Source of the DNA: Micromonospora coriariae
GTDB lineage: Bacteria > Actinomycetota > Actinomycetes > Mycobacteriales > Micromonosporaceae
Length of the DNA: 64,000 bases
Assembly (NCBI RefSeq): GCF_900091455.1
Contig: NZ_LT607412.1
Location: 5,642,001 to 5,706,000, forward strand
Reading direction: 5' to 3'
Shown: positions 1-64,000 of the stretch, piece after piece
Layout of the letters: the number at the start of each line of letters is the position of its first letter
Numbering within the stretch: position 1 is the first letter of the stretch
The notes under the pieces: model-generated
What the model saw: the letters and a program-made list of their open reading frames with translations, nothing else
Told to the model about the DNA's origin: nothing
Database searches by the model: none
Translations under genes and position numbers: made by a program

Positions 1-154
1 CTTCCCGCAGACGGTGAACACGCCGACCGCACGGCAGATGGTGGCCTGGCTGAAGCGGTTCGTCGACAACGACACCCGCTACGAGCAGTTCGTCTGCCCC
101 GGCCCGAGCGGCTCGCAGATCCAGGAGTACCGCAACACCTGCCCGAGTTCCTGA
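1..154 (+). CDS. Polyester hydrolase (cutinase / PET-hydrolase-like), C-terminal fragment
   Basis: Only the last 50 codons are present, read in the frame starting at base 2 and stopping with TGA at 152-154. The peptide includes [14 protein letters not shown], then QFVCPGP, then EYRNTCPSS at the end. This is very close to the C-terminus of secreted actinobacterial cutinases of the Thermobifida TfCut2 / type I PET hydrolase family, including the two cysteines that form their C-terminal disulfide. The catalytic Ser-Asp-His residues lie outside the window. The known family role is extracellular hydrolysis of cutin, triglycerides and aromatic polyesters; activity on PET cannot be judged from this piece. 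No terminator hairpin is obvious before the next promoter. Confidence 0.8.
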
Positions 155-223
155 TCGCGATCCCGGGGCGGTCGCCGGTGGCGGCCGCCCCGTCCGCGTG
201 CGGGCGAGGGGGCATTGAAGGTC

Positions 224-260
224 TTGACGCGGTACCCGAGAAACGTACACTGCGAGTGTA
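224..260 (+). promoter_or_regulatory. Promoter and palindromic operator of the ABC importer operon
   Basis: TTGACG (224-229) and TACACT (246-251) are spaced by 16 bp, a fair sigma-70-type promoter with a start near 258. The -10 hexamer is the left arm of a perfect inverted repeat, TACACT (246-251) and AGTGTA (255-260) with GCG between. A repressor bound there would cover the -10 box. TetR-type regulators often use such sites, but which protein binds is not shown. Confidence 0.5.
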
Positions 261-291
261 AATAACACCCGCCACAACAGAGGGATGGGTG

Positions 292-1077
292 ATGGAGCGC
301 GGTCTCGAACTGCACCACATCGGCGTACGTTTCGGTGGCCTCACCGCCCTCGACGACGTCTCGTTGCGGGTGGCACCCAACCAGGTGGTGGGTGTCATCG
401 GGCCCAACGGCGCCGGCAAGACCACGCTGTTCAACGTGATCTGCGGCTTCGTCGCGCCCGAGACGGGATCGCTCACCCTCGACGGCCGACCGCTGCGGCC
501 ACGGCCGCACCGGCTGACACGGCTCGGCATCGCCCGGACCCTGCAGGGGACCGGGCTCTTCGCCGGGCTCACCGTGCTGGAGAACGTGATGACCGGCGCC
601 TCGCACACCGCGCGCGCCGGTTTCGTGCCGGCGTTGCTCGGTCTGCCCAGCAGCGACCGCGACGAGCGGCGGCTGCGCCAGCACGCCCTGGACATCCTGG
701 ACGGCCTGGGCATCGCCGGGCACGCCGACGCCGCGCCGAACACGCTGCCCTTCGCCGTACGCCAGCGGGTCGCCCTGGCCCGTGCGCTCGCCGCCCGGCC
801 GCGGCTGCTCCTGCTCGACGAACCCGCCGGTGGCCTCGGCGCCGACGACATTACCGAGCTGGCGGAGCTGGTCCGGCAGTTGCCCCGACGGGACGCCGAT
901 CCCTGCGCGGTGCTGCTGGTCGAGCACCACATGGATCTGGTGATGGCCGTCTGCGACGAGATCGTCGTGCTGGACTTCGGCCGGGTGATCGCCGCCGGCA
1001 CGCCCGACGAGATCCGCGACGACCCGGCGGTCACCGACGCCTATCTCGGAGCCGCCGTCGACGAGGTCACCACGTGA
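292..1077 (+). CDS. Branched-chain-type ABC transporter ATPase (LivG family)
   Basis: A 261-residue nucleotide-binding subunit of a HAAT-type importer. Walker A GPNGAGKTT is at residues 37-45, Walker B LLLLDEP at about 172-178 and the H-loop in LLVEHHMD. The signature is degenerate: LPFAVRQ replaces LSGGQ, which is common in LivG-like proteins. ATG at 292 is chosen because AGAGGG lies about 7 nt upstream; an in-frame GTG at 289 is the alternative. It is the first gene of a same-strand operon with a second ATPase, two permeases and a binding protein. LivG/LivF ATPases work as a heterodimer at the inner face of the membrane. The substrate is unknown: the family also carries urea, amides, aromatics and short acids. 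Confidence 0.9.
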   Translation: MERGLELHHIGVRFGGLTALDDVSLRVAPNQVVGVIGPNGAGKTTLFNVICGFVAPETGSLTLDGRPLRPRPHRLTRLGIARTLQGTGLFAGLTVLENVMTGASHTARAGFVPALLGLPSSDRDERRLRQHALDILDGLGIAGHADAAPNTLPFAVRQRVALARALAARPRLLLLDEPAGGLGADDITELAELVRQLPRRDADPCAVLLVEHHMDLVMAVCDEIVVLDFGRVIAAGTPDEIRDDPAVTDAYLGAAVDEVTT

Positions 1078-1136
1078 GCGCGAGGAGTGAGCCGGGTTTG
1101 CGAGCCCCGCAGTCGCGAACGAAAGACGTTGCGGGG

Positions 1137-1144
<8 letters not shown>
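1074..1144 (+). repeat. 63-bp insertion-like repeat element between the two ATPase genes
   Basis: GTGAGCGC occurs at 1074-1081, overlapping the upstream stop as GTGA, and again at 1137-1144, exactly 63 bp later. Between them lies a segment with an imperfect hairpin, arms GTTTGCGA (1096-1103) and TCGCGAAC (1113-1120), 7 of 8 pairs, loop of 9. The segment resembles a short interspersed sequence I associate with Micromonosporaceae genomes, but I cannot search for copies. The duplicated 8-mer could be a target-site duplication. The insert keeps the reading frame (21 codons). Confidence 0.45.
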
Positions 1145-1859
<715 letters not shown>

Positions 1860-1889
1860 CCACCACCTCGTCCCCAGGAGGGAGGACTG

Positions 1890-2768
1890 TTGGACCGCTT
1901 CGTCTTCCTCACCGTCGACGGCCTGTCCCGGGGCGCGGTGTACGCCGCGTTCGCACTGGCCCTGGTGCTCATCTGGCGGGCGGCGCGGGTCGTCAACTTC
2001 GCCCAGGGGGCGATGGCCGTCGCCGCCGCGTACGTGGCCTACACGGTGTCCGCGCAGACCGGGTCGTACTGGCTGGGCTTCGTCGTCGCGATCGTCGCCG
2101 GGCTGCTGCTCGGCGCGCTGGTCGACCGCGTCGTGATGCGCTTCGTCGACCACACGTCGCCGCTCAACCCGGTGATCGTCGCGCTCGGGCTGGTGCTGCT
2201 GATCCAGGCCGTCCTGGGCATGGTGTACGGCAGCGAGTTCCGGCCCGCCGAGGCGCCGTTCAGCCGGTCCGCGCTCAGCGTGGGCGGGGTCGCCGTGCTC
2301 TCGCCGTACGACCTGTTCGTCTTCGCGACGATCGGGGTGGTGGTCTGCGGGCTGGCCTGGATGTTCGCCCGGACCCCGGTCGGGCTGCGGATGCGCGCGG
2401 CGGCCTTCGCTCCCGAGGTCTCCCGCCTGCTCGGGGTCAACGTCGGCGGCATGCTGACCCTCGGCTGGGCGCTGGCCTCGGGGGTGGGCGCGCTGGCCGC
2501 CATGCTGGTCATTCCCACCGAGCTCGGGCTGCACCCGCACGCGATGGACCTGGTCTTCGTCTCGGCGTTCACCGCGGCGGTGGTCGGCGGCCTGGACAGT
2601 CCACCAGGGGCGGTCGTCGGCGGCCTCGTTGTGGGGCTGCTGCTCTCCTACGTCAGCGGCTATGCCGGCAGCGACCTCACCCCGATGGCGGTGCTGGTCC
2701 TGCTGCTGGCGGTGCTGCTGGTCCGGCCCGGTGGGCTGTTCGCCCCGGTAGCGGCGAGGCGGGTGTGA
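1890..2768 (+). CDS. Branched-chain-type ABC transporter permease (LivH family)
   Basis: A 292-residue, very hydrophobic membrane protein with about eight predicted helices. The N-terminus (GLSRGAVYAAFALALVLIWRAARVVNFAQG) carries the NFAQG segment characteristic of LivH permeases, and the central region MRAAAFAPEVSRLLGVNV matches the cytoplasmic loop that contacts the ATPases. It starts at TTG 1890 behind an excellent ribosome-binding site, AGGAGGGAGG, ending a few bases upstream. It ends in a GTGA overlap with the next permease, so the two are translationally coupled and probably form the heterodimeric channel. Confidence 0.9.
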   Translation: MDRFVFLTVDGLSRGAVYAAFALALVLIWRAARVVNFAQGAMAVAAAYVAYTVSAQTGSYWLGFVVAIVAGLLLGALVDRVVMRFVDHTSPLNPVIVALGLVLLIQAVLGMVYGSEFRPAEAPFSRSALSVGGVAVLSPYDLFVFATIGVVVCGLAWMFARTPVGLRMRAAAFAPEVSRLLGVNVGGMLTLGWALASGVGALAAMLVIPTELGLHPHAMDLVFVSAFTAAVVGGLDSPPGAVVGGLVVGLLLSYVSGYAGSDLTPMAVLVLLLAVLLVRPGGLFAPVAARRV

Positions 2769-3877
2769 GCGCCACCCGGGCGGCCCTGCCGCGCAAGCAG
2801 GCGCTAACCGACGCCGGTGAGCGTCCGGTCGACCGGCGACGCGGCTCCACTCTGCTGCGCCACCTCGCCTTCACACTCGCCGCCGGGCTGTTGCTGGTCG
2901 GGGTCAGCTACGCCGTCGAGCCGTTCCGCAACTTCCAGCTCGCCACCGTGGCGGCCTACCTCTGCGCCACCGCCGGGCTGACCCTCCTCACCGGGCTCAA
3001 CGGCCAGCTCTCACTCGGGCACGGCGCGTTGATGGCGACCGGCGCGTACACCGTGGCCTTCTGCCAGAACGCGTTCGCCGACCGGGGGATGACCGGTGGT
3101 TGGCTGCTGCCGCTCTCGCTCGGCGCGGCGATCCTCAGCACGGTCGCGGTCGGCGCGGTGGTCGGCGTCGCCGCGGCCCGGCTGCGCGGCCCCTACCTGG
3201 CCGGGGTCACCCTCGCCGTGGCCGTCGTCGTGCCGGCGCTCGCCGTCACCTTCGACGGCGTCTTCAACGGTGAGCAGGGGCTGTCGGTGCCGGTGGAGCC
3301 ACCGCCGCTGGCGCTCGGCCCCTACTTCCCCTACGAGCGGTGGCAGCTCTGGCTCGCCGGCGCGGCCACCCTGCTCGCCCTGCTGCTGCTGGCCAACCTG
3401 ATCCGCAGCCGTTTCGGGCGTACCTTCCGCGCGGTCCGCGACGACGAGGTGGCCGCCCGCCTCGCCGGCATCCACGTGGCCCGTACCCAGGTCCTCGCGT
3501 TCGTGGTCAGCGCCGCCACCGCCGGTCTCGGCGGTGCGCTGCTCGCGGTGCTGGCGCAGAGCGTCTCGCCGGGTGCGTTCTCGCTGACCCTGTCGCTGTT
3601 CCTGCTGATGGCTGTGGTGATCGGCGGTCTGGGACGCCTCGCCGGCGCCCTGTGGGGTGCCGTTCTGCTGGTCGCCCTGCCCGATCTCACCCACTCCGTG
3701 ACCGAACTGCTCACCCTCTCGCCGGCGGTGGCGCAGCGGCTGGAGGGCAACCTCCCGCTGGCGATCTTCGGAGTGACCCTGATCGTCGTCATGATCGCCG
3801 CACCCGGCGGCGTGCAGGGTCTGCTGTCGCGTCTCGGCCGGGCGCTGCTGGCCCGGTGGCCGGCCCGGCGTTCCTGA
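2765..3877 (+). CDS. Branched-chain-type ABC transporter permease (LivM family)
   Basis: A 370-residue membrane protein. It has a short basic N-terminus, then about ten hydrophobic segments, with GLNGQLSLGHGALMATGAY (the LivM counterpart of the LivH NFAQG motif) and RAVRDDEVAARLAGI, the ATPase-contacting loop. GTG 2765 overlaps the LivH-like stop (GTGA). LivH and LivM form the transmembrane channel of HAAT importers. The substrate cannot be read from the permeases. Confidence 0.9.
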   Translation: MSATRAALPRKQALTDAGERPVDRRRGSTLLRHLAFTLAAGLLLVGVSYAVEPFRNFQLATVAAYLCATAGLTLLTGLNGQLSLGHGALMATGAYTVAFCQNAFADRGMTGGWLLPLSLGAAILSTVAVGAVVGVAAARLRGPYLAGVTLAVAVVVPALAVTFDGVFNGEQGLSVPVEPPPLALGPYFPYERWQLWLAGAATLLALLLLANLIRSRFGRTFRAVRDDEVAARLAGIHVARTQVLAFVVSAATAGLGGALLAVLAQSVSPGAFSLTLSLFLLMAVVIGGLGRLAGALWGAVLLVALPDLTHSVTELLTLSPAVAQRLEGNLPLAIFGVTLIVVMIAAPGGVQGLLSRLGRALLARWPARRS

Positions 3878-3961
3878 GCTGTCCCTGTCCGGCCTCGGCC
3901 GGGCGCCCCACCACCACAGAAGTTCGATTGAGAACCGGACCGAGAAAGGTCGGTGTTTCCC

Positions 3962-5248
3962 ATGCACCGTACGGCACGACGCGGTCTCGCGATCGCCAGC
4001 ACCATCGCCCTGCTGATCACCACCGTCGGTTGCAGCGGCGACGACGGTTCCGGCCCCGGCGGGGGATCGGTGCCGGGCGTCACCGACACCGAGATCGTCG
4101 TTGGCACCCACATGCCGCTCACCGGACCGGCCTCGGCCGGCTACTCCAAGATCGCCCCGGCGACGAAGGCGTACTTCGACTACGTCAACGCCAACGGCGG
4201 CGTGCACGGCCGGAAGATCACCTACAAGATCATGGACGACGGCTACAACCCGGCGAACACGCAGCAGGTGGTTCGTCAGCTCGTCCTGCAGGACAAGGTC
4301 TTCGCGATCCTCAACGGCCTCGGTACGCCGACGCACACCGGTGTGCTCGACTTCCTCAAGAGCAACCGGGTGCCCGACCTCTTCGTCGCCTCCGGCAGCC
4401 GCAGCTGGGACCAGCCGGACAAGTATCCCGGCACGTTCGGCTTCAACCCGGACTACACGGTCGAGGGCAAGATCCTGGCCACCTACGCGAAGACGAACCT
4501 GGCCGGCAAGAAGGTCTGCTTCCTCGGCCAGGACGACGACTTCGGCCGGGACAGCCTGGCCGGCGTGGAGAAGGTGCTCGGCGCCGCGGCCGTGGCGGTC
4601 AAGCAGACCTACGTCACCAGCAACACCAACGTGGCGCCGCAGATCGGCGCGTTCAAGGCGGCTGCTTGCCAGGTCGTCGTGCTCGCCACGGTGCCCGGCT
4701 TCACCGCGCTGTCCATCGGCACCGCCGCGCGGCTGGGCTTCAAGCCGCAATGGCTGGTCTCCAACGTGGGCGCTGACCACCCGACCCTGGCCAAGCAGCT
4801 CGGCGCCGCCGCTCCGCTGCTGGAGGGCATGGTCGGCACGAACTACCTGCCGATGCAGAACGACACCGCGAACCCGTGGATCCAGCTCTTCACCAGGATC
4901 AACAAGGAGCACAACGGGGACGCGCCGTTCGACGGCAACACCGTCTACGGCATGTCGGTCGGCTACCTCTTCGTGCAGGTGCTGCTCGCCGCCGGCAAGG
5001 ACCTCACCCGGGAGAAGGTGCTGGAGGCCGTGCAGAAGGGTGGCTTCCAGGGCCCCGGGCTGGTGCCGCTGCGCTTCTCCGCCAAGGACCACTCCGGGTA
5101 CGGCGGTCAGCGGCTGAGCCGGGTGAGCGGGGGAGTGCAGACCTACTTCGGGCCGGCGTACGAGACGGACGAGGCCGACGGGCCGGTCAACGAGTACTCC
5201 GCGGACCCGGTGGCGCCGCCGGCGAACGGGGTGCCGACCGTCTCCTGA
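3962..5248 (+). CDS. ABC transporter substrate-binding lipoprotein (Peripla_BP_6, LivK-like)
   Basis: A 428-residue extracellular binding protein. The N-terminus MHRTARRGLAIASTIALLI is a signal peptide ending in a lipobox-like TTVGC, so the protein is probably lipid-anchored after Cys cleavage, although the -3 residue is Thr rather than Leu. The mature part starts with EIVVGTHMPLTGPAS and continues through GGVHGRKITYKIMDDGYNP, both typical of type I LivK-like folds. ATG 3962 was chosen over GTG 3953 because only it starts directly at the signal peptide. It lies 84 bp after the permease and is followed by a strong terminator, so it is the last gene of the importer operon. The ligand is unknown. 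Confidence 0.9.
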   Translation: MHRTARRGLAIASTIALLITTVGCSGDDGSGPGGGSVPGVTDTEIVVGTHMPLTGPASAGYSKIAPATKAYFDYVNANGGVHGRKITYKIMDDGYNPANTQQVVRQLVLQDKVFAILNGLGTPTHTGVLDFLKSNRVPDLFVASGSRSWDQPDKYPGTFGFNPDYTVEGKILATYAKTNLAGKKVCFLGQDDDFGRDSLAGVEKVLGAAAVAVKQTYVTSNTNVAPQIGAFKAAACQVVVLATVPGFTALSIGTAARLGFKPQWLVSNVGADHPTLAKQLGAAAPLLEGMVGTNYLPMQNDTANPWIQLFTRINKEHNGDAPFDGNTVYGMSVGYLFVQVLLAAGKDLTREKVLEAVQKGGFQGPGLVPLRFSAKDHSGYGGQRLSRVSGGVQTYFGPAYETDEADGPVNEYSADPVAPPANGVPTVS

Positions 5249-5268
5249 CGACCGGCACGCCCGGCAGT

Positions 5269-5315
5269 CGACCGGGTGTGGTCGTACGGCACACCGCCGT
5301 GACCACACCCGGTCG
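5269..5315 (+). terminator. Strong hairpin terminator of the importer operon
   Basis: Perfect 15-bp inverted repeat: CGACCGGGTGTGGTC (5269-5283) and GACCACACCCGGTCG (5301-5315). The 17-nt interior forms a further stem of ACGGC with GCCGT. It begins 20 bp after the binding-protein stop. There is no long T run, as usual in high-GC actinobacteria. Confidence 0.75.
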
Positions 5316-5410
5316 TACGGCTGCCCGGACGCCGTGACCGCCCCTGATCGGCCGCCGGCCAGCGGGGGGCGGGTGCGGGCTGCCCGAGAGCCGACGCTGC
5401 TGTCCCGACG

Positions 5411-5459
5411 TTGACCGACACCGATCGCTGCTCCTACTATCTGCACCGTGAATGCAGAT
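5411..5459 (+). promoter_or_regulatory. Leaderless promoter with operator across the SDR start codon
   Basis: TTGACC (5411-5416) and TACTAT (5435-5440) are separated by 18 bp, which places transcription start at or next to the GTG at 5448. There is no Shine-Dalgarno sequence, so the mRNA is probably leaderless. A perfect inverted repeat, ATCTGCA (5439-5445) and TGCAGAT (5453-5459) with a 7-bp spacer, spans the end of the -10 box and the start codon. This looks like a repressor site. Confidence 0.6.
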
Positions 5460-6215
5460 TCAGGTCGGCTCGTCGGTCAGGTCGCCATCGTCACCGGTGC
5501 GAGTCGGGGGATCGGCCTGGCCATCGCCCAGCGGCTGGTGGCCGAGGGCGCGCGCGTGGGTCTGACCGCCCGACGTCCGGAGGCGCTCGCCGACGCGGTC
5601 GCCACCCTCGGCGGGCCGGCGTACGCCGTGGCCGTTCCCGGTCGGGCCGACGACGCCGCGCACCGGGCCGCCGCGGTACGAGAGGTCACCGCGGCGTTCG
5701 GGCCGTTGGACCTCCTGGTCAACAACACCGGCATCAACCCGGTGCACGGCCCGCTGGTCGGGCTGGACCTGGCGGCGGCGCGCAAGATCCTCGACGTCAA
5801 CCTGGTCGCCGCCCTCGGCTGGGTGCAGGAGGTGTGCGCCGCCGGCATGGCCGACCGGGGTGGCTGCGTGGTCAACGTCTCGTCGATCGCCGGCATCGGT
5901 CCGTCGCCCGGCATCGCCTTCTACGGGGTGAGCAAGGCGGCGCTCAACCACCTCACCGCCGGCCTCGCCGCGGAGCTGGGACCGACCGTCCGGGTCAACG
6001 CCGTCGCGCCCGGGGTGGTGAAGACCCGCTTCGCCGCCGCGCTGTACGAGGGCCGGGAGGAGGAGGTCGCCGCCCGCTACCCGCTCGGGCGGCTCGGGCT
6101 GCCGCAGGACGTCGCCGGCGCGGTCGCCTTCCTGGCCTCCGCCGACGCCGCCTGGATCACCGGGCAGACGATCGTCTGCGACGGCGGAGTCACGCTGACC
6201 GGCCGCGCCGGATGA
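5448..6215 (+). CDS. SDR family NAD(P)-dependent oxidoreductase
   Basis: A 255-residue classical short-chain dehydrogenase/reductase. The cofactor motif TGASRGIG is at residues 16-23, NNTG (a variant of NNAG) is mid-protein, the catalytic Ser is in NVSSIAG and the catalytic pair is in YGVSK. The C-terminal ITGQTIVCDGG is typical of the 3-oxoacyl-[acyl carrier protein] reductase-like (FabG-like) group. The substrate is unknown. The TGASRGIG form and absence of an acidic residue at the end of strand 2 lean towards NADPH, weakly. It reads from its own promoter and is followed 61 bp later by a TetR gene. Together with the acyl-CoA dehydrogenase downstream this could be acyl-chain or ketone metabolism. 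Confidence 0.9.
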   Translation: MNADSGRLVGQVAIVTGASRGIGLAIAQRLVAEGARVGLTARRPEALADAVATLGGPAYAVAVPGRADDAAHRAAAVREVTAAFGPLDLLVNNTGINPVHGPLVGLDLAAARKILDVNLVAALGWVQEVCAAGMADRGGCVVNVSSIAGIGPSPGIAFYGVSKAALNHLTAGLAAELGPTVRVNAVAPGVVKTRFAAALYEGREEEVAARYPLGRLGLPQDVAGAVAFLASADAAWITGQTIVCDGGVTLTGRAG

Positions 6216-6276
6216 CGGCGTCCCGGGTCCCGATGATCACCGCCTGTCTAGACTCGGCGGTGCGTCGGGGGACGTC

Positions 6277-6912
6277 ATGGCGATGAAGGGGCGGGGGCGG
6301 ATGGGCGGGGTCGAGGTCGCGGGCCGGGTCGACGGACGGACCGCCCGGGCCGAGCGCACCCGTGTGGCCATCGTCGAGGCGCACCTGGCGCTCATCTCCG
6401 AGGGGGACCTCCGACCGACCGGGGAGCGCATCGCCGAGCGGGCCGGCATCTCGCTGCGGACCCTCTGGACGAACTTCAAGGACATGGAGACGCTCTTCGA
6501 GGCGAGCGGCGCGGAGGTGCTCCGCCAGCAGGACGCCGCGTACCGGCCGATCTCACCCGGGCTGCCGCTGGCGAAGCGGATCGACGCGTACTGCCGGCAA
6601 CGGGCCCGACTGCTCCAGCTCATCGCGCCGTCGGCGCGGGCCGCGCAGATGCGCGAGGCGGTCTCCGACCAGTTGCACCGCAACCGCCTCAAGCACATCG
6701 ACCGGGTCCGGGACGAGGTCGAGCAGCTCTTCGCCGCCGAGCTGGCGCAGGCCGGGCGGGGCCGGGAGCAGCTGCTGAACGCGCTGGTGGCGGCGAGCAT
6801 GTGGCCGGCCTGGTCGATGCTGCGCGACGGCCTGGGGTTGGGCGTGGACCGGGCCCGTGGGGTAATGGCCCGCACGGTGGGCGCACTGCTGGCCGAGGTG
6901 ACGGCCGGCTGA
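6277..6912 (+). CDS. TetR family transcriptional regulator
   Basis: A 211-residue one-domain DNA-binding protein. After an N-terminal extension of about 25 residues rich in Gly and Arg comes ARAERTRVAIVEAHLALISEG and the helix-turn-helix GERIAERAGISLRTLWTNF. The rest is an alpha-helical ligand-binding domain. ATG 6277 is assumed; an in-frame ATG eight codons later would trim the extension. It sits between the SDR and LAL genes, whose start sites share a TGCA, 7 bp, TGCA palindrome, so it is a candidate regulator of both. That link is inference from position only. Confidence 0.85.
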   Translation: MAMKGRGRMGGVEVAGRVDGRTARAERTRVAIVEAHLALISEGDLRPTGERIAERAGISLRTLWTNFKDMETLFEASGAEVLRQQDAAYRPISPGLPLAKRIDAYCRQRARLLQLIAPSARAAQMREAVSDQLHRNRLKHIDRVRDEVEQLFAAELAQAGRGREQLLNALVAASMWPAWSMLRDGLGLGVDRARGVMARTVGALLAEVTAG

Positions 6913-6941
6913 CGCCGGCCCCGCACGGTACCGCCCGCCTC

Positions 6942-6989
6942 TTTCCATCCGGTTACCAATAGGTGACACTGAATGCATGGTTACTGCAT
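6942..6989 (+). promoter_or_regulatory. Putative leaderless promoter and palindrome at the LAL start
   Basis: TTTCCA (6942-6947) and GACACT (6965-6970), 17 bp apart, place the transcription start at the ATG 6977. No ribosome-binding site is visible. An inverted repeat ATGCA (6973-6977) and TGCAT (6985-6989) with a 7-bp spacer crosses the start codon. It shares the TGCA, 7 bp, TGCA core with the SDR start-site palindrome. The -35 is weak. Confidence 0.4.
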
Positions 6990-9763
6990 CAAGAGTGCAA
7001 ATAACCGTGCTGCGCGGCCGGGACGACGAGTGCCGGGCTGTCCGGAACCTGCTCGACGGCGTGAGCGACGGCGGTGGTGCCCTGCTGCTGCGCGGCGAGC
7101 CGGGGTCGGGCCGCACCGCGCTTGTCGACTACGCCCACCGGTACGCCGAGCACTGCACCGTGCTGGCCGCGACCGGCCTGGCCGAGGAGGCCGCGCTGCC
7201 GTACGCCGGCCTGCAACGCCTGCTCGATCCGGTGCTCGACCGGGCCACCGCCCTGTCCGAGCGGCAGTGGCACCTGCTGCGGCGCGCGCTGGACGGAGAG
7301 GGCTGCCCGGCCGACCGGCAACTGGCACTGTCGATGGCCATGCTCGGGCTGCTCGCCGCCGCCGCCCGGGACCGCCCGCTGCTCGCCACCATGGACGACG
7401 TCGACCGGGGGGACCAACAGACAGCGCGGATGCTGGCCTTCGTCGCCCGCCGGCTGCGGCACCTCCCGGTCGCCGTCCTGCTCACCGCCGACGTCACCGC
7501 CACGGTCGACGGGATACCGGCGCACCGGCTCCGGCCGCTCGACGAGCGGGAGAGCGCCGCCGTCCTCATCGACCGGCTGCCCGAGCGACCCGCCGCGCCC
7601 GTCGTGGCAGCGCTCGCCACGGTCGGCGGTGGCAACCCGCAGGCCCTGGTCGACCTCGCCGAGGTGCTCAGCCCCGCCCAGGGGCGGGGCGAGGAGGCGT
7701 TGCCCACCGCGCCGCCGGCCGACGGCGCGCTGGGCCGCGCCTACCGGGTCCGACTGGACCGGTTGCCGCCGGACACCCGACGGATGCTGCTGCTCGCCGC
7801 GCTCGACGAGGGCGGGGAACTGGCCACCCTGACCCGGGCGGCGGCGGTCGCCGGCACCGCGGTCGAGGCGCTCGCCCCGGCGGAGGTCGCCGGCCTGGTC
7901 CGCGTCGAGCCGCGGGGTGTCACGTTCCCCCAGCCGCTGGCCCGTGCGATGGTCGCGGCCAGCGCGCCGCTCGCGGAGCGCCGCGCGGCGCACCGGCTGC
8001 TCGCCGGTGCGCTCGACTCGGACGGGCAGCGGCTGCGCCGGGCACTGCATCTCGCCGCCGCGACAACGGGTACCGACCCGGCCCTCGCCACCGAGCTGGA
8101 ACAGGCCGCGGTCGGTGGGGAGGGTGGCTGGGCGACCGCCTCCGCGGCGCTGTGCCGGGCCGCCGAACTCAGTGCCCAGCCCGGCCCCGCCGCCGCCCGC
8201 CTGCTGGCCGCCGCCCGGTACGCCTGGGCCGCGGGCCAGCCCGGTCAGGCCCGGCTGCTGCTCGACCGCCTCCGCGCCATCCCCGCGAACGGGACCGTCA
8301 CCGGCCACGCCGACCTGCTGCGCGGCGAGCTGGAGTTGCGGTGTGACGACGCCTCGGTCGCATCGGCCACCTTGCTGGCGGCCGCCGGGGCGGTGGCCAA
8401 CACCGGCCGGGCCGTCGCGTTGGCCGCGCTGGCGCGGGCCGGCGAGGCCGTCTGCTTCGCCGGCGACCAGTACCGGTACGCCGAGGTGGGCCGCCGGGCA
8501 CTGGCGTTGCGGCGGCCGAACGATCCGCCAGCCACCGAGTTGATGAGCTCTCTGGTCGCCGGGGTGGCGGCCACCCTGCGGGGCGACCACGAGCGCGCCG
8601 GCCCCGCGCTGCGACGCGCCGTCGTGCTGGGTGGTCGGTTGACCGGGCCGGCACTGACCCCGACCGCGCTCACCTGCGCGGCGGCGGCCGGCCTGGTGGT
8701 CGCCGTGGACGGCGCCGCGCACCGGCTCGCCGAGCGCGCCGTCGGCTTGGCCCGCGACCGGGGCGAACTGTCCATGCTGTCCCGGGCACTGGAGCTGCGG
8801 GCCGTCGCCGAGTACTGGCTGGGCCGGCACGAGGCGGCGGCGGAGACCTCCCGCGACGGCCTGCGGGTGGCTCGCGCCACCGGTCAGGTCAACTGCGCCA
8901 ACGTCCACCTGGGCATGCTCGCCGTGCTGGCCGCCATCCGGGCCGACCGGGAAACCAGTCTGCGGCGGATCCGGGAGATCGGCGAGGCGCCGACGCCGGG
9001 CAGCCGGCCACACGCGTTCGCCGGGTGGGCGCTGGCGGTGCTCGACCTGGTCGACGGGCGGCACGCCGAGGCCGCAGACCGACTGGCGTCCCTGGCCCGG
9101 CTCGGCACCGGCCGGGGTCAGGTCCTCGTTCAGGTGATGGCCACCCCGTACCTGGTGGAGGCGGCCGCCCACCTGCCGCACCGACCGGCGGCGACGGCGG
9201 CGCTCGCGGTCTTCGACAGGTGGGCCAGCAGCACGGCGAGCCCGTTGCGCCGGGCGCTCTCCGCCCGGTGTCACGCGTTGCTCGCGCCACGGGGCAGCGC
9301 CGAGGCGGAGCGGGAGTTCCGGACGGCACTGCGGCTGCACCCGACGGAGGCCGGCACGTTCGAGCGGGCACGCACCGAGTTGCTCTTCGGTCAGGAACTG
9401 CGCCGTAGGAGGCGTCCACGCGACGCCCGCGCACACCTGCACCAGGCCCGCGAGACGTTCACCCTGCTCGGGGCGAGCTGCTGGGCCGAGCAGGCCACCG
9501 CGGAGCTGCGCGCGGCCGGCGAGTCGGTGGGTCCGCCGGACCTGCCCGCGGCGCGACTGCTGACCGGCCAGCAGCTACGGATCGCCCAACTGGTCGCGGA
9601 GGGCGCCACCAACCGGGAGATCGCCGCTCGGATGTTCCTCTCGACCCGCACTGTGGACCATCACCTGCGCAACGTCTTCCACCGGCTCGGCGTCCGCTCG
9701 CGCACCGAGCTGGCCCGCGCGTTCGCCGCCGAGCGGCACGCCGGGCTGGCCTCCGACCGGTGA
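6977..9763 (+). CDS. LuxR-type large ATP-binding regulator (LAL/MalT-like)
   Basis: A 928-residue protein. An N-terminal P-loop ATPase domain (about residues 1-250) is followed by a long helical, tetratricopeptide-like middle and a C-terminal LuxR helix-turn-helix. The HTH includes QLVAEGATNREIAARMFLS and TVDHHLRNVFHRLGV. The Walker A is RGEPGSGRTAL: the invariant Lys is Arg, so ATP binding or hydrolysis may be altered. Such regulators usually sense a ligand through the helical region and activate neighbouring genes; the acyl-CoA dehydrogenase 60 bp downstream on the same strand is the nearest target. The ligand is unknown. Confidence 0.87.
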   Translation: MVTASRVQITVLRGRDDECRAVRNLLDGVSDGGGALLLRGEPGSGRTALVDYAHRYAEHCTVLAATGLAEEAALPYAGLQRLLDPVLDRATALSERQWHLLRRALDGEGCPADRQLALSMAMLGLLAAAARDRPLLATMDDVDRGDQQTARMLAFVARRLRHLPVAVLLTADVTATVDGIPAHRLRPLDERESAAVLIDRLPERPAAPVVAALATVGGGNPQALVDLAEVLSPAQGRGEEALPTAPPADGALGRAYRVRLDRLPPDTRRMLLLAALDEGGELATLTRAAAVAGTAVEALAPAEVAGLVRVEPRGVTFPQPLARAMVAASAPLAERRAAHRLLAGALDSDGQRLRRALHLAAATTGTDPALATELEQAAVGGEGGWATASAALCRAAELSAQPGPAAARLLAAARYAWAAGQPGQARLLLDRLRAIPANGTVTGHADLLRGELELRCDDASVASATLLAAAGAVANTGRAVALAALARAGEAVCFAGDQYRYAEVGRRALALRRPNDPPATELMSSLVAGVAATLRGDHERAGPALRRAVVLGGRLTGPALTPTALTCAAAAGLVVAVDGAAHRLAERAVGLARDRGELSMLSRALELRAVAEYWLGRHEAAAETSRDGLRVARATGQVNCANVHLGMLAVLAAIRADRETSLRRIREIGEAPTPGSRPHAFAGWALAVLDLVDGRHAEAADRLASLARLGTGRGQVLVQVMATPYLVEAAAHLPHRPAATAALAVFDRWASSTASPLRRALSARCHALLAPRGSAEAEREFRTALRLHPTEAGTFERARTELLFGQELRRRRRPRDARAHLHQARETFTLLGASCWAEQATAELRAAGESVGPPDLPAARLLTGQQLRIAQLVAEGATNREIAARMFLSTRTVDHHLRNVFHRLGVRSRTELARAFAAERHAGLASDR

Positions 9764-9780
9764 CCTGCGACCGGTCACCG
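9758..9780 (+). terminator. Small hairpin at the end of the LAL gene
   Basis: Inverted repeat CGGTGACC (9758-9765) and GGTCACCG (9773-9780), loop of 7, overlapping the LAL stop codon. It could be a weak terminator ahead of the separate acyl-CoA dehydrogenase promoter, or an operator. The evidence is only the symmetry. Confidence 0.3.
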
Positions 9781-9787
9781 TCCGGCC

Positions 9788-9817
9788 TGGACGACGTAAA
9801 CTATCACCGCTAGTTTA
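9788..9817 (+). promoter_or_regulatory. Operator-promoter of the acyl-CoA dehydrogenase
   Basis: A perfect inverted repeat TAAACTA (9797-9803) and TAGTTTA (9811-9817) with a 7-bp spacer ends 6 bp before the ATG 9824. Its right arm contains a usable -10, TAGTTT (9811-9816), with TGGACG (9788-9793) 17 bp upstream. That puts the transcription start at the ATG, so the gene may be leaderless. AT-rich 7-7-7 palindromes of this kind fit TetR-type repressors. Confidence 0.55.
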
Positions 9818-9823
9818 AAGGCC

Positions 9824-10972
9824 ATGGAGCTCACCCTCTCCGCCGAGCAGGCGGCAGTCCGTCAGCTCGCCGCCGAGTTCGTCGACCGGGAGCTGGTGCC
9901 GCACGCGGCGGCCTGGGACCGCCGGGAGTCGGTCGACCCGGCCGTCGTCGGCATGCTCGGCGACCTGGGCTTCCTGGGGCTCACCATCGCCGAGTCCGAC
10001 GGCGGCTCCGGCGGCGACCACCTCGCGTACTGCCTGGTCCTGGAGGAGCTCGGCCGGGGCGACTCGGCCGTGCGCGGCATCGTGTCCGTCTCGCTGGGCC
10101 TCGTCGCCAAGTCGATCGCCGCGCACGGGTCGGCCGCGCAGCGGGCCGAGTGGCTGCCCCGGCTCTGCTCCGGGGCCGCACTGGGCTGCTTCGCGCTGAC
10201 CGAGCCGGACAGTGGCTCGGACGCGGCCGCGCTGCGCACCCGCGCGCTGCGCGACGGCACCGACTGGCTGCTCACCGGCACGAAGACGTTCATCACCAAC
10301 GGCACCACCGCCGACATCGCGCTGGTCTTCGCCCGCACCGGTGGCCCCGGACATCGGGGCATCACCGCGTTCCTGGTGCCCACCGGGAGTCCGGGGCTCA
10401 CCCGGCGGGAGATCCACGGCAAGCTGGGCCTGCGCGGTCAGGCCACCGGCGAGCTGCGCTTCGACGGGGTACGGGTGCCCGACTCGGCCCGGCTCGGCGC
10501 CGAGGGCGGCGGCTTCCGTCTGGCGTTGGCCACCCTGGCCAAGGGCCGGATGTCGGTCGCCGCCGGCTGCGTCGGCATCGCCCAGGGCTGCCTGGACGCG
10601 GCGGTCGGCTACGCCGGGCAGCGGACCCAGTTCGGCAAGCCGATCGCCGGCCACCAACTCGTCCAGCAGCTGCTCGCCAGCATCGCGGTGGACACCGCCG
10701 CGGCCCGGCTCCTGGTGTGGCAGGTTGCCGACCTGATCGACAGCGGCCAGCCGTTCGCCACCGAGGCGTCGATGGCCAAGCTGTTCGCGAGCGAGGCCGC
10801 CGTCCGGGCGGCCAACAACGCGGTCCAGGTGTTCGGGGGGTACGGCTACATCGACGAGTACCCGGTCGGCAAGTACCTGCGTGACGCCCGGGTCGCCACC
10901 CTCTACGAGGGCACCAGCCAGATCCAGGAGCTCCTCATCGGACGCGCGCTCACCGGCGTCAACGCCTTCTGA
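9824..10972 (+). CDS. Acyl-CoA dehydrogenase
   Basis: A 382-residue flavoenzyme of full family length. It shows the FAD-binding FALTEPDSGSDAA segment, the substrate loop ITNGTTADI, YAGQRTQFGKPI in the C-terminal helical domain and VFGGYGYIDEYPVGKYLRDARVATLYEGTSQIQ. The Glu in YEGTSQIQ is the usual catalytic base of short/medium-chain members. It catalyses alpha,beta-dehydrogenation of an acyl-CoA with electrons passed to ETF. Chain specificity cannot be assigned. It has its own promoter and is convergent with the acetyl xylan esterase gene. With the upstream importer and SDR it may serve uptake and oxidation of an acid, but no direct link is visible. Confidence 0.92.
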   Translation: MELTLSAEQAAVRQLAAEFVDRELVPHAAAWDRRESVDPAVVGMLGDLGFLGLTIAESDGGSGGDHLAYCLVLEELGRGDSAVRGIVSVSLGLVAKSIAAHGSAAQRAEWLPRLCSGAALGCFALTEPDSGSDAAALRTRALRDGTDWLLTGTKTFITNGTTADIALVFARTGGPGHRGITAFLVPTGSPGLTRREIHGKLGLRGQATGELRFDGVRVPDSARLGAEGGGFRLALATLAKGRMSVAAGCVGIAQGCLDAAVGYAGQRTQFGKPIAGHQLVQQLLASIAVDTAAARLLVWQVADLIDSGQPFATEASMAKLFASEAAVRAANNAVQVFGGYGYIDEYPVGKYLRDARVATLYEGTSQIQELLIGRALTGVNAF

Positions 10973-10996
10973 CCGCCGCCTCACGCTCTCGGCGGT
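10972..10996. terminator. Weak hairpin between convergent genes
   Basis: ACCGCC (10972-10977) pairs with GGCGGT (10991-10996) across a 13-nt loop, immediately after the acyl-CoA dehydrogenase stop. It is a short stem and is the only symmetry seen in the roughly 100-bp convergent gap. Confidence 0.25.
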
Positions 10997-11071
10997 TACG
11001 TCGACCCCGTGCCCAGGGGATGATCGTGTCGGGCAGGCCGCCGGAGAAATCGGGGCCGCGCCGTAGCCGCA

Positions 11072-12076
11072 TCAGTCCCGGCCGAGCACCGCGCCCAGCC
11101 AGCGCAGCTGACGCCGAACGTGGACGGCCTCCCCGCCCTCGTGGCCGTTGAACGGGTAGACGTGCATCTCCCGCTCGGGCGGGAGCGGTCGGCCGGTCGC
11201 GGCGCCGTACTGGTTGTAGGCGGCGAAGCCGGTGCTCGGCGGGCAGACGTCGTCGCGCAGGCCGATCCCGAAGTGCGCGGGAGCTGTCGCCCGCCGGGCG
11301 AAGGACACCCCGTCGACGTACGAGAGCGTGCGTCGGACCGCCTCCTCGGCCTCGCGGTGCACCGCCAGGTACCGGGCGATCTCGCCGTACGGCGAGGCGT
11401 CGGTCGACCCGATGGCCCGTTGGACGTCGCAGAGGAACGGCGCGGTGGTCATCAGCGCCGCGAGGTCGCCGACGAGACCGGACACCGCGAGGGCGAGGCC
11501 ACCGCCCTGGCTGTTGCCGGCCACGGCGACCCGGCTCGGGTCGACCCCCGGAAGGGCCCGGGCCGCGTCGACCGCCCGGACCGCGTCGGTGATCAGGCGG
11601 CGGTAGTGGTAGTCGCGCGGGTCGAGGATCCCCCAGGTCGCCGGCCAGGGGCCGCCGGGAGCGCCGTGCCGATCCGGGGTGTCCCCGGAGCCGTACTGCC
11701 CCGCCTGGCCCCGGTTGTCCATCAGCAGGTGCGCGTACCCGGCCACCGGCCAGGTGAGCCGCTCGTGTGGCAGGCCGCGGCCGCGCCCGTAGCCGGCGTA
11801 TTCGACCACGGCCGGCAGCGGCGTGCGCACCCCCGCCGGGCGGGTGTACCAGGCCCGGACCGGATCACCGCCGAAGCCGGCGAACGTCACGTCCCAGGAG
11901 TCGACAAGCCGCAGGTCGGTGGGTTCCGGACGGACCTCGACGAGCACCTGTGGCGTGGCCGCGGCGGCGAGGGTGTCGCGCCAGAACTGGTCGAAGTCGT
12001 CGGGTTCGACGACGGTGGGCGCGTACCGCTGGAGCTGGTCGAGGGACGGGTCGGAGTCGGGCACGGGTCCTCGCAT
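11072..12076 (-). CDS. Acetyl xylan esterase / cephalosporin-C deacetylase family (CE7-like)
   Basis: A 334-residue alpha/beta hydrolase of the AXE1 family. It has the nucleophile motif GNSQGG (in VAVAGNSQGGGLALA), the acid region GLRDDVCPPST and the histidine in FNGHEGG near the C-terminus. The conserved family segments RGQAG and GILDPRDYHYRRLITDAVRAVD are also present. There is no signal peptide, so it is cytoplasmic and probably removes acetyl groups from imported xylo-oligosaccharides, as known for CE7 enzymes. It lies 10 bp downstream of the LacI regulator on the same strand and belongs to the divergent arm of the xylan locus. Confidence 0.88.
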   Translation of the reverse strand: MRGPVPDSDPSLDQLQRYAPTVVEPDDFDQFWRDTLAAAATPQVLVEVRPEPTDLRLVDSWDVTFAGFGGDPVRAWYTRPAGVRTPLPAVVEYAGYGRGRGLPHERLTWPVAGYAHLLMDNRGQAGQYGSGDTPDRHGAPGGPWPATWGILDPRDYHYRRLITDAVRAVDAARALPGVDPSRVAVAGNSQGGGLALAVSGLVGDLAALMTTAPFLCDVQRAIGSTDASPYGEIARYLAVHREAEEAVRRTLSYVDGVSFARRATAPAHFGIGLRDDVCPPSTGFAAYNQYGAATGRPLPPEREMHVYPFNGHEGGEAVHVRRQLRWLGAVLGRD

Positions 12077-12086
12077 GGTTCGGGCG

Positions 12087-13121
12087 TCAGCGCAGGTGGG
12101 CGGGGGGTGCGGTGCTCTCGCGTACGACCAGCTCGGTCACCAGGTCTATCCGGCTGGTCGCCGGCTCGATGCCCCGCGCCAGCCCGAGCAGCATCTGGGT
12201 GGCGATGCCGGCCATGTCGCGCAACGGCTGGTTGATCGTGGTGAGAGCCGGATCCGTCCAGGCGGAGACCGGCAGGTTGTCGTACCCGATCACCGACAGG
12301 TCCTCGGGCACCCGCAGGCCGCACTGCCGGGCGGCCCGCAGCACCCCCATCGCCTGGATGTCCGAGCCGGCGAAGATCGCGGTGGGGCGATCCGGCCGGC
12401 GCAGCAGGCGCAGGCCGTGGTCGTGGCCGGCGGTCGCCAGGAAGCCGCCGTAGCGGACCAGCTCGCGATCGACGGCGACGCCGGCCTCGTCGTGGGCGGA
12501 CTGGAAGCCGGCCGCCCGGGCCCGGCTGCACAGCACGTCGGGTGGCCCGGAGATGAGCGCGATCCGCCGGTGACCCAGCTCCAGCAGGTGCCGGGTGGCG
12601 AGCAGGCCGCCGTTCCAGTTGTTCGACCCGACGGTGGGCACCGCGGCCGAGGTCGCGCTGTCGGTGTCGACGACGACGAACGGGATCCCCTGGCGTCGCA
12701 GGTGCATCTGCTGTGCCTCGGCCAGGTGGCAGAGGACGAACAGCACGCCCAGCGGTCGGTCGGTGAGCAGGACGTCCAGCCACCGTGCCGGCGGGCGGTG
12801 CGCGCCGTCGAGCTGGGAGACGGCGAGCCGGATCCCCGCCTCGCTGGTCACCGCCTCGACTCCGCGCAGGATCTCCATGGCCCATCCCACGTCGAACTCG
12901 TGGAACACGAGATCGATGCGCCCGTCACCAGACGGCTTCCTGCCCCGCCGCTGGTACCGGTGGCGGTCGAGGCTGGCCTCGACCCGCGCCCTGGTGTCGG
13001 GCGCCACGTCGGTGCGTCCGTTGAGGACCTTGGACACCGTGGCGATTGACACGCCGACATCGTTGGCGATCGTTGCGATGGTGGTGGAGGCGGGTGGGTC
13101 GAGCGGGCGGTGCTCTGTCAT
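12087..13121 (-). CDS. LacI family transcriptional regulator of the xylan locus
   Basis: A 344-residue repressor-type protein. The N-terminal helix-turn-helix is TIATIANDVGVSIATVSKVLNG, followed by a hinge and a periplasmic-binding-protein-like sensor domain ending in FAGSDIQAMGVLRAARQCGLRVPEDLSVIGYDN. ATG 13121 is chosen because it puts the HTH at the N-terminus and has a GTGAGG ribosome site upstream. It is transcribed divergently from the sugar importer genes. Perfect palindromes with GAAAGTTTC cores lie on both sides of the shared promoter region. It is therefore the likely repressor, released by a xylo-oligosaccharide (inference). Confidence 0.9.
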   Translation of the reverse strand: MTEHRPLDPPASTTIATIANDVGVSIATVSKVLNGRTDVAPDTRARVEASLDRHRYQRRGRKPSGDGRIDLVFHEFDVGWAMEILRGVEAVTSEAGIRLAVSQLDGAHRPPARWLDVLLTDRPLGVLFVLCHLAEAQQMHLRRQGIPFVVVDTDSATSAAVPTVGSNNWNGGLLATRHLLELGHRRIALISGPPDVLCSRARAAGFQSAHDEAGVAVDRELVRYGGFLATAGHDHGLRLLRRPDRPTAIFAGSDIQAMGVLRAARQCGLRVPEDLSVIGYDNLPVSAWTDPALTTINQPLRDMAGIATQMLLGLARGIEPATSRIDLVTELVVRESTAPPAHLR

Positions 13122-13139
13122 CGCAGCCTCACACAACAT

Positions 13140-13161
13140 CCGAAAGTTTCGGGAGACCCTA
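13140..13161 (-). promoter_or_regulatory. Operator (CCGAAAGTTTCGG) and -10 of the LacI gene
   Basis: CCGAAA and TTTCGG around a central G form a perfect 13-bp palindrome at 13140-13152, 19 bp upstream of the LacI ATG. A possible minus-strand -10, TAGGGT, lies at 13161-13156, so transcription would start inside the palindrome, consistent with autorepression. No convincing -35 is present. GAAA-N-TTTC boxes resemble those described upstream of streptomycete xylanase genes. Confidence 0.6.
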
Positions 13162-13208
13162 ACACGATCGAGTGCTCCCGCCAGCCGCTGCGACGGTCGA
13201 GCTGACCC

Positions 13209-13273
13209 TTGACACACATAGACGGTGCACTTAGGTTGCCGAAAAGGTTACGCGGATTTCCGGAAAGTTTCGG
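13209..13273 (+). promoter_or_regulatory. Promoter and downstream operators of the xylan importer operon
   Basis: TTGACA (13209-13214) and TAGGTT (13232-13237) with a 17-bp spacer make one of the best sigma-70-type promoters in the window; the start would be near 13244. Directly downstream are TTTCCGGAAA (13257-13266, a perfect palindrome) and CGGAAAGTTTCGG (13261-13273). The latter matches the 13140 operator with one mismatch. A repressor here would block the start or elongation. Confidence 0.65.
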
Positions 13274-13338
13274 ATCGCGGATCGCTCGCCAGGCACCTGG
13301 CCCCTGACCAGGGCTGCGGCCGGAGTAGGAGGCCGAGG

Positions 13339-14331
13339 ATGACATCCGAGACGTTGCGGCCTCCGCCGCCGGCACCGGACCGTGCCGCGGCGGAGACCGC
13401 CATCCGCCCGCCGCTGTCGCCACGCCGTCGCCGGACCTGGCGCCAGGCGCTGCGACGGGACTGGCAGCTCTACTCGCTGGCCGTCCTGCCGCTGCTGTTC
13501 TTCCTGGTCTTCCGCTACCTGCCGATGATCGGCAACGTGATCGCCTTCCGGCGGTTCAAACCGGGCGGCAGCATCTTCGGTGAGTACTGGGTCGGGCTGC
13601 GGTACTTCCGGATGTTCTTCACCGACCCGACGTTCTGGGAAGCCTTCACCAACACCCTGGTGCTGGGGACGCTGACCCTGCTGTTCTGCTTCCCGCTGCC
13701 GATCGTGCTGGCGCTGCTGCTCAATGAGGTGCGCGCCCGCCGGCTCAAGCGGTTCGTGCAGTCCGTGTCCTACCTGCCGCACTTCCTGTCGATCGTCATC
13801 GTGGCGGCCATGGTGATGCAGCTGACGTCCATCGACGGCACGGCCAACCAGCTCGTCCGTCTCGTCGGCGGCGACCCGGTGGCGTTCCTGCAACAACCGG
13901 AGTGGTTCCGCACCATCTACGTCTCCTCCGAGGTCTGGCAGACCGTCGGCTGGGGCACGATCCTCTACCTCGCCGCCCTCACCACGATCGACGAGGACCT
14001 GTACGAGGCCGCCCGGATCGACGGCGCGAGCCGGCTCCGGCAGACCTGGCACGTGACGTTGCCCGGCATCCGCCCGACCATGGTGACGCTGCTGATCCTC
14101 AACATCGGCACGTTCATGGCGGTCGGGTTCGAGAAGATCCTGCTGCTCTACAACCCGTTGACGTACCCGACCGCGGACGTGATCTCCACGTACCTGTTCC
14201 GGATGGGCTTCCAGTCCAGCAACTTCAGCTACGCGGCCGCGATCGGTCTCTTCGAGGCGGTGATCGGGCTGGCCCTGGTCCTGTCGGCGAACCTCATCTC
14301 CCGTCGCACTGTAGGGACGAGCCTGTGGTGA
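13339..14331 (+). CDS. Sugar ABC transporter permease (LplB-like)
   Basis: A 330-residue inner-membrane permease of the CUT1 / MalF-like group. A Pro- and Arg-rich cytoplasmic N-terminus (about 45 residues) precedes six hydrophobic segments. The EAA loop is EDLYEAARIDGASRLRQTWHVTLPGI, which docks to the ATPase. The LplB-like feature is the early PMIGNVIAFRRFKPG segment. ATG 13339 is preceded by AGTAGGAGG. No ATPase gene is present in the locus, so a shared MsiK-type ATPase encoded elsewhere probably energises it, as known for actinobacterial CUT1 importers. It overlaps the next permease by GTGA. Confidence 0.9.
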   Translation: MTSETLRPPPPAPDRAAAETAIRPPLSPRRRRTWRQALRRDWQLYSLAVLPLLFFLVFRYLPMIGNVIAFRRFKPGGSIFGEYWVGLRYFRMFFTDPTFWEAFTNTLVLGTLTLLFCFPLPIVLALLLNEVRARRLKRFVQSVSYLPHFLSIVIVAAMVMQLTSIDGTANQLVRLVGGDPVAFLQQPEWFRTIYVSSEVWQTVGWGTILYLAALTTIDEDLYEAARIDGASRLRQTWHVTLPGIRPTMVTLLILNIGTFMAVGFEKILLLYNPLTYPTADVISTYLFRMGFQSSNFSYAAAIGLFEAVIGLALVLSANLISRRTVGTSLW

Positions 14332-15239
14332 TCCTCGGTACGAAGAGAGACGCCCCGACGACGCGTGGGCCGGTGGACAGCCGGGGTTACCGGATCTTCC
14401 GGGTCGTCAACGCTGTCGTCCTGACCGGCGTCGTGGTCGTGACGCTGTACCCGTTCCTCAACATCGTGGCCCGCTCGCTCAGCGACGAGGCGTACATCAT
14501 CGCCGGAAAGGTGAACCTGGTCCCGCGCGGGTTCGACGTGACCGCGTACAAGCTGGTGATGTCCGACGCGATGTTCTGGACGAACTACCGCAACACGGTG
14601 GTGTACACGGTGGTCGCCACGATCATCTCCGTCGTGCTGACCACCTGCTACGCGTACGTGTTGTCGAAGCCGCAGCTCAAGGGGCGCGGCGTCCTCGTCG
14701 GCGTCGCGCTGTTCACCATGTTCTTCTCCGGTGGCCTGATCCCCAACTACGTCCTGGTCACCAGCCTGGGAATGAAGAACACCATCTGGGCCATCGTGAT
14801 CCCGAACGCCATCAGCGTGTTCAACCTGCTTGTCATGAAGGCGTTCTTCGAGAGCCTGCCGAGCGAGTTGGAGGAGGCCGCGGCCGTCGACGGGCTCAGC
14901 ACGTACGGCATCCTGCTGCGCATCGTCCTGCCGTTGTCCAAGGCGATCATCGCGACGATGGTGCTCTTCTACGCGGTCTCCTTCTGGAACTCGTGGTTCA
15001 GCGCGTTCCTCTACATCGACCGGCAGGACCTGCTTCCGGTCACCGTCTACCTGCGCAACCTCATCGCGGGCGCCACCGACGCACAGCAGGCCGGAGCCGC
15101 CGACGCCGACGTCGTCCAGGCGGCGGCCACGCTCCAGGCCGTGACGATCGTGCTCACCACCCTGCCGATCCTGGCGGTCTACCCGTTCGTACAGCGGTAC
15201 TTCGTCTCCGGCGTGCTGCTCGGCGCGGTCAAGGGATGA
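14328..15239 (+). CDS. Sugar ABC transporter permease (LplC/YtcP-like)
   Basis: A 303-residue CUT1-type permease with six predicted helices. The EAA loop LPSELEEAAAVDGLSTYGILLRIVLPLSKAI is near the middle and the protein ends in the family's YPFVQRYFVSGVLLGAVKG. GTG 14328 overlaps the previous stop, giving translational coupling. The LplB/LplC pair forms the membrane channel for oligosaccharides. Members of this group commonly sit beside GH39, GH42, GH67 and DUF624 genes, as here. Confidence 0.9.
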   Translation: MILGTKRDAPTTRGPVDSRGYRIFRVVNAVVLTGVVVVTLYPFLNIVARSLSDEAYIIAGKVNLVPRGFDVTAYKLVMSDAMFWTNYRNTVVYTVVATIISVVLTTCYAYVLSKPQLKGRGVLVGVALFTMFFSGGLIPNYVLVTSLGMKNTIWAIVIPNAISVFNLLVMKAFFESLPSELEEAAAVDGLSTYGILLRIVLPLSKAIIATMVLFYAVSFWNSWFSAFLYIDRQDLLPVTVYLRNLIAGATDAQQAGAADADVVQAAATLQAVTIVLTTLPILAVYPFVQRYFVSGVLLGAVKG

Positions 15240-15288
15240 CGCCAACCGATCCACACCCACCCCCAACCCACCACCGAAAGGACGAGCC

Positions 15289-16926
15289 ATGTTCCGCAAG
15301 ACGTGGCGCCGCGTGGCGTTAGCCAGCGCGGGTCTGCTCGCGCTCAGCCTGGTCACCGCCTGTTCCGAGGACCCCTCCGAGTCGACGGACCTCTCGGAGA
15401 ACCGGGTCGGCGCGATGGCCGACTACGGCGTCGGCGACCAGTTCAAGGCCACCGAGGCGCTCTCCTTCTCCACCCTCTACAACAACCACACGTTCTATCC
15501 CCTCAAGGACGACTGGCTGTTCTGGTCCGAGCTCACCAAGCGGACCAACGTCAAGATCGAGCCGGTCGCCGTACCGCTGAGCGACTACGAGCAGAAGCGC
15601 AGCCTGCTGATCGGCGCCGGGGACGCCCCGCTGATCATTCCGAAGACGTACCACCCGCAGGAGGACGCGTTCGTCTCCTCCGGGGCGATCCTGCCGGTGA
15701 GCGACTACCTGGATCTGATGCCCAACTTCAAGGACAAGATCGCCAAGTGGAACCTCAAGCCTGAGATCGACGGTCTGAAGCAGTCCGACGGCAAGTTCTA
15801 CCTGCTGCCGGGGCTGCACGAGAAGCCCACGCAGGACTACACGGTGCTGGTGCGCGCCGACATCCTCCAGGAGCTGAACCAGCCGGTCCCCAAGACCTGG
15901 GACGAGCTGTACACGGTGCTCAAGGCGATGAAGGCCAGGTATCCGAACTCGTTCCCGTACTCCGACCGGTTCAGCAAGCCCAACCCGACCGGCGCCCTGC
16001 TGAACATCGTCGGCGCGTCCTTCGGCACCCGGGCGGGCTGGGACTACCAGCACGCCAGCTGGGACCCGGCGGCGAAGAAGTTCAACTACACCGGCTCCAC
16101 CGAGCAGTACAAGCAGGTGGTCACGTACCTCCACAAGCTCGTCGCCGAGGGTTTGCTCGACCCGGAGAGCTTCACCCAGACCGACGACCAGGCGCGCCAG
16201 AAGCTCGCCAACGGCAAGTCGTTCGTGATCACCGGGAACGCGCAGACCCTGGTCAACGACCACCGGCCCGATCTGGCCAAGACCCTGCCGAAGGCGAAGC
16301 TGACCAAGATCCCGCTGCCCGTCGGCCCGGCCGGTGAGATCAATCCCTTCCCTCGCCTGGAGAACGGCATCATGATCTCCACGAAGGCTCGGGAGAGCAA
16401 GAACTTCGTGGCCATGATGCAGTTCATCGACTGGCTCTGGTATTCCGACGCCGGCCAGGAGTTCGCCCGGTGGGGCGTCGAGGGCACCACCTTCACCAAG
16501 GACGCGTCCGGCAAGCGCTCCGTCACCGCCGACGTCGACGTCCTCGGGCTCAACCCGAAGGCCACCAAGCACCTGCAGAAGGACTTCGGCTTCTACAACG
16601 GCGTCTTCGCCTACGGCGGCACCCCCGACCTGGTTCGCGGGTTCTTCTCCCCGGAGGAACTGGAGTTTCAGAAGGTGATGGATGCCCGGCCGCCGAGGCT
16701 GGTGCCCCCGCCCTTCCCGTTCACCGATGAGGAACGCGAGCAGGTGGCGCTCTGGGAGACCCCACTGAAGGACTTCGTCACCCAGAACACGCTGAAGTTC
16801 GCCCTCGGCCAGCGGCCCCTGAGCGAATGGGACGCCTACGTCGCCGAGCTGAAGGCCAAGAACTCCGAGCAGTACATCGAGATGGTCAACAAGGCGTACG
16901 ACCGCTTCCAGAAGAACAACGGCTGA
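15289..16926 (+). CDS. Extracellular sugar-binding lipoprotein of the xylan importer
   Basis: A 545-residue extracellular solute-binding protein (family 1, LplA-like large type). The signal peptide runs from MFRKTWRRVALASAGLLALSL to a lipobox VTAC, then a polar linker SEDPSESTD. Good ribosome site GAAAGGA lies upstream of ATG 15289. Codon 11 (15319-15321) is TTA, very rare in such genomes, so translation may depend on the bldA-type leucyl tRNA. It follows the permeases by 49 bp, and a hairpin after the gene could raise its mRNA level relative to the enzymes downstream. The ligand is inferred to be (glucurono)xylo-oligosaccharide from the neighbours. Confidence 0.9.
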   Translation: MFRKTWRRVALASAGLLALSLVTACSEDPSESTDLSENRVGAMADYGVGDQFKATEALSFSTLYNNHTFYPLKDDWLFWSELTKRTNVKIEPVAVPLSDYEQKRSLLIGAGDAPLIIPKTYHPQEDAFVSSGAILPVSDYLDLMPNFKDKIAKWNLKPEIDGLKQSDGKFYLLPGLHEKPTQDYTVLVRADILQELNQPVPKTWDELYTVLKAMKARYPNSFPYSDRFSKPNPTGALLNIVGASFGTRAGWDYQHASWDPAAKKFNYTGSTEQYKQVVTYLHKLVAEGLLDPESFTQTDDQARQKLANGKSFVITGNAQTLVNDHRPDLAKTLPKAKLTKIPLPVGPAGEINPFPRLENGIMISTKARESKNFVAMMQFIDWLWYSDAGQEFARWGVEGTTFTKDASGKRSVTADVDVLGLNPKATKHLQKDFGFYNGVFAYGGTPDLVRGFFSPEELEFQKVMDARPPRLVPPPFPFTDEEREQVALWETPLKDFVTQNTLKFALGQRPLSEWDAYVAELKAKNSEQYIEMVNKAYDRFQKNNG

Positions 16927-16934
16927 TCGGCGGC

Positions 16935-16973
16935 GGGTCCGGTCGGGCAGCGCACCAGCACCCGGCCGGACCC
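16935..16973 (+). terminator. Intra-operon hairpin after the binding-protein gene
   Basis: GGGTCCGG (16935-16942) pairs with CCGGACCC (16966-16973), with additional CGGG/CCCG pairing inside. It lies in the 114-bp gap between binding protein and GH39 gene. Such structures often give partial termination or 3' mRNA protection in sugar importer operons; that role is inferred. Confidence 0.45.
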
Positions 16974-17040
16974 TCCGGCCCCCTGCCGGCGCGGCGAGCC
17001 CACCCGCCCGCCCTGCGCGTGGGACGACCAGAGGACAGCG

Positions 17041-18582
17041 ATGCGCATCACGGTTCCCGATCACGCCATCGGCCGCCTCACCGACGCCTGGCGCGGCTGC
17101 GTCGGCACCAGCCGGTTCGAGTTGGCCCTGCGGCGCGACTACCAGGACTCGCTGGCCCTCATCCAACGCGACATCGGATTCCGGCACATCCGCGGGCACG
17201 GGCTGCTCAGCGACGGCGTCGGCGTGCACCGCCCGTACGAACACTGGGGTGAGCGCCGGGTGCACCACTCGTTCACCTACGTCGACCAGGTCGTCGACGC
17301 CTACCTCGACCTCGGTGTCCGACCGTTCGTCGAGCTGGGGTTCATGCCCTCGGGCCTGGCCTCCGGCGACCAGACGGTGTTCTGGTGGCGGGGCAACGTC
17401 ACGCCGCCCCGGTCCTTCACCGAGTGGGCGGACCTGGTCCGCGCCACTGTCGCCCACCTGGTCGACCGGTACGGCCTGGACGAGGTACGCGGCTGGCCGA
17501 TCGAGGTGTGGAACGAGCCCAACCTGCTGCCCTTCTGGCAGGGCGCCGACCGGGACGCGTACCACCGCTTGTACGAGGTGAGCGCGCACGCGGTCAAGGA
17601 GGTCGACGCGGCCCTGCAGGTCGGCGGTCCGGCGATCTCGCCCGGGGCGGACGAGTGGCTCGTGCCCTTCGCCGAGTTCGTCACCGACCGCCAGGTGCCT
17701 GTCGACTTCGTCAGCCGCCACGCGTACACCTCGGGGCCCGCCCAGCACGTGCCGTTCGGCACCCACCAGACCCTCGCCCCGGCAACGGAGCTGCTGACCC
17801 AGTTCGCCGCACCGCGCCGGCACCTGGCCGGCACCGCCCTGGCGGAACTGCCCGTGCACATCACCGAGTTCAACTCCTCCTACCGGCCGGACAACCCGAT
17901 CCACGACACGGCTTTCCACGCCGCGTACCTCGCGCCCGTGCTGGCCGCCGGCGGCGACCTGGTCGACTCCTTCTCGTACTGGACCTTCAGCGACATGTTC
18001 GAGGAGGTGGGGGTGCCGAGCGCGCTGTTCCACGGCGGGTTCGGCCTGCTCACCCACCGCCAGATCAAGAAACCCACCTACCACCTGTACGCCTTCATGG
18101 CGCGCCTCGGCGACGAGGTGCTGGCACGCGGGGACGACCACCTGGTGACCCGGCACCCCGACGGGCGGATCGCGGTGCTGGCCTGGGCCCCGGTGGACGT
18201 CACCGGCCGGTCGCCGGTGCCCGACCGGCACCCGCTGGCCCTGTCGATCCCGCTCGGCCCGCCGGGTACGACGTCGGCGTTCCTGCTCCGCTCGTCGGTG
18301 AGCGAGGAGGCGGGCAACGCCTGGGCCGCCTGGGCCGAGATGGGGCGCCCCCGCTCACCCCGGGCCCGCCAGCTCGACGCCCTACGGGAGGCCGCCGAGC
18401 CGGCCCGCACCCACCGCGCCCTGCCGGTCGCGACCGGGCGGGTCGAGGTGGACCTCACCCTCGCCCGGCACGAGGTCACCCTCCTGGAGCTGAGCCCGGT
18501 GGTGAACGAGACCCCGCAGTGGTGGGACGACGACCGCCTGCTCGGCCTGCCGGCCGGGGCCGATCATAAGGAGCAGCCGTGA
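17041..18582 (+). CDS. GH39 family beta-xylosidase
   Basis: A 513-residue cytoplasmic glycoside hydrolase without signal peptide. The acid/base Glu is E159 in EVWNEPN and the nucleophile Glu is E276 in HITEFNSSYRPDNPIHD, both typical of GH39. FRHIRGHGLLSDGVGVHRPYE and VDFVSRHAYTS match family barrel strands. GH39 xylosidases release xylose from xylo-oligosaccharides with retention; here the substrate would be oligomers brought in by the preceding importer. It ends in a GTGA overlap with the DUF624 gene, starting a run of four tightly coupled genes. Confidence 0.92.
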   Translation: MRITVPDHAIGRLTDAWRGCVGTSRFELALRRDYQDSLALIQRDIGFRHIRGHGLLSDGVGVHRPYEHWGERRVHHSFTYVDQVVDAYLDLGVRPFVELGFMPSGLASGDQTVFWWRGNVTPPRSFTEWADLVRATVAHLVDRYGLDEVRGWPIEVWNEPNLLPFWQGADRDAYHRLYEVSAHAVKEVDAALQVGGPAISPGADEWLVPFAEFVTDRQVPVDFVSRHAYTSGPAQHVPFGTHQTLAPATELLTQFAAPRRHLAGTALAELPVHITEFNSSYRPDNPIHDTAFHAAYLAPVLAAGGDLVDSFSYWTFSDMFEEVGVPSALFHGGFGLLTHRQIKKPTYHLYAFMARLGDEVLARGDDHLVTRHPDGRIAVLAWAPVDVTGRSPVPDRHPLALSIPLGPPGTTSAFLLRSSVSEEAGNAWAAWAEMGRPRSPRARQLDALREAAEPARTHRALPVATGRVEVDLTLARHEVTLLELSPVVNETPQWWDDDRLLGLPAGADHKEQP

Positions 18583-19262
18583 GCGCGCACGCCTGGCGAC
18601 AGTTCGGCGACGGGCCACTGTCCCGCGCCGCCGCCCGCGTCTACACCCTGCTCGTGGTCGAGCTGCTGTTCCTGCTCACCACCCTGCCCGGCCTGCTCCC
18701 GCTGCTCCTGCTGAGCCGTGACCCGAGCAACCTGCCGCTGGCCGCGGCCCTGCTGGTGCCGGTCGGTCCGGCGGTCTCCGCCGCCCTGTACGCCCTGCGC
18801 CACCAGCGCCCGGACGTGACGGATCTGCGGCCCGCCGCCGTCTTCTGGCGTGGCTACCGGGCCAACCTGCCCGGTGCGCTGCGGGTCTGGGTGCCGACGC
18901 TGCTGTGGCTGACAGTGCTCGCCGTGAACCTCGCCCACCTCGGCGCGGCCGCCGTCCCCCGGTGGTGGGCGGTGCCGATGGTCCTGGTCGGGGTGGGGGT
19001 GATCCTCTGTGCGGCCAACGCATTGGTGATCACCTCGCTGTTCGACTTCCGCACCCGGGACGTGCTCCGGCTGGCCGTGCACTTCCTGGTGCGTACCCCC
19101 GGTGTCACCGTCGGCAACGCGCTGCTGCTGGCCGCGGCGGCCGGGATCACCGCGGTCTTCTCCGAGGCGGTGCTGGTGATGCTCGGCTCGGTGGTGGTCC
19201 TGGCGTTCCTGCGCACCGGCGACCCGATGATCCACCTCATCCGGAAGGAGTTCACCGCATGA
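18579..19262 (+). CDS. DUF624 (YesL-like) membrane protein
   Basis: A 227-residue integral membrane protein with about five hydrophobic segments and the family's early pattern GPLSRAAARVYTLLVVELLFLLTTLPGL and GPAVSAALYALR. GTG 18579 overlaps the GH39 stop, and its own stop overlaps the GH42 start (ATGA). DUF624 proteins are regularly found in oligosaccharide-utilisation loci next to LplB/LplC importers, but their function is not established. An accessory role in uptake or sensing is a guess. Confidence 0.85.
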   Translation: MSAHAWRQFGDGPLSRAAARVYTLLVVELLFLLTTLPGLLPLLLLSRDPSNLPLAAALLVPVGPAVSAALYALRHQRPDVTDLRPAAVFWRGYRANLPGALRVWVPTLLWLTVLAVNLAHLGAAAVPRWWAVPMVLVGVGVILCAANALVITSLFDFRTRDVLRLAVHFLVRTPGVTVGNALLLAAAAGITAVFSEAVLVMLGSVVVLAFLRTGDPMIHLIRKEFTA

Positions 19263-21292
19263 GCCTGCCCCGCACCGCGAAGGTGCCCTTCGGCGGCGAC
19301 TACAACCCGGAACAGTGGCCCGAGGACGTGTGGAAGCAGGACCACCGACTCTTCGACGCCGCGCGCATCGACCTGGTCACGGTGGGCGTCTTCGACTGGG
19401 CGCTCATCCAGCCGGCCGAGGACGTGTACGACTTCTCGCTGCTGGACCGGATCATCGAGCGGGCCGGCACCCAGGGGCGTGGCATCTGCCTGGCGACCGG
19501 CACGGCCGCCCACCCGCCGTGGCTGGCGAAGGCGTACCCGGAGGTGACCCGCACCGACTTCGAGGGCCGCAGGCACCGTTTCGGGCAGCGGCACAACTCG
19601 TGCCCCAGCTCGCCGGTGTTCCGCCGGCTCTCCACCGAACTCGCCCGCCGGGTCGCCGGCCGCTACGCCGACGCTCCGGCCGTCGTCGCCTGGCACGTCG
19701 GCAACGAGTACGGCGGCGCCTGTTACTGCGAGCTCTGCGCGGCGGGGTTCCGCGACTGGCTGCGCCGCCGCTACGGCACCCTCGACGCGCTGAACGCGGC
19801 CTGGTACACCAGTTTCTGGTCGCACACCTTCAGCGACTGGGAGCAGATCGAGCCGCCGTCGGCGCTGACCGAGCACTGGCGTGGGCCGGACCACACCGCC
19901 TTCCAGGGCATCACCCTGGACTATCTGCGGTTCTCCTCCGACGCCATGCTGACCAACTTCCGGGACGAGAAGGCCGCCATCCGGGAGTCCAGCCCGGACC
20001 TGCCGGTGACCACGAACTTCATGGGCATGTACCGGCCGATCGACTACCACCGCTGGGCTCCGCACCTGGACTTCGCCTCCTGGGACAACTACCCGCCGGA
20101 CGACGGGTCCGCGGCCCGGATGGCGCTGACCCACGACCTGATGCGCGGGCTCAAGGACGGCCAGCCGTTCTGGCTGATGGAACAGACGCCGAGCGTCACC
20201 GCCTGCCGCGACGTCAACCCGCTGAAACGGCCGGGCCTGATGCGGCTGTGGAGCTGGCAGGCGGTGGCGCACGGCGCCGACGCGGTGCTCTTCTTCCAAC
20301 TGCGCGCCTCCCGTGGGGCCAGCGAGAAGTACCACGGCGCCGTCATCGGCCACGCCGGCCGCGCCGACACCCGGGTCTTCCGGGAGGTCGCCGAGCTGGG
20401 GGCGGAGCTGGAACGGTTCGGCCCGGTGTCGCTGGGCGCGCGGACGCCGGCGCGGGTGGCGATGCTGTTCGACTGGGACAGCTGGTGGGCGTTGGAGATC
20501 TCCGACGGCCCGTCCCGGCTGGTCCGGTACCAGCAGGTCGTGCTGGCGTACCACCGGGCGCTCTGGGAGGCCGGGGTCGACCTGGACGTGGTCGCGGTGG
20601 CCGCCGACCTGTCCGGCTACGACGTGGTCGTCGCGCCGGCCCTGCACATGCTCAAGGGGGACCTGCCGGAGCGCCTGGAGGCGGTGGCCGCCCGCGGCGG
20701 TTCGGTGCTGACCACGTACCTGTCCGGTCGGGTGGACGAGAACGACCAGGCCTTCCTCATGGACGTGCCGGGCCCGCTCGGGCAGCTGATGGGAATCCGG
20801 GTCGACGAGTGGGACGCCCGCGGCCCGGAGGTGGTCAACCCGGTTCGCCTCGGCGCCGGCGCCGATCGGTTCGACGTCGAGGCGCGGCTGCTCTTCGAGC
20901 TGGTGATCCCGCAGGGCGCGGAGGTGCTCGGCACCTACCAGGCCGACTTCTACGCCGGCACGGCCGCGGTGACCCGCAACTCCTTCGGCCACGGGCACGG
21001 CTGGTACGTCGCCGCCGGGCTGGACCAGGTCGGGGTCTCCTGGGTGGTCCGGCAGGTGCTGGCCCGGCACGACCTGCTCGGGCCGTACCCGGACGTGCCG
21101 GAGCTGGAGTCCGCGCTCCGGATCGCGCCGGACGGGACACGGCTGCTGTTCCTGCTCAACCACCGCGTCGAGCCGGTCGAGGTCACCGCCCGGACCGGCG
21201 GCGTCGACCTGCTCACCGGTGACCGGGCGGAGACCGGGCAGTCGCTGCGGCTGCCGGCGTACGGGGTCGTCGTGCTGCGGGAGGACCGGTGA
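19259..21292 (+). CDS. GH42 family beta-galactosidase-like glycoside hydrolase
   Basis: A 677-residue protein of usual GH42 length. It opens with VPFGGDYNPEQWP. The acid/base is E150 in HVGNEYGG and the nucleophile E308 in LMEQTPS. The cysteine cluster CYCELCAAGF fits the GH42 zinc site. Trimerisation and C-terminal beta domains follow. No signal peptide. GH42 enzymes cleave terminal beta-galactosides and some act on alpha-L-arabinopyranosides; in a xylan locus it may remove galactosyl or arabinopyranosyl side groups (inference). ATG 19259 overlaps the DUF624 stop and it ends overlapping the GH67 start. Confidence 0.92.
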   Translation: MSLPRTAKVPFGGDYNPEQWPEDVWKQDHRLFDAARIDLVTVGVFDWALIQPAEDVYDFSLLDRIIERAGTQGRGICLATGTAAHPPWLAKAYPEVTRTDFEGRRHRFGQRHNSCPSSPVFRRLSTELARRVAGRYADAPAVVAWHVGNEYGGACYCELCAAGFRDWLRRRYGTLDALNAAWYTSFWSHTFSDWEQIEPPSALTEHWRGPDHTAFQGITLDYLRFSSDAMLTNFRDEKAAIRESSPDLPVTTNFMGMYRPIDYHRWAPHLDFASWDNYPPDDGSAARMALTHDLMRGLKDGQPFWLMEQTPSVTACRDVNPLKRPGLMRLWSWQAVAHGADAVLFFQLRASRGASEKYHGAVIGHAGRADTRVFREVAELGAELERFGPVSLGARTPARVAMLFDWDSWWALEISDGPSRLVRYQQVVLAYHRALWEAGVDLDVVAVAADLSGYDVVVAPALHMLKGDLPERLEAVAARGGSVLTTYLSGRVDENDQAFLMDVPGPLGQLMGIRVDEWDARGPEVVNPVRLGAGADRFDVEARLLFELVIPQGAEVLGTYQADFYAGTAAVTRNSFGHGHGWYVAAGLDQVGVSWVVRQVLARHDLLGPYPDVPELESALRIAPDGTRLLFLLNHRVEPVEVTARTGGVDLLTGDRAETGQSLRLPAYGVVVLREDR

Positions 21293-23373
21293 TCGCCGAG
21301 GAAGCGCGGCTGCACGCCGCCTGGCTGCCGCCGGAGGCGTTCCGGGCGCTCGGCTCGCGCCGCGTGCTGGTACACGGCGACGGGATGCTCGTCGACACAG
21401 TGCTCGACGAGGTCGCCCGCGCCTGTGCCCGGTACGGCGGTCGGATGTGGCATTCCCCGTCCTGGGACGTGGACGTCGATCTGGTGCTCGCGCTCCGCGG
21501 CACCGACGAGTTGCCGAGCGCGACGGTGCAGGCGGCGCGGGCAGCGGGGGAGGCGGCGCTGGCGCAGGCGGGCGACAACGCGGTGCTCGGTGCCGAGGGG
21601 TTCGTGCTGGCCCGGGCCGGCGACGTGACCGCCGTGCTGGCCGACGCGCCCGCCGGTCTGCTGTACGGGCTGTTCCACCTGGTCCGGCTCGGCGCTGCCG
21701 CGTTCGACACCACCCGTCCGGCGGAACAGCACCGACCCGCGCTGCGTCGGCGGATGCTGAACCACTGGGACAACGTGGCCGTGCACCCGGTGATGGGTCA
21801 GGTGGAGCGGGGATACGCCGGCGGCTCGATCTTCTGGCGGAACGGCCGGCCGCGCGGAGACCTGGCCCGAATCCGGGAGTACGCGCGGCTCCTGGCCGCC
21901 TGCGGCATCAACGCGATCTCGGTGAACAACGTAAACGTCGGCCGGACGGAGGCGCGGCTGCTCACCGACCGGCTCGGCGACGTGGCCGAGATCGCGGACG
22001 TGCTGCGGCCGTACGGCATCCGGGTGCACCTGTCGGTCACCTTCGCCGCGCCGGTGGTCCTCGGCGGCCTGCCGAACGCCGACCCGGTGGACGAGGCGGT
22101 ACGTGCCTGGTGGGCCGTGACGACCCGGCAGGTGTACGAGCGCATCCCGGACTTCGGCGGCTACGTGGTGAAGGCCGACTCCGAGGGGCAACCGGGCCCG
22201 TTCACCTACGGGCGTGACCACGCCGACGGGGCGAACCTGCTGGCCGACGCCCTCGCCCCGCACGGGGGAGTGGTGCACTGGCGGGCGTTCGTCTACAACC
22301 ATCACCAGGACTGGCGGGACCGGTCCACCGACCGGGCGCGGGCCGCGTACGACCATTTCGTCCCGCTCGACGGGCGGTTCCGCGACAACGTGGTCCTGCA
22401 GGTGAAGTTCGGTCCGGTGGACTTCCAGGTACGCGAGCCTGTCTCCCCGGTGCTCGCCGCGATGCCGGCCACCCGGCTGGCGGTAGAGGTGCAGGTCACC
22501 CAGGAGTACACCGGCCAGCAGCGCCACGTCTGCCACCTCGGCCCGTGGTGGAGCGAGGTGTTGCGGTTCGCGCCGTGGGGCCCGGGCGGGCGGACGGTCG
22601 CCGACGTGGCCGCGGGGGAGGCGGGGGAGGGCGGTGGCCTGGTCGCCGTCGCCAACGTCGGCGACGACCTCTTCTGGACCGGGCACCCGCTGGCGCAGGC
22701 GAACCTGTACACCGTCGGCCGGCTCGCCTGGGATCCGCAGCTGGATCCCCGGGCGGTCCTCGACGAGTGGATCGCGCTGACCTTCCCGCAGTCGGCGATG
22801 GCCGACCCGGAGCTGGTCGGACGGACGCTGCACGAGATCATGGACGACTCCTGGCGCACCTATGAGCGGTACACCGCCCCGCTGGGTGTCGGCTTCATGG
22901 TTCATCCCGGTGACCACTACGGCCCCGACGTGGACGGGTACGAGTACACCCGGTGGGGCACGTACCACTTCGCGGATCGCGACGGTGTCGGCGTGGACCG
23001 CAGCCGCGCGTCGGGCACCGGGTTCGCCGGTCAGTACCCGCCGTACTGGGCCCAGGTGTACGAGTCGCCCGAGCGGTGCCCGGACGAGCTGCTGCTCTTC
23101 TTCCACCACGTCCCGTACGGGCACGTCCTGCACGACGGGTCCACGGTCATCCAGCACATCTACGACACCCACTTCGCGGGCGTCGAGGAGGTGGCGGTCA
23201 TGCGGGGGCGATGGCGGACGTTGAAGGGGTTGATCGATCCCGCCGTGTACGAGCGGGTGGAGCAGCGCCTCGACGAGCAGGCGCGCAGCGCCACCGAGTG
23301 GCGGGATCAGACCAACACCTACTTCTTCCGCAAGTCCGGTGTGCCGGACGCGCACGGGCGTCGCATCTACTGA
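21289..23373 (+). CDS. GH67 alpha-glucuronidase
   Basis: A 694-residue cytoplasmic enzyme of full GH67 length. RMLNHWDNVAVHPVMGQVERGYAG, the general acid segment VKADSEGQPGPFTYGRDHADGANLL and the base region VDFQVREPVSPVLAAMP ... VEVQVTQEYTGQQ are all diagnostic. GH67 removes (4-O-methyl)glucuronic acid from the non-reducing end of short glucuronoxylo-oligosaccharides, which fits the importer, GH39 and GH10 genes. GTG 21289 overlaps the GH42 stop. It is the last gene of the intracellular xylan operon. A 14-bp palindrome starts 6 bp after its stop. Confidence 0.94.
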   Translation: MIAEEARLHAAWLPPEAFRALGSRRVLVHGDGMLVDTVLDEVARACARYGGRMWHSPSWDVDVDLVLALRGTDELPSATVQAARAAGEAALAQAGDNAVLGAEGFVLARAGDVTAVLADAPAGLLYGLFHLVRLGAAAFDTTRPAEQHRPALRRRMLNHWDNVAVHPVMGQVERGYAGGSIFWRNGRPRGDLARIREYARLLAACGINAISVNNVNVGRTEARLLTDRLGDVAEIADVLRPYGIRVHLSVTFAAPVVLGGLPNADPVDEAVRAWWAVTTRQVYERIPDFGGYVVKADSEGQPGPFTYGRDHADGANLLADALAPHGGVVHWRAFVYNHHQDWRDRSTDRARAAYDHFVPLDGRFRDNVVLQVKFGPVDFQVREPVSPVLAAMPATRLAVEVQVTQEYTGQQRHVCHLGPWWSEVLRFAPWGPGGRTVADVAAGEAGEGGGLVAVANVGDDLFWTGHPLAQANLYTVGRLAWDPQLDPRAVLDEWIALTFPQSAMADPELVGRTLHEIMDDSWRTYERYTAPLGVGFMVHPGDHYGPDVDGYEYTRWGTYHFADRDGVGVDRSRASGTGFAGQYPPYWAQVYESPERCPDELLLFFHHVPYGHVLHDGSTVIQHIYDTHFAGVEEVAVMRGRWRTLKGLIDPAVYERVEQRLDEQARSATEWRDQTNTYFFRKSGVPDAHGRRIY

Positions 23374-23378
23374 CCGGC

Positions 23379-23392
23379 GGCTTCCGGAAGCC
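23379..23392. promoter_or_regulatory. Perfect palindrome GGCTTCCGGAAGCC, distal operator
   Basis: A 14-bp perfect palindrome in the 244-bp gap between the GH67 and esterase genes. A near copy, GGCTTCCGGAAGTC, lies at 23481-23494 directly upstream of the esterase -35. Both share the TTCCGGAA core with 13258-13265 at the importer promoter, so the same regulator may act at both ends of the locus. It could also act as a short terminator stem for GH67. Confidence 0.5.
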
Positions 23393-23480
23393 TCCCGATA
23401 ACCCCCGTCGGACGGATCTCGCGGATCATCCCGTCGGTGGTCGTCGATGCGCAGGTCACGGCCAGCCCCGGCCGCCGAAA

Positions 23481-23517
23481 GGCTTCCGGAAGTCTTGACA
23501 ATCGAGTTCTCTCGATT
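23481..23517 (+). promoter_or_regulatory. Esterase-xylanase promoter with two operators
   Basis: A consensus -35 TTGACA is at 23495-23500. It is abutted upstream by GGCTTCCGGAAGTC (23481-23494) and followed by a perfect inverted repeat AATCGAG (23500-23506), 4 bp, CTCGATT (23511-23517). No good -10 is visible at 16-18 bp spacing (GAAGCT at 23518-23523 is the best), so activation or an unusual -10 is likely. Two different palindromes suggest two regulators. Confidence 0.5.
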
Positions 23518-23617
23518 GAAGCTGACAAGGTCACGCGAGCCGCGGTCAGGGTCGGGCGAAGGGCAGTCCTCGACTTACTCCCCTTCCATGCGCCATTCTC
23601 CTGAGGAATCGCGAACG

Positions 23618-24943
23618 ATGACACTGAAAAGAAGAACGCTCGGCGTCGTCATGGCCGTGGTCACACTGGCCGCCGCCGCGTTGACGTTCGCCGCGCCGGC
23701 GTCGGCGGCGACGCTGACGCAGGTGACCGGCTTCGGCACCAACCCCACCAATCTCCAGATGCACCTGTACGTTCCGGACCGGGTGGCGTCCCGGCCGGCG
23801 ATCCTGCTCGCCCTGCACTACTGCACCGGATCGGGTCCGGCGTACCACTCCGGCACGCAGTACGCGTCCCTCGCCGACCGGTACGGGTTCATCGTGATCT
23901 ACCCGTCGGTGACCCGCAGCAGCCTGTGCTGGGACGTGTCCTCCCCGCAGGCGCTGCGCCGGGGCGGCGGCAGCGATCCCGTCGGGCTCATGTCGATGGT
24001 CGACTACGTACGCCAGCGGTACTCCGCCGACCCCGCGCGGATCTTCGCCACCGGCACCTCGTCCGGGGCCATGATGACGAACGTCCTGCTGGGCGACTAC
24101 CCGGACGTGTTCGCGGCCGGTGCCTCCTTCGCCGGGGTGCCGTTCGGCTGCTTCGCCACCGGGGGCGGCTCGGAGTGGAACAGCGAGTGCGCGAACGGTC
24201 AGCTCATCAGAACCCCGCAGCAGTGGGGTGATCTGGTCCGGGAGGCCTATCCCGGCTACACGGGTCGTCGCCCGCGGATGCAGATCTGGCACGGCACCAA
24301 CGACGAGACGCTGCGCTACCCGAACTTCGGCGAGCAGGTCAAGCAGTGGACCAACGTGCATGGGCTGAGCCAGACCCCGACGTACACCGACTCGCCGCAG
24401 TCCGGCTACACCCGCACCCGCTACGGGAGCAGTGGCGGAACGGCCCCGGTCGAGGCGATCAGCATGCAGGGCGTGTCGCACAACCTGCCGGTCGACGCGG
24501 CGCAGGTGATCCGCTTCTTCGGGCTGGACACCACCACCCCGCCCACCACCCCGCCGCCGACGACCCCACCCCCGACGACCCCACCCCCGACGACCCCGCC
24601 GCCGACCACTCCGCCGCCGTCCGGCGCTGGTTGCCGCGTCGGATACGCGGTCAACGCCTGGAACACCGGCCTCACCGCCAGCGTGACCATCACCAACACC
24701 GGTGCGGTGGCGGTGAACGGTTGGACCCTGACGTTCGCGCTGCCCACCGGCCAGCGCATCACCAACGGCTGGAACGCGCAGTACTCCACGACGAGCGGTG
24801 CGGTGAGCGCCCGCAACGTCTCCTACAACGCCGCCATCGCCCCGAACGCGTCGGTCGACATCGGCTTCCAGGCCACCCACGAGGGCGGCACCGGTAAACC
24901 CTCGTCCTTCGCCCTGAACGGCATCGCCTGCTCGGTGGCCTGA
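23618..24943 (+). CDS. Secreted CE1-type (PHB depolymerase family) esterase with CBM2
   Basis: A 441-residue secreted protein. The signal peptide (MTLKRRTLGVV to ASA-A, about 31 residues) is followed by an esterase domain of the PHB_depo / acetylxylan-feruloyl esterase type (about 35-300) with nucleophile GTSSGAMM, IFATGTSSG and histidine in GVSHNLP. Then come a Thr-Pro linker (about 305-335) and a C-terminal CBM2 domain with VNAWNTGLTASVTITNTG, NGWTLTFALP and NGWNAQY. ATG 23618 has GAGGA 11 nt upstream. It probably removes acetyl or feruloyl groups from xylan outside the cell while CBM2 anchors it to cellulose or xylan. It is 39 bp upstream of the xylanase and probably co-transcribed. Confidence 0.9.
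   Translation: MTLKRRTLGVVMAVVTLAAAALTFAAPASAATLTQVTGFGTNPTNLQMHLYVPDRVASRPAILLALHYCTGSGPAYHSGTQYASLADRYGFIVIYPSVTRSSLCWDVSSPQALRRGGGSDPVGLMSMVDYVRQRYSADPARIFATGTSSGAMMTNVLLGDYPDVFAAGASFAGVPFGCFATGGGSEWNSECANGQLIRTPQQWGDLVREAYPGYTGRRPRMQIWHGTNDETLRYPNFGEQVKQWTNVHGLSQTPTYTDSPQSGYTRTRYGSSGGTAPVEAISMQGVSHNLPVDAAQVIRFFGLDTTTPPTTPPPTTPPPTTPPPTTPPPTTPPPSGAGCRVGYAVNAWNTGLTASVTITNTGAVAVNGWTLTFALPTGQRITNGWNAQYSTTSGAVSARNVSYNAAIAPNASVDIGFQATHEGGTGKPSSFALNGIACSVA
24535..24619 (+). repeat. Tandem repeat encoding the Thr-Pro linker of the esterase
   Basis: About 85 bp of degenerate 12-bp units (ACGACCCCACCC type) encoding TTPPP repeats between catalytic and CBM2 domains. A similar tract is in the adjacent xylanase, so the pair could recombine or share a CBM cassette history. 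Confidence 0.85.
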
Positions 24944-26383
<1,440 letters not shown>

Positions 26384-26391
26384 CGCACACC

Positions 26392-26431
26392 GGCCGGTGT
26401 GGAGGATGGCCCCGGATCCTCCACACCGGCC
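26392..26431. terminator. Strong bidirectional terminator closing the xylan locus
   Basis: Perfect 16-bp inverted repeat: GGCCGGTGTGGAGGAT (26392-26407) and ATCCTCCACACCGGCC (26416-26431), with an 8-nt loop. It sits between the convergent xylanase and lipoprotein genes and fills most of the 55-bp gap. Confidence 0.85.
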
Positions 26432-26438
26432 AGGGCGG

Positions 26439-27884
26439 TCAGGTTCGGCAGATCTTCACGTTCGGCTGGATGTCCAGCTTGTTGAACACGTTGTCCACCC
26501 GGCCGATGCCCGCCTTCGCCTCGATCGAGCCCGCGTTGATCAGCTCCAGGAAGGCGTTGACCGCCTTCACCAGTCCGGCGGGGATGCGGTAGCCGACCCC
26601 GTACTCCAGGAACACGCCGAGCTGGGTGCTGCGGCACAGCGCGATCGGCGCGCCCAGGGCGGAACCGACGGTCAACCCCACCGAGGCGGTGACCGTCGCG
26701 TACAGACCGGCGGTGAACCCGAAGGCACCGAGGCCGGCTCGGAAGGAGGCCTGGTAGTGGACGACGATTCCGCTGACGCCGACCGACGGCCCGTAGATCG
26801 AGTCGGTGATGCTGTTGCGGACGGTGAGTTTCCACGGCGTAGTGGCGCCGAAGGCACCGTCGGCGTAGCCGAACCCGAGCGAGCCGCCCAGCGACCACTC
26901 GCCGGCCGCCTTGATGTTGCCGTCCTTGGCGCTGAACGCCGTCTGCACCCCGATGAGTTGGTTGGCGGTGACGGAGAACGGAACGCCGAGGATCTGGCCG
27001 ACCGGCACGCTGAAGTCCAGCGGGATCGGGATGCGCTTGTTGACGTTCTGCCCGACGTTTGTGGCGCCCGCGATCTCGATCCGCAGCCCGGCCATGCCGT
27101 CGATCCGCAGTTCCGCCCGACGGACGGTGCCACCCCGGATCTCCAGGTGGAACCGGGCCGACGGGCGCTTCATCAGCAGCGTGACAGTGCCCGTGATGCG
27201 GATCCCACCGCCGTCGTAGCTGAAATGCGCGCCCACCCCGTTCGCGCAGCAGATCGGGGTGATTGGGAACCCGGCGGTCCCTCGTGCGCCGGCCGCGACC
27301 GCCGGCCGCACCGCGCTGTTCGGGGCGGAGGGCACGCCGACGAGCGGCGTCATCGATCCGCCGCCGCTGCCGCCTTCGGCCTCGCCGTCGTACCCGGCCC
27401 AGAACGGCGTGCCCGCGTCGTAGCGGACCGGCTTCTCCAGGGAGACCGGACCGTCGGTGGCGAAGGTGCCGTCGCGGATGACCTGGGTGATGTCCACCGG
27501 CCCCAGGGTCACCGCGAGGTCGTCCCCGTCGCGGCGGACGTCGAGCACCCGCCCGACCGCCCGACCGGTGAGGAACATGATCCTTCCCCGGGCGAGCCGG
27601 TCGGCGCCGCTGGCGTCCGGGTCGACGCGCCAGGTGAGCGCGTCGTCGGAGAGCCCGCGCACCGATCCGCCACCGCCGCCCACGAACACCACGTCGGGCT
27701 GGTAGGTCACGTGTCGATCCGGCGCGGGCGCCGCCCCGTGCCGCTGCTCTCCGCCGCTGCCACCGGTCGGTGGAACCGGTGACGTCGGGTCCGCCGCACC
27801 CCGGTCGCAGGCCGCGAGAAGCAACAGCGTCACCGTGATCAGCGCCGTCATGGCGCGGCGACGCCGCGACCCGGCTGCCAGCAT
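26439..27884 (-). CDS. Putative lipoprotein of unknown function, 481 aa
   Basis: I do not recognise the family. ATG 27884 is chosen for its GAGGAGGCGAC ribosome site and because it leads directly into a lipoprotein signal (basic SRRRR, then MTALITVTLLLLAAC). The mature protein begins with a low-complexity Gly/Pro/Ser stretch. The middle contains GGGGGS, an acidic Gly-rich stretch, an adjacent Cys pair (PICCANG) and many short alternating hydrophobic strands such as GSLGFGYADGAFG and GFTAGLYATVTASVGLTVGSALG, which suggest a beta-rich surface protein. A last Cys is close to the C-terminus (NVKICRT). It is the 3' gene of a same-strand group with two smaller lipoproteins. Confidence 0.75.
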   Translation of the reverse strand: MLAAGSRRRRAMTALITVTLLLLAACDRGAADPTSPVPPTGGSGGEQRHGAAPAPDRHVTYQPDVVFVGGGGGSVRGLSDDALTWRVDPDASGADRLARGRIMFLTGRAVGRVLDVRRDGDDLAVTLGPVDITQVIRDGTFATDGPVSLEKPVRYDAGTPFWAGYDGEAEGGSGGGSMTPLVGVPSAPNSAVRPAVAAGARGTAGFPITPICCANGVGAHFSYDGGGIRITGTVTLLMKRPSARFHLEIRGGTVRRAELRIDGMAGLRIEIAGATNVGQNVNKRIPIPLDFSVPVGQILGVPFSVTANQLIGVQTAFSAKDGNIKAAGEWSLGGSLGFGYADGAFGATTPWKLTVRNSITDSIYGPSVGVSGIVVHYQASFRAGLGAFGFTAGLYATVTASVGLTVGSALGAPIALCRSTQLGVFLEYGVGYRIPAGLVKAVNAFLELINAGSIEAKAGIGRVDNVFNKLDIQPNVKICRT

Positions 27885-27901
27885 GTCGCCTCCTCGCGCG
27901 C

Positions 27902-28471
27902 TCAGAGCCGGCCGGCGGCCGTACGGGCCAGGGCGGTGAGGGCGGTGCGGTACTTCGCCGGGTCGTCGGTGCGGACCAGCCGGATGGAGACCCACACCCC
28001 GCCCTTGCTGAAGAAGACCGTGCCGTCCTCGGCGTACGCCTCGTCGCCCGCGCCACTGATTTCGGTCAGTTCGTGCCCGAGTTCGCGCTCGATGTCGAGG
28101 AACTTCTTCGCGCCAGGGCCGACGAACACCTCGACCTGAGCGGTCGGGCCGGTGACCGGACCGGTGTAGGTGCAGGTGTCCCGGTCTGGCGCAGGCTTCT
28201 CCAGTGGGTCGTCCAGAGGCGTGCCGGCCAGCTTCTCGGCGTCCTTCCTTGACACGAGGGCGCAGGCGTCGACGGCCGCCGTGGCGGGCGTCTCCTCGTC
28301 CGGCGTGGCTACCGGCAGGTCACCGGCGGGCGTGGTCGCGACGCCCGGCTCGGCACCGGCCGCCGGGACGGCCGGGTCGTCGTCCGTACCGCAGCCGGCG
28401 AGCGCGATGAGCGTCAACACCGCGACGAGGAGCTGGCCACGCCGCCGCTCGCCAATTCCGGGGTGGGTCAT
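27902..28471 (-). CDS. DUF3558-like lipoprotein
   Basis: A 189-residue secreted lipoprotein. The signal runs to a lipobox LAGC (LLVAVLTLIALAGC), followed by a Pro/Ala/Thr-rich linker of about 45 residues. The globular part contains VDACALVSRKDAEKLAGTPLDDPLEK and RDTCTYTG, the two-cysteine arrangement of the DUF3558 family common in actinobacteria. The function of that family is not established. It lies 17 bp upstream of the large lipoprotein and 31 bp downstream of another small lipoprotein, probably one transcript. Confidence 0.78.
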   Translation of the reverse strand: MTHPGIGERRRGQLLVAVLTLIALAGCGTDDDPAVPAAGAEPGVATTPAGDLPVATPDEETPATAAVDACALVSRKDAEKLAGTPLDDPLEKPAPDRDTCTYTGPVTGPTAQVEVFVGPGAKKFLDIERELGHELTEISGAGDEAYAEDGTVFFSKGGVWVSIRLVRTDDPAKYRTALTALARTAAGRL

Positions 28472-28502
28472 CGTGGGTCCGCCTTCTGTCGTGGGCTCGG
28501 CG

Positions 28503-29033
28503 TCACAGCGGGAGGGCGTCGAGCAGCTGACGCAGGGTCCGTTCGTAGCCGTCGGTGCTGGCGCCGAGTCGCTCGAAGCTGCTCAACGTCACGGTGTAGC
28601 TGCCGGTGTCGCTCACCACGACCGCCTCGCCTCCGATGTCCTTGACGGCGAGGTACGCCTTGCGGCCCTTGTCGACGTCCTGCACCTCGCGGTACGACGC
28701 CGTCGCCTGTTGCCGCTGGTAGTCGTAGGTGGTCTCGCCGGCGACCGGGGAGGCGGTGGTGATGGTGAGCATGGCGACGCCCTTGCCGTCGCCGAACAGG
28801 CAGTTGCCCTGGTCCTTCATGGGCTGACCGACGAGCTCGGTGACCTTCGCCGCGGTGAAGGGGCACGCCGGCCTGGGCACGTCGGGCAGGTCGGCCAGGT
28901 CGCCACCGGCGTCCGCCTCGACGCCGGCACCGGCGGCCGGGTCGGCGCCGCCGGTGTCGTCCGGGCCGCAGGCGACCAGCGGGAGGAGCAGCAGTGAACA
29001 CCACAGGGGTGCGATCAGACGGCGCACAGTCAT
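28503..29033 (-). CDS. Small lipoprotein related to the DUF3558 type
   Basis: A 176-residue protein with signal MTVRRLIAPLWCSLLLLPLVAC and an acidic Gly/Ala linker. The domain contains RPACPFTAAKVTELVGQPMKDQGNCLFGDGKG, i.e. the same Cys-x(n)-Cys plan as the neighbouring DUF3558-like gene. ATG 29033 is chosen because AAGGAAGA lies just upstream and the signal peptide begins there. The start overlaps the stop of the preceding small gene (ATGA), indicating translational coupling. The function is unknown. Confidence 0.75.
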   Translation of the reverse strand: MTVRRLIAPLWCSLLLLPLVACGPDDTGGADPAAGAGVEADAGGDLADLPDVPRPACPFTAAKVTELVGQPMKDQGNCLFGDGKGVAMLTITTASPVAGETTYDYQRQQATASYREVQDVDKGRKAYLAVKDIGGEAVVVSDTGSYTVTLSSFERLGASTDGYERTLRQLLDALPL

Positions 29034-29299
29034 TCTTCCTTCGGGAGTTCCGGGTTGGTGGGGCCCGGCGGATGGAGCCACCGGGCCGGGATCAGCCGGT
29101 CGACCCGCCAGGCGGCGGCCGCGGCGGCCGCGGCCACCACCTCCGCGTCAGGGCCCTCGACCAGCGCGATCACGACGTCGTCGGTCGGCAACCGGACGGC
29201 CGCGACCAGCCGGCAGTCCGGCGTGCCGATCACCGGCACCGCCCCGCCCGCGCCGGGGGAGCAGTCGTACTGCTCGAGTGCGAACAGGTGGCCGGCCAT
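29030..29299 (-). CDS. Small conserved-looking protein of unknown function, 89 aa
   Basis: A short gene supported by its exact ATGA overlap with the next lipoprotein gene and by protein-like composition: MAGHLFALEQYDCSPG, then hydrophobic strands (CRLVAAVRLP, DVVIALVEGP), an Ala-rich helix (DAEVVAAAAAAAAW) and a polar tail. The strand-helix pattern suggests a small alpha/beta (ferredoxin-like) cytoplasmic domain. No signal peptide. I cannot name the family. It would be the first gene of the lipoprotein operon, 48 bp after the LAL regulator stop. Confidence 0.6.
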   Translation of the reverse strand: MAGHLFALEQYDCSPGAGGAVPVIGTPDCRLVAAVRLPTDDVVIALVEGPDAEVVAAAAAAAAWRVDRLIPARWLHPPGPTNPELPKEE

Positions 29300-29346
29300 G
29301 AACCCGAGGCTAGGTCGCCGCGGGCGGCGAGGAATCGGGCGTTTCC

Positions 29347-32097
29347 CTATGCTTGCGCGTCGGCCCTGGTCATCGCGGCACCCAGCTCCGCCCGGGTCGA
29401 GATGCCGAGCTTGCGGTAGATCCGAGCGAGGTTCGCCTCGACGGTCTTCGGGCTGACGAACAGCTCGTCGGCGATGGCCCGGTTGGTCCGCCCGCGCGCG
29501 GCGAGCTGGGCCACCCGTTCCTCGGTGGCGGTGAGGTGCCGGGGCGTCGGCGGGCGTCCACCGACGCGGGCCAACTCGGCGCGGGCGCGATCCGCGAACG
29601 CGGCCGCGCCGATCTCGGTGAACTCCGCGACCGCCGCCTCCAACGCCTGCCGGGCCGGCAGCTTGCGCCGGGCCCGGCGGTGCACGATCCCGGCCACGAA
29701 CAGACAGCGGGCGCGGTCCAACGGCAACACATCCGGCGGTACGGCGTCCCGCGCCGCCGTCAGCGCGTCGAGCGCCGCACCGGCGTCGGCACCGGTGGCG
29801 CTGTCCAGCAGCGCGCGGGCCCGGGCGGCGCCCAACATCGTCCAGGGACGCGGCAACCGGCGGTGCCGGGCGGTCAGCCGGGCCAGCACGTTCGCCGCCA
29901 GGTCGAGGTCGCCCGCCCCGACGCACGCCTCGATCCAGTCCGGCTCGAACCGCATGGCCAGCGGCTCCACCAGCCCGTTCGCGTCGATCGTCGCGGCCAG
30001 TTCGGTGTACGCGGCGGCCGCCTCCGCCGTCCGGCCCGCGGAGAGCGCCACGAAACCCGCCAACTGCTGGTGGATCCGTCGGCACCAGTCGTCGTCCAGT
30101 TCGTCGGCGAGCCGCAGGCCGGACTCGGCCACCCGGGTCGCGTCGGCCAGCCGGCCCCGGTGCGCGTCGAGCAGCGCGGCCAGCCAGGTCTCACCGACCA
30201 GGCCCGTGCCGAGCTGGTCACCCAGCTCCCGGGCCGCGCTGATGTGCCGTTCGGCATCGTCCCACCGCCCGGCCAGCAACTCGGCCTCGCCGAGGTGGGA
30301 GAGCAGCTCGTGTTGCAGCGGCTCGTCGCCCCTCGCCTCGGCGCGGCCCAACATCCGGTGCAGCCGCAGTCGGGCCCGCTCCGCGTCGTCGATCGACTTC
30401 CACCAGATCGCGGGCACCGTGCTCGCCAGCCACGCCGGTTCGTCGCCCTCCAGGGCGAGGGCCCGGTCCAGCAGATCGGTGCGCGGCGGTTGCCCCAGCC
30501 GTACCTCCTGGAAGAAGAGCAGGACCAGGGCGGCGGCGAGCAGGTCGTGGTCGTCGTCGCGTCCGTCCAGGAGTGCGGCGGCCGCCTCGGCGTGTCTCCG
30601 GGCGGACTCGGTGTGGTCCTGAAAGACGGCGAGGTGGGCATGGATGCGGCCGGCCAGGGCCGAGCCGGGTGGGGCCGCCGCCAACGCCCGGGTGCCGTTG
30701 TCCACCGCGACCCGGCTGGCCTCACCGCCGGACCAGGCGACGATGGCCCGCAGCAGCAGGGACTCCGCCCGTACCTCGCCGGTGAACTCCGCCGCGACCG
30801 CCTCGGCCGCCTCCCGGGCCGCCGGGAAGTCGCCGCTGTCGAACCGGCAGCGGGCCGCGGCAAGTCGCCGCCGGCCCAGGCGTACCCGGTCGTCAGCCGG
30901 GGTGAGCTGGCCCGCGCGGTCGTGCAGGTCGGCGGCGAGATCAGGTGCGCCCCGGCTGTGCCAGCGTTCGGCTGCGGCGGCGAGGGTGTCCGCGACCACC
31001 GGGTCCGGGTCCGTCGCGCAGAGCGCGAGGTGCCGGGCCCGCTCATCCGGATCGGCGAGCAGGTCGGCGAGCTGGCGGTGCAGGCGTCGGCGGACCCCCG
31101 GCGGGATACCGGCCCGGACGGCCGCCGCGTACACCGGGTGGGTGAACCGCACGCCGTTCGGCGTCACCACGATCAGCCCGGCCTCCTCGGGCGCGTCCAG
31201 CGCCGCGGTGGACACCCCCGCCCCGGCGAGGTCGGCCAGGGTGGGCACGGTCAGCAGCGCGGCGAGTCGCACCGCGGTGCGACTCGCCGGAGGCAGCCCG
31301 GCGAGGACGTCCGCGAGCAGGTGGTGCATGGACGCGGCCACCGGCAGGTCGTCGCCGGGCGAGGGTTGGCGCGGAAGGCGTTGCACGGCGCGGACCACCT
31401 CGATGGCCAGCAGCGGATTGCCCGCGGCCTCCCGGGCCACCCGGACGAGCATCGGCCGGCTGAGGGTGACGCCGAGTTGCCCGCGGAGGACATGGTGCAG
31501 CGCGCCGACGTCCAGCGGAGGCACCTCGACCCGTCGGACCGGGCCGCCGACGTGGCCCGCACCGAGACCGAGCGGTACGTCGTCGGCTGGGCCCTGGCCA
31601 CGTCGGCGACTCAGCAGGGTCGCCAGGCCGGCCACCCGGCGCAGCGCGTACCGCAACGCGCGTTCACTGGGTCGGTCCAGCCACGGCGCGTCGTCGACCG
31701 CGAGAAGCACAGTCGGATGGCTGTTCGCCGCCGTCGCGGCTTCCAGCAACGACCGGGTGGCCGCCCCGACCACCCGTACGTCCACGGCCTCGTGGGCGTC
31801 GCCGGAGAGGAGCACCACCTCGGCGGCGATCCGCTGCGGCCGGGGCAGCTCGGTGACCCGGTCGGCGAGCGGGTGGAGCAGGTCGGCCAGAGCCGCGTAC
31901 GGGAGCTCGGATTCGGCCTCGGTCGGCGCGCAGCTCAACACCAGCCAACCGGCCCGCGTCGCGTGCGCGACCAGCGCCCGCCACAGCTCGGTCTTGCCGA
32001 TGCCGGCGGGCCCTTCCAACAGCACCGGCCCAGGCTGGCTCAGGAGGCGCCAGGCCTGGTCGAACACCTCGTCCCGTCCGACGATGGCGCGTCGCAT
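29347..32097 (-). CDS. LuxR-type large ATP-binding regulator (LAL)
   Basis: A 916-residue regulator. It has an N-terminal AAA-like ATPase with intact Walker A (LEGPAGIGKTELW) and the Walker B-like segment LLAVDDAPWLDRPSERALRYALRR, then a long helical repeat region. The C-terminal LuxR HTH includes LTATEERVAQLAARGRTNRAIADELFVSPKTVEANLARIYRKLGI. ATG 32097 (MRRAIVGRD) is chosen because it starts directly at the conserved VGRDEV segment; an upstream in-frame ATG at 32142 would add 15 atypical residues. No strong ribosome site is seen. It precedes the small-protein/lipoprotein operon on the same strand and may regulate it (inference). Confidence 0.88.
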   Translation of the reverse strand: MRRAIVGRDEVFDQAWRLLSQPGPVLLEGPAGIGKTELWRALVAHATRAGWLVLSCAPTEAESELPYAALADLLHPLADRVTELPRPQRIAAEVVLLSGDAHEAVDVRVVGAATRSLLEAATAANSHPTVLLAVDDAPWLDRPSERALRYALRRVAGLATLLSRRRGQGPADDVPLGLGAGHVGGPVRRVEVPPLDVGALHHVLRGQLGVTLSRPMLVRVAREAAGNPLLAIEVVRAVQRLPRQPSPGDDLPVAASMHHLLADVLAGLPPASRTAVRLAALLTVPTLADLAGAGVSTAALDAPEEAGLIVVTPNGVRFTHPVYAAAVRAGIPPGVRRRLHRQLADLLADPDERARHLALCATDPDPVVADTLAAAAERWHSRGAPDLAADLHDRAGQLTPADDRVRLGRRRLAAARCRFDSGDFPAAREAAEAVAAEFTGEVRAESLLLRAIVAWSGGEASRVAVDNGTRALAAAPPGSALAGRIHAHLAVFQDHTESARRHAEAAAALLDGRDDDHDLLAAALVLLFFQEVRLGQPPRTDLLDRALALEGDEPAWLASTVPAIWWKSIDDAERARLRLHRMLGRAEARGDEPLQHELLSHLGEAELLAGRWDDAERHISAARELGDQLGTGLVGETWLAALLDAHRGRLADATRVAESGLRLADELDDDWCRRIHQQLAGFVALSAGRTAEAAAAYTELAATIDANGLVEPLAMRFEPDWIEACVGAGDLDLAANVLARLTARHRRLPRPWTMLGAARARALLDSATGADAGAALDALTAARDAVPPDVLPLDRARCLFVAGIVHRRARRKLPARQALEAAVAEFTEIGAAAFADRARAELARVGGRPPTPRHLTATEERVAQLAARGRTNRAIADELFVSPKTVEANLARIYRKLGISTRAELGAAMTRADAQA

Positions 32098-32200
32098 GGG
32101 GGAATTCTGGCATCCGATCAGGTGGACGGGACATCCCGCCAACGGGTGAGCACGTCGCCTCTGGCGCGGCGCGCGCGTTGACCGCGTCTCTCAGGGAGGT

Positions 32201-32599
32201 TCAGGGACGCGCGTCGAATTGGGCGCGGGCCTCGAAGACCCGGTCCATGTGTGTCTCCGCCCAGTTCTTGATCGCGACCATGACCGGAAACAGTTCATGG
32301 CCCAGCGGAGTGAGTTCGTAGTCGACGCGGACCGGTACCGAGGCGGTGACCGTGCGGGTGACCAGGCCGTCGCGCTCCAGTGTGCGCAGGGTCTGGGTGA
32401 GCATCTTCTGGCTGACGCCGGCGATGCGGGCAGCGAGTTCGCTGTGCCGCCGCGGGCCGTCGGCGAGGGCTGGGATCACCAGTGCGACCCACTTGTCGGT
32501 AAGCCTGCTCAACAGCTCGCGGGTCGGGCACCGTTCCAGGAACGCGTCGTAGTCGCGTCTGGCCTGTTCACGGCGTTGTGCCGCGGTCGTCGTCGCCAT
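32201..32599 (-). CDS. HxlR family transcriptional regulator
   Basis: A 132-residue winged-helix regulator with ERCPTRELLSRLTDKWVALVIPALADGPRRHSELAARIAGVSQKMLTQTLRTLERDGLVTRTV, the classical HxlR pattern, including a Cys near the N-terminus at the position used for redox sensing in YodB/HypR-type members. ATG 32599 has GGAGGG about 5 nt upstream and is preferred to ATG 32611. It is divergent from a quinone-reductase-type oxidoreductase, the common arrangement for quinone/aldehyde or electrophile-responsive HxlR repressors. Confidence 0.9.
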   Translation of the reverse strand: MATTTAAQRREQARRDYDAFLERCPTRELLSRLTDKWVALVIPALADGPRRHSELAARIAGVSQKMLTQTLRTLERDGLVTRTVTASVPVRVDYELTPLGHELFPVMVAIKNWAETHMDRVFEARAQFDARP

Positions 32600-32613
32600 C
32601 GTGCCCTCCATCG

Positions 32614-32651
32614 GTGCCCTAGGCACTTCAGGGTACCTACTTACTGACAGT
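32614..32651. promoter_or_regulatory. Palindromes in the HxlR-oxidoreductase divergent region
   Basis: GTGCC, CTA, GGCAC at 32614-32626 and ACTG, A, CAGT at 32643-32651 are perfect short palindromes in the 106-bp shared region. The second fits the TACT...AGT style of HxlR/YodB operators. The oxidoreductase has AAGGAGA just upstream of its ATG. Clear -10/-35 boxes could not be assigned. Confidence 0.45.
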
Positions 32652-32705
32652 GCCCTTTGATTCGTACGGTCTTGGTGATCACGAGAAACCACCAAGGAGA
32701 CAGCG

Positions 32706-33608
32706 ATGCGCGCAGTCAGCTATGCACAGTTCGGCGGGCCGGAGGTCCTGCACGTGGCCGACGTGCCGGTGCCCGAGCCGGGGCCGGGGCAGGTACGGGT
32801 GAGGGTCGCCGCGTCCGTCGTCCACCCGGTCGACCTGATGATCCGCTCCGGTCGGTTCCCGGCCCCGCTGCCGAGCGGTCTGCCGTACACGCCCGGCTGG
32901 GATGTGGCCGGCACCCTCGACGCGGTCGACCCGGCAGTCGAGCAGTTCACGGTCGGCGACAAGGTCATCGGCTTCTCGCCATGGCTGCAGACCACTGTCG
33001 GTACCCACGCGGAGTACGTGGTGCTCGACGCAGCCGGGCTGACCCCCGCACCCGACGGCGTCCCCGCCACCGAGGCGGCGACCCTGCCGACCAACGGCCT
33101 CGCCGCCGCCCAGGCCCTCGACCTGCTCGCACTCCCGGCGGGTTCGACAGTGCTCGTCACCGGCGCCGCCGGGCAGGTCGGCGGGTTCGTCCTGGCGCTG
33201 GCCCGCGCTACCGGCCTGCACGCCACGGGACTCGCCGGAACCGACGACCGTGCGTTCGTGGAGTCGCTGGGCGCGGCATTCCTGTCGCGCGCCGACGACC
33301 CGACGGGGACCTTCGATGCGGTCATCGACCTGGCGGTGATCGGCCCCTCGCTGCTGGACCTCATCCGCGACGGCGGCGGCTACGTGGCCGCGTCGCCTCC
33401 GCTTCGCCCGGAACCGGTACGGGAAATCCGGACCCTCGCGCTGGAGGTGCTACCGGACGGATCGCGGCTGGGTGAACTGGTCAAACTCGTTACCAGCGGC
33501 GACATCCCGCTCCGGGTCGCCGACGTGTACCCCTTCGCCGACGCCGCGGCCGCTCACGACCGGCTGGCCAAAGGTGGCGTCCGCGGCGGCGTGGTGATCG
33601 TTCCATGA
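32706..33608 (+). CDS. NADP-dependent quinone oxidoreductase (MDR family)
   Basis: A 300-residue zinc-free medium-chain dehydrogenase/reductase. It opens with MRAVSYAQFGGPEVLHVADVPVPEPGPGQV. VHPVDLMIRSG and PGWDVAGTLDAVD are typical of quinone reductase-like MDRs. The nucleotide-binding site is VLVTGAAGQVGGFVLALARATG. Zinc ligands are absent. Such enzymes reduce quinones or enones with NADPH. It is divergent from the HxlR repressor and is its likely target, as known for many HxlR pairs. Confidence 0.9.
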   Translation: MRAVSYAQFGGPEVLHVADVPVPEPGPGQVRVRVAASVVHPVDLMIRSGRFPAPLPSGLPYTPGWDVAGTLDAVDPAVEQFTVGDKVIGFSPWLQTTVGTHAEYVVLDAAGLTPAPDGVPATEAATLPTNGLAAAQALDLLALPAGSTVLVTGAAGQVGGFVLALARATGLHATGLAGTDDRAFVESLGAAFLSRADDPTGTFDAVIDLAVIGPSLLDLIRDGGGYVAASPPLRPEPVREIRTLALEVLPDGSRLGELVKLVTSGDIPLRVADVYPFADAAAAHDRLAKGGVRGGVVIVP

Positions 33609-33642
33609 AGCCCAGCCAAACCTCCGCCGTCACGATCAACCG

Positions 33643-34887
33643 TCAGCCGGCGAGCTGGTCGCGGCGGCGGGTGAGGTAGGCCCGCTCCGCGGGGTTGCCG
33701 GCGAGTCCGATGGCCCGGTCGTACGCCGCCCGCGACTCGCCGCCGCGCCCGAGTCGCCGCAGCAGATCGGCGCGCGCGGCGTGAAAGGCGTGGTAGCCGT
33801 CGAGGACCTGGGCGAGCCGGTCGATCTCGGCGAGTCCGACCCCGGGGCCGTCGACCTCGGCTACCGCGACCGCCCGGTTGAGCCGCACGATCGGTGAGGG
33901 ATCGAGCTGCAACATGCGGCCGTAGAGGGCGACGATCGTGGACCAGTCGGTGTCTCGGGCGGATGGGGCATCCGTGTGGACCGAGTTGATCGCGGCCTGC
34001 AGCTGGTAGCGCCCGGGTGGGTCACCGCCGGCCGCCACCGCCTTGATTCGCTCGCGAAGCAAGGCGTTGCCCTCGGCGATGAGGGTGCTGTCCCATGCGC
34101 CGCGATCCTGCTCGTCGAGGGTCACCAGCTCGCCGGTGCGGGACACGCGCGCCGACCGCCGGGCGTCGGTGAGGAGCATCAGGGCGAGCAGGCCGGCTAC
34201 CTCGCCGTCGTCCGGGAGGAGAGTTCGGAGCAGGCGGCCAAGGCGGATCGCCTCGTCGGTGAGGTCGACGCGCACCGGCTCACGCCCCTCGCTGGCGAGA
34301 TAACCCTCGTTGAAGACGAGGTAGACGACCGCGAGCACGCCGGTGAGCCGCTCGCGGATGTCGTCGCCCCAGGGCACCCGGTACGGAATGTGGGCCGCCT
34401 TGATCTTCGCCTTGGCGCGGGTGATCCGTCGCGCCATCGTGGTCTCCTGCACCAGAAAGGCGCGGGCGATCTCGGGGACGGTGAGGCCGCCGAGCAGGCG
34501 CAGGGTGAGCGCCACCCGGGCCTCCAGCGCGAGAGCGGGGTGGCAGCAGGTGAAGACCAGCCTGAGTCGGTCATCCTCGACCGGGCCGGTCGGCTCCGCA
34601 GGGGCGTCGTCGTACATGATCCAGGCCGCCTGATGCTTGGCGTCGCGCTGTGACTCGCGACGGAGCCGATCGATCGCCTTGCGGGTCGCGGTGGTGGCGA
34701 GCCAACCGCCGGGACTGGGCGGTACGCCCTCACGCGGCCAACGCTCGGCAGCCGCCACGAACGCCTCGGCGGTGGCTTCCTCGGCGACGTCGAGGTCGCC
34801 GAAACGGCGCGTGAGGCCGGCGACCACCCGCGCCCACTCCTCGCGGTGGACCCGGGTGATCGCCTGCTCGATGGTAGGAACGGTCAC
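33643..34887 (-). CDS. RNA polymerase ECF sigma factor, ECF42-like (DUF6596)
   Basis: A 414-residue protein, much longer than an ordinary ECF factor. Region 2 (about 10-80) includes FGDLDVAEEATAEAFVAAAERWP and GWLATTATRKAIDRLRRE. Region 4 includes LTLRLLGGLTVPEIARAFLVQETTMARRITRAKAKI. A long C-terminal helical/TPR-like domain ends in IGLAGNPAERAYLTRRRDQLAG. This is the ECF42 architecture, whose genes are regularly next to YCII/DGPF-domain proteins. GTG 34887 overlaps the stop of the preceding small YCII-like gene (GTGA). No anti-sigma gene is present, as expected for the group. Confidence 0.9.
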   Translation of the reverse strand: MTVPTIEQAITRVHREEWARVVAGLTRRFGDLDVAEEATAEAFVAAAERWPREGVPPSPGGWLATTATRKAIDRLRRESQRDAKHQAAWIMYDDAPAEPTGPVEDDRLRLVFTCCHPALALEARVALTLRLLGGLTVPEIARAFLVQETTMARRITRAKAKIKAAHIPYRVPWGDDIRERLTGVLAVVYLVFNEGYLASEGREPVRVDLTDEAIRLGRLLRTLLPDDGEVAGLLALMLLTDARRSARVSRTGELVTLDEQDRGAWDSTLIAEGNALLRERIKAVAAGGDPPGRYQLQAAINSVHTDAPSARDTDWSTIVALYGRMLQLDPSPIVRLNRAVAVAEVDGPGVGLAEIDRLAQVLDGYHAFHAARADLLRRLGRGGESRAAYDRAIGLAGNPAERAYLTRRRDQLAG

Positions 34888-35075
34888 GGCTCCGGCAGCG
34901 CCCGGACCGTTTCGTCGGTTCGGAAGGGACGCACCTCGAGCGTGCCGCGGCACGCTCTGGAACCCTCGGCGGCAAGCGCGAGGGCCACGTCAAGGTCGGC
35001 CGCCCCGATGACCCGGAAGCGGTCGAGGTACTCCTCTCCGTGGACGGACAGCAGATACCTGGGCACCGCGTTCAC
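34884..35075 (-). CDS. Short YCII-like protein, 63 aa
   Basis: Supported by GTGA overlaps at both ends: it starts on the YCII stop (GTG 35075) and ends on the sigma factor start. The sequence begins VNAVPRYLLSVHGEEYLDRFRVIGAADLDVALALAAEG and ends with RGTLEVRPFR. The opening YLLSVHGEEY and closing VEVRP are typical of YCII/DGPF proteins, but at 63 residues it lacks about half of the domain. It may be a natural short paralogue or the product of an internal deletion. Confidence 0.65.
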   Translation of the reverse strand: MNAVPRYLLSVHGEEYLDRFRVIGAADLDVALALAAEGSRACRGTLEVRPFRTDETVRALPEP

Positions 35076-35449
35076 TCTTGCCCAGAGACCCGCCGGGCCT
35101 GCCCGGGACCTCGAAACCGGTGCACCTCCTGCGGCCAGTCGAGCACGGTCGCGAGCCTGCCGGCCCAGTATCTCGCCGCCGCGTCGTCGGGCACGTCCAC
35201 GACAACGAAGCCGCCGAGGTGCTCCTTGGTCTCGACGTACGGGCCGTCGGTGAAGACGGGCCTGCCGTCAACCGGTTCCACACCGCACACCACTGTGGAC
35301 CGGTCGAGCCCGCCGTTGGTGAAGATCAGGACACCGTCGGCTTGCATCTCCTCGGTCAGGGCCCGCGCGGCCGTGCTCTTCTCGCGCAGCTCCTCCGCCG
35401 TGTGGTCGGGCACCCACTCGTCGTTGAAGGTGATCAGGTATTCCGTCAT
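35072..35449 (-). CDS. YCII/DGPF-domain protein
   Basis: A 125-residue protein of the YCII-related family: MTEYLITFNDEWVPDH, ADGVLIFTNGGLDRSTVV, the DGPF-type motif FTDGPYVETKEHLGGFVVVDVPDDAAA and a C-terminal helix. ATG 35449 is preceded by GAGGAGACACC. These small ferredoxin-like-fold proteins are strongly linked genomically to ECF42 sigma factors and are probable members of the same regulon, though their biochemical role is unclear. It is the first gene of the three-gene operon. Confidence 0.88.
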   Translation of the reverse strand: MTEYLITFNDEWVPDHTAEELREKSTAARALTEEMQADGVLIFTNGGLDRSTVVCGVEPVDGRPVFTDGPYVETKEHLGGFVVVDVPDDAAARYWAGRLATVLDWPQEVHRFRGPGQARRVSGQE

Positions 35450-35555
35450 GGTGTCTCCTCTCAGGTCACACCAGGTCCACGAACGGCTGCGCCTTGATAC
35501 GACACCATCCCGCAAACTCCTTTTCAAGGCAGCCCGGCGGTGTTTACCTTCCGAT

Positions 35556-35960
35556 ATGCCGCACCCGACGATGTTCGACGAGGCCGATCCGCTCCTGAGC
35601 CGGCTGCGGGCGCTCGCCCTGGCCTTTCCCGACGCGGCCGAAAAGATCTCCCACGGCCGTCCCGCCTTCTTCACCACCAAGGTCTTCGCCTACTACGGGG
35701 GATCGGTGAAAGTCGACGGCGTCCACCAGCAGCATGCACACTCGGTGCTCGTGCTGCTTGGTCCCGACGAGCGAGCGGCGCTGTTGGACGAAGACCGCTG
35801 CTTCGTGCCGGCCTACCTGGGCCCCTACGGGTGGATCGGGGTGGACCTGACCGGAGACACCGACTGGAACGAGGTCGACGAGCTACTCGACGCCAGCTAT
35901 CGACGTACGGCCGGGCCACGCAGGGTTGCCGTGCTCGACTCTCGGCAGTCCCGACCATGA
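35556..35960 (+). CDS. MmcQ/YjbR family protein
   Basis: A 134-residue cytoplasmic protein. It contains LALAFPDAAEKISHGRPAFFTTKVFAYYGG, DERAALLDEDRCFVPAYLGPYGWIGVDL and DWNEVDELLDASYRRTA, matching the YjbR/CyaY-like fold. The family has been called DNA-binding, but a solid function is not known. It starts at ATG 35556 without an obvious ribosome site. It is divergent from the YCII-sigma operon and convergent with sthA. Confidence 0.85.
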   Translation: MPHPTMFDEADPLLSRLRALALAFPDAAEKISHGRPAFFTTKVFAYYGGSVKVDGVHQQHAHSVLVLLGPDERAALLDEDRCFVPAYLGPYGWIGVDLTGDTDWNEVDELLDASYRRTAGPRRVAVLDSRQSRP

Positions 35961-36011
35961 GCATTCAGATTCTGACCTGTTCGGCGACGGTATCCGGGTG
36001 AGATGCGGAGC

Positions 36012-37415
36012 TCAGCCGTCGATGCGGGTGATGTTGCGGATCTTGTTGGACGCGTCCAGGGCGGCCACCTTGTACGCCTCGGCCAGCGTCGGGTAGTTGA
36101 ACACCGCGTCGACCAGGTAGTCGATCGTGCCACCGCAGCCGATCACCGCCTGCCCGATGTGGACGATCTCGGTGGCGGCGGTCCCGAACACGTGCACGCC
36201 GAGCAGCCGGCCGTCGTCGGGGGAGACGAGCAGCTTCAGCATCCCGTACGAGTCACCGACGATCTGGCCGCGGGCCAGCTCACGGTAGCGCGCGATGCCC
36301 ACCTCGAACGGCGTGGACGTGTCGGTCAGCTGCGCCTCGGTCTGCCCGACGAAGCTGATCTCCGGGATCGTGTAGATGCCGATCGGCTGGAGGCCGTGCA
36401 TCTCCCGGATCGGCTCGCCACAGGCGTGCTGCGCGGCCAGCCGGCCCTGCTCCATCGACGTGGACGCGAGCGCCGGGAAGCCGATCACGTCACCGACCGC
36501 GTAGATGTTCTCCACCGAGGTGCGGTAGTTGGCGTCCACCTTGATCCGGCCGCGCCGGTCCGCCTCCAGCCCGGCTGCCTCCAGAGCCAGGTCGTCGGTC
36601 TGGCCCTGCCGGCCAGCGGAATACATGACCGTGTCCGCGACGATCTTCTTGCCGCTCTTCAGGATGCACAGCGCCGCCGTCTGGTGTTTCTCGACGGCCG
36701 CGACCTCCTCGCCGAAGCGGAACGCCACGGACAGGTCGCGCAGGTGGTACTTGAGCGACTCGACGATCTCCTCGTCGCAGAACTCCAGCATCCGGTCCCG
36801 GCGTTCCACCACTGTCACCTTCGTGCCGAGGGCGGCGAACATGGACGCGTACTCCATGCCGATCACACCGGCGCCGACCACGACCATGCTGCGGGGTACG
36901 GCCTGGAGGTTGATGACCCCGTCGGAGTCCACGATGGTCCGGTCGTCGAAGTCGACGCTGTCCGGGCGGGCCGGGCGGGTGCCCGCGGCGATGATGATTT
37001 TGTCGAAGGTCACCCTGGACTCGCGCCCGGAGCCGCCGTCGACCCAGATGGTGTGCGCGTCCGCGAACCTGCCCGTGCCGGTGATCATCGCGACCCGGTT
37101 GCGGGCCAACTGGTTGCGGATGACGTCGGTCTGCCGGGTGATCACGTGCTGGGTCCGGGCGGCCAGGTCGCTGACCGTGATCTCCTCCTTGACCCGGTAG
37201 CTGCTGCCGTAGAGGTCCCGCTGGCTCAGCCCGGTCAGATAGAGCACGGCCTCGCGCAGCGTCTTGGAGGGAACGGTGCCGGTGTTGATGCACACCCCAC
37301 CGATCATGTCGCGGCGGTCCACGATGCCGACCCGCCTGCCCAGCTTGGCGGCGGCGATCGCGGCCTTCTGCCCGCTGGGCCCGGAGCCCAGCACCACCAG
37401 GTCGTAGTCATACAC
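36012..37415 (-). CDS. sthA: Si-specific NAD(P)+ transhydrogenase (soluble, SthA-like)
   Basis: A 467-residue FAD flavoprotein of the pyridine nucleotide-disulfide oxidoreductase superfamily. It has the FAD motif [18 protein letters not shown] at the N-terminus and [18 protein letters not shown] where lipoamide dehydrogenase has its redox-active Cys pair. Only the first Cys is kept and the second is Thr, the hallmark of soluble transhydrogenase. A second Rossmann motif [21 protein letters not shown] and the C-terminal dimerisation domain are intact. It transfers hydride between NADPH and NAD+ in the cytoplasm. It is a single gene, 33 bp from the response regulator stop. Confidence 0.93.
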
Positions 37416-37448
37416 AACCGTTAGCGTCGCAAGATGTGGGCACCCGCG

Positions 37449-38087
37449 CTAGCCCACGAGGCGGCGTTCCCAGGCCCAGGCGGCGATCTCGACCCGGTTG
37501 CGGGCCCTGAGCTTCATCTGCACGCTGGCCAGGTGGGTCTTGACCGTGCCGACGGCGATGAAGAGCTGCGCGGCGATCTCGGCGTTGGTCAGGCCCCGGG
37601 CGACGAGCTTCACGACGTCGAGTTCCCGTGGTGAGAGCCCGGCGTCGTCATGCGCCGGAGCGGGTGAGCTGAGGTGCTCCAGCAGTCGTACCGTGATGGA
37701 CGGGCTGATCAGCGCGTCACCCGAGACGGCCGCGCGGACCGCCTCCACCAGCAGCGCCGGGCCGGAGTCCTTGAGCAGGAAACCGCAGGCGCCGTTGGAG
37801 AGCGCGGTGTGCACGTACTCGTCGAGGTCAAAGGTCGTCACCACGACCACCCGGACCGGGTCGGCGACGCCCGGCCCGGCGAGCAGCCGCAGCGCTTCCA
37901 GGCCGTCGAGGCGGGGCATCCGGATGTCCAGCAGCACCACGTCCGGGCGGAGTCGCCGGGCCAGCTCGACGGCGACGACCCCGTCGGCGGCCTCGCCGAT
38001 CACCTCCATGTCCGGTTGCGCCCCGATGATCATGCCGAAGCCGGTGCGGACCATCGCCTGGTCGTCGGCGATCAGCACCCGGATCAT
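37449..38087 (-). CDS. NarL/LuxR-type response regulator
   Basis: A 212-residue two-domain regulator. The receiver domain has the acidic pocket DDQ, phospho-acceptor Asp in VVLLDIRMPRLDG, Thr in VVVTTFDLDEY and Lys in FLLKDSGP. The C-terminal LuxR HTH is LSPRELDVVKLVARGLTNAEIAAQLFIAVGTVKTHL. ATG 38087 overlaps the kinase stop (ATGA), so the pair is co-translated. The pair is divergent from an ABC system, which is its probable target. Confidence 0.93.
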   Translation of the reverse strand: MIRVLIADDQAMVRTGFGMIIGAQPDMEVIGEAADGVVAVELARRLRPDVVLLDIRMPRLDGLEALRLLAGPGVADPVRVVVVTTFDLDEYVHTALSNGACGFLLKDSGPALLVEAVRAAVSGDALISPSITVRLLEHLSSPAPAHDDAGLSPRELDVVKLVARGLTNAEIAAQLFIAVGTVKTHLASVQMKLRARNRVEIAAWAWERRLVG

Positions 38088-39283
38088 CGGCTCGCCGCCG
38101 TGCACAGCGGGAACGCCGCATCCAGCACCCAGCCGCCGGCCACGCCGGGTCCGGCGGTGATCGTGCCGCCGAGGGCGCGTACCCGCTCGGTGAGGCCGAT
38201 CAGTCCGAAGCCGTGACCCCGGGTCGGCGCGGTGCGCCCAGACGCGCCGTCATCGGCCACCCGGACCAGCAACCAGTCCGGAGTACGTCGCACCGCCACG
38301 TCCACCGACCGGGCGTCCGGCGCGTGCTGACGGGTGTTGGTCAGCCCCTCCATCACCACCCGGTACGCCGAGGTCGAAACCTCCACCGGCAGCCCGTCCA
38401 GGTCGCCGTCGACCTGTAGCCGTGCCGGTGCGCTCGCCGTGCCGTTGAACCCCGTCAGCAGCGGCGCCAGGTCGGTCACACCGGCCAGCGGGGCCAACGG
38501 CGCGTCCGGCGGGGCGTCCGGGTTGCGCAGGATCCCCACCATCCGCCGCATCGAGGCCATCGTCTCCGCGCCGGCCCGCTCGATCTGCTCCAGGGCGACT
38601 ATCACGCGCTGCGGGTCCTGCTCGGCGACGAACCGGGCACCCTGCGCCTGCACCACGATGCCGGTCACGTGGTGGGCGATGAAGTCGTGCAGGTCACGGG
38701 CGAACTCGGCGCGCTGCTCGGCCCGAACCAGTGCGATTGCCCGCTCCCGACCGGCGGCGATGATCCGCAGGTAGAGCCCCACCCCGGCGGCGCCGGCCGC
38801 GGCGAGCACCTGGAGCAGACCGAAGATCACGAGCAGGCTCCCGGTGCCGCTGCGCAGCGGCACCGCGGCGACGGCGAGCCCGGCGGCCACCGCCGCCCAC
38901 GGGGCGAGCCGGGGCGCGCCCCAGCGGGTCACCACGAAGACCACCCCGAGCAGCCCGGCCGACTCGGCGAGCCCCCAGCTGCCGCCGAGCAGGTAGCTGT
39001 TGTCGGCGACGAACCGGATCGCCGCGGTCACGGCAAGTGAGGCGGTGGCGAGCGCCAGCGCGGCCAGGGGCAGCCGGCGCGAACCCGGACGGTGCACCGG
39101 CAGCCAGAGCGGCACCGTCGCCGCCGCCAGCCCCAGCCGCACCAGCAGGAGCAGGAGAGCGGCCGGGCTCATGCTCCCGGACGCGCTGAACCGCAGGTCG
39201 AAGAGGGTGAGCAGGCCGATGGCCAACAGACCGGCGGCCTGGGCCAGGCGTACCGACAAACGTCGCAGGTCCGGCGTGCTCAT
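38084..39283 (-). CDS. Two-component sensor histidine kinase (HisKA_3, NarL partner)
   Basis: A 399-residue membrane kinase. About six N-terminal hydrophobic helices (residues 10-185) contain no large extracellular loop. They are followed by the phospho-acceptor helix EFARDLHDFIAHHVTGIVVQAQ and an HATPase_c domain with ADDGASG and GHGFGLIGLTERVRALGG. Kinases with this intramembrane sensing layout often control ABC systems for envelope stress or peptide antibiotics. The 145-bp gap to the divergent ABC gene holds both promoters; I could not define boxes confidently there. Confidence 0.92.
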   Translation of the reverse strand: MSTPDLRRLSVRLAQAAGLLAIGLLTLFDLRFSASGSMSPAALLLLLVRLGLAAATVPLWLPVHRPGSRRLPLAALALATASLAVTAAIRFVADNSYLLGGSWGLAESAGLLGVVFVVTRWGAPRLAPWAAVAAGLAVAAVPLRSGTGSLLVIFGLLQVLAAAGAAGVGLYLRIIAAGRERAIALVRAEQRAEFARDLHDFIAHHVTGIVVQAQGARFVAEQDPQRVIVALEQIERAGAETMASMRRMVGILRNPDAPPDAPLAPLAGVTDLAPLLTGFNGTASAPARLQVDGDLDGLPVEVSTSAYRVVMEGLTNTRQHAPDARSVDVAVRRTPDWLLVRVADDGASGRTAPTRGHGFGLIGLTERVRALGGTITAGPGVAGGWVLDAAFPLCTAASR

Positions 39284-39428
39284 GGTGACCCAGCGTAGCC
39301 AGCCCGGCGGGGTGGCAGATCAGCCGAAAGACAGACCCGTCGCCGGCGATACCTGGCCCCGGGCCGATGCGCCCACCGTCTAGTGGCGGCGAGGCTTCCC
39401 AGGTCACATCGCAGCCACTGGAGGAACA

Positions 39429-40187
39429 ATGACGACGCATGCCCCGCCGGAGACCAGCCACGCCGCGGTCGCCGCGGTCGACCTGGTGAAGGTGTACGGC
39501 AGCGGGGACACTGCGGTCCGTGCCCTGGACGGGGTCTCGGTCGGCTTCGGCCGGGCCGAGTTCACCGCGATCATGGGCTCGTCCGGGTCCGGCAAGTCGA
39601 CACTGATGCACTGCCTGGCCGGCCTCGACACGGCCACCTCCGGTCGGGTGCTGCTCGGCGGCACGGAGCTGACGGGCCAGTCGGACCGCACGCTGACCCG
39701 GGTGCGCCGCGAACGGATCGGGTTCGTCTTCCAGTCCTTCAACCTGCTGCCGCAGCTCACCGCCGCGCAGAACATCACCCTGCCGCTGGATCTCGCCGGC
39801 CGGCAGCCCGACGCTGAACTCTTCGCACACCTGGTCGGCGTGCTGGGGCTCGGCCAGCGGCTCCGTCACCGCCCCAGCGAGCTCTCCGGCGGCCAGCAGC
39901 AGCGGGTCGCCCTGGCCCGGGCGCTGGTGGCACGCCCCGAGGTGGTCTTCGCCGACGAGCCGACCGGCAACCTCGACTCCCGCTCCGGGGCAGAGGTGCT
40001 CACCATCCTGCGCGACTCGGTACGCGACCTCGGCCAGACCGTCGTCATGGTCACTCACGACCCGATCGCCGCCGCGTACGCCGACCGGGTGGTGCTGCTC
40101 GCCGACGGCCGGGTCGCCGGCGAGATCGACAAGCCGGACCAGATGTCGGTCACCGACGCGCTGCGTGACCTGGCGGCCGGCGCATGA
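39429..40187 (+). CDS. ABC transporter ATPase (MacB/LolD-like, FtsX partner)
   Basis: A 252-residue nucleotide-binding protein. It has Walker [11 protein letters not shown]-loop [21 protein letters not shown], signature [15 protein letters not shown], Walker [17 protein letters not shown] and H-loop MVTHDP. The DEPTGNLDS signature is typical of MacB/LolD-type ATPases serving FtsX-like permeases. A GAGGAAC ribosome site precedes ATG 39429. Its stop overlaps the permease start (ATGA). The system may export or sense an amphiphile or antimicrobial peptide, with regulation by the divergent two-component system (inference). Confidence 0.94.
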
Positions 40188-42718
40188 GGGCGACGGTGCT
40201 GCGTACCCAGACGAGCGCCGCGGCCCGGCGCCCCGGCCGGCTGGTCCTGACGGGCCTGGCGATCCTGGTTGCGTCGTTCGTCGTCTTCGGCACAGTGCTG
40301 GTGCAGCAGATCACCGAACGGACCGTGCGGGACAACCTCAGCGGCACCCCGGCCGCCACCGACCTGGTGATCGGCGACCCCGAGCAGCCGCCACCCACCG
40401 TGACGGATCTGCGGCATGTTCGCGCCGTGCCCGGTGTGTCCGAGGCGGTGGGCCGGGTGGCGATCGGGGTCTCGCTCGGTGAGGGATACCTCAACCTCCA
40501 GGCCGACCCCGGCACCGGCCCGCTGGCCACGGTTCGGGTGGTCGAGGGCAGCTACCCCGACGGCCCCGGCGAGATCGCGATCACCCCGCGTACCGCCGAG
40601 CGGCTCGGGCTCCAGGTGGGCACCACGACCAACGGCACGGCTGGTGAACTCACCACGCCCACCGGGCTCACCGTGACCGGCGTGGTCGAAACCGCCGCCG
40701 ACGCCGGCACCGACGCGTACGCCCCGGACAGTCTCGTGATGTCCTGGGCGCACCTGACGGCCGTGGAGCGCGTCGATGTGCGGGCGGCACCCGGCGAGCC
40801 GCTGGAGGCTGTCCGTCAACGGGTGACCGCGGCGGTCGCGGCGGGCCAGCCGGTCCGCTCCGGCGCGGAGGTGCGCGAGGCGGAGGCCAACGCGGCCGCC
40901 GAGGAGGTCGGAAGGCTCTTCATCCTGGTCGGCATGTTCGTCGCGATCGCGGTCGTCGCGGCAGCGCTGGTGGTCACCTCGACCTTCCGCATCGTCTTCG
41001 CCCAGCGGATGCGGCAGCTGGCGCTGCTGCGCGCGGTCGGCGCGAATCGGGGCACCCTGGTCGGGGCGTTGACCGCTGAGGGAGCCCTGACCGGGTTCGT
41101 CGCCGGCGTCGCCGGGGTCGCCAGCGCCCTCGCCCTCGGGTACGCGCTGCCGGCGACCCTGCGCTCCACCGGCCACGCGGTCTCCTCGCCGGGCCTGCCA
41201 CTGGCGGCCGCGGTCGCGGTGGTGATCGGTGCCGTCGTGATCACCGTGCTGGCCGTTCTGGCGCCGGCACTCTCGGCCGCCCGGGTCTCCCCGCTGGAGG
41301 CACTGCGCACGGCGAGCACCACCGCCGGTCGACGCGGCGTCGGCGTACCGCGCCTGGTGTTCGGGCTGCTCCTGGTCGCCGGCGCGGTCCTGGCCGCTGT
41401 CGCGACGATCAGCCAGCTGCCGGAGCCCGAGCAGCAGTCGTACGACCCGACCGGGCCGCTGCTCCTGCTGGTCGGGTCCGGCGCACTGGCGTTCTTCGCG
41501 CTGGTTGCCCTCGGGCCGCTGCTGGTGCGTCCGGTGCTGGCCGTGGTGGGTTGGCCGCTACGCCAGCTCGGGGCGCTCGGGCGGATGTCGGTCGGCGGGA
41601 TCGGCGGGGCGCCGCGCCGGGCGGGAGCGGTCTCCGTCGTGGTCGCGCTCGGCGTGACCCTGATCTCCGGTGTGGTCATCGGCGGCGCGTCGCTGCAGGT
41701 GCTCGCCGACCGCGAGATGGCGCTCTCGGCGCCGACCGACTTCGAGGTCACCAGCAACGGTGGCACGCTGCCGGCCGCTGTCGTCACCCGGGCCGAGGCG
41801 GCGCGCGGCGCGCTGTCCCGGGTGGTGCCGTACCGGCGGGTCGACGACGTCACGCTGATGCGCGGCGCCGACAAGCTCGGCGACGTCGAGTCCGGTTACC
41901 CGACGAACGACCTGGACCTGGCGGTGTTGCCGAGCACCGGCGATCTGGACGTGGCGGACGGCACGCTGGCCGACCGGGGCCCCGGCCGGATCGTGCTGAA
42001 CAGCTGGGTGGCCCGGGACACCGGTCTGCGGTCCGGCGACACAGTCACACTCGCCATCGCCGCGCGCAGGGTCGACGTACGGGTGGCCGCGGTCCTGCCC
42101 GGTGACGGCCCGCTGCACGCGGGCATCCTCACCGACCGGGCCGACCTGGACCGGCTCGGCGTGCCGACGGCGTACACCGGTCTGCTGGCCGACGCGGCCG
42201 GCTCCGGCGAGGACGGCCGGACCGCCGGCGTGCGGGCGCTGCGGCAGGCGATCGGGGGCAGCGAGGGGGTTGGCCTCGCGGTGCTCGCCGACGAACGGGA
42301 CCGCAACGACGCGGTGGTGCGCACCCTGGTCTGGATCGCGGTCGGCCTGGTCGGCCTGACCGTGCTGATCGCGGTTGTCGGCGTCGGCTCCACGACCGCG
42401 CTCTCGGTGGTGGAGCGGGTACGCGAGTCCGGGTTGCTGCGGGCGATCGGCCTGTCCCGGACCGGCCTGCGCACGATGCTGACCGTCGAGTCCGGCCTCT
42501 ACGGGGTGATCGGTGCGACAATCGGTCTGCTGCTCGGCGTCCCGTACGCCTGGTTGGCGGTCCAGACCCTCGGGATCAACGCACCGCTGACCGTGCCGGT
42601 GCTGCCGCTGGTCGGGCTCTTCGTGGCGCTGGTCGTGCTGACCGCGCTGGCCGGGGTACTGCCGGCCCGGCGGGCGTCGCGGGTCAGCCCGGTGGTGGCA
42701 CTGGGGGCGGACGGCTGA
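40184..42718 (+). CDS. FtsX-like ABC transporter permease
   Basis: An 844-residue permease with duplicated FtsX-like domains, each with a large extracytoplasmic region (about residues 50-240 and 500-690) and three-to-four-helix bundles. Both halves end in the family's cytoplasmic pattern, VSPLEALRT and VSPVVALG. There is a helix near the N-terminus after a basic start (RTQTSAAARRPGRLV). It is coupled to the ATPase by an ATGA overlap and followed by a strong terminator. Such mechanotransmission-type systems do not necessarily transport across the membrane. The substrate is unknown. Confidence 0.93.
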   Translation: MRATVLRTQTSAAARRPGRLVLTGLAILVASFVVFGTVLVQQITERTVRDNLSGTPAATDLVIGDPEQPPPTVTDLRHVRAVPGVSEAVGRVAIGVSLGEGYLNLQADPGTGPLATVRVVEGSYPDGPGEIAITPRTAERLGLQVGTTTNGTAGELTTPTGLTVTGVVETAADAGTDAYAPDSLVMSWAHLTAVERVDVRAAPGEPLEAVRQRVTAAVAAGQPVRSGAEVREAEANAAAEEVGRLFILVGMFVAIAVVAAALVVTSTFRIVFAQRMRQLALLRAVGANRGTLVGALTAEGALTGFVAGVAGVASALALGYALPATLRSTGHAVSSPGLPLAAAVAVVIGAVVITVLAVLAPALSAARVSPLEALRTASTTAGRRGVGVPRLVFGLLLVAGAVLAAVATISQLPEPEQQSYDPTGPLLLLVGSGALAFFALVALGPLLVRPVLAVVGWPLRQLGALGRMSVGGIGGAPRRAGAVSVVVALGVTLISGVVIGGASLQVLADREMALSAPTDFEVTSNGGTLPAAVVTRAEAARGALSRVVPYRRVDDVTLMRGADKLGDVESGYPTNDLDLAVLPSTGDLDVADGTLADRGPGRIVLNSWVARDTGLRSGDTVTLAIAARRVDVRVAAVLPGDGPLHAGILTDRADLDRLGVPTAYTGLLADAAGSGEDGRTAGVRALRQAIGGSEGVGLAVLADERDRNDAVVRTLVWIAVGLVGLTVLIAVVGVGSTTALSVVERVRESGLLRAIGLSRTGLRTMLTVESGLYGVIGATIGLLLGVPYAWLAVQTLGINAPLTVPVLPLVGLFVALVVLTALAGVLPARRASRVSPVVALGADG

Positions 42719-42725
42719 GCACCGT

Positions 42726-42761
42726 CGCGGGCCGGCGCCGGGCACTCGGCGCCGGCCCGCG
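42726..42761. terminator. Bidirectional terminator between FtsX-like permease and lyase
   Basis: Perfect 15-bp inverted repeat CGCGGGCCGGCGCCG (42726-42740) and CGGCGCCGGCCCGCG (42747-42761) with a 6-nt loop, in the 52-bp gap between convergent genes. Confidence 0.85.
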
Positions 42762-42770
42762 GCGGCACGG

Positions 42771-44384
42771 TCAGTTGGGGTTGTTCGCGTGGGTCAGCGT
42801 CTCCCAGGCGACGAAGAGGTTGTTGCTGCCGGCGGGACGCTGTTGCAGCGTGAGGGTCTGCGTGTTGGTCATGACGTTGCCCAGCCGGTTGCTCATCGCG
42901 TTGAAACCCACCTCGGTGATCGGGCCGAGGCCCCGGGTGAGGCTGCCGCCGCAGAGCCAGGAGGGCGGCGCCTCGCCGAGCTGGTAGCGCGAATGGAAAC
43001 CGAGCGCCTGCCGCAGCCGTTCACCGACCTGGGGATACAGGTCCCGTCCCTGGATGCGGGAGGTCTCCGCGACATGTGAGATGGCGGAGATTCCGTATCC
43101 GGTGTGGACGAAGTCGCGGCAGGTCTCCTGGGCGAGGCCGGCGACGAAGGTGGACTGGCCGTGCCAGTAACCGATGATCTCCGCACTGGTGTCCAGGCCG
43201 CTGCCGGGCATCGTGTACGGCAGCGCGCCGTCGCTGGGCAGGTAGACGAAGGCCCGGGTCCGGTTGAGGAAGCGGGCGACCGCCGCGTCGTAGGCGGCCC
43301 GGTCCTCCAGGAAGACCGCGATGCCGACCGTCGCCTCCATCATTGTCAGTTCCCAGTTGCCGTTGCTGCTGGAGCCGTTGCGCACCATCGGCAGGTAGAC
43401 GTTGCGCAGCATCGTGGCGAACCGGTTGGCGTTGGGCCAGCTCGTGTACGTGTACTTGATGATCTCGGCAGCGCGGGGCCAGACCGAGGCCGCCCAGCCG
43501 GTCTGCAGCGGAGCGTTGCTGCCGGTGTGTGCCGTGATCGTGGCCGACCAGGCGTCCATGATCTGGATCGACTTCTGTGCGTACCGGGCGTCTCCGGTGA
43601 CGTACCAGGCGAGCGCGTCGGTGTACGCGGCGATCGCGTCCTCACGCTCGTCCGTGCAGCCGTTGTTGGGATTGGAGTAGGAGCCGCACTCGACCACCGA
43701 ACGGGGCGCCGGGGTACGCGACAGGGACGCGTACCGGCTACTCATCATCTGGTTGTGGGCCGCCGCCCACGGCTGCGCGCCGGCCTGCACCCGGCCACGG
43801 ATGAAGTCGAGCTGACCTCGGCTGACCAGCACGCCGGGGTGGGTGAAGCCACCCGAGGGTGGCGGTGTGGTACCGCCGCCGGTTGGCAGCGCCCAGGTCT
43901 GGTTGGCGGTGCCGGTGCAGGTCCAGATCTGCAACGGGGTGCCGTCGGCCGAGCTGGGGCCGGTCGCGTCGAGGCACTTGCCCGAGGCCGGGTTGACGAG
44001 TTGCCCGGCGTTGGCTGACCACCGCTGCGCCCCGGTGCCGTTGCAGTCGTAGATCTGCACCCGGGTGCCGTTGGCGGTGCCGGCGGCGGCGACGTCGAGG
44101 CACTTGCCCAGGGCCCGGATCGTGCCGTCGTCGGCCACCGTCCACTGTTGCGCGGCGGAGCCGTTGCAGGTGAAGAGCTGGACCGGCGTGGCGTTGGCCG
44201 GGTTCGCGGCGGCCACGTCGACGCACTTGCCGCCGTACCCGGTGATCGGGCCCGTCGTGGCCGCGGACGCGGCGGTGGCGGTGACCGCCAAGCTTGTCGG
44301 TACGGCGAGCAGGGCCGCGGCGAGCGCGGCGACCAACCGGGTGCGGGGCCGGCGGGGGTTGGACCCGTCCAATCGTCGCGCCAT
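42771..44384 (-). CDS. Secreted polysaccharide lyase (alginate-lyase fold) with N-terminal ricin-type CBM13
   Basis: A 537-residue secreted protein. The signal peptide (to ATAASA, about 45 residues with a long basic start) leads into a ricin B-type beta-trefoil (about 47-165). Its three repeats each end in a QxW-like motif: CNGSAAQQW, CNGTGAQRW and CTGTANQTW. A short Gly-Thr-Pro linker leads to an alpha/alpha-toroid domain of the Alginate_lyase Pfam type (about 185-537), with NGNWELTMMEATVGIAVFL and GFHSRYQLG. The target may be alginate, glucuronan or another uronic-acid polymer. ATG 44384 has GGAAGGAC upstream. The N-terminal position of the lectin is less usual than a C-terminal one. Confidence 0.82.
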   Translation of the reverse strand: MARRLDGSNPRRPRTRLVAALAAALLAVPTSLAVTATAASAATTGPITGYGGKCVDVAAANPANATPVQLFTCNGSAAQQWTVADDGTIRALGKCLDVAAAGTANGTRVQIYDCNGTGAQRWSANAGQLVNPASGKCLDATGPSSADGTPLQIWTCTGTANQTWALPTGGGTTPPPSGGFTHPGVLVSRGQLDFIRGRVQAGAQPWAAAHNQMMSSRYASLSRTPAPRSVVECGSYSNPNNGCTDEREDAIAAYTDALAWYVTGDARYAQKSIQIMDAWSATITAHTGSNAPLQTGWAASVWPRAAEIIKYTYTSWPNANRFATMLRNVYLPMVRNGSSSNGNWELTMMEATVGIAVFLEDRAAYDAAVARFLNRTRAFVYLPSDGALPYTMPGSGLDTSAEIIGYWHGQSTFVAGLAQETCRDFVHTGYGISAISHVAETSRIQGRDLYPQVGERLRQALGFHSRYQLGEAPPSWLCGGSLTRGLGPITEVGFNAMSNRLGNVMTNTQTLTLQQRPAGSNNLFVAWETLTHANNPN

Positions 44385-44411
44385 GTCTGGTCCTTCCGGG
44401 CGGCGGAAACA

Positions 44412-44438
44412 ACTGTAAAGTCTGTTAATCATTACAGT
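44412..44438 (-). promoter_or_regulatory. AT-rich palindrome upstream of the lyase
   Basis: ACTGTAA (44412-44418) and TTACAGT (44432-44438), a perfect 7-bp inverted repeat with a 13-bp AT-rich interior, 28 bp upstream of the lyase ATG in otherwise GC-rich DNA. It is probably a regulator site within the promoter. The actual -10/-35 is unclear. Confidence 0.45.
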
Positions 44439-44563
44439 CGTGGGCATCGATATCAATGTCTGCGCCGCACGGGGGACTCTTCGGGACCGCTGCCCCCACG
44501 GCCGTCGTCGGGTGTCCGACGTCGACCGTGGGAGCCGCTGTCAACGGTGTGACGTGCGCGTCG

Positions 44564-45829
44564 CTACGGCTGGACCGGCCGGCGGAGCACCATCTTCGAG
44601 GGGTCGACCAGGCCGAGCCCGAGGATGCCGACGACCGGTAGGACCGTCAGCTGCCACAGTCCGGCGCCGTCCCAGCCGAGACCGGCCACCAGCCGCGCGA
44701 AGAGCAGCCCGGAGAACGCCGCGGCCACGTAGTAGGAGAGCATGAACAGGCCAGCGCCCCGTCCGACGTGTTCGGGTCGGACGGCTCGTTGCATCGCTGT
44801 CGTGCAGTTGGTGAAGAGGAAGCCGCTGGCGAAGGCGCCCATCAGGAAGGCGAGCACGTACTGGGCCGGTGCCGACGTGGCGACCTGGTAGGTGACGTAC
44901 GCGGTGGCGGACGTGGCGACGAAGGCGAAGGCGAGCAGGTAGCGCTGATTGACCCGGTCACCCAGCCAGCCGGCCGGCAGCGCCATCATCGCGCCGAAGC
45001 CCGAGATGGACACGGCCAGTGCCGCCTGCTCCGGGGTGAACCCGAGCTGCTCGCGCAGGAACGTGGGGTACAGGCCGAGGAAGCCGTAGAACACCAGCCC
45101 GGACACCGCGCAGGCGATGCCCAGGCCCAGGGTGTTGCGGTTGTACGGGCTCGCGGGCACGTGGTCGAAGCTGCCCTGCGGCCCGGCATTGGCGCCCGTA
45201 ACGGCCTCGGTCAGTCGCTTGTTGACGATCACGGCGATGAGCAGGCACATCACCAGGCCGGCCGCGGCGAAGACGAAGAACGGCGCCCGCCAGGTGTCCC
45301 ACACGTTGGCGAGCCTGGTCCCGACGAGGGGGCCGAGGAAGATGCCGGCGCCGAACGCGACACCCACCACGCCGGCGGCCACCGCCCTGCGGTGGAAGAA
45401 GAACGCGCCGATGACGGCGTAGAGCGCGGTGGCCTGCACGCCCTCGCCGACGCCGGAGATCAGGCGGTACACGCTCATGTCGACGAAGCCGGAGGCGAGC
45501 GGAATCGCCAGCGTCCCGATCGAGTAGACCAGGACACTGATCAGGATGATGGTCTTGCGGGAGACCCGGTCGACCAGGTACCCGGCGGGTAGGCCGGCCA
45601 GGGCGAGACCGAGCGTGAAGCCGGTCGCCAGCAGCCCGCCCTGATCCAGGGAGAAGCCGAACTCGCTGCGGATCTCGGGCAGCAGCGGGTAGAAGATCTG
45701 CCGGTCCATCGCGTTGAGCATGTATGAGGCGCACAGCACCGCGAATCCGACCGCGATCGACGCCCGGGTCAGGCCCGTGGTCGTTGCCGTGGACGGGGGC
45801 TCGGTCGGTTCCTTCAGTGTTTCGGTCAT
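44564..45829 (-). CDS. MFS transporter, 12-TM
   Basis: A 421-residue major facilitator with 12 predicted helices. The early ASYMLNAMDRQIFYPLLPEIRSEFGFSLDQGGLLATGFTLGLALAGLPAGYLVDRVSRK contains the DRQ and GxLaDRxGRK-type motif of organic-acid/aromatic-acid carriers (ACS or AAHS-like groups). It lies upstream of the lyase gene, but its own promoter carries a CGGAC, 4 bp, GTCCG palindrome like those at the ring-cleavage operon. I infer it imports the substrate of that pathway. The substrate itself is not identifiable. Confidence 0.85.
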   Translation of the reverse strand: MTETLKEPTEPPSTATTTGLTRASIAVGFAVLCASYMLNAMDRQIFYPLLPEIRSEFGFSLDQGGLLATGFTLGLALAGLPAGYLVDRVSRKTIILISVLVYSIGTLAIPLASGFVDMSVYRLISGVGEGVQATALYAVIGAFFFHRRAVAAGVVGVAFGAGIFLGPLVGTRLANVWDTWRAPFFVFAAAGLVMCLLIAVIVNKRLTEAVTGANAGPQGSFDHVPASPYNRNTLGLGIACAVSGLVFYGFLGLYPTFLREQLGFTPEQAALAVSISGFGAMMALPAGWLGDRVNQRYLLAFAFVATSATAYVTYQVATSAPAQYVLAFLMGAFASGFLFTNCTTAMQRAVRPEHVGRGAGLFMLSYYVAAAFSGLLFARLVAGLGWDGAGLWQLTVLPVVGILGLGLVDPSKMVLRRPVQP

Positions 45830-45922
45830 GGTCGTGTCTCCCCTTCAGTTGACGGCGGCGCGCGCCGTCCCGCGGTCAGGATCCGGTGGGGTGGGGCGGT
45901 CGAATGCTTCGTTCTGTCGATC

Positions 45923-45993
45923 CGGACGGTTGTCCGTATGGTGATCAGTGGAAACGTTGGCGTAACGATGGAGCCTCTCCATTGGGCTGTCAA
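45923..45993 (-). promoter_or_regulatory. MFS promoter with operator shared with the catabolic cluster
   Basis: On the minus strand a consensus -35 TTGACA (45993-45988) is followed after 17 bp by CATCGT (45970-45965), placing the start near 45958. CGGAC (45923-45927) and GTCCG (45932-45936) with a 4-bp spacer form a palindrome about 25 bp into the transcript. The same half-sites and spacing occur at 53986-53999 and 54121-54134. Confidence 0.55.
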
Positions 45994-46418
45994 GAGGCGG
46001 ATGTTGACGCACCCGTGACACGGATTTCATGGTTGTCCGCCATGCGGACAGCGGCTTGGCCCAGGCTTTCCCCGCCCTGCCGCGCGGTGCTGCTCGGCAA
46101 CGTGTGGCCACCACCGCTACTGCGGATGAGCAGGGCTTTCGCACGCGTTTCCGTCGCGCCGACCCTGGGGAGGTTCGGCCCGGTCGGCCGCCGCGCGATC
46201 CACCCACTGCCGTCCAACGGCTGATCGTCCGCCCAGCGGACACAATGCTGGCACGGATCGCGTTCGGGCGAAGCGGCCGTTCCGCCCGCCGGGCGCACCT
46301 AGCATCGGGGAAGAACCGTTCCGGACCTGTTCGATGGTGTCCGCAGGTACGGCGTCGGCACGGGGTGCCCGCCGTGGCCGTCCGTCCGATTCCCGACCCG
46401 CGACCTGGAGGCATCGGC
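45994..46418. other. Long non-coding region with two GTCCGC-type palindromes
   Basis: I find no convincing gene in the roughly 590 bp between the MFS start and the hydrolase start. It holds TGTCCGC, CAT, GCGGACA (46034-46050, perfect) and GTCCGC, CCA, GCGGAC (46227-46241, perfect), plus a lone half-site TGTCCGC at 46338-46344. A possible plus-strand promoter, TTGACG (46004-46009) with CATGGT (46028-46033), would start inside the first palindrome. The spacing suits IclR-type sites. The long leader to the hydrolase is unusual. Confidence 0.45.
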
Positions 46419-47240
46419 ATGAGCTACGTCAAGGCCAAGGACGGCACCAAGCTCTACTACAAGGACTGGGGCGAGGGGCCGGTCGTCACCTTCTCCCACG
46501 GCTGGCCGTTGAGCGCCGACGCCTGGGACGGGCAGATGCTCTTCCTCGTCCAGAACGGGTTCCGGGTGGTCGCACACGACCGTCGTGGGCACGGCCGGTC
46601 GAGCCAGTCCCGCAGCGGCAACGACATGAACGGGTACGCCGACGATCTGGCCGCCGTCATCGAGGCACTGGACCTGCGGGACGCCACCCTGGTCGGTCAT
46701 TCCACCGGCGGGGGAGAGGTCGCCCGCTACATCGGCCGGCACGGGACGGAGCGGGTCGCCAAGGCGGTGCTCATGTCCGCCGTACCGCCGATCATGGTGC
46801 AGAGCGCGGACAACCCGGAGGGGCTGCCGATCAGCGCCTTCGACGACCTGCGGGCCCAGCTCTTCGCCGACCGGTCGCAGTTCTACCAGGACCTGGCGCA
46901 GATGTTCTACGGCGCCAACCGGCCGGGTGCGAAGGTGTCGAAGGGGATCCTCGACCAGTTCTGGCTGTGGAGCATGCAGTCCGGCATGTGGAACGCCTAC
47001 GAGAGCATCAAGGCGTTCTCCGAGACGGACTTCCGGGACGACCTGGCGAAGTTCGACATCCCGACGCTGGTGATGCACGGCGAGGACGACCAGATCGTGC
47101 CGGTGAAGGACTCGGCGCACAAGACCGCGAAGCTCGTCGCGAACGCCAAGGAGATCTACTACGCGGGCGCGCCGCACGGCATGACAGCGACGATGCAGGA
47201 CCAGGTCAACAAGGATCTGCTCGCGTTCCTGCGGAGCTGA
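46419..47240 (+). CDS. Alpha/beta hydrolase, non-heme chloroperoxidase-like
   Basis: A 273-residue cytoplasmic alpha/beta hydrolase. The oxyanion loop is [16 protein letters not shown], the nucleophile is in [18 protein letters not shown], the acid in [12 protein letters not shown] and the His in [10 protein letters not shown]. This set matches the bacterial cofactor-free haloperoxidase/esterase subfamily. Halogenation by this family is a perhydrolase side activity; the natural substrate is probably an ester or lactone. ATG 46419 follows GGAGG by 7 nt. It is convergent with the XRE regulator (5-bp gap). Confidence 0.92.
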
Positions 47241-47245
47241 CCGGG

Positions 47246-48079
47246 TCAGACGAGCTGGGCCCCGATGACGGTGAGCAGCCGCAGCTTCTCGTCGCTCTCC
47301 GACCCGGGCACGGCGGTGAAGACCAGCAGCGTCTGGGACTGGTCGGGATCCACCAGCGTCTGGCAGTGCAGCTCCAACGCCCCCACCTCCGGGTGGACGA
47401 AGCGCTTCGGAGGGCAGTAAGCGCTCTGCACCGGGTGCTCCCGCCACAGCTGGGCGAACTCCGGGCTCGCGGTCACCAGGGAGTCGACGATCGTGGCAGC
47501 CCGCGAGCCCCGGCCGTCGCGGGCGTACGCCGCGTGCAGGTGCGCCACCAGGAGCCGGCTCTGCGTCTGATGGTCCTCCGCCGGGTGCAGCTGCCGGGCC
47601 CGGGGGTTGGTGAACCAGCGGTGGTGCAGGCTGCGCGCCAGCCCGCTGTGCCGGGTGTCGTCGCCGAGCAGCGCGATCGCCGGCGCGGTCTGCGCGAGGG
47701 TCTCGCCGAGGTGGTTCACCACCTGGGCGGGGGTGTCGTGCAGCCGGTCGAGGATCCGCATCATGCCCGGGTTGACGTGGTCGGCCCGGACCGTACGGTG
47801 CGGGACGGCGTGACCGGCGAGCTGGAACAGGTGGTCCCGCTCGGCCAGGGAGAGTCGCAGGCCGCGGGCCAGGGCGGCGAGCATCTGCTCCGAGGGGTGC
47901 GGCCCCCGCTGCTGCTCCAGCCGGCTGTAGTAGTCGGTGGACATTCCGCTCAGCGCGGCGACCTCCTCGCGTCGCAGCCCGCCGGTCCGGCGGCGTCGGC
48001 CCCGGGGCAGCCCCACGTCCTCGGGCTGGAGCGCCTCGCGTCGGGTGCGCAGGAAGCTGGCGAGTTGGGCGCGGTCCAC
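47246..48079 (-). CDS. XRE-family regulator with MmyB-like ligand-binding domain
   Basis: A 277-residue regulator. The N-terminal HTH (FLRTRREALQPEDVGL, RRRRTGGLRREEVAALSGMSTDYYSRLEQQRG) is joined to a PAS-like MmyB domain (DRLHDTPAQVVNHLGETLAQTAPAIALLGD, FTNPRARQLHPAEDH, SPEFAQLWREHPV). MmyB-type proteins are thought to bind fatty-acid-like ligands. GTG 48079 is chosen for the GGAGC ribosome site just upstream and the family N-terminus. It is convergent with the hydrolase. These regulators often control a nearby oxidoreductase, but no clear target is seen. Confidence 0.9.
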   Translation of the reverse strand: MDRAQLASFLRTRREALQPEDVGLPRGRRRRTGGLRREEVAALSGMSTDYYSRLEQQRGPHPSEQMLAALARGLRLSLAERDHLFQLAGHAVPHRTVRADHVNPGMMRILDRLHDTPAQVVNHLGETLAQTAPAIALLGDDTRHSGLARSLHHRWFTNPRARQLHPAEDHQTQSRLLVAHLHAAYARDGRGSRAATIVDSLVTASPEFAQLWREHPVQSAYCPPKRFVHPEVGALELHCQTLVDPDQSQTLLVFTAVPGSESDEKLRLLTVIGAQLV

Positions 48080-48200
48080 GGTGGCTCCTCGATCCGGTGG
48101 GTGCCGGTGGCGGACCGGCACAGTGACTGCAACAGGGGAACCCGGGCGGGGTGTTCCGCTCCGGCGTCCGGCGATGCGGGAGGCGGCGGACGTGCATCAG

Positions 48201-48286
48201 GCCCTTTGCTCTGCTTCACCACACGCAACACCAGACGTCCGCTATCCGGACAACAGGCGTGCGCCGGTTGAAGCAGAGCAAAGGGC
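48201..48286. repeat. Long inverted repeat with 18-bp perfect arms
   Basis: GCCCTTTGCTCTGCTTCA (48201-48218) and its exact complement (48269-48286) flank a 50-bp interior. Inside lies GTCCGC, TAT, CCGGAC (48237-48251), one mismatch from the GTCCGC palindromes at 46034 and 46227. The arms look like an interspersed palindromic element; I associate this arm sequence with Micromonospora genomes but cannot confirm copies. It lies between the 3' end of the aldehyde dehydrogenase and the XRE start, so it may also terminate the catabolic operon. Confidence 0.7.
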
Positions 48287-48347
48287 GCGGGCAGGGCGTG
48301 ACCGGGCGACCCGACCCCGATGACGCGGGCCGGGACGCCCGGCGCGG

Positions 48348-49772
48348 TCAGCGCTGGATGGACTTCGTCTCCAGGAACTCCTCCAGGCCGAAGCGCCCGA
48401 ACTCACGGCCGTTGCCGGACCGCTTGTAGCCGCCGAAGGGGGCGAGCGGGTTCCAGTGACCGGCGTTCACGTCGACCTGGCCCACCCGCAGCCGCTTCGC
48501 GACCGCCAGGGCGTGCTCCGGCTCGCCGAAGACGCCGCTGGTCAGGCCGTACAGCGTGCCGTTGGCGATGGTCACGGCCTCCTCCTCGTCGGCGTACGGG
48601 ATGATCGTCAGCACCGGGCCGAAGATCTCCTCCTGGGCGATAGCGGAGGTCGGGTCGACGTCCGCGAAGATCGTCGGCTGCACGTAGGCGCCCTTCGCCA
48701 GGCCCTCCGGCCGGCCCGGACCACCGAACACGAGCCGGGCGCCGTCGGCGACGCCCCGCTCGATGTACCCGACGACCTTCTGCCGGTGGGCCTCCGAGGC
48801 CATCGGACCGATCCGGGTCGCCTCGTCGGTCGGGTCGCCGACGGTGAACTGCTTCGCCGCCTCGACGGCCAGCGCCACGACCTCGTCCTGCCGGGAGGCG
48901 GGCACCAGCATCCGGGGCCACGCGCCGCAGACCTGGCCGCCGTTGGCGAACGACATCATCACGCCGGTGGTGACCGCCTTCGGCAGGTCGGCATCGTCCA
49001 GGATGATGTTCGCGCCCTTGCCGCCCAACTCCAGCGCGACCCGCTTGACGGTCGCCGCGGCCACCGCGCCGATCCGCTGCCCGGCCCGGGTGGAGCCGGT
49101 GAAGGAGATCATGTCGATGTCCGGGTGGGCGGAGATGGCCTCGCCGACGACCGCGCCGGTGCCGTACACCACGTTGAACACGCCCGCCGGCACGCCGGCC
49201 TCGGCGGCGGCCTCGGCGAGGATCCGCGCGGTCAGCGGGGCGTTCTCGGACGGCTTGAACACCATCGTGTTCCCCGCGAGCAGCGCCGGCGCGAGCTTGG
49301 AGACGATCTGCTGCAGCGGGAAGTTCCACGGCGTGATCGCACCGACCACCCCGATCGGCTCGCGGACGATCAGCGAGTTGCCGACCTCCTCGGTCCAGGC
49401 GAAGTCGTCGGCGAGGGCGGCGACGGATTCGATCACGGCGGCCGGGAAAGCGACCTGGGCGGTCCGGGACATGCCGATCGGCGAGCCCATCTCGACGGTG
49501 ATCGCCCCGGCGATCTCCTCCTGCCGGGCGGCGAGGCCGGCGCCGAGGCGGCGCAGCACGTCCGCCCGGTACTGCGGGGTGGTCGCCGCCCAGGCGGGGA
49601 AGGCCGCCCGGGCGGCGGCGACGGCCCGGTCGACGTCGGCGGCGGTGCCGGCCGGCGTCTCGGCGACGATGTCGCCGGTCGCCGGGTTCACGACGGGAAG
49701 GGTTCCGGCCGAGCCGGCGACGGTCTCGCCGCCGATCCAGTGGCCGGTGACGGTGTAGGTGGAAGGTGTCAT
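48348..49772 (-). CDS. Aldehyde dehydrogenase family protein
   Basis: A 474-residue NAD(P)-dependent aldehyde dehydrogenase. It has TPWNFPLQQIVSKLAPALLAGNTMVFKPSE, the glycine motif FTGSTRAGQRIG, the base Glu in LELGGKGANIIL and the nucleophilic Cys in ANGGQVCGAWPRM. It lies 84 bp after the MDR gene on the same strand and is the last gene of the operon. With the LigAB ring-cleavage enzymes upstream, a semialdehyde product of meta-cleavage is a plausible substrate (inference). The gap before it contains a small hairpin, arms CCAGGG (49820-49825) and CCCTGG (49835-49840). Confidence 0.93.
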   Translation of the reverse strand: MTPSTYTVTGHWIGGETVAGSAGTLPVVNPATGDIVAETPAGTAADVDRAVAAARAAFPAWAATTPQYRADVLRRLGAGLAARQEEIAGAITVEMGSPIGMSRTAQVAFPAAVIESVAALADDFAWTEEVGNSLIVREPIGVVGAITPWNFPLQQIVSKLAPALLAGNTMVFKPSENAPLTARILAEAAAEAGVPAGVFNVVYGTGAVVGEAISAHPDIDMISFTGSTRAGQRIGAVAAATVKRVALELGGKGANIILDDADLPKAVTTGVMMSFANGGQVCGAWPRMLVPASRQDEVVALAVEAAKQFTVGDPTDEATRIGPMASEAHRQKVVGYIERGVADGARLVFGGPGRPEGLAKGAYVQPTIFADVDPTSAIAQEEIFGPVLTIIPYADEEEAVTIANGTLYGLTSGVFGEPEHALAVAKRLRVGQVDVNAGHWNPLAPFGGYKRSGNGREFGRFGLEEFLETKSIQR

Positions 49773-49856
49773 GCACCGACCGTGGCACCGGCGCCGAGCC
49801 CCAACCAGGTGCGGTCTATCCAGGGTTTCGCGATCCCTGGCTGGGGCCGGGCCCGG

Positions 49857-50822
49857 TCAGAGCGCGAGGACGACGCGGCCGGCCGCGGTGCCGTTGTCCT
49901 GCCGGGACCAGGCGTCCGCGACCGAGGCGAACGGCACGATCTCGTGGTCGACGGTGAGCCGACCGGCGGCCGCGTGCCCGGCCACCACGGCCAGCGACGC
50001 CGCTCGCTGCTCGGTCGACAAACCGTTGTTGGTGTAGCCGATCAGCCGCAACGAGCCGCTGCGCAGCACCGCGGACTCGATCGGCGCTGTCGCGCCCGCG
50101 GCGCTGCCCAGGTTGACCAGGCGGCCACCCGGACGCAGCACCCGCAGCGCCGCCGCTGCCGGCACGCCGAAGACCGGATCGAGGACGAGGTCGATCGGAC
50201 CGTCGGCGGCGTCGCGTAGCCGGCCGGCCATCGACGCGACGTCGTCATCCGGGAACAGCGGGACGGCGACCGCGGCGCCGAGCTCCTCGGCGCGGGCCCG
50301 CGCCGAGGCGGAGCGGGCCACCGCGATCACGCGCCGCGCCCCGCCGAGCAGGGCCAGCTGAACGGCCGCCTGGCCGACCACGCCGCCGGCGCCGAGCACG
50401 ATGACCTGTTCACCGGGCGCCAGGTCGCCGGCGCCGGTCAGGGCCGCGTGCGCGGCGACCGCGGAGAGGCCCAGGGCGGCGAGCAGGGTCAGCGGTACGT
50501 CGGGTGGCAGCGCCACCACGTCGGCGGTGGGCACCGCGACAGTGGTCGCCATGCTGCCGTCGACTCCGGGCCGCATGCCGGCCGAGGTGCCGAACCAGAC
50601 GGGGGTGCCGTCGGCGAGCCGGCCGACACCCTGCACGCCCGGCACGTACGGAGTCGCCGGCGTGCCGAAGTAACTGGTGCCGGTGGCGCAGAGCACGTCG
50701 AGCGGGGTGATCGGCACCGCCTCGACGGTGATCATCACCTCGCCGTCGGCCGGCACGGGGGCCGGCCGCTCGGCGATGATCGGCGGAGTGCCGCAGGCGG
50801 TGAGCTGGGCCGCGCGGATCAC
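49857..50822 (-). CDS. Zinc-binding dehydrogenase family (MDR) oxidoreductase
   Basis: A 321-residue medium-chain dehydrogenase/reductase of the quinone reductase-like type. It contains PITPLDVLCATGTSYFGTPATPYVPGVQGVG, the Rossmann motif VIVLGAGGVVGQAAVQLALLGGARRV and DLVLDPVFG. Catalytic zinc ligands are not evident despite the family name. GTG 50822 overlaps the LigA-like stop, so it is coupled to the dioxygenase. It might reduce an unsaturated or keto intermediate after ring opening; the reaction is unknown. Confidence 0.87.
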   Translation of the reverse strand: MIRAAQLTACGTPPIIAERPAPVPADGEVMITVEAVPITPLDVLCATGTSYFGTPATPYVPGVQGVGRLADGTPVWFGTSAGMRPGVDGSMATTVAVPTADVVALPPDVPLTLLAALGLSAVAAHAALTGAGDLAPGEQVIVLGAGGVVGQAAVQLALLGGARRVIAVARSASARARAEELGAAVAVPLFPDDDVASMAGRLRDAADGPIDLVLDPVFGVPAAAALRVLRPGGRLVNLGSAAGATAPIESAVLRSGSLRLIGYTNNGLSTEQRAASLAVVAGHAAAGRLTVDHEIVPFASVADAWSRQDNGTAAGRVVLAL

Positions 50823-51181
50823 GTCGCGATGTCCGGGTAGGGCATCGCGAAGTGGGCCAGCCGAGCGCCGTAGGACTTCTGGTACTCCAGCGGCTCGGTG
50901 TTGTCCCGCTCGAAGAGGGCGATGAAGAGGGTCAGCGTCAGGAACGGGTGCGCACCCAACTCGAACAGCTTCACGTGGTCGTGGGCCGCCAGCGCCTCGC
51001 GCTCGACGTCGTCGAAGCGCAGCCAGGTGGTCGACTCACCGGTGTGGCAGTTGAGCACCGCGTTGGCACGTTCGGCCTCCCACCAGGCGACCAGCTCGCG
51101 CGGCTCGCGCCGGTAGCGCTCGACCAGCACCGGATCGCGGTCGACGGTGTAGAGGAACTTGTTCAGCAGGTACTTGCTCAT
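50819..51181 (-). CDS. Extradiol dioxygenase small subunit (LigA-like)
   Basis: A 120-residue protein matching the LigA (protocatechuate 4,5-dioxygenase alpha) domain: MSKYLLNKFLYTVDRDPVLVERYR, NCHTGESTTWLRFDDVEREALAAHDHVKLFELGAHPFLTLTLFIALFERDN. In LigAB-type enzymes this helical subunit caps the active site of the iron-bearing LigB subunit. It overlaps LigB upstream (ATGA) and the MDR gene downstream (GTGA). The B-before-A gene order is the reverse of the classical ligAB. Confidence 0.85.
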   Translation of the reverse strand: MSKYLLNKFLYTVDRDPVLVERYRREPRELVAWWEAERANAVLNCHTGESTTWLRFDDVEREALAAHDHVKLFELGAHPFLTLTLFIALFERDNTEPLEYQKSYGARLAHFAMPYPDIAT

Positions 51182-52044
51182 GCCGCCGGCGCTCCGTTCG
51201 GGTACCAGGTGAAGTACGCCTCCATGGTGTGGAACAGATCGAGGGTGTCGACGTAGTCGGCCTTCACGCCGGCCCCGGCCACACCCATCATGAGCATGAA
51301 GTCCATGAAGCCGTGGGTGGCGTTACCCGGCGAGTGCAGGCTGTCCAGCGTGACCTCGCGCAGACACCCGTCGAGGTCCCCGTTGGCGATCCACTCGACC
51401 GCCCGCTGGTCGAACTCCGGGTCCGGGCCGTGCGGGCCGAACTGCCGGGGCCCGCCCAGCTCGAGCGAGAGGTGGCCGGTGCCGATGACGGCGACCCGCA
51501 GGTGCGACGGCCACGACTCGACGATCTCCCGGATCGCCGCGCCGAGCTGGACGAAGCGCTTCGGCTGCGGCAGGGGTGGCGCGAAGATGTTCGTGTAGAT
51601 CGGCACGATCGGCAGGTCGGCCTCGGGCCGCAGCGTGATGATCGGGCAGGTGATGCTGTGGTCGATGCGCAGCTCGTTGCTGAACGCGAGGTCGAAGCCG
51701 GAGTCGAGCCCCGCGCGCAGGATGTGCGCGGACAGGTCCTCCTGGCCCTTGAGCAGCATGCGGGGCAGGCCGAACTCGCGCTCCTCGTTGTACCAGTTGG
51801 CGTCGTAGAAGGGCGCCTTGCCGACCAGGAACTGCGGCATGTTGTCCAGCCAGAGCTGGTGGAAGTGGTCGGAACCGACCATCACCAGCACGTCGGGCCG
51901 GGCCCGGGTCAGGGTCTCCCGGAACGCCAGGATCTTGCTGGTCCACTCGTCGGCGAACGGTGGCCGGTCCTCGCCCGTGGCCGTGCTGGCCCGGTAGTAG
52001 AAGGGGTGGTGGGTGGAGGCGATGACCGCGACGATGGAGGCCAT
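51178..52044 (-). CDS. Extradiol ring-cleavage dioxygenase catalytic subunit (LigB-like)
   Basis: A 288-residue class III extradiol dioxygenase. The iron-binding histidines are likely within STHHPFYYRA near the N-terminus and SDHFHQLW (about residue 60). The catalytic histidine region is GTGHLSLELGG (about 195), and NATHGFMDFMLMMG lies near the end. ATG 52044 fits GAGGAG 5 nt upstream; GTG 52050 would leave no spacing. The enzyme opens a catechol-type or aminophenol-type ring with O2. The substrate (protocatechuate, gallate, 2-aminophenol-like or other) cannot be told. Confidence 0.88.
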   Translation of the reverse strand: MASIVAVIASTHHPFYYRASTATGEDRPPFADEWTSKILAFRETLTRARPDVLVMVGSDHFHQLWLDNMPQFLVGKAPFYDANWYNEEREFGLPRMLLKGQEDLSAHILRAGLDSGFDLAFSNELRIDHSITCPIITLRPEADLPIVPIYTNIFAPPLPQPKRFVQLGAAIREIVESWPSHLRVAVIGTGHLSLELGGPRQFGPHGPDPEFDQRAVEWIANGDLDGCLREVTLDSLHSPGNATHGFMDFMLMMGVAGAGVKADYVDTLDLFHTMEAYFTWYPNGAPAA

Positions 52045-52077
52045 TCCCACTCCTCTCGGGGGCTGAAAAAGGGGGGC

Positions 52078-52848
52078 TCAGGGTTCGTAGACGGCGTTGC
52101 GGTCGACGGTGCGGTAGATGTCCATGCCGAGCGGCCGGCGCCGCTCCTCGGCGAGGTGCCCGAGCAGCCCCGCCGCGCGGGCCAGCAGGGCGAAACCGCG
52201 CAACATCTCGACCGGGAGCCCGAGGTCGGCGAGCGCTGCGCCGCAGACCCCGGCGCCGTTGAGCGGCAGGGTCCGGCCGAGCACCTGCGGGTGTACGCGT
52301 CCGACCGCCTCGAACAGCCGCAGGTGCGGGCCGTGCAGGCCCTCCTCGGTGGCGATCCTGATCAGCACGGGGGTGCGCGGGTCCTGCTCCTTGTGCACGG
52401 GGTGCCCGAGCCCGGGGACCAGTCGACGCTCCTGCTTGGCCCGGGTGACGGCGTCCAGCGCCACGGCGTCGTAGTCGGTCACCTCGCCGGCCTGGGCGAG
52501 TGTGTCGGCGAGGAAGCGTCCACAGTCCTCGGTGACACCGAGGAAGCGCGAGCCGCCACCGAGCAGGCCGGCGGCGAGCGCGCCCTGCAGCGACTCCGGC
52601 GCGGACAAGTAGGTGAGTCGGGCGGCGATCGCCGTCGGGGTGAAGCCGTGGTCGGCGAGCGCCACCAGCACCGCCTCGAAGACCCGCACCTCGCCCGGGG
52701 TGGGTCGGCGGCCGGCGACCAGCCAGTACGCCAGCTCACCGAAGCCGACCTTGCCCATCAGGTCGGCGGCCAGATCCTGCCCGAGCAGCGAGATGGTGGT
52801 CGGGTCGGACGTGCCGATCCCGGTCGGGAAGCTCAGCTCTTCAGCCAC
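52078..52848 (-). CDS. Citrate synthase-fold lyase (citryl-CoA lyase-like)
   Basis: A 256-residue short citrate-synthase-family protein, smaller than true citrate synthase (about 380-430). It has GLGHPVHKEQDPRTPVL, where His matches a catalytic His, and LPLNGAGVCGAALADLGLPVEMLRGFALLARAAGLLGHLAEE, the pattern of the citryl-CoA lyase group. GTG 52848 overlaps the end of the CoA-transferase by 16 bp and has GAGGAG upstream. Family knowledge suggests Claisen-type cleavage of a citryl- or citramalyl-type CoA ester. Following a CoA-transferase, it probably splits the CoA ester that enzyme makes. Confidence 0.82.
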   Translation of the reverse strand: MAEELSFPTGIGTSDPTTISLLGQDLAADLMGKVGFGELAYWLVAGRRPTPGEVRVFEAVLVALADHGFTPTAIAARLTYLSAPESLQGALAAGLLGGGSRFLGVTEDCGRFLADTLAQAGEVTDYDAVALDAVTRAKQERRLVPGLGHPVHKEQDPRTPVLIRIATEEGLHGPHLRLFEAVGRVHPQVLGRTLPLNGAGVCGAALADLGLPVEMLRGFALLARAAGLLGHLAEERRRPLGMDIYRTVDRNAVYEP

Positions 52849-53969
52849 GCGCGGATCTCCTCGCCGTGTTCGTCGAGCCCGGGCGGCGGCAGCTCGTACC
52901 GGGCGGGGGTGTCGGAGAAGGTGATGGGGTTGCGGACCCCCGGCACGTCGCCGACGGCGACCACCGGGTCGAGCCCCAGCTCCTGGGCGAGCGCCACGCC
53001 GCCGTCGATGGTGTTGATCGGTGCGCACGGTACGCCTGCGGCGAGCAGGTCGCGGAACCACTCGTCCTTGGTCCGCTTGGCGAGTCGTTCGACGAGCAGG
53101 GGTCGCAGCTGTTCGCGGTTGGCGGTGCGGTCCTGGTTGCGCCCGAAGCGCGGGTCGTCGGGAAGGTCGGGCAGGTCGAGCACCTGGCAGAGCTTGCGGA
53201 ACTGCCCGTCGTTGCCGGCGATGACGATCAGCTCGCCGTCGGCCGTGGGCAGCGGCTCGTACGGGAAGAGGCTGGGGTGCGCGTTGCCCATCCGGAACGG
53301 GACGGTGCCACCCGCGACGTAGCCGCTGGAGTGGTTGACCAGGCCGGACAGCGCCGAGCTGAGCAGGTTGACCTCGACGTGCTGCCCCTTGCCGGTCGCG
53401 CCCCGGTGGTGCAGCGCGGCGAGGATGCCGATGCTCGCGTGCAGCCCGGCCATCACGTCGAACACGGAGATGCCGGCCCGGTACGGCGGGCCGTCCGGGT
53501 CGCCGGTGAGACTCATCAGGCCGGAGATCGCCTGCACCATCAGGTCGTAGCCGGGGAAGTCCGCTCCGGCGCCGGTGCCGAAACCGCTGATGCTCGCGTA
53601 GACGACCTTCTCGTTGCCGGCGGTGACGGTGTCGTAGTCCAGGCCGAAGCGGGCCAGGCCGCCGGGCCGGAAGTTCTCGATCATCACGTCGGCGCGGCGG
53701 GCGAGTTCCTGCGCGGCCGCCAGGTCGTCCGGCTTCTTGAGGTCGAGGGCGACCGACCGCTTGTTGCGGTTGATGCCGAGGTAGTACGTCGAGACGCCGT
53801 CGCGGGTGGGTGGCATCCAGGTGCGGGTGTCGTCGCCACCGGGACTCTCCACCTTGATCACCTGCGCGCCCAGATCGGCCAGGAGCATCGTGGCGTACGG
53901 CCCGGCGAGAATCCGGGAGAAGTCCGCGACGAGCAGGCCGGCCAGTGGCCCCGTCGAATGCTGCACCAT
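52833..53969 (-). CDS. Family III CoA-transferase (CaiB/BaiF)
   Basis: A 378-residue CoA-transferase: LAGLLVADFSRILAGPYATMLLADLGAQVIKVESPGGDDTR, the SVALDLKKPDD segment, ADVMIENFRPGGLARFGLDYD, and the catalytic Asp in PGYDLMVQAISGLMSLTG. The family moves CoA between carboxylic acids without a phosphorylated intermediate. It is the first gene of the minus-strand operon and is followed directly by the citryl-CoA lyase-like gene, so the pair probably activates and cleaves a di- or tricarboxylic acid. Its promoter region contains a 24-bp palindrome. Confidence 0.9.
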   Translation of the reverse strand: MVQHSTGPLAGLLVADFSRILAGPYATMLLADLGAQVIKVESPGGDDTRTWMPPTRDGVSTYYLGINRNKRSVALDLKKPDDLAAAQELARRADVMIENFRPGGLARFGLDYDTVTAGNEKVVYASISGFGTGAGADFPGYDLMVQAISGLMSLTGDPDGPPYRAGISVFDVMAGLHASIGILAALHHRGATGKGQHVEVNLLSSALSGLVNHSSGYVAGGTVPFRMGNAHPSLFPYEPLPTADGELIVIAGNDGQFRKLCQVLDLPDLPDDPRFGRNQDRTANREQLRPLLVERLAKRTKDEWFRDLLAAGVPCAPINTIDGGVALAQELGLDPVVAVGDVPGVRNPITFSDTPARYELPPPGLDEHGEEIRAWLKS

Positions 53970-53980
53970 GTTTCCGCCCG

Positions 53981-54036
53981 TTCTGCGGACACCTGTCCGC
54001 AGAAACCAGCTTGCGTTACCGATCGTGGGCTGTCAA
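53981..54036 (-). promoter_or_regulatory. Promoter and 24-bp palindromic operator of the ring-cleavage operon
   Basis: Perfect inverted repeat TTCTGCGGACA (53981-53991) and TGTCCGCAGAA (53994-54004) around CC, with core CGGAC, ACCT, GTCCG at 53986-53999. On the minus strand TTGACA (54036-54031) and CAAGCT (54013-54008), 17 bp apart, place the start near 54001, at the operator edge. The IclR regulator encoded 1.6 kb away is the natural candidate. Confidence 0.65.
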
Positions 54037-54065
54037 CGGTCAGTTCATCGCGCCGAAACACGTCC

Positions 54066-54134
54066 TTGACACGACTTCGTGACCGGGACCACACTGGCGC
54101 CACTCGGGCTGGCCGCACAGCGGACAACGGTCCG
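54066..54134 (+). promoter_or_regulatory. Amidohydrolase-IclR promoter with operator
   Basis: TTGACA (54066-54071) and CACACT (54090-54095), 18 bp apart, place the start near 54102. CGGAC (54121-54125), AACG, GTCCG (54130-54134) lies about 20 bp downstream, in the leader. The half-sites and 4-bp spacing match the operators at 53986 and 45923. Confidence 0.55.
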
Positions 54135-54166
54135 AACCCCTCGTACCCGGAAAGGAATGGGTGGCG

Positions 54167-55603
54167 ATGAGCGCAACCTCCCGGCCGGTGATCTTCCGCA
54201 ACGGCCTGGTTCTCACCATGGACGACGCACACACGGTGCTGCCGGGCGCCGACGTGCTGGTCATCGGCGACCGGATCGCGGAGGTCGGCGTCGGCCTCGC
54301 CGCCCCCGACGACGCCCTGGAGATCGACGCCGCCGGCGGCATCCTGATGCCGGGAATGGTCGACACCCACCGGCACATGTGGCAGACCGCCATGCGCGGG
54401 TACGGCGCCGACTGGACCCTGACGCAGTACTTCGTCTGGTACTACCTGGAATCCGGCAAGCTGTTCCGGCCCGAGGACGTGTACGCGGGCAACCTGCTCG
54501 CCGCGATCGAGGCGGTCGACGCGGGCGTCACCACCACCGTCGACTGGTCGCACGGCCTCCAGACACCCGAGCACGCCGACGCGGCCGTCGACGCCCTCGA
54601 GGCGGTCGACGGACGGTTCGTGCTCGCCTACGGCAACATCCAGCAGGGCCCGTGGGAGTGGGCCACCTCGCCGGAGTTCCGCGACTTCCACCGGCGCCGG
54701 ATCGACGGCGGCAAGCTGGCCGGATTCCAGATGGCGTTCGACGTCACAGGCGATCCCGCCTTCCCCGAGCGCGCCGCCTTCGAGGTGGCCCGGGAGTTGG
54801 GCGCCGCGGTGACCACCCACGCCGGTGTCTGGGGCGCCACCAACGACGACGGCATCCGGCTGATGCACGAGCACGGCTTCATGAACCCGTCGACCGTCTA
54901 CGTGCACGCGGCGACGCTCACCCACGACTCGTACAACCGGATCGCCGCCACCGGCGGCTCCGTCTCGGTCTCCACCGAGAGCGAGCAGAGCGCCGGGCAG
55001 GGCTACCCGCCCACCTGGCAACTGCGCCACCACGACATCCCGGTGTCGCTCTCCATGGACACCAGCGTCTGGTGGAGCGGCGATCTCTTCTCGGCGATGC
55101 GGACCACGCTCGGCGCCGACCGCTCCCGGGAGCACCTGGAGGCGCACGCCAAGCAGGACACCATCACCCACTGCCACCTGCGGGCCGAACAGGTCGTCGA
55201 GTGGGCCACCCGGGGCGGCGCCCGCGCGCTCGGCATGGACTCCACGATCGGCGCCCTCACCCCCGGCCGGCAGGCCGACATCGTCCTGATCAAGAACGAC
55301 GCCTCGCCGGTGATGTTCCCGATCCTCAACCCGCACGGTCACGTCGTCTTCCAGGCCCAGCGCGGCGACGTGCACACCGTGCTGGTGGGCGGCCGGGTCG
55401 TCAAGCGGGACGGCCGGCTGGTCGGCGTCGACCTCGCCGCCGCTCGGGACAGGGTGGCGGCGACGATCGACCACCTCCGCGAGACCATGGGGGAGGAGGC
55501 GTGGCTGCGGGGCATGAACCCGGACGTCCCCGAGACCGCGATCCTGGAGAACCCGTACCAGTACACCGAGTGGGACGCCGGCTCGGCGCAATGGAAGCAT
55601 TAG
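54167..55603 (+). CDS. Amidohydrolase / TrzA-type deaminase family protein
   Basis: A 478-residue metal-dependent amidohydrolase of the cytosine deaminase/chlorohydrolase (TrzA-like) group. It opens with FRNGLVLTMDDAHTVLPGADVLV, and has the metal-binding GMVDTHRHMWQTAMRG, THAGVW in the barrel, SMDTSVWWSGDLF with a possible metal Asp, and the C-terminal GALTPGRQADIVLI. Members remove amino or halide groups from heterocycles. ATG 54167 is preferred (GAAAGGAA upstream), with GTG 54161 as an alternative. It is the first gene of the divergent arm and may deaminate or open an N-containing precursor of the ring-cleavage substrate (inference). Confidence 0.87.
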   Translation: MSATSRPVIFRNGLVLTMDDAHTVLPGADVLVIGDRIAEVGVGLAAPDDALEIDAAGGILMPGMVDTHRHMWQTAMRGYGADWTLTQYFVWYYLESGKLFRPEDVYAGNLLAAIEAVDAGVTTTVDWSHGLQTPEHADAAVDALEAVDGRFVLAYGNIQQGPWEWATSPEFRDFHRRRIDGGKLAGFQMAFDVTGDPAFPERAAFEVARELGAAVTTHAGVWGATNDDGIRLMHEHGFMNPSTVYVHAATLTHDSYNRIAATGGSVSVSTESEQSAGQGYPPTWQLRHHDIPVSLSMDTSVWWSGDLFSAMRTTLGADRSREHLEAHAKQDTITHCHLRAEQVVEWATRGGARALGMDSTIGALTPGRQADIVLIKNDASPVMFPILNPHGHVVFQAQRGDVHTVLVGGRVVKRDGRLVGVDLAAARDRVAATIDHLRETMGEEAWLRGMNPDVPETAILENPYQYTEWDAGSAQWKH

Positions 55604-55606
55604 GAC

Positions 55607-56410
55607 ATGAGTGACAACGGAAGGGGCGCCGGGCCCGACTTCATCGAGGCTCTCGCCCGGGGTCTCGACGTCCTGCGCTCCTTCCGTCCGGCCTGCCCGT
55701 CGATGACGCTCAGTGAGATCGCCGCCGCCACCGGCCTGGCCCGGCCCACGGTCCGGCGCATCCTCATCACCCTCGAATCGCTGGGCTACGTCCGCGCGGT
55801 CGGCCGTGGCCACACCCTCACCCCGCGCGTTTTGGAACTGGGAATGGCGTACGTCAACGCGCTGAACATGTGGGACGTGGCCCGTCCGCACATGGAGAAG
55901 CTCGTCGCGCAGACCAACGAGTCCACCTCGATGGCCCAGCTCGACGGCAGCGACATCGTCTACGTCGCCCGCGTCGCCGTACCGAAGATCGTCACGCTCG
56001 CCGTGACCATCGGCACCCGCTTCCCGGCCCCCGCGACGTCGATGGGCAAGGTGCTGCTCGCGGGGCTGCCGCCGGAGACGCTGGCCGACGTGCTCGCCGA
56101 GCCGACCCGCTCCGGGATCACGCCCCGCTGGCAGCCCTCGCCCGGCGAGCTGGACGCCGTGCTGCGCGAGGTGCGCGCGAAGGGTTGGGCGCTCGCCGAC
56201 CAGGATCTCGCACCGGGGATCCGGTCCGTCGCCACCGGAGTCCGCGATGGCGACGGCCGTGTTATCGCCGCGATCAACGTCACTGTGCACGCCGCCGAGA
56301 CGTCGCTGGAGACTCTGGTGGACGAGCACCTGCCGCGGTTGCTGCGCGCCGCCGCCGACATCGGGCACGACTGGGCGTTGACCGCCGCGGTGCCGGTCAC
56401 CACCGCCTGA
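55607..56410 (+). CDS. IclR family transcriptional regulator
   Basis: A 267-residue IclR/PcaR-type regulator. The winged helix contains PSMTLSEIAAATGLARPTVRRILITLESLGYVRAVGRGHTLTPRVLELG. The ligand-binding domain follows with SMAQLDGSDIVYVARV, GTRFPAPATSMGKVLLAGLPPE and GIRSVATGVRDGDGRVIAAINVTVHA. It lies only 3 bp after the amidohydrolase and is co-transcribed with it. PcaR/PobR-like members respond to aromatic acids. The palindromes at 53981, 54121 and 45923 are probably its sites (inference). Confidence 0.92.
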   Translation: MSDNGRGAGPDFIEALARGLDVLRSFRPACPSMTLSEIAAATGLARPTVRRILITLESLGYVRAVGRGHTLTPRVLELGMAYVNALNMWDVARPHMEKLVAQTNESTSMAQLDGSDIVYVARVAVPKIVTLAVTIGTRFPAPATSMGKVLLAGLPPETLADVLAEPTRSGITPRWQPSPGELDAVLREVRAKGWALADQDLAPGIRSVATGVRDGDGRVIAAINVTVHAAETSLETLVDEHLPRLLRAAADIGHDWALTAAVPVTTA

Positions 56411-56640
56411 CCGGTCGGCCGGTCCGCTCGGTGCGCGACACCCCGACATCCGGCTGCAATCGGGCGGCCGATCGGACGCGTCGCCCCGGTGGTCACGAAA
56501 TCCGGCGGCGCACCGTCAGAGGGGACAGATAGTCTTCCTGCGCGCGTCGTCGCCTCGGTACGTCGCGTCCCGCGCCTGGTAGGCGCGGCACCGCCGCCAC
56601 CGCCCACCATTCGCCGGCTCAACCGACTTCAGGAGAGTTT

Positions 56641-58221
56641 GTGACCCAGCAATCTGTCGCGACATCGGACAAACTCGACGCCGCGGTGCTCAAGGTGGCG
56701 GGCGTCGTCGTCCTCGGCGCGATCATGTCGATCCTCGACGTGACGGTGGTCAGCGTCGCGCTGCCGAAGTTCCAGAGCGAGTTCGACGCGTCCTACGCCC
56801 GCGTCGCGTGGACGATGACCGCCTACACCCTCGCCCTGGCCACGGTGATCCCGCTGAGCGGGTGGGCAGCCGACCGGTTCGGCACCAAACGCCTCTACAT
56901 GGTGGCGCTGGCCCTGTTCACGATCGGGTCCGGGCTCTGCGCAACCGCCGACACGATCGGCGAGCTCATCGGCTACCGCGTCCTGCAGGGCCTCGGCGGC
57001 GGCATGCTCATGCCGCTGGGCATGACCATCATGACCCGGGCCGCCGGGCCGCACCGGATCGGCCGGTTGATGGCGGTCCTCGGCATCCCGATGCTGCTCG
57101 GGCCGATCTGCGGCCCGATCCTGGGTGGCTGGCTGATCGACACCGCGAGCTGGCACTGGATCTTCCTGATCAACCTGCCGATCGGCGTGATCGCGTTGGT
57201 CTACGCGCAGCTGGCGCTTCCGAAGGACGCTCCCGAGCCGTCGGAGTCGTTCGACTTCATCGGCATGCTGATGCTCTCACCCGGGCTGGCGCTGTTCCTC
57301 TACGGCGTCTCGTCACTGCCGGAGACGGGCACCTTCGCCGAGACGAAGGTGTGGGCGCCCATGCTGGTCGGCGCCGCGCTGGTGGTGGCGTTCGTGCTCT
57401 ACTCCTTCAAGCCTCGGCACCCGCTGCTCGACCTGCGGCTGTTCACCAACCGCAACCTGACAATCGCCTCGGTGACGCTGTTCGTGTTCATCATCGCGTT
57501 CATGGGCGCCGGCCTGCTGTTCCCGAGCTACTTCCTTCAGGTGCGCGGCGAGTCCACGCTGGCCGCCGGTCTGCTGATGGCACCGCAGGGCATCGGCGCG
57601 ATGATCACCATGCCGATCGCCGGCACGCTGGCCGACCGGGTGCCCATCGGTCGCACGGTCCCGTTCGCGCTGGCGCTCATCGTCGTCGGGTTCTTCAGCT
57701 TCACCCAGGTCGACCCGCAGACCTCGTACTGGCTGCTCGGCGGGTCGTTGTTCGTGATGGGCCTCGGCATGGGCGGCACGATGATGCCGATCATGACGTC
57801 AGCGCTGCGGACGTTGCAGGCCCAGGACGTGGCGCGCGGCTCCACGCTTGTCAACATCCTTCAGCAGATCGGCGGGTCGATCGGCGCGGCGGTGATGTCG
57901 GTGATCCTCACCAACGAGCTGAACGGGTCCCGGCCGATCCCCGGCCTGGTGGACCCGAGCGGCAAGCCGGTCACCGAGGCCGGGTTGGCCATCGCCGCCC
58001 AGCAGCGGCCGGAGCTGCTCCAGCAGACGCCGGTGGACCCGTCGCTCATCGAGCGCGGGCTCGACTTCGCCGCCAAGTCGTTCGCCACCACGTTCTGGGT
58101 CGCGTTCGCGCTGGTGCTGCTCACCTTCATTCCGGCTGCCCTGCTGCCGCGTCGGCGCCAGCCGGCGCAGCCGCTCGACGAGCAGGGCGAGCTGGTCAAG
58201 GCGCCCGTCGTCATCCACTGA
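56641..58221 (+). CDS. DHA2-family MFS multidrug/efflux transporter (EmrB/QacA-like)
   Basis: A 526-residue transporter with 14 predicted helices. It contains LDVTVVSVALPKFQSEFDAS, GWAADRFGTKRLYM (motif A), RVLQGLGGGMLMPLGMTIMTR and PMLLGPICGPILGGWLID (motif C, antiporter signature), as in EmrB/QacA proton-coupled exporters. GTG 56641 is preceded by AGGAGAG. It is separated from iclR by 230 bp with a short hairpin (GACCGG at 56409, CCGGTC at 56419). Membership of the catabolic regulon is possible but no matching operator was seen. Confidence 0.92.
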   Translation: MTQQSVATSDKLDAAVLKVAGVVVLGAIMSILDVTVVSVALPKFQSEFDASYARVAWTMTAYTLALATVIPLSGWAADRFGTKRLYMVALALFTIGSGLCATADTIGELIGYRVLQGLGGGMLMPLGMTIMTRAAGPHRIGRLMAVLGIPMLLGPICGPILGGWLIDTASWHWIFLINLPIGVIALVYAQLALPKDAPEPSESFDFIGMLMLSPGLALFLYGVSSLPETGTFAETKVWAPMLVGAALVVAFVLYSFKPRHPLLDLRLFTNRNLTIASVTLFVFIIAFMGAGLLFPSYFLQVRGESTLAAGLLMAPQGIGAMITMPIAGTLADRVPIGRTVPFALALIVVGFFSFTQVDPQTSYWLLGGSLFVMGLGMGGTMMPIMTSALRTLQAQDVARGSTLVNILQQIGGSIGAAVMSVILTNELNGSRPIPGLVDPSGKPVTEAGLAIAAQQRPELLQQTPVDPSLIERGLDFAAKSFATTFWVAFALVLLTFIPAALLPRRRQPAQPLDEQGELVKAPVVIH

Positions 58222-58227
58222 GCGACC

Positions 58228-58263
58228 CGCCCGCCGCGCCCGACGCCCTCGTGGCGGCGGGCG
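58228..58263. terminator. Hairpin between convergent MFS and DUF5709 genes
   Basis: CGCCCGCCGC (58228-58237) pairs perfectly with GCGGCGGGCG (58254-58263), 16-nt loop, in the 56-bp convergent gap. It is likely a shared terminator. Confidence 0.6.
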
Positions 58264-58277
58264 CGGCGGCGCGGTGT

Positions 58278-58739
58278 TCAGCGAAGCGGGCCGTCCCCGG
58301 GCCCGTTCGGGTCCTCGACCAGGTGGATCGCAGCCTCCTCGGCGCTGGCGGCACCTCCATCGATCCCGACGTCCCACGCCACCGAGTCGGGCTCCTCGTC
58401 CTCGCGGAGACCGTCGTCGTCGGCGACGAGACGGCCCGCCCGCGCCTCGCGCTCGTATCCCCGTCGGGTCAGCTCATCCTCGTCGTCGACGCTCTCCGCG
58501 TACGGGTCGGTGTCCGGTTCCTCCTCGGCGAGGAGCTGCTCCAGAGACTCGCCCGCCCGCTCCTCGGCCGGCGTGGTGCCGAACCGGTTCGCCGCCGTCC
58601 AGTGGTCCTCGGCGATGATGCCGGTGTCGAGGGGGTCGCCGACCCGGTCGTCGTCGAGGGTGTCGGAGGCGTCCAGGACCCCGTCGTCCTCGGCCACGTT
58701 CCACTCGTCGACGGAATCCATCCGTTCGGTCTGGCTCAC
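58278..58739 (-). CDS. DUF5709-like acidic protein
   Basis: A 153-residue, strongly acidic soluble protein: SVDEWNVAEDDGVLDASDTLDDDRVGDPLDTGIIAEDHWTAANRFGTTPAEERAGESLEQLLAEEEPD. This matches my memory of the actinobacterial DUF5709 family, which has no established function. The composition (Asp/Glu-rich, few hydrophobics) suggests partial disorder. GTG 58739 is chosen because GAGGAGAC lies upstream. It is a single gene. Confidence 0.8.
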   Translation of the reverse strand: MSQTERMDSVDEWNVAEDDGVLDASDTLDDDRVGDPLDTGIIAEDHWTAANRFGTTPAEERAGESLEQLLAEEEPDTDPYAESVDDEDELTRRGYEREARAGRLVADDDGLREDEEPDSVAWDVGIDGGAASAEEAAIHLVEDPNGPGDGPLR

Positions 58740-58859
58740 GGCGGTCTCCTCTTTGTCACGGTGCAGCAAAGTGTTCAGCCTATGACCGTGCAACGCGCCC
58801 GTACGCCGAGGCCTGCCCGCTGTGACGAACGACCTCGGGACGCGCTGTGCCGGGGTGGG

Positions 58860-59550
58860 TCACCGCTTCAGCAGCTCCGCCACGGCGTCGGTGAATTCCA
58901 CCGGCTGCTCGATGTGCGCGAAGTGCCCGCTTCGCTCCAGCGGCACCAGCCGCGAGTCCGGAAGCCCCGCGTTCAGCTGCTCGGCCAGCGGGGGCCGCAG
59001 GTGAAGTCGTAGTCCCGACGATCACCACGACGGGCACGGTGATCTCACCGAGGTTGTCCCGCACGTCGAAGGGCGTGGGGTCCTGCGCGCCGGCCGGCGT
59101 CGAACCAGATCCGGACGGCCGCCTGAAACGGGGCGAAGTCGTCCCGTCGACCCCAGAAGTCCGCGAAGTACACCGGCAGGGCGGCGCGCAGCGCGGCTCC
59201 CAACGACCCGTCGTCCGTCGCGCCGCTGAGCTGCGCGAAGGCGGCCGGGACCGCTGTCGCCTCCGGCCGGTCAGGGTGCCGCTGCGGGTAGGCGGCGAGG
59301 CCGGCCATGGCCTCGGCCCAGAACTCGGCGCCGGTGACGGGTGAGGTGTCGTACCGGGCGAGGCCGGCGATCTGGTCCTGGTGGGCGAGCACGTACCGCT
59401 GGGCGACGAAACCGCCGTGCGAGTGCCCGAGGAGGTACACCCTGGGTTCGCCGAGGTGCTCGACGACGGCGTGCAGGAACCGGACATACGTGTCGAGACG
59501 GTAATCGTCGGGTTGTCGAGCTGTCCCGACGGGAAGTTCGCTCGGTCGGG
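58860..59550 (-). pseudogene. Alpha/beta hydrolase pseudogene (proline iminopeptidase-like), truncated and frameshifted
   Basis: Recognisable pieces in three frames: YVRFLHAVVEHLGEPRVYLLGHSHGGFVAQRYVLAHQDQIAGLARYD through VRIWFDAG (59530-59095), then AQDPTPFDVRDNLGEITVPVVVIVG (about 59090-59025), then YDFTCGP and LAEQLNAGLPDSRLVPLERSGHFAHIEQPVEFTDAVAELLKR to TGA 58860. Frame changes fall near 59090, 59022 and 59005, each explainable by one base. The N-terminal HGGPG oxyanion part is missing, so this is a decayed copy rather than three sequencing errors alone. The Ser-Asp-His residues are otherwise present (GHSHGG, YDF, SGHF). Confidence 0.75.
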
Positions 59551-59559
59551 AACGTTTCT

Positions 59560-60015
59560 TCAGACCAGCGCGGGGACGGGGCGGAAGAGGATGAGTTGGC
59601 GTACCCGGCCCTCGCGCAGCACCTGCAACCACAGCGCCGCGGGTGGGCAGTGCTCCGGGGCGTCGGGCGGGCTGATCAGGTCGGTCTCCCAGATCAGCAC
59701 CTCACCGCTGGCCACGACGTTGCGCAGCCGCTGCCGTACCCCTTCCATCAGATCCTTCGTCATGCCCCGGACCGCCAGGTCGGTGCCGCCGCGCAGGCCA
59801 CCTGGCGCGAGCATCTCCGCGTCCGGCCACCAGCTCTCGCGCACCACCCGGTCGAAGTCGCCGCGCATCGCCGTTGTGACCATGTCGCGGCCCTCGCGCC
59901 ACCGGGCGCCGCTGGACGCGGTGACGTCGACGTGCGCCGCGGCCGCCGACGCCCGCAGGCCGTCGGCGAGGGTGCGGCGGGCGTGGCTGAGCCGGCTGCG
60001 GACGGTGCCGTTTTG
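59560..60015 (-). pseudogene. ECF sigma factor remnant: end of region 4 plus SnoaL-like tail
   Basis: The open frame from about 60015 to the TGA at 59560 reads NGTVRSRLSHARRTLADGL, the last helix of sigma region 4. It continues into a SnoaL-like domain: WREGRDMVTTAMRGDFDRVVRE, PDAEMLAPGGLRGGTDLAVRGM, GVRQRLRNVVASGEVLIWETDLISPPDAPEHCPPAALWLQVL. Regions 2 and the front of 4 are absent; what precedes is unrelated and runs into the WYL gene stop at 60073. A 107-residue product from ATG 59883 (SnoaL part only) is possible but would lack DNA-binding parts. It lies against the hydrolase pseudogene. Confidence 0.7.
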
Positions 60016-60072
60016 GCCGCGCCGTCGGCCGTTCGAGCCTACGGCGGACCCTTGTGCGACAGCCCGGGCTGC

Positions 60073-61041
60073 CTACCCGGTTGTCGGGCCGGCAGCCCGG
60101 GTGGCCCGGGCGCCGATCTCGCGGAGGTACGCGATCAGCTCCAGCGGCTCGTGCACCTCGATGTCGCAGCCGAGGGTCAGCAGGCGCCACGCCAGCCAGT
60201 CCAGGGTGTCGGCGTGACTGCGCAACCGGCAGGAGGTGGCGTCGATCGGCTCCAGGTCGACCGAGGCGCCACCGAGCGGGCCGGTCATCCGCTCGACCGG
60301 TGCGTGCAGGGTCACCACCGCCCGGTAGACCGGGGTCATTTCGAGCAGCTTCTCCGTCACGAACGCCGCGGCGTCGGGGGCCGGCAGGGGACGAGGTGCG
60401 ACACGGGACCGGGTGGATCGCAGCTCGCCCATCCGGTCCACCCGGAAGATCCGCCAGTCGCCCCGGTCGTTGTCGTAGCCCACCAGATACCACCGGTGGC
60501 CCGCTGACACCAGTTTGTGCGGCTCGACAAGTCGCTCACCGGTCGCGCCGTCGCGCCGCCGGTAGGTGAACCGGAGCTGCTCGCGGTTGGTGACGGCGGC
60601 GGCCAGGGCGGTCAGCTGCTCGGGGTCGACCGTCGGCCGGCTCCAGGTGAGCAGCGGTTCGGTGGCAGCGCCCAGCGCGCCGACCCGGTGGCGCAGCCGG
60701 GACGGCAGCACCTGTTCGAGCTTTGCCAGGGCTCGTACCGAGGCGTCCTCGATCCCGGCGACCGCGTGACCGGCGGCGGTACGCAGACCAACCGCGATCG
60801 CCACCGCCTCCTCGTCGTCCAGCAGCAGCGGCGGCATCGCCTTGCCGGCGACGAGGCGGTATCCGCCGATCGCGCCCATCGTCGCCCGCACCGGGTAGCC
60901 CAGGTCGCGCAGCCGTTCCACATCCCGGCGGACGGTGCGCAGGCTGACGCCGAGCCGAGCGGCCAGCTCGCTGCCGGGCCACTCGCGCGGGGTCTGCAGC
61001 AGCGACAGCAGACCCAGCAGCCGGGCGGGGGTGTCGGACAT
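60073..61041 (-). CDS. YafY/WYL-domain transcriptional regulator
   Basis: A 322-residue regulator. The N-terminal HTH_11 is MSDTPARLLGLLSLLQTPREWPGSELAARLGVSLRTVRRDVERLRDLGYPV, followed by GAIGGYRLVAGKAMPPLLLDDEEAVAIAVGLR. A WYL domain (LRFTYRRRDGATGERLVEPHKLVSAGHRWYLVGYDNDRGDWRIFRVDRM) and a C-terminal WCX extension follow. ATG 61041 gives the family N-terminus. It is divergent from the epoxide hydrolase with a 62-bp gap that contains GTGACAGAACCTGACC (61064-61079), an imperfect TGACAG/CTGACC inverted repeat and a possible operator. Confidence 0.92.
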   Translation of the reverse strand: MSDTPARLLGLLSLLQTPREWPGSELAARLGVSLRTVRRDVERLRDLGYPVRATMGAIGGYRLVAGKAMPPLLLDDEEAVAIAVGLRTAAGHAVAGIEDASVRALAKLEQVLPSRLRHRVGALGAATEPLLTWSRPTVDPEQLTALAAAVTNREQLRFTYRRRDGATGERLVEPHKLVSAGHRWYLVGYDNDRGDWRIFRVDRMGELRSTRSRVAPRPLPAPDAAAFVTEKLLEMTPVYRAVVTLHAPVERMTGPLGGASVDLEPIDATSCRLRSHADTLDWLAWRLLTLGCDIEVHEPLELIAYLREIGARATRAAGPTTG

Positions 61042-61103
61042 GGCCCCAGGATGCCAGTGATGTGTGACAGAACCTGACCTATATGGGTCGTAGCGTGGCC
61101 GGC

Positions 61104-62237
61104 ATGACGCCATTTCGCATCGACATCCCGCAATCGGACCTCGACGACCTGCGGGAGCGGCTCTCCCGGACCCGGTGGCCCCGCTCGTTGCCCGGCGCCG
61201 AGTGGAGCCGGGGGGTGCCGGTGGACTATCTGCGTGACCTGGCCGACCACTGGGCGACCGGTTACGACTGGCGGCTGCACGAGGCACGGCTGAACGAGTT
61301 CCCCCAGTTCGTCACCCGGATCGACGGGCTGGACGTGCACCTGCTGCACGTTCGCTCGCCGGAGCCGGACGCGCTGCCGTTGCTGCTGACGCACGGCTGG
61401 CCGAACTCGGTGGTCGAGTTCACCGAGCTGATCGGCCCGCTGACCGATCCGCGCGCCCACGGTGCGGACCCCGGGCAGGCCTTTCACGTGGTGGTGCCGT
61501 CGGTGCCCGGCTACGGCTTCTCGCAGGCGCCACCGGCCGGGTTCACGGTCGACCGGGTCGCCCGGATGTGGGCCGAGCTGATGCGCCGCCTCGGCTACGA
61601 CCGGTACGGAACCCAGGGCGGCGACCTCGGTGCGTACATCGCGCCGGAGGTGGCGACCGTGGCGCCCGAGCAGGTCATTGGCGTACACATCGACGGGGGG
61701 TTCGGCTTCCCGACCGCGGCCGACGTGCCGGGCATGACCGAGGCGGAACGCGCCGAGTGGAACCAGATGCAGCGGTGGATGAGCGGCGGCGTGGACCATC
61801 ACGCGCTGCTGCGGGCCGCGCCGATGACCCTCTCGTACGCCTGGAACGACTCACCCGTCGGGCTGCTGGCCTGGATGATGCAGAAATTCAAGGAGTTCAC
61901 CATGACGGTCCCGACGCCGGAGCAGGCCATCGACCGGGACCACCTGCTCACCAACGTGAGCCTCTACTGGTTCACCGGCACGTCGGGGTCGTCCTCGTGG
62001 CCGATGTACGAGCGCCTCACGCTCGCCGCCGACGGCGGCTTCGCCTGGCCGAAGGGGCAGCAGCGGGTGCCGTCCGGCGTGTACGGCGGCGGGTCCGCGC
62101 TGATGCGGCGCCTCGCCGAGCGGCACAACACCATCGTCCACTGGCCGGAGGGCAACCCGGGTAGCCACTTCGTGGCGATGGATGAGCCGCTGGCGCACGC
62201 GGCGGACATGCGCGCCTTCTTCGGGAGCCTGCGATGA
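61104..62237 (+). CDS. Epoxide hydrolase (EHN-domain alpha/beta hydrolase)
   Basis: A 377-residue enzyme with an N-terminal EHN domain (FRIDIPQSDLDDLRERLSRTRWP) and alpha/beta hydrolase core: HGWPNSVVEF (oxyanion), GYGFSQAP, nucleophile Asp in GTQGGDLGAYIAP and His in GNPGSHFVAMDEP. It shows microsomal-type epoxide hydrolase features. ATG 61104 starts right at the EHN domain; ATG 61083 would add seven residues. TAGCGT at 61091-61096 could be a -10 for a leaderless start at 61104. It would convert epoxides to diols in the cytoplasm. Overlaps the next gene (ATGA). Confidence 0.9.
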   Translation: MTPFRIDIPQSDLDDLRERLSRTRWPRSLPGAEWSRGVPVDYLRDLADHWATGYDWRLHEARLNEFPQFVTRIDGLDVHLLHVRSPEPDALPLLLTHGWPNSVVEFTELIGPLTDPRAHGADPGQAFHVVVPSVPGYGFSQAPPAGFTVDRVARMWAELMRRLGYDRYGTQGGDLGAYIAPEVATVAPEQVIGVHIDGGFGFPTAADVPGMTEAERAEWNQMQRWMSGGVDHHALLRAAPMTLSYAWNDSPVGLLAWMMQKFKEFTMTVPTPEQAIDRDHLLTNVSLYWFTGTSGSSSWPMYERLTLAADGGFAWPKGQQRVPSGVYGGGSALMRRLAERHNTIVHWPEGNPGSHFVAMDEPLAHAADMRAFFGSLR

Positions 62238-63391
62238 CCAGCCTGAGCTGGGATCAGGTGTGTGCCCGGCGCCTGGACCGGCACCGCCTCTCCGCGCCGA
62301 CGTCGGCCGCCGGGTTGGCGCCGGAGGCCGACACCGTCGCCGCTGTGGTGTCCACGATGTGCGGCGCACACGCCCAGGTCGCCTCCGCCGCCGAACTGTC
62401 GGTCGGGCTGCGGGTCCCGGGCGCCACCCGTGCGCTGGTGCGTCAGGCGCTGTGGATGGACCGGGCCCTGGTCAAGAGCCGCGGGCCGCGCGGCACAGTG
62501 CACCTGCTCGCCGCCGCCGACCTGCCGATGTGGACCGGCGCACTCTCCGCGCTGCCGGTCGCGTCGCATGAGCAGAGCCTGCTGACCCCCGGGCAGACCG
62601 AGCAGGTCCTCGCGGCCCTCGCCGACGCGCTGGCCGAGGCCGAGCTGACCACCGACGAGCTGACCGAGCAGGTGGTCGCCCGCACCGGCCCCTGGGCCGG
62701 CGAGCGGGTCATGGACGCCTTCCAGGACAAGTGGCCGCGCTGGATCTCCGCGATGACGGCCGCCACCCGGGGCGGGGTGATCTGCTTCGGCCCGAACCGG
62801 GGCCGCTCCACCACCCACACCAGCCCAACCCGCTGGCTGCCCGGGTTCGCGCCGATGGACGGCACGCCCGCGCTGGCCGAACTCGTCCGGCGCTACCTGT
62901 ACGCGTACGGGCCGGCCACCCCCGCGCAGTTCGCCCGGTGGCTGTCGGCACCCGCGACCTGGGCGGCGACGCTGTTCGAGTCGCTGGACCTGGCACCCGT
63001 CACGGTGGAGGGCACACGGGCGTGGGTGGCGGCCGGCGACACCGACTTCCCGGACGACCGGCCGTCGGGGGTACGCCTGCTGCCCTACTTCGACGCGTAC
63101 ACGGTCGGCTGCCACCCGCGCGACCTGCTCTTCCCCGGAGCCGCCGCCGACCGGGCACTCGCCCGTGGGCAGGCCGGCAACTACCCGGTGCTGCTGGTCG
63201 ACGGAACGGTCGCCGGGGTGTGGCACCAGCGTCGCTCCGGTCGCAGGATCCACGTGACGGTCGAGCCGTTGCGGACGCTCGGCGCCAGTCGGCTGCGGGC
63301 GCTGGAGGAGCAGGTCGAGCGGGTCGGTCAGGTCCTGGAGGGAACAGCGTCGCTGACCATCGGCCCGGTACAGGTCGGTCCGCACGCCTGA
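62234..63391 (+). CDS. Winged-helix DNA-binding (HTH_42, AlkZ/YcaQ-like) protein
   Basis: A 385-residue protein of the HTH_42 family: early CARRLDRHRLSAP, a middle ALWMDRALVKSRGPRGTVHLLAAADLPMW and a C-terminal VRLLPYFDAYTVGCHPRDLLFPG. The QxQ or QxD motif of AlkZ-type interstrand-crosslink glycosylases is not obvious, since GAHAQVASAAELSVGLR occupies the expected place. Glycosylase activity is uncertain. It is coupled to the epoxide hydrolase by an ATGA overlap, an interesting pairing because both could deal with reactive epoxide damage. Confidence 0.85.
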   Translation: MTSLSWDQVCARRLDRHRLSAPTSAAGLAPEADTVAAVVSTMCGAHAQVASAAELSVGLRVPGATRALVRQALWMDRALVKSRGPRGTVHLLAAADLPMWTGALSALPVASHEQSLLTPGQTEQVLAALADALAEAELTTDELTEQVVARTGPWAGERVMDAFQDKWPRWISAMTAATRGGVICFGPNRGRSTTHTSPTRWLPGFAPMDGTPALAELVRRYLYAYGPATPAQFARWLSAPATWAATLFESLDLAPVTVEGTRAWVAAGDTDFPDDRPSGVRLLPYFDAYTVGCHPRDLLFPGAAADRALARGQAGNYPVLLVDGTVAGVWHQRRSGRRIHVTVEPLRTLGASRLRALEEQVERVGQVLEGTASLTIGPVQVGPHA

Positions 63392-63410
63392 GCCGGGGCA
63401 GGATGGGGGC

Positions 63411-64000
63411 GTGGACATCGAGCCGGTCGACGCCGCGCCCCGGCGCGGGTTCCCCTGGGCGATGTTGCGGCAGCGCTGGCAGGATCTGACCTTCCTGCAC
63501 TGGCCCGTCGCACCGGAGCTCGTCGCACCGCTGCTGCCGGCCGGGACCCGCCCGGACACCCTGGACGGGGTCAGTCACGTCGGGCTGATCGGCTTCCGGA
63601 TGGTCGGGCTGGGCCTCGGCCGCGGGCCGGGAGTGCCCTACTTCGGCACCTTCTGGGAGACCAACGTCCGGCTCTACTCGGTCGACGACACCGGCCGGCG
63701 GGCCGTGGTGTTCCGGTCGCTCGACGCGTCCCGGCTGCTGCCGGTGCTCGTCGCCCGTGCGACGCTGCGGCTGCCGTACCTCTGGTCGTCGATGCGGTTG
63801 GACCGCGACGGTGACCGGCTCACCTACCGGTGCCGGCGTCGTTGGCCCGGCCCGGCCGGCGCGACGAGCCGCATGGTGGTCCGGGTGGGGGAGCGGATCG
63901 CCGACCCGACCCCGCTGGAGCATTTCGTCACAGCCCGCTGGGGGCTGCACACCCGGGCGTACCGGCGCACGCTGCACCTGCCGAACTGGCACCCGCGCTG
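63411..64000 (+). CDS. DUF2071 (YqjF-like) protein, 3' end beyond the window
   Basis: The frame opens at GTG 63411, 19 bp after the previous stop, and runs open to the window edge (196 codons). The sequence DLTFLHWPVAPELVAPLLPAGTRPDTLDGVSHVGLIGFRM, then GVPYFGTFWETNVRLYSVDD and RAVVFRSLDASRLLPVLVAR, is characteristic of DUF2071/acetoacetate decarboxylase-like-fold proteins. The function is unknown. GGATGGGGG upstream could serve as ribosome site. It probably forms an operon with the two preceding genes. Confidence 0.85.
   Translation, partial: MDIEPVDAAPRRGFPWAMLRQRWQDLTFLHWPVAPELVAPLLPAGTRPDTLDGVSHVGLIGFRMVGLGLGRGPGVPYFGTFWETNVRLYSVDDTGRRAVVFRSLDASRLLPVLVARATLRLPYLWSSMRLDRDGDRLTYRCRRRWPGPAGATSRMVVRVGERIADPTPLEHFVTARWGLHTRAYRRTLHLPNWHPR

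What the first reader, a model, noticed from the sequence alone, without database searches (positions are those of the whole stretch)
48348..56410. Ring-cleavage cluster pairing LigAB with a CoA-transferase and a citryl-CoA lyase-like enzyme: possible undescribed catabolic route
One tightly overlapped minus-strand operon encodes a family III CoA-transferase, a short citrate-synthase-fold lyase, LigB, LigA, an MDR oxidoreductase and an aldehyde dehydrogenase, divergent from a TrzA-type amidohydrolase and an IclR regulator. In the known protocatechuate 4,5-cleavage pathway the final tricarboxylic intermediate is split by an aldolase without CoA. Here a CoA-transferase plus citryl-CoA lyase-like enzyme suggests the acid is first made a CoA ester and then cleaved, giving acetyl-CoA or a related product. 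The amidohydrolase could prepare an N-containing aromatic or heterocycle. Presence and order of genes are seen; the pathway is inference.
Basis: partly seen in the sequence, partly recalled or inferred. Interest (0 to 1): 0.72.

Follow-up and report, generated by a model that had tools for sequence, protein, structure and literature searches.

The report
Conserved ring-cleavage cluster with odd enzymes
A set of six to seven genes, kept together in many soil actinobacteria and partly in rhizobia, looks like an undescribed breakdown route that ends by CoA activation and splitting, and its key enzymes lack catalytic residues of the well-known enzymes they are named after.

Summary
Observation confirmed: all eight genes lie where stated. 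CoA-transferase, short citrate-synthase-like lyase, LigB-like and LigA-like genes lie in order on one strand in 78 of 80 best-scoring relatives (two are on short contigs); amidohydrolase and IclR are in 67 of 69 loci with full flanks. The four also occur together on alphaproteobacterial plasmids. The ALDH is a local addition.

The interpretation needs changing. The LigB-like protein belongs to a clade without the iron-binding glutamate and the GxSH histidine. The lyase lacks two of three citrate-synthase catalytic residues, both kept in a solved citryl-CoA lyase. The amidohydrolase keeps metal ligands but not the deaminase glutamate.

Best reading: an IclR-controlled catabolic island in which a remodelled LigAB-fold enzyme and an amidohydrolase make a hydroxy acid that is loaded with CoA and split. 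Substrate and chemistry are inferred. None of the papers listed in my searches appears to describe it.

The parts
44564..45829 (-). MFS transporter (MFS1), possible importer of the substrate; probably same regulon
   Evidence: PF07690 5e-66; palindrome at 45923; near the cluster in 3 of 80 loci: Pseudonocardia L099 and Nonomuraea L101 (71-73% identity) and Micromonospora L043 (97%)
45923..45936 (.). Palindrome CGGAC-N4-GTCCG, two-part (no third half-site), about 93 bp upstream of MFS1
   Evidence: one of three such sites in 64 kb; a palindrome also lies upstream of MFS1 in L043
48348..49772 (-). Aldehyde dehydrogenase; accessory, kept (91% identity or more) only in Micromonospora among the 80 loci
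   Evidence: PF00171 3e-161; 11 of 80 loci, 8 of 69 with full flanks
49857..50822 (-). MDR oxidoreductase, PIG3-quinone-reductase-like; frequent but dispensable
   Evidence: TIGR02824 best model, 84.5 bits, below its cut-off 296.8; 64 of 69 loci
50819..51181 (-). LigA-like small subunit
   Evidence: 69 of 69 loci; outer-clade relatives pass PF07746; alignment
51178..52050 (-). LigB-like subunit of a Glu-less, GxSH-less clade of the PCAD-Memo superfamily; start perhaps ATG at 52044
52078..52848 (-). Short citrate-synthase-fold CoA lyase (NCBIfam 'citryl-CoA lyase' NF004868) without the His274/Asp375 pair
   Evidence: 304 bits, cut-off 193
52833..53969 (-). Family III CoA-transferase; best NCBIfam model is succinate--glutarate CoA-transferase
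   Evidence: PF02515 4e-118; NF052585 373 bits, below its 750 cut-off; solved relatives 4ed9, 10uh, 4hl6, 9br7
53976..53999 (-). Three-part operator in front of the CoA-transferase operon
   Evidence: at least one three-part site in 77 of 80 loci
54111..54134 (-). Three-part operator in front of the amidohydrolase-IclR operon
54161..55603 (+). Amidohydrolase, COG0402/PRK08204-like; metal ligands kept, HxxE Glu missing
   Evidence: NF006056 400 bits, cut-off 391; 67 of 69 loci
55607..56410 (+). IclR-family regulator, PcaR/PcaU/PobR-like
   Evidence: TIGR02431 266 bits, under its cut-off 284.75; 67 of 69 loci

Best explanation
An IclR-controlled catabolic island for an imported aromatic or other ring carboxylate. 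The IclR protein (likely effector: the substrate) acts at the CGGAC-N4-GTCCG sites in front of the CoA-transferase operon, the amidohydrolase-IclR operon and the MFS gene (sites shown, binding inferred). The LigAB-fold heterodimer opens or transforms the ring with a rebuilt metal site, two His instead of two His and a Glu (residues shown, reaction inferred). The amidohydrolase hydrates or hydrolyses the product, as amidohydrolase-fold LigI and LigJ do in the protocatechuate 4,5-cleavage route (recalled parallel, inferred here). The CoA-transferase loads the resulting 3-hydroxy di- or tricarboxylate with CoA, and the citrate-synthase-fold lyase splits it to acetyl-CoA and an oxo acid, in place of the CoA-free aldolase (inferred). 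MDR in actinobacteria, or an FMN reductase in some alphaproteobacteria, removes a quinonoid side product (inferred).
Against: The LigB clade lacks the Fe-ligand Glu (Gly or Gln in 33 of 33 rows) and the GxSH His, so ring cleavage by O2 cannot be assumed. The lyase lacks His274 and Asp375 equivalents in 29 of 29. LigBA stands without lyase and CoA-transferase in view in Rhizobium L139 and L145 and in actinobacterial L128. No amidohydrolase was found in Aminobacter L137 or Rhizobium L144, and only an 81-residue piece in L146. The palindrome is absent from five alphaproteobacterial plasmid loci (L137, L138, L140, L144, L146). The MFS gene is near the cluster in only 3 of 80 loci, and its site lacks the third half-site. 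No substrate is known.
Confidence: 0.4

Rival explanations
1. Non-oxygenase route: the Glu-less LigAB is no longer a dioxygenase but a metal-dependent hydrolase, hydratase, isomerase or decarboxylase, and the island consumes a non-aromatic unsaturated or cyclic di- or tricarboxylate: hydration, CoA transfer, cleavage.
For: Loss of the Glu ligand and the GxSH His in the whole clade sampled; Cupriavidus N-1 has lyase + CoA-transferase + LeuC + LeuD with no ring-cleavage gene annotated within 7 kb; no hydroxylase or LigC/LigI/LigJ/LigK family recurs around the cluster.
Against: PobR-like regulator, an aromatic hydroxylase gene in one version, LigA-like subunit always kept; H14, H62 and H131 invariant in 239 homologues, as the matching histidines are in the dioxygenases.
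Confidence: 0.3
2. One reading: a true LigAB opens protocatechuate or gallate, and a true citryl-CoA lyase cleaves the CoA ester of 4-carboxy-4-hydroxy-2-oxoadipate.
For: Domain families and operon; that intermediate is a citrate analogue (chemistry, recalled).
Against: GxSH and the Glu ligand of the protocatechuate enzymes (PMC8431788) are not met; the lyase lacks His274 and Asp375 equivalents; the split would leave 2,4-dioxoglutarate, for which no obvious enzyme is in the cluster.
Confidence: 0.1
3. The amidohydrolase is the oxygenase: like KpiC, an Amidohydro_1 protein reported to open 3,4-dihydroxypyridine, it cleaves a hydroxypyridine, and LigAB does a later step.
For: KpiC precedent (PMC7356986, section 3.4 and passages); the amidohydrolase here has metal ligands but no HxxE Glu; the Rhodococcus version has a hydroxylase, an alpha/beta hydrolase and an amidohydrolase side by side, as kpiA, kpiB and kpiC encode.
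Against: KpiC's only characterised near homologue is reported to be an enamidase (28% identity); the best solved matches of ours are atrazine chlorohydrolase and an uncharacterised amidohydrolase. No KpiC sequence was available to compare. Aminobacter L137, Rhizobium L144 and the LigBA-only loci showed no homologue.
Confidence: 0.1

Closest known systems
LigAB protocatechuate 4,5-dioxygenase / DesB-GalA gallate dioxygenase (PCAD-Memo superfamily)
   Different: Glu ligand replaced by Gly or Gln, GxSH His replaced by Leu or Asn; E89 and R91 kept across the clade, H193 in all clade rows but L130, and H274 and E277 in the core family
Citryl-CoA lyase (PDB 6hxp) and the ATP-citrate lyase CS domain
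   Same: Short C-terminal citrate-synthase domain; GH motif (His320 equivalent) kept; paired with a CoA-activating enzyme
   Different: No His at the His274 column, Ala/Ser/Thr at the Asp375 column, an added GHxxH His
Protocatechuate 4,5-cleavage pathway (LigABC-I-J-K)
   Same: LigAB-fold enzyme plus an amidohydrolase-fold enzyme under an aromatic-acid-type regulator
   Different: No LigC, LigI, LigJ or LigK family recurs nearby; CoA-transferase plus CS-fold lyase instead of the aldolase
kpi cluster for 4-hydroxypyridine, Arthrobacter sp. IN13
   Same: A flavin monooxygenase, an alpha/beta hydrolase and an Amidohydro_1 protein together, as in the Rhodococcus version
   Different: kpi is reported to have no LigB-type homologue, and the passages read name no CoA-transferase or lyase

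Membership tests
LigAB-type class III extradiol dioxygenase (PCAD-Memo) | LigB fold and Pfam domain | tested here: met
LigAB-type class III extradiol dioxygenase (PCAD-Memo) | Two His iron ligands (SHxP and NDH motifs) | tested here: met
   H14 and H62 in 239 of 239 listed homologues, though in the core family the motifs read THHP and SDH or ADH, so the Asn of NDH is missing
LigAB-type class III extradiol dioxygenase (PCAD-Memo) | Glu iron ligand (E264 of PcaA, PMC8431788) | tested here: not met
   Gly in 31 and Gln in 2 of 33 clade rows, Glu in 11 of 11 others; Gly in 239 of 239
LigAB-type class III extradiol dioxygenase (PCAD-Memo) | GxSH His | tested here: not met
   Leu or Asn in 33 of 33; His in 9 of 11 outside rows, lost also in sister rows L143 and L165
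LigAB-type class III extradiol dioxygenase (PCAD-Memo) | LigA-type subunit | tested here: met
   Gene in 69 of 69 loci with full flanks; homology through outer relatives
LigAB-type class III extradiol dioxygenase (PCAD-Memo) | O2-dependent ring cleavage | not testable with these tools
   needs enzyme assay
Citryl-CoA lyase | Curated family model | tested here: met
   NF004868 304 bits, cut-off 193
Citryl-CoA lyase | Catalytic His/Asp of the citrate-synthase fold, as in 6hxp | tested here: not met
   0 of 29 lyases have His at the His274 column or Asp/Glu at the Asp375 column; His320 kept in 29 of 29
COG0402 deaminase / triazine hydrolase | HxH, His, His, Asp metal ligands | tested here: met
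   conserved in the four amidohydrolases aligned
COG0402 deaminase / triazine hydrolase | HxxE catalytic Glu (recalled as the deaminase acid/base) | tested here: not met
   THAGV here against THLAE in 3hpa; absent in the four aligned
PcaR/PcaU/PobR regulators | TIGR02431 above cut-off | tested here: not met
   266 bits against 284.75; next IclR model 123.6 bits
Protocatechuate 4,5-cleavage operon | LigC, LigI, LigJ, LigK neighbours | tested here: not met
   no further gene family recurred in four or more of 35 diverse loci; one MFS family in three; one RraA-like gene elsewhere in the genome
KpiC-type amidohydrolase dioxygenase | sequence similarity to KpiC | not tested
   no KpiC sequence (MT469879) was obtained

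The most novel reading that the evidence does not exclude
A widespread, undescribed catabolic pathway of Actinomycetota and Alphaproteobacteria in which two enzymes work with chemistry new to their folds: a LigAB-fold enzyme without the two-His-one-carboxylate site, and a citrate-synthase-fold CoA lyase without the His274/Asp375 pair.
Probability: 0.5. Interest if true: 0.78.

Novelty: new variant of a known kind. Interest (0 to 1): 0.62.

Why it matters
The proteins are named in public databases as 'extradiol ring-cleavage dioxygenase', 'protocatechuate 4,5-dioxygenase beta chain' and 'citryl-CoA lyase', and pathway predictions build on such names. The clade shows that two familiar folds survive, highly conserved (LigB 80% or more identical between members of different classes of the phylum), without residues held to be catalytic. 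That makes a concrete, testable case for either carboxylate-free O2 activation or a change of reaction. The operator gives a ready handle: if, as inferred, one regulator controls the three transcription units, the inducer can be sought with a reporter before the pathway is known.

Tried and rejected
Mimosine/3-hydroxy-4-pyridone PydA: reported to be PF02900, but the conserved regions quoted in PMC3637104 (DDHFENH, EWICGM) are unlike this clade; set aside as a direct match, without a PydA sequence to align.

Inactive-subunit idea (recalled: 2-aminophenol dioxygenases pair two LigB-fold subunits): the genome has only one other PF02900 match, L002, about 763 kb away. H246 as a substitute iron ligand: present in only 227 of 239 homologues, so not a strict replacement.

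Other conserved neighbours: none in four or more of 35 loci (frames of 150 aa or more, 30% identity). A first clustering was spoiled by antisense frames and was discarded. Whole-genome operator scan: 35 palindromes against 16 for the reversed-pattern control, so many of the others may be background; four exact three-part sites, two of them here. With one mismatch the three-part pattern does not stand out from its control (45 against 41 matches on both strands). I did not inspect the genes beside the other sites.

Papers: searches returned none. Searches (20 of 235 listed; 9; 20; 16; 10 of 56; 8 of 12; 2) returned listings. I read passages of PMC8431788, PMC10094722, PMC2864759, PMC13118837, PMC8455617, PMC4524684 and PMC3637104, and section 3.4 plus passages of PMC7356986. 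No whole paper was read.

Coordinates cannot be read here, so metal distances were not measured.
Full report
What is there. The window lies in a 6.93-Mb single-contig genome whose nearest named LigB homologues are from Micromonospora. The lyase starts most plausibly at GTG 52848, overlapping the end of the CoA-transferase gene. It has only the C-terminal part of the citrate synthase domain (profile positions 154-349 of 357) and passes NCBIfam's 'citryl-CoA lyase' subfamily model NF004868 (304 bits, cut-off 193). LigB scores best against class III extradiol models but far below their cut-offs (128.7 against 290 bits).

How widely it is kept. In a sample of 150 genomes of the family, 41 have a LigB match at E <= 1e-30: 39 at 83% identity or more, including the genome itself, and two at about 40%. 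So it is patchy: at least 13 genomes of the same genus have none. In 396 genomes of the phylum, 11 match: 10 at 80% or more, again including the genome itself, and one at 35%. A scan of one genome per species found 389 relatives, of which the best 80 loci were kept. In 78 of these 80 the genes CoA-transferase, lyase, LigB and LigA lie in order on one strand; the other two are on short contigs. Of 69 loci with full flanks, 69 have all four, 67 the amidohydrolase, 67 the IclR gene, 64 the MDR gene and 8 the ALDH gene. Of ten more distant actinobacterial loci (L121-L128, L131, L132), nine have all four; in L131 lyase and CoA-transferase lie on the other strand, and L128 shows LigB and LigA only. 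In the 30 short family loci (L001 and L003-L031) the core is seen in 29; L015 has only a lyase remnant and no CoA-transferase in view. Around 35 loci no further gene family recurred in four or more.

On plasmid records. LigB orthologues at 62-66% identity are found in Rhodococcus, Aminobacter, Sinorhizobium, Neorhizobium, Rhizobium and Martelella. Lyase, CoA-transferase, LigB and LigA are together in Rhodococcus L136, Aminobacter L137, Sinorhizobium L138, Martelella L140 and Rhizobium L144, and in Neorhizobium L146 with genes broken between frames. Rhizobium L139 and L145 have LigB and LigA alone. Extra genes differ: FMN reductase, TRAP or ABC transporters, a CocE-type hydrolase, a gene annotated as an aromatic hydroxylase. 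In Rhodococcus rhodochrous L147 the CoA-transferase and lyase stand without LigAB, near an IclR 62% identical to the window's.

The lyase. Aligned with the genome's two citrate synthases, 29 of 29 lyases checked (window, 17 actinobacterial loci, 11 plasmid relatives) lack His at the His274 column and Asp or Glu at the Asp375 column; they keep the His320 motif and add a second His, GHxxH. One relative (L154) has a His next to the His274 column. The solved citryl-CoA lyase 6hxp keeps both AHGGA and NVDGA. The three citrate synthase active-site residues are named in PMC8455617 (passage). The same residue losses are seen in lyases that sit with CoA-transferase and LeuCD (Cupriavidus) or with acyl-CoA ligases and dehydrogenases. 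So the name 'citryl-CoA lyase' is a family label for this branch, while a role on CoA thioesters is well supported by context.

Amidohydrolase and CoA-transferase. The amidohydrolase keeps HxH, His, His and Asp but not the HxxE glutamate of deaminases (the role of that Glu is recalled). The CoA-transferase's best NCBIfam model is succinate--glutarate CoA-transferase, below its cut-off. Its best solved matches are an unassigned CaiB/BaiF protein, a formyl-CoA transferase, YfdE and then succinate--hydroxymethylglutarate CoA-transferase. The product of the last has a hydroxyl on carbon 3, as citryl-CoA has (recalled chemistry).

Regulation. The divergent promoter region holds CGGAC-N4-GTCCG in 73 of 73 regions (window plus the 72 of 80 loci with this arrangement); 69 have two copies. 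Density is 9.3 per kb inside against 0.0036 per kb in the rest of those loci, and a Markov control gives a mean of 0.125 of 73 regions, at most 2. A third half-site, CGGNC, lies 19 bases after the start of the palindrome; 77 of 80 loci have at least one three-part site. The genome has 35 palindromes and four exact three-part sites, two of the latter in this promoter. The window has one more palindrome, without the third part, about 93 bp before the MFS gene 44564-45829, and Micromonospora L043 repeats it. A palindrome plus a direct third repeat is how I recall the PcaU/PobR operators of Acinetobacter. The palindrome also lies before the CoA-transferase in R. rhodochrous L147, where LigAB is absent, but not in the five alphaproteobacterial plasmid loci searched.

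Verdict. The cluster is real and conserved, and none of the papers listed appears to describe it (searches listed only part of what they found). But the central enzymes fail tests of membership by mechanism, so filing it as a LigAB plus citryl-CoA lyase pathway is not warranted. The best reading is a variant ring-acid catabolic route with remodelled enzymes (0.4), with a non-oxygenase route close behind (0.3).

Noticed in passing
window 45923, 53986, 54121: Conserved palindromic operator of the cluster; the first site suggests that the MFS transporter 44564-45829 is in the same regulon.
   Followed up: yes
L142:211-1224: Protein annotated 'protocatechuate 3,4-dioxygenase' in Polymorphobacter is a LigB-family (PF02900) protein.
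   Followed up: partly
L147:7665-9783: Rhodococcus rhodochrous BX2 plasmid: CoA-transferase and lyase with the same palindrome upstream but no LigAB, among Rieske oxygenase genes.
   Followed up: partly
L155:6992-11034: Cupriavidus necator N-1 pBB2: lyase + CoA-transferase + LeuC/LeuD-like hydratase, possibly a simpler relative of this pathway for an unsaturated acid.
   Followed up: partly
L015: In one family member the cluster may be decaying or rearranged: only a lyase remnant and no CoA-transferase in the 3.9 kb held, with an IclR gene next to it.
   Followed up: no
L143:7929-8843 and L165:5962-6840: LigB relatives that keep the Glu ligand but have lost the GxSH His, with no CoA-transferase or lyase homologue found nearby: an apparent halfway stage.
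   Followed up: partly
G000:C1:4929792-4930556 (L002): The genome's second LigB-family gene, with the usual Glu and His, far from this cluster.
   Followed up: partly
window 56641-58221: DHA2-family efflux transporter downstream of the IclR gene; close homologues (93% or more) lie near the cluster in many Micromonospora loci.
   Followed up: no
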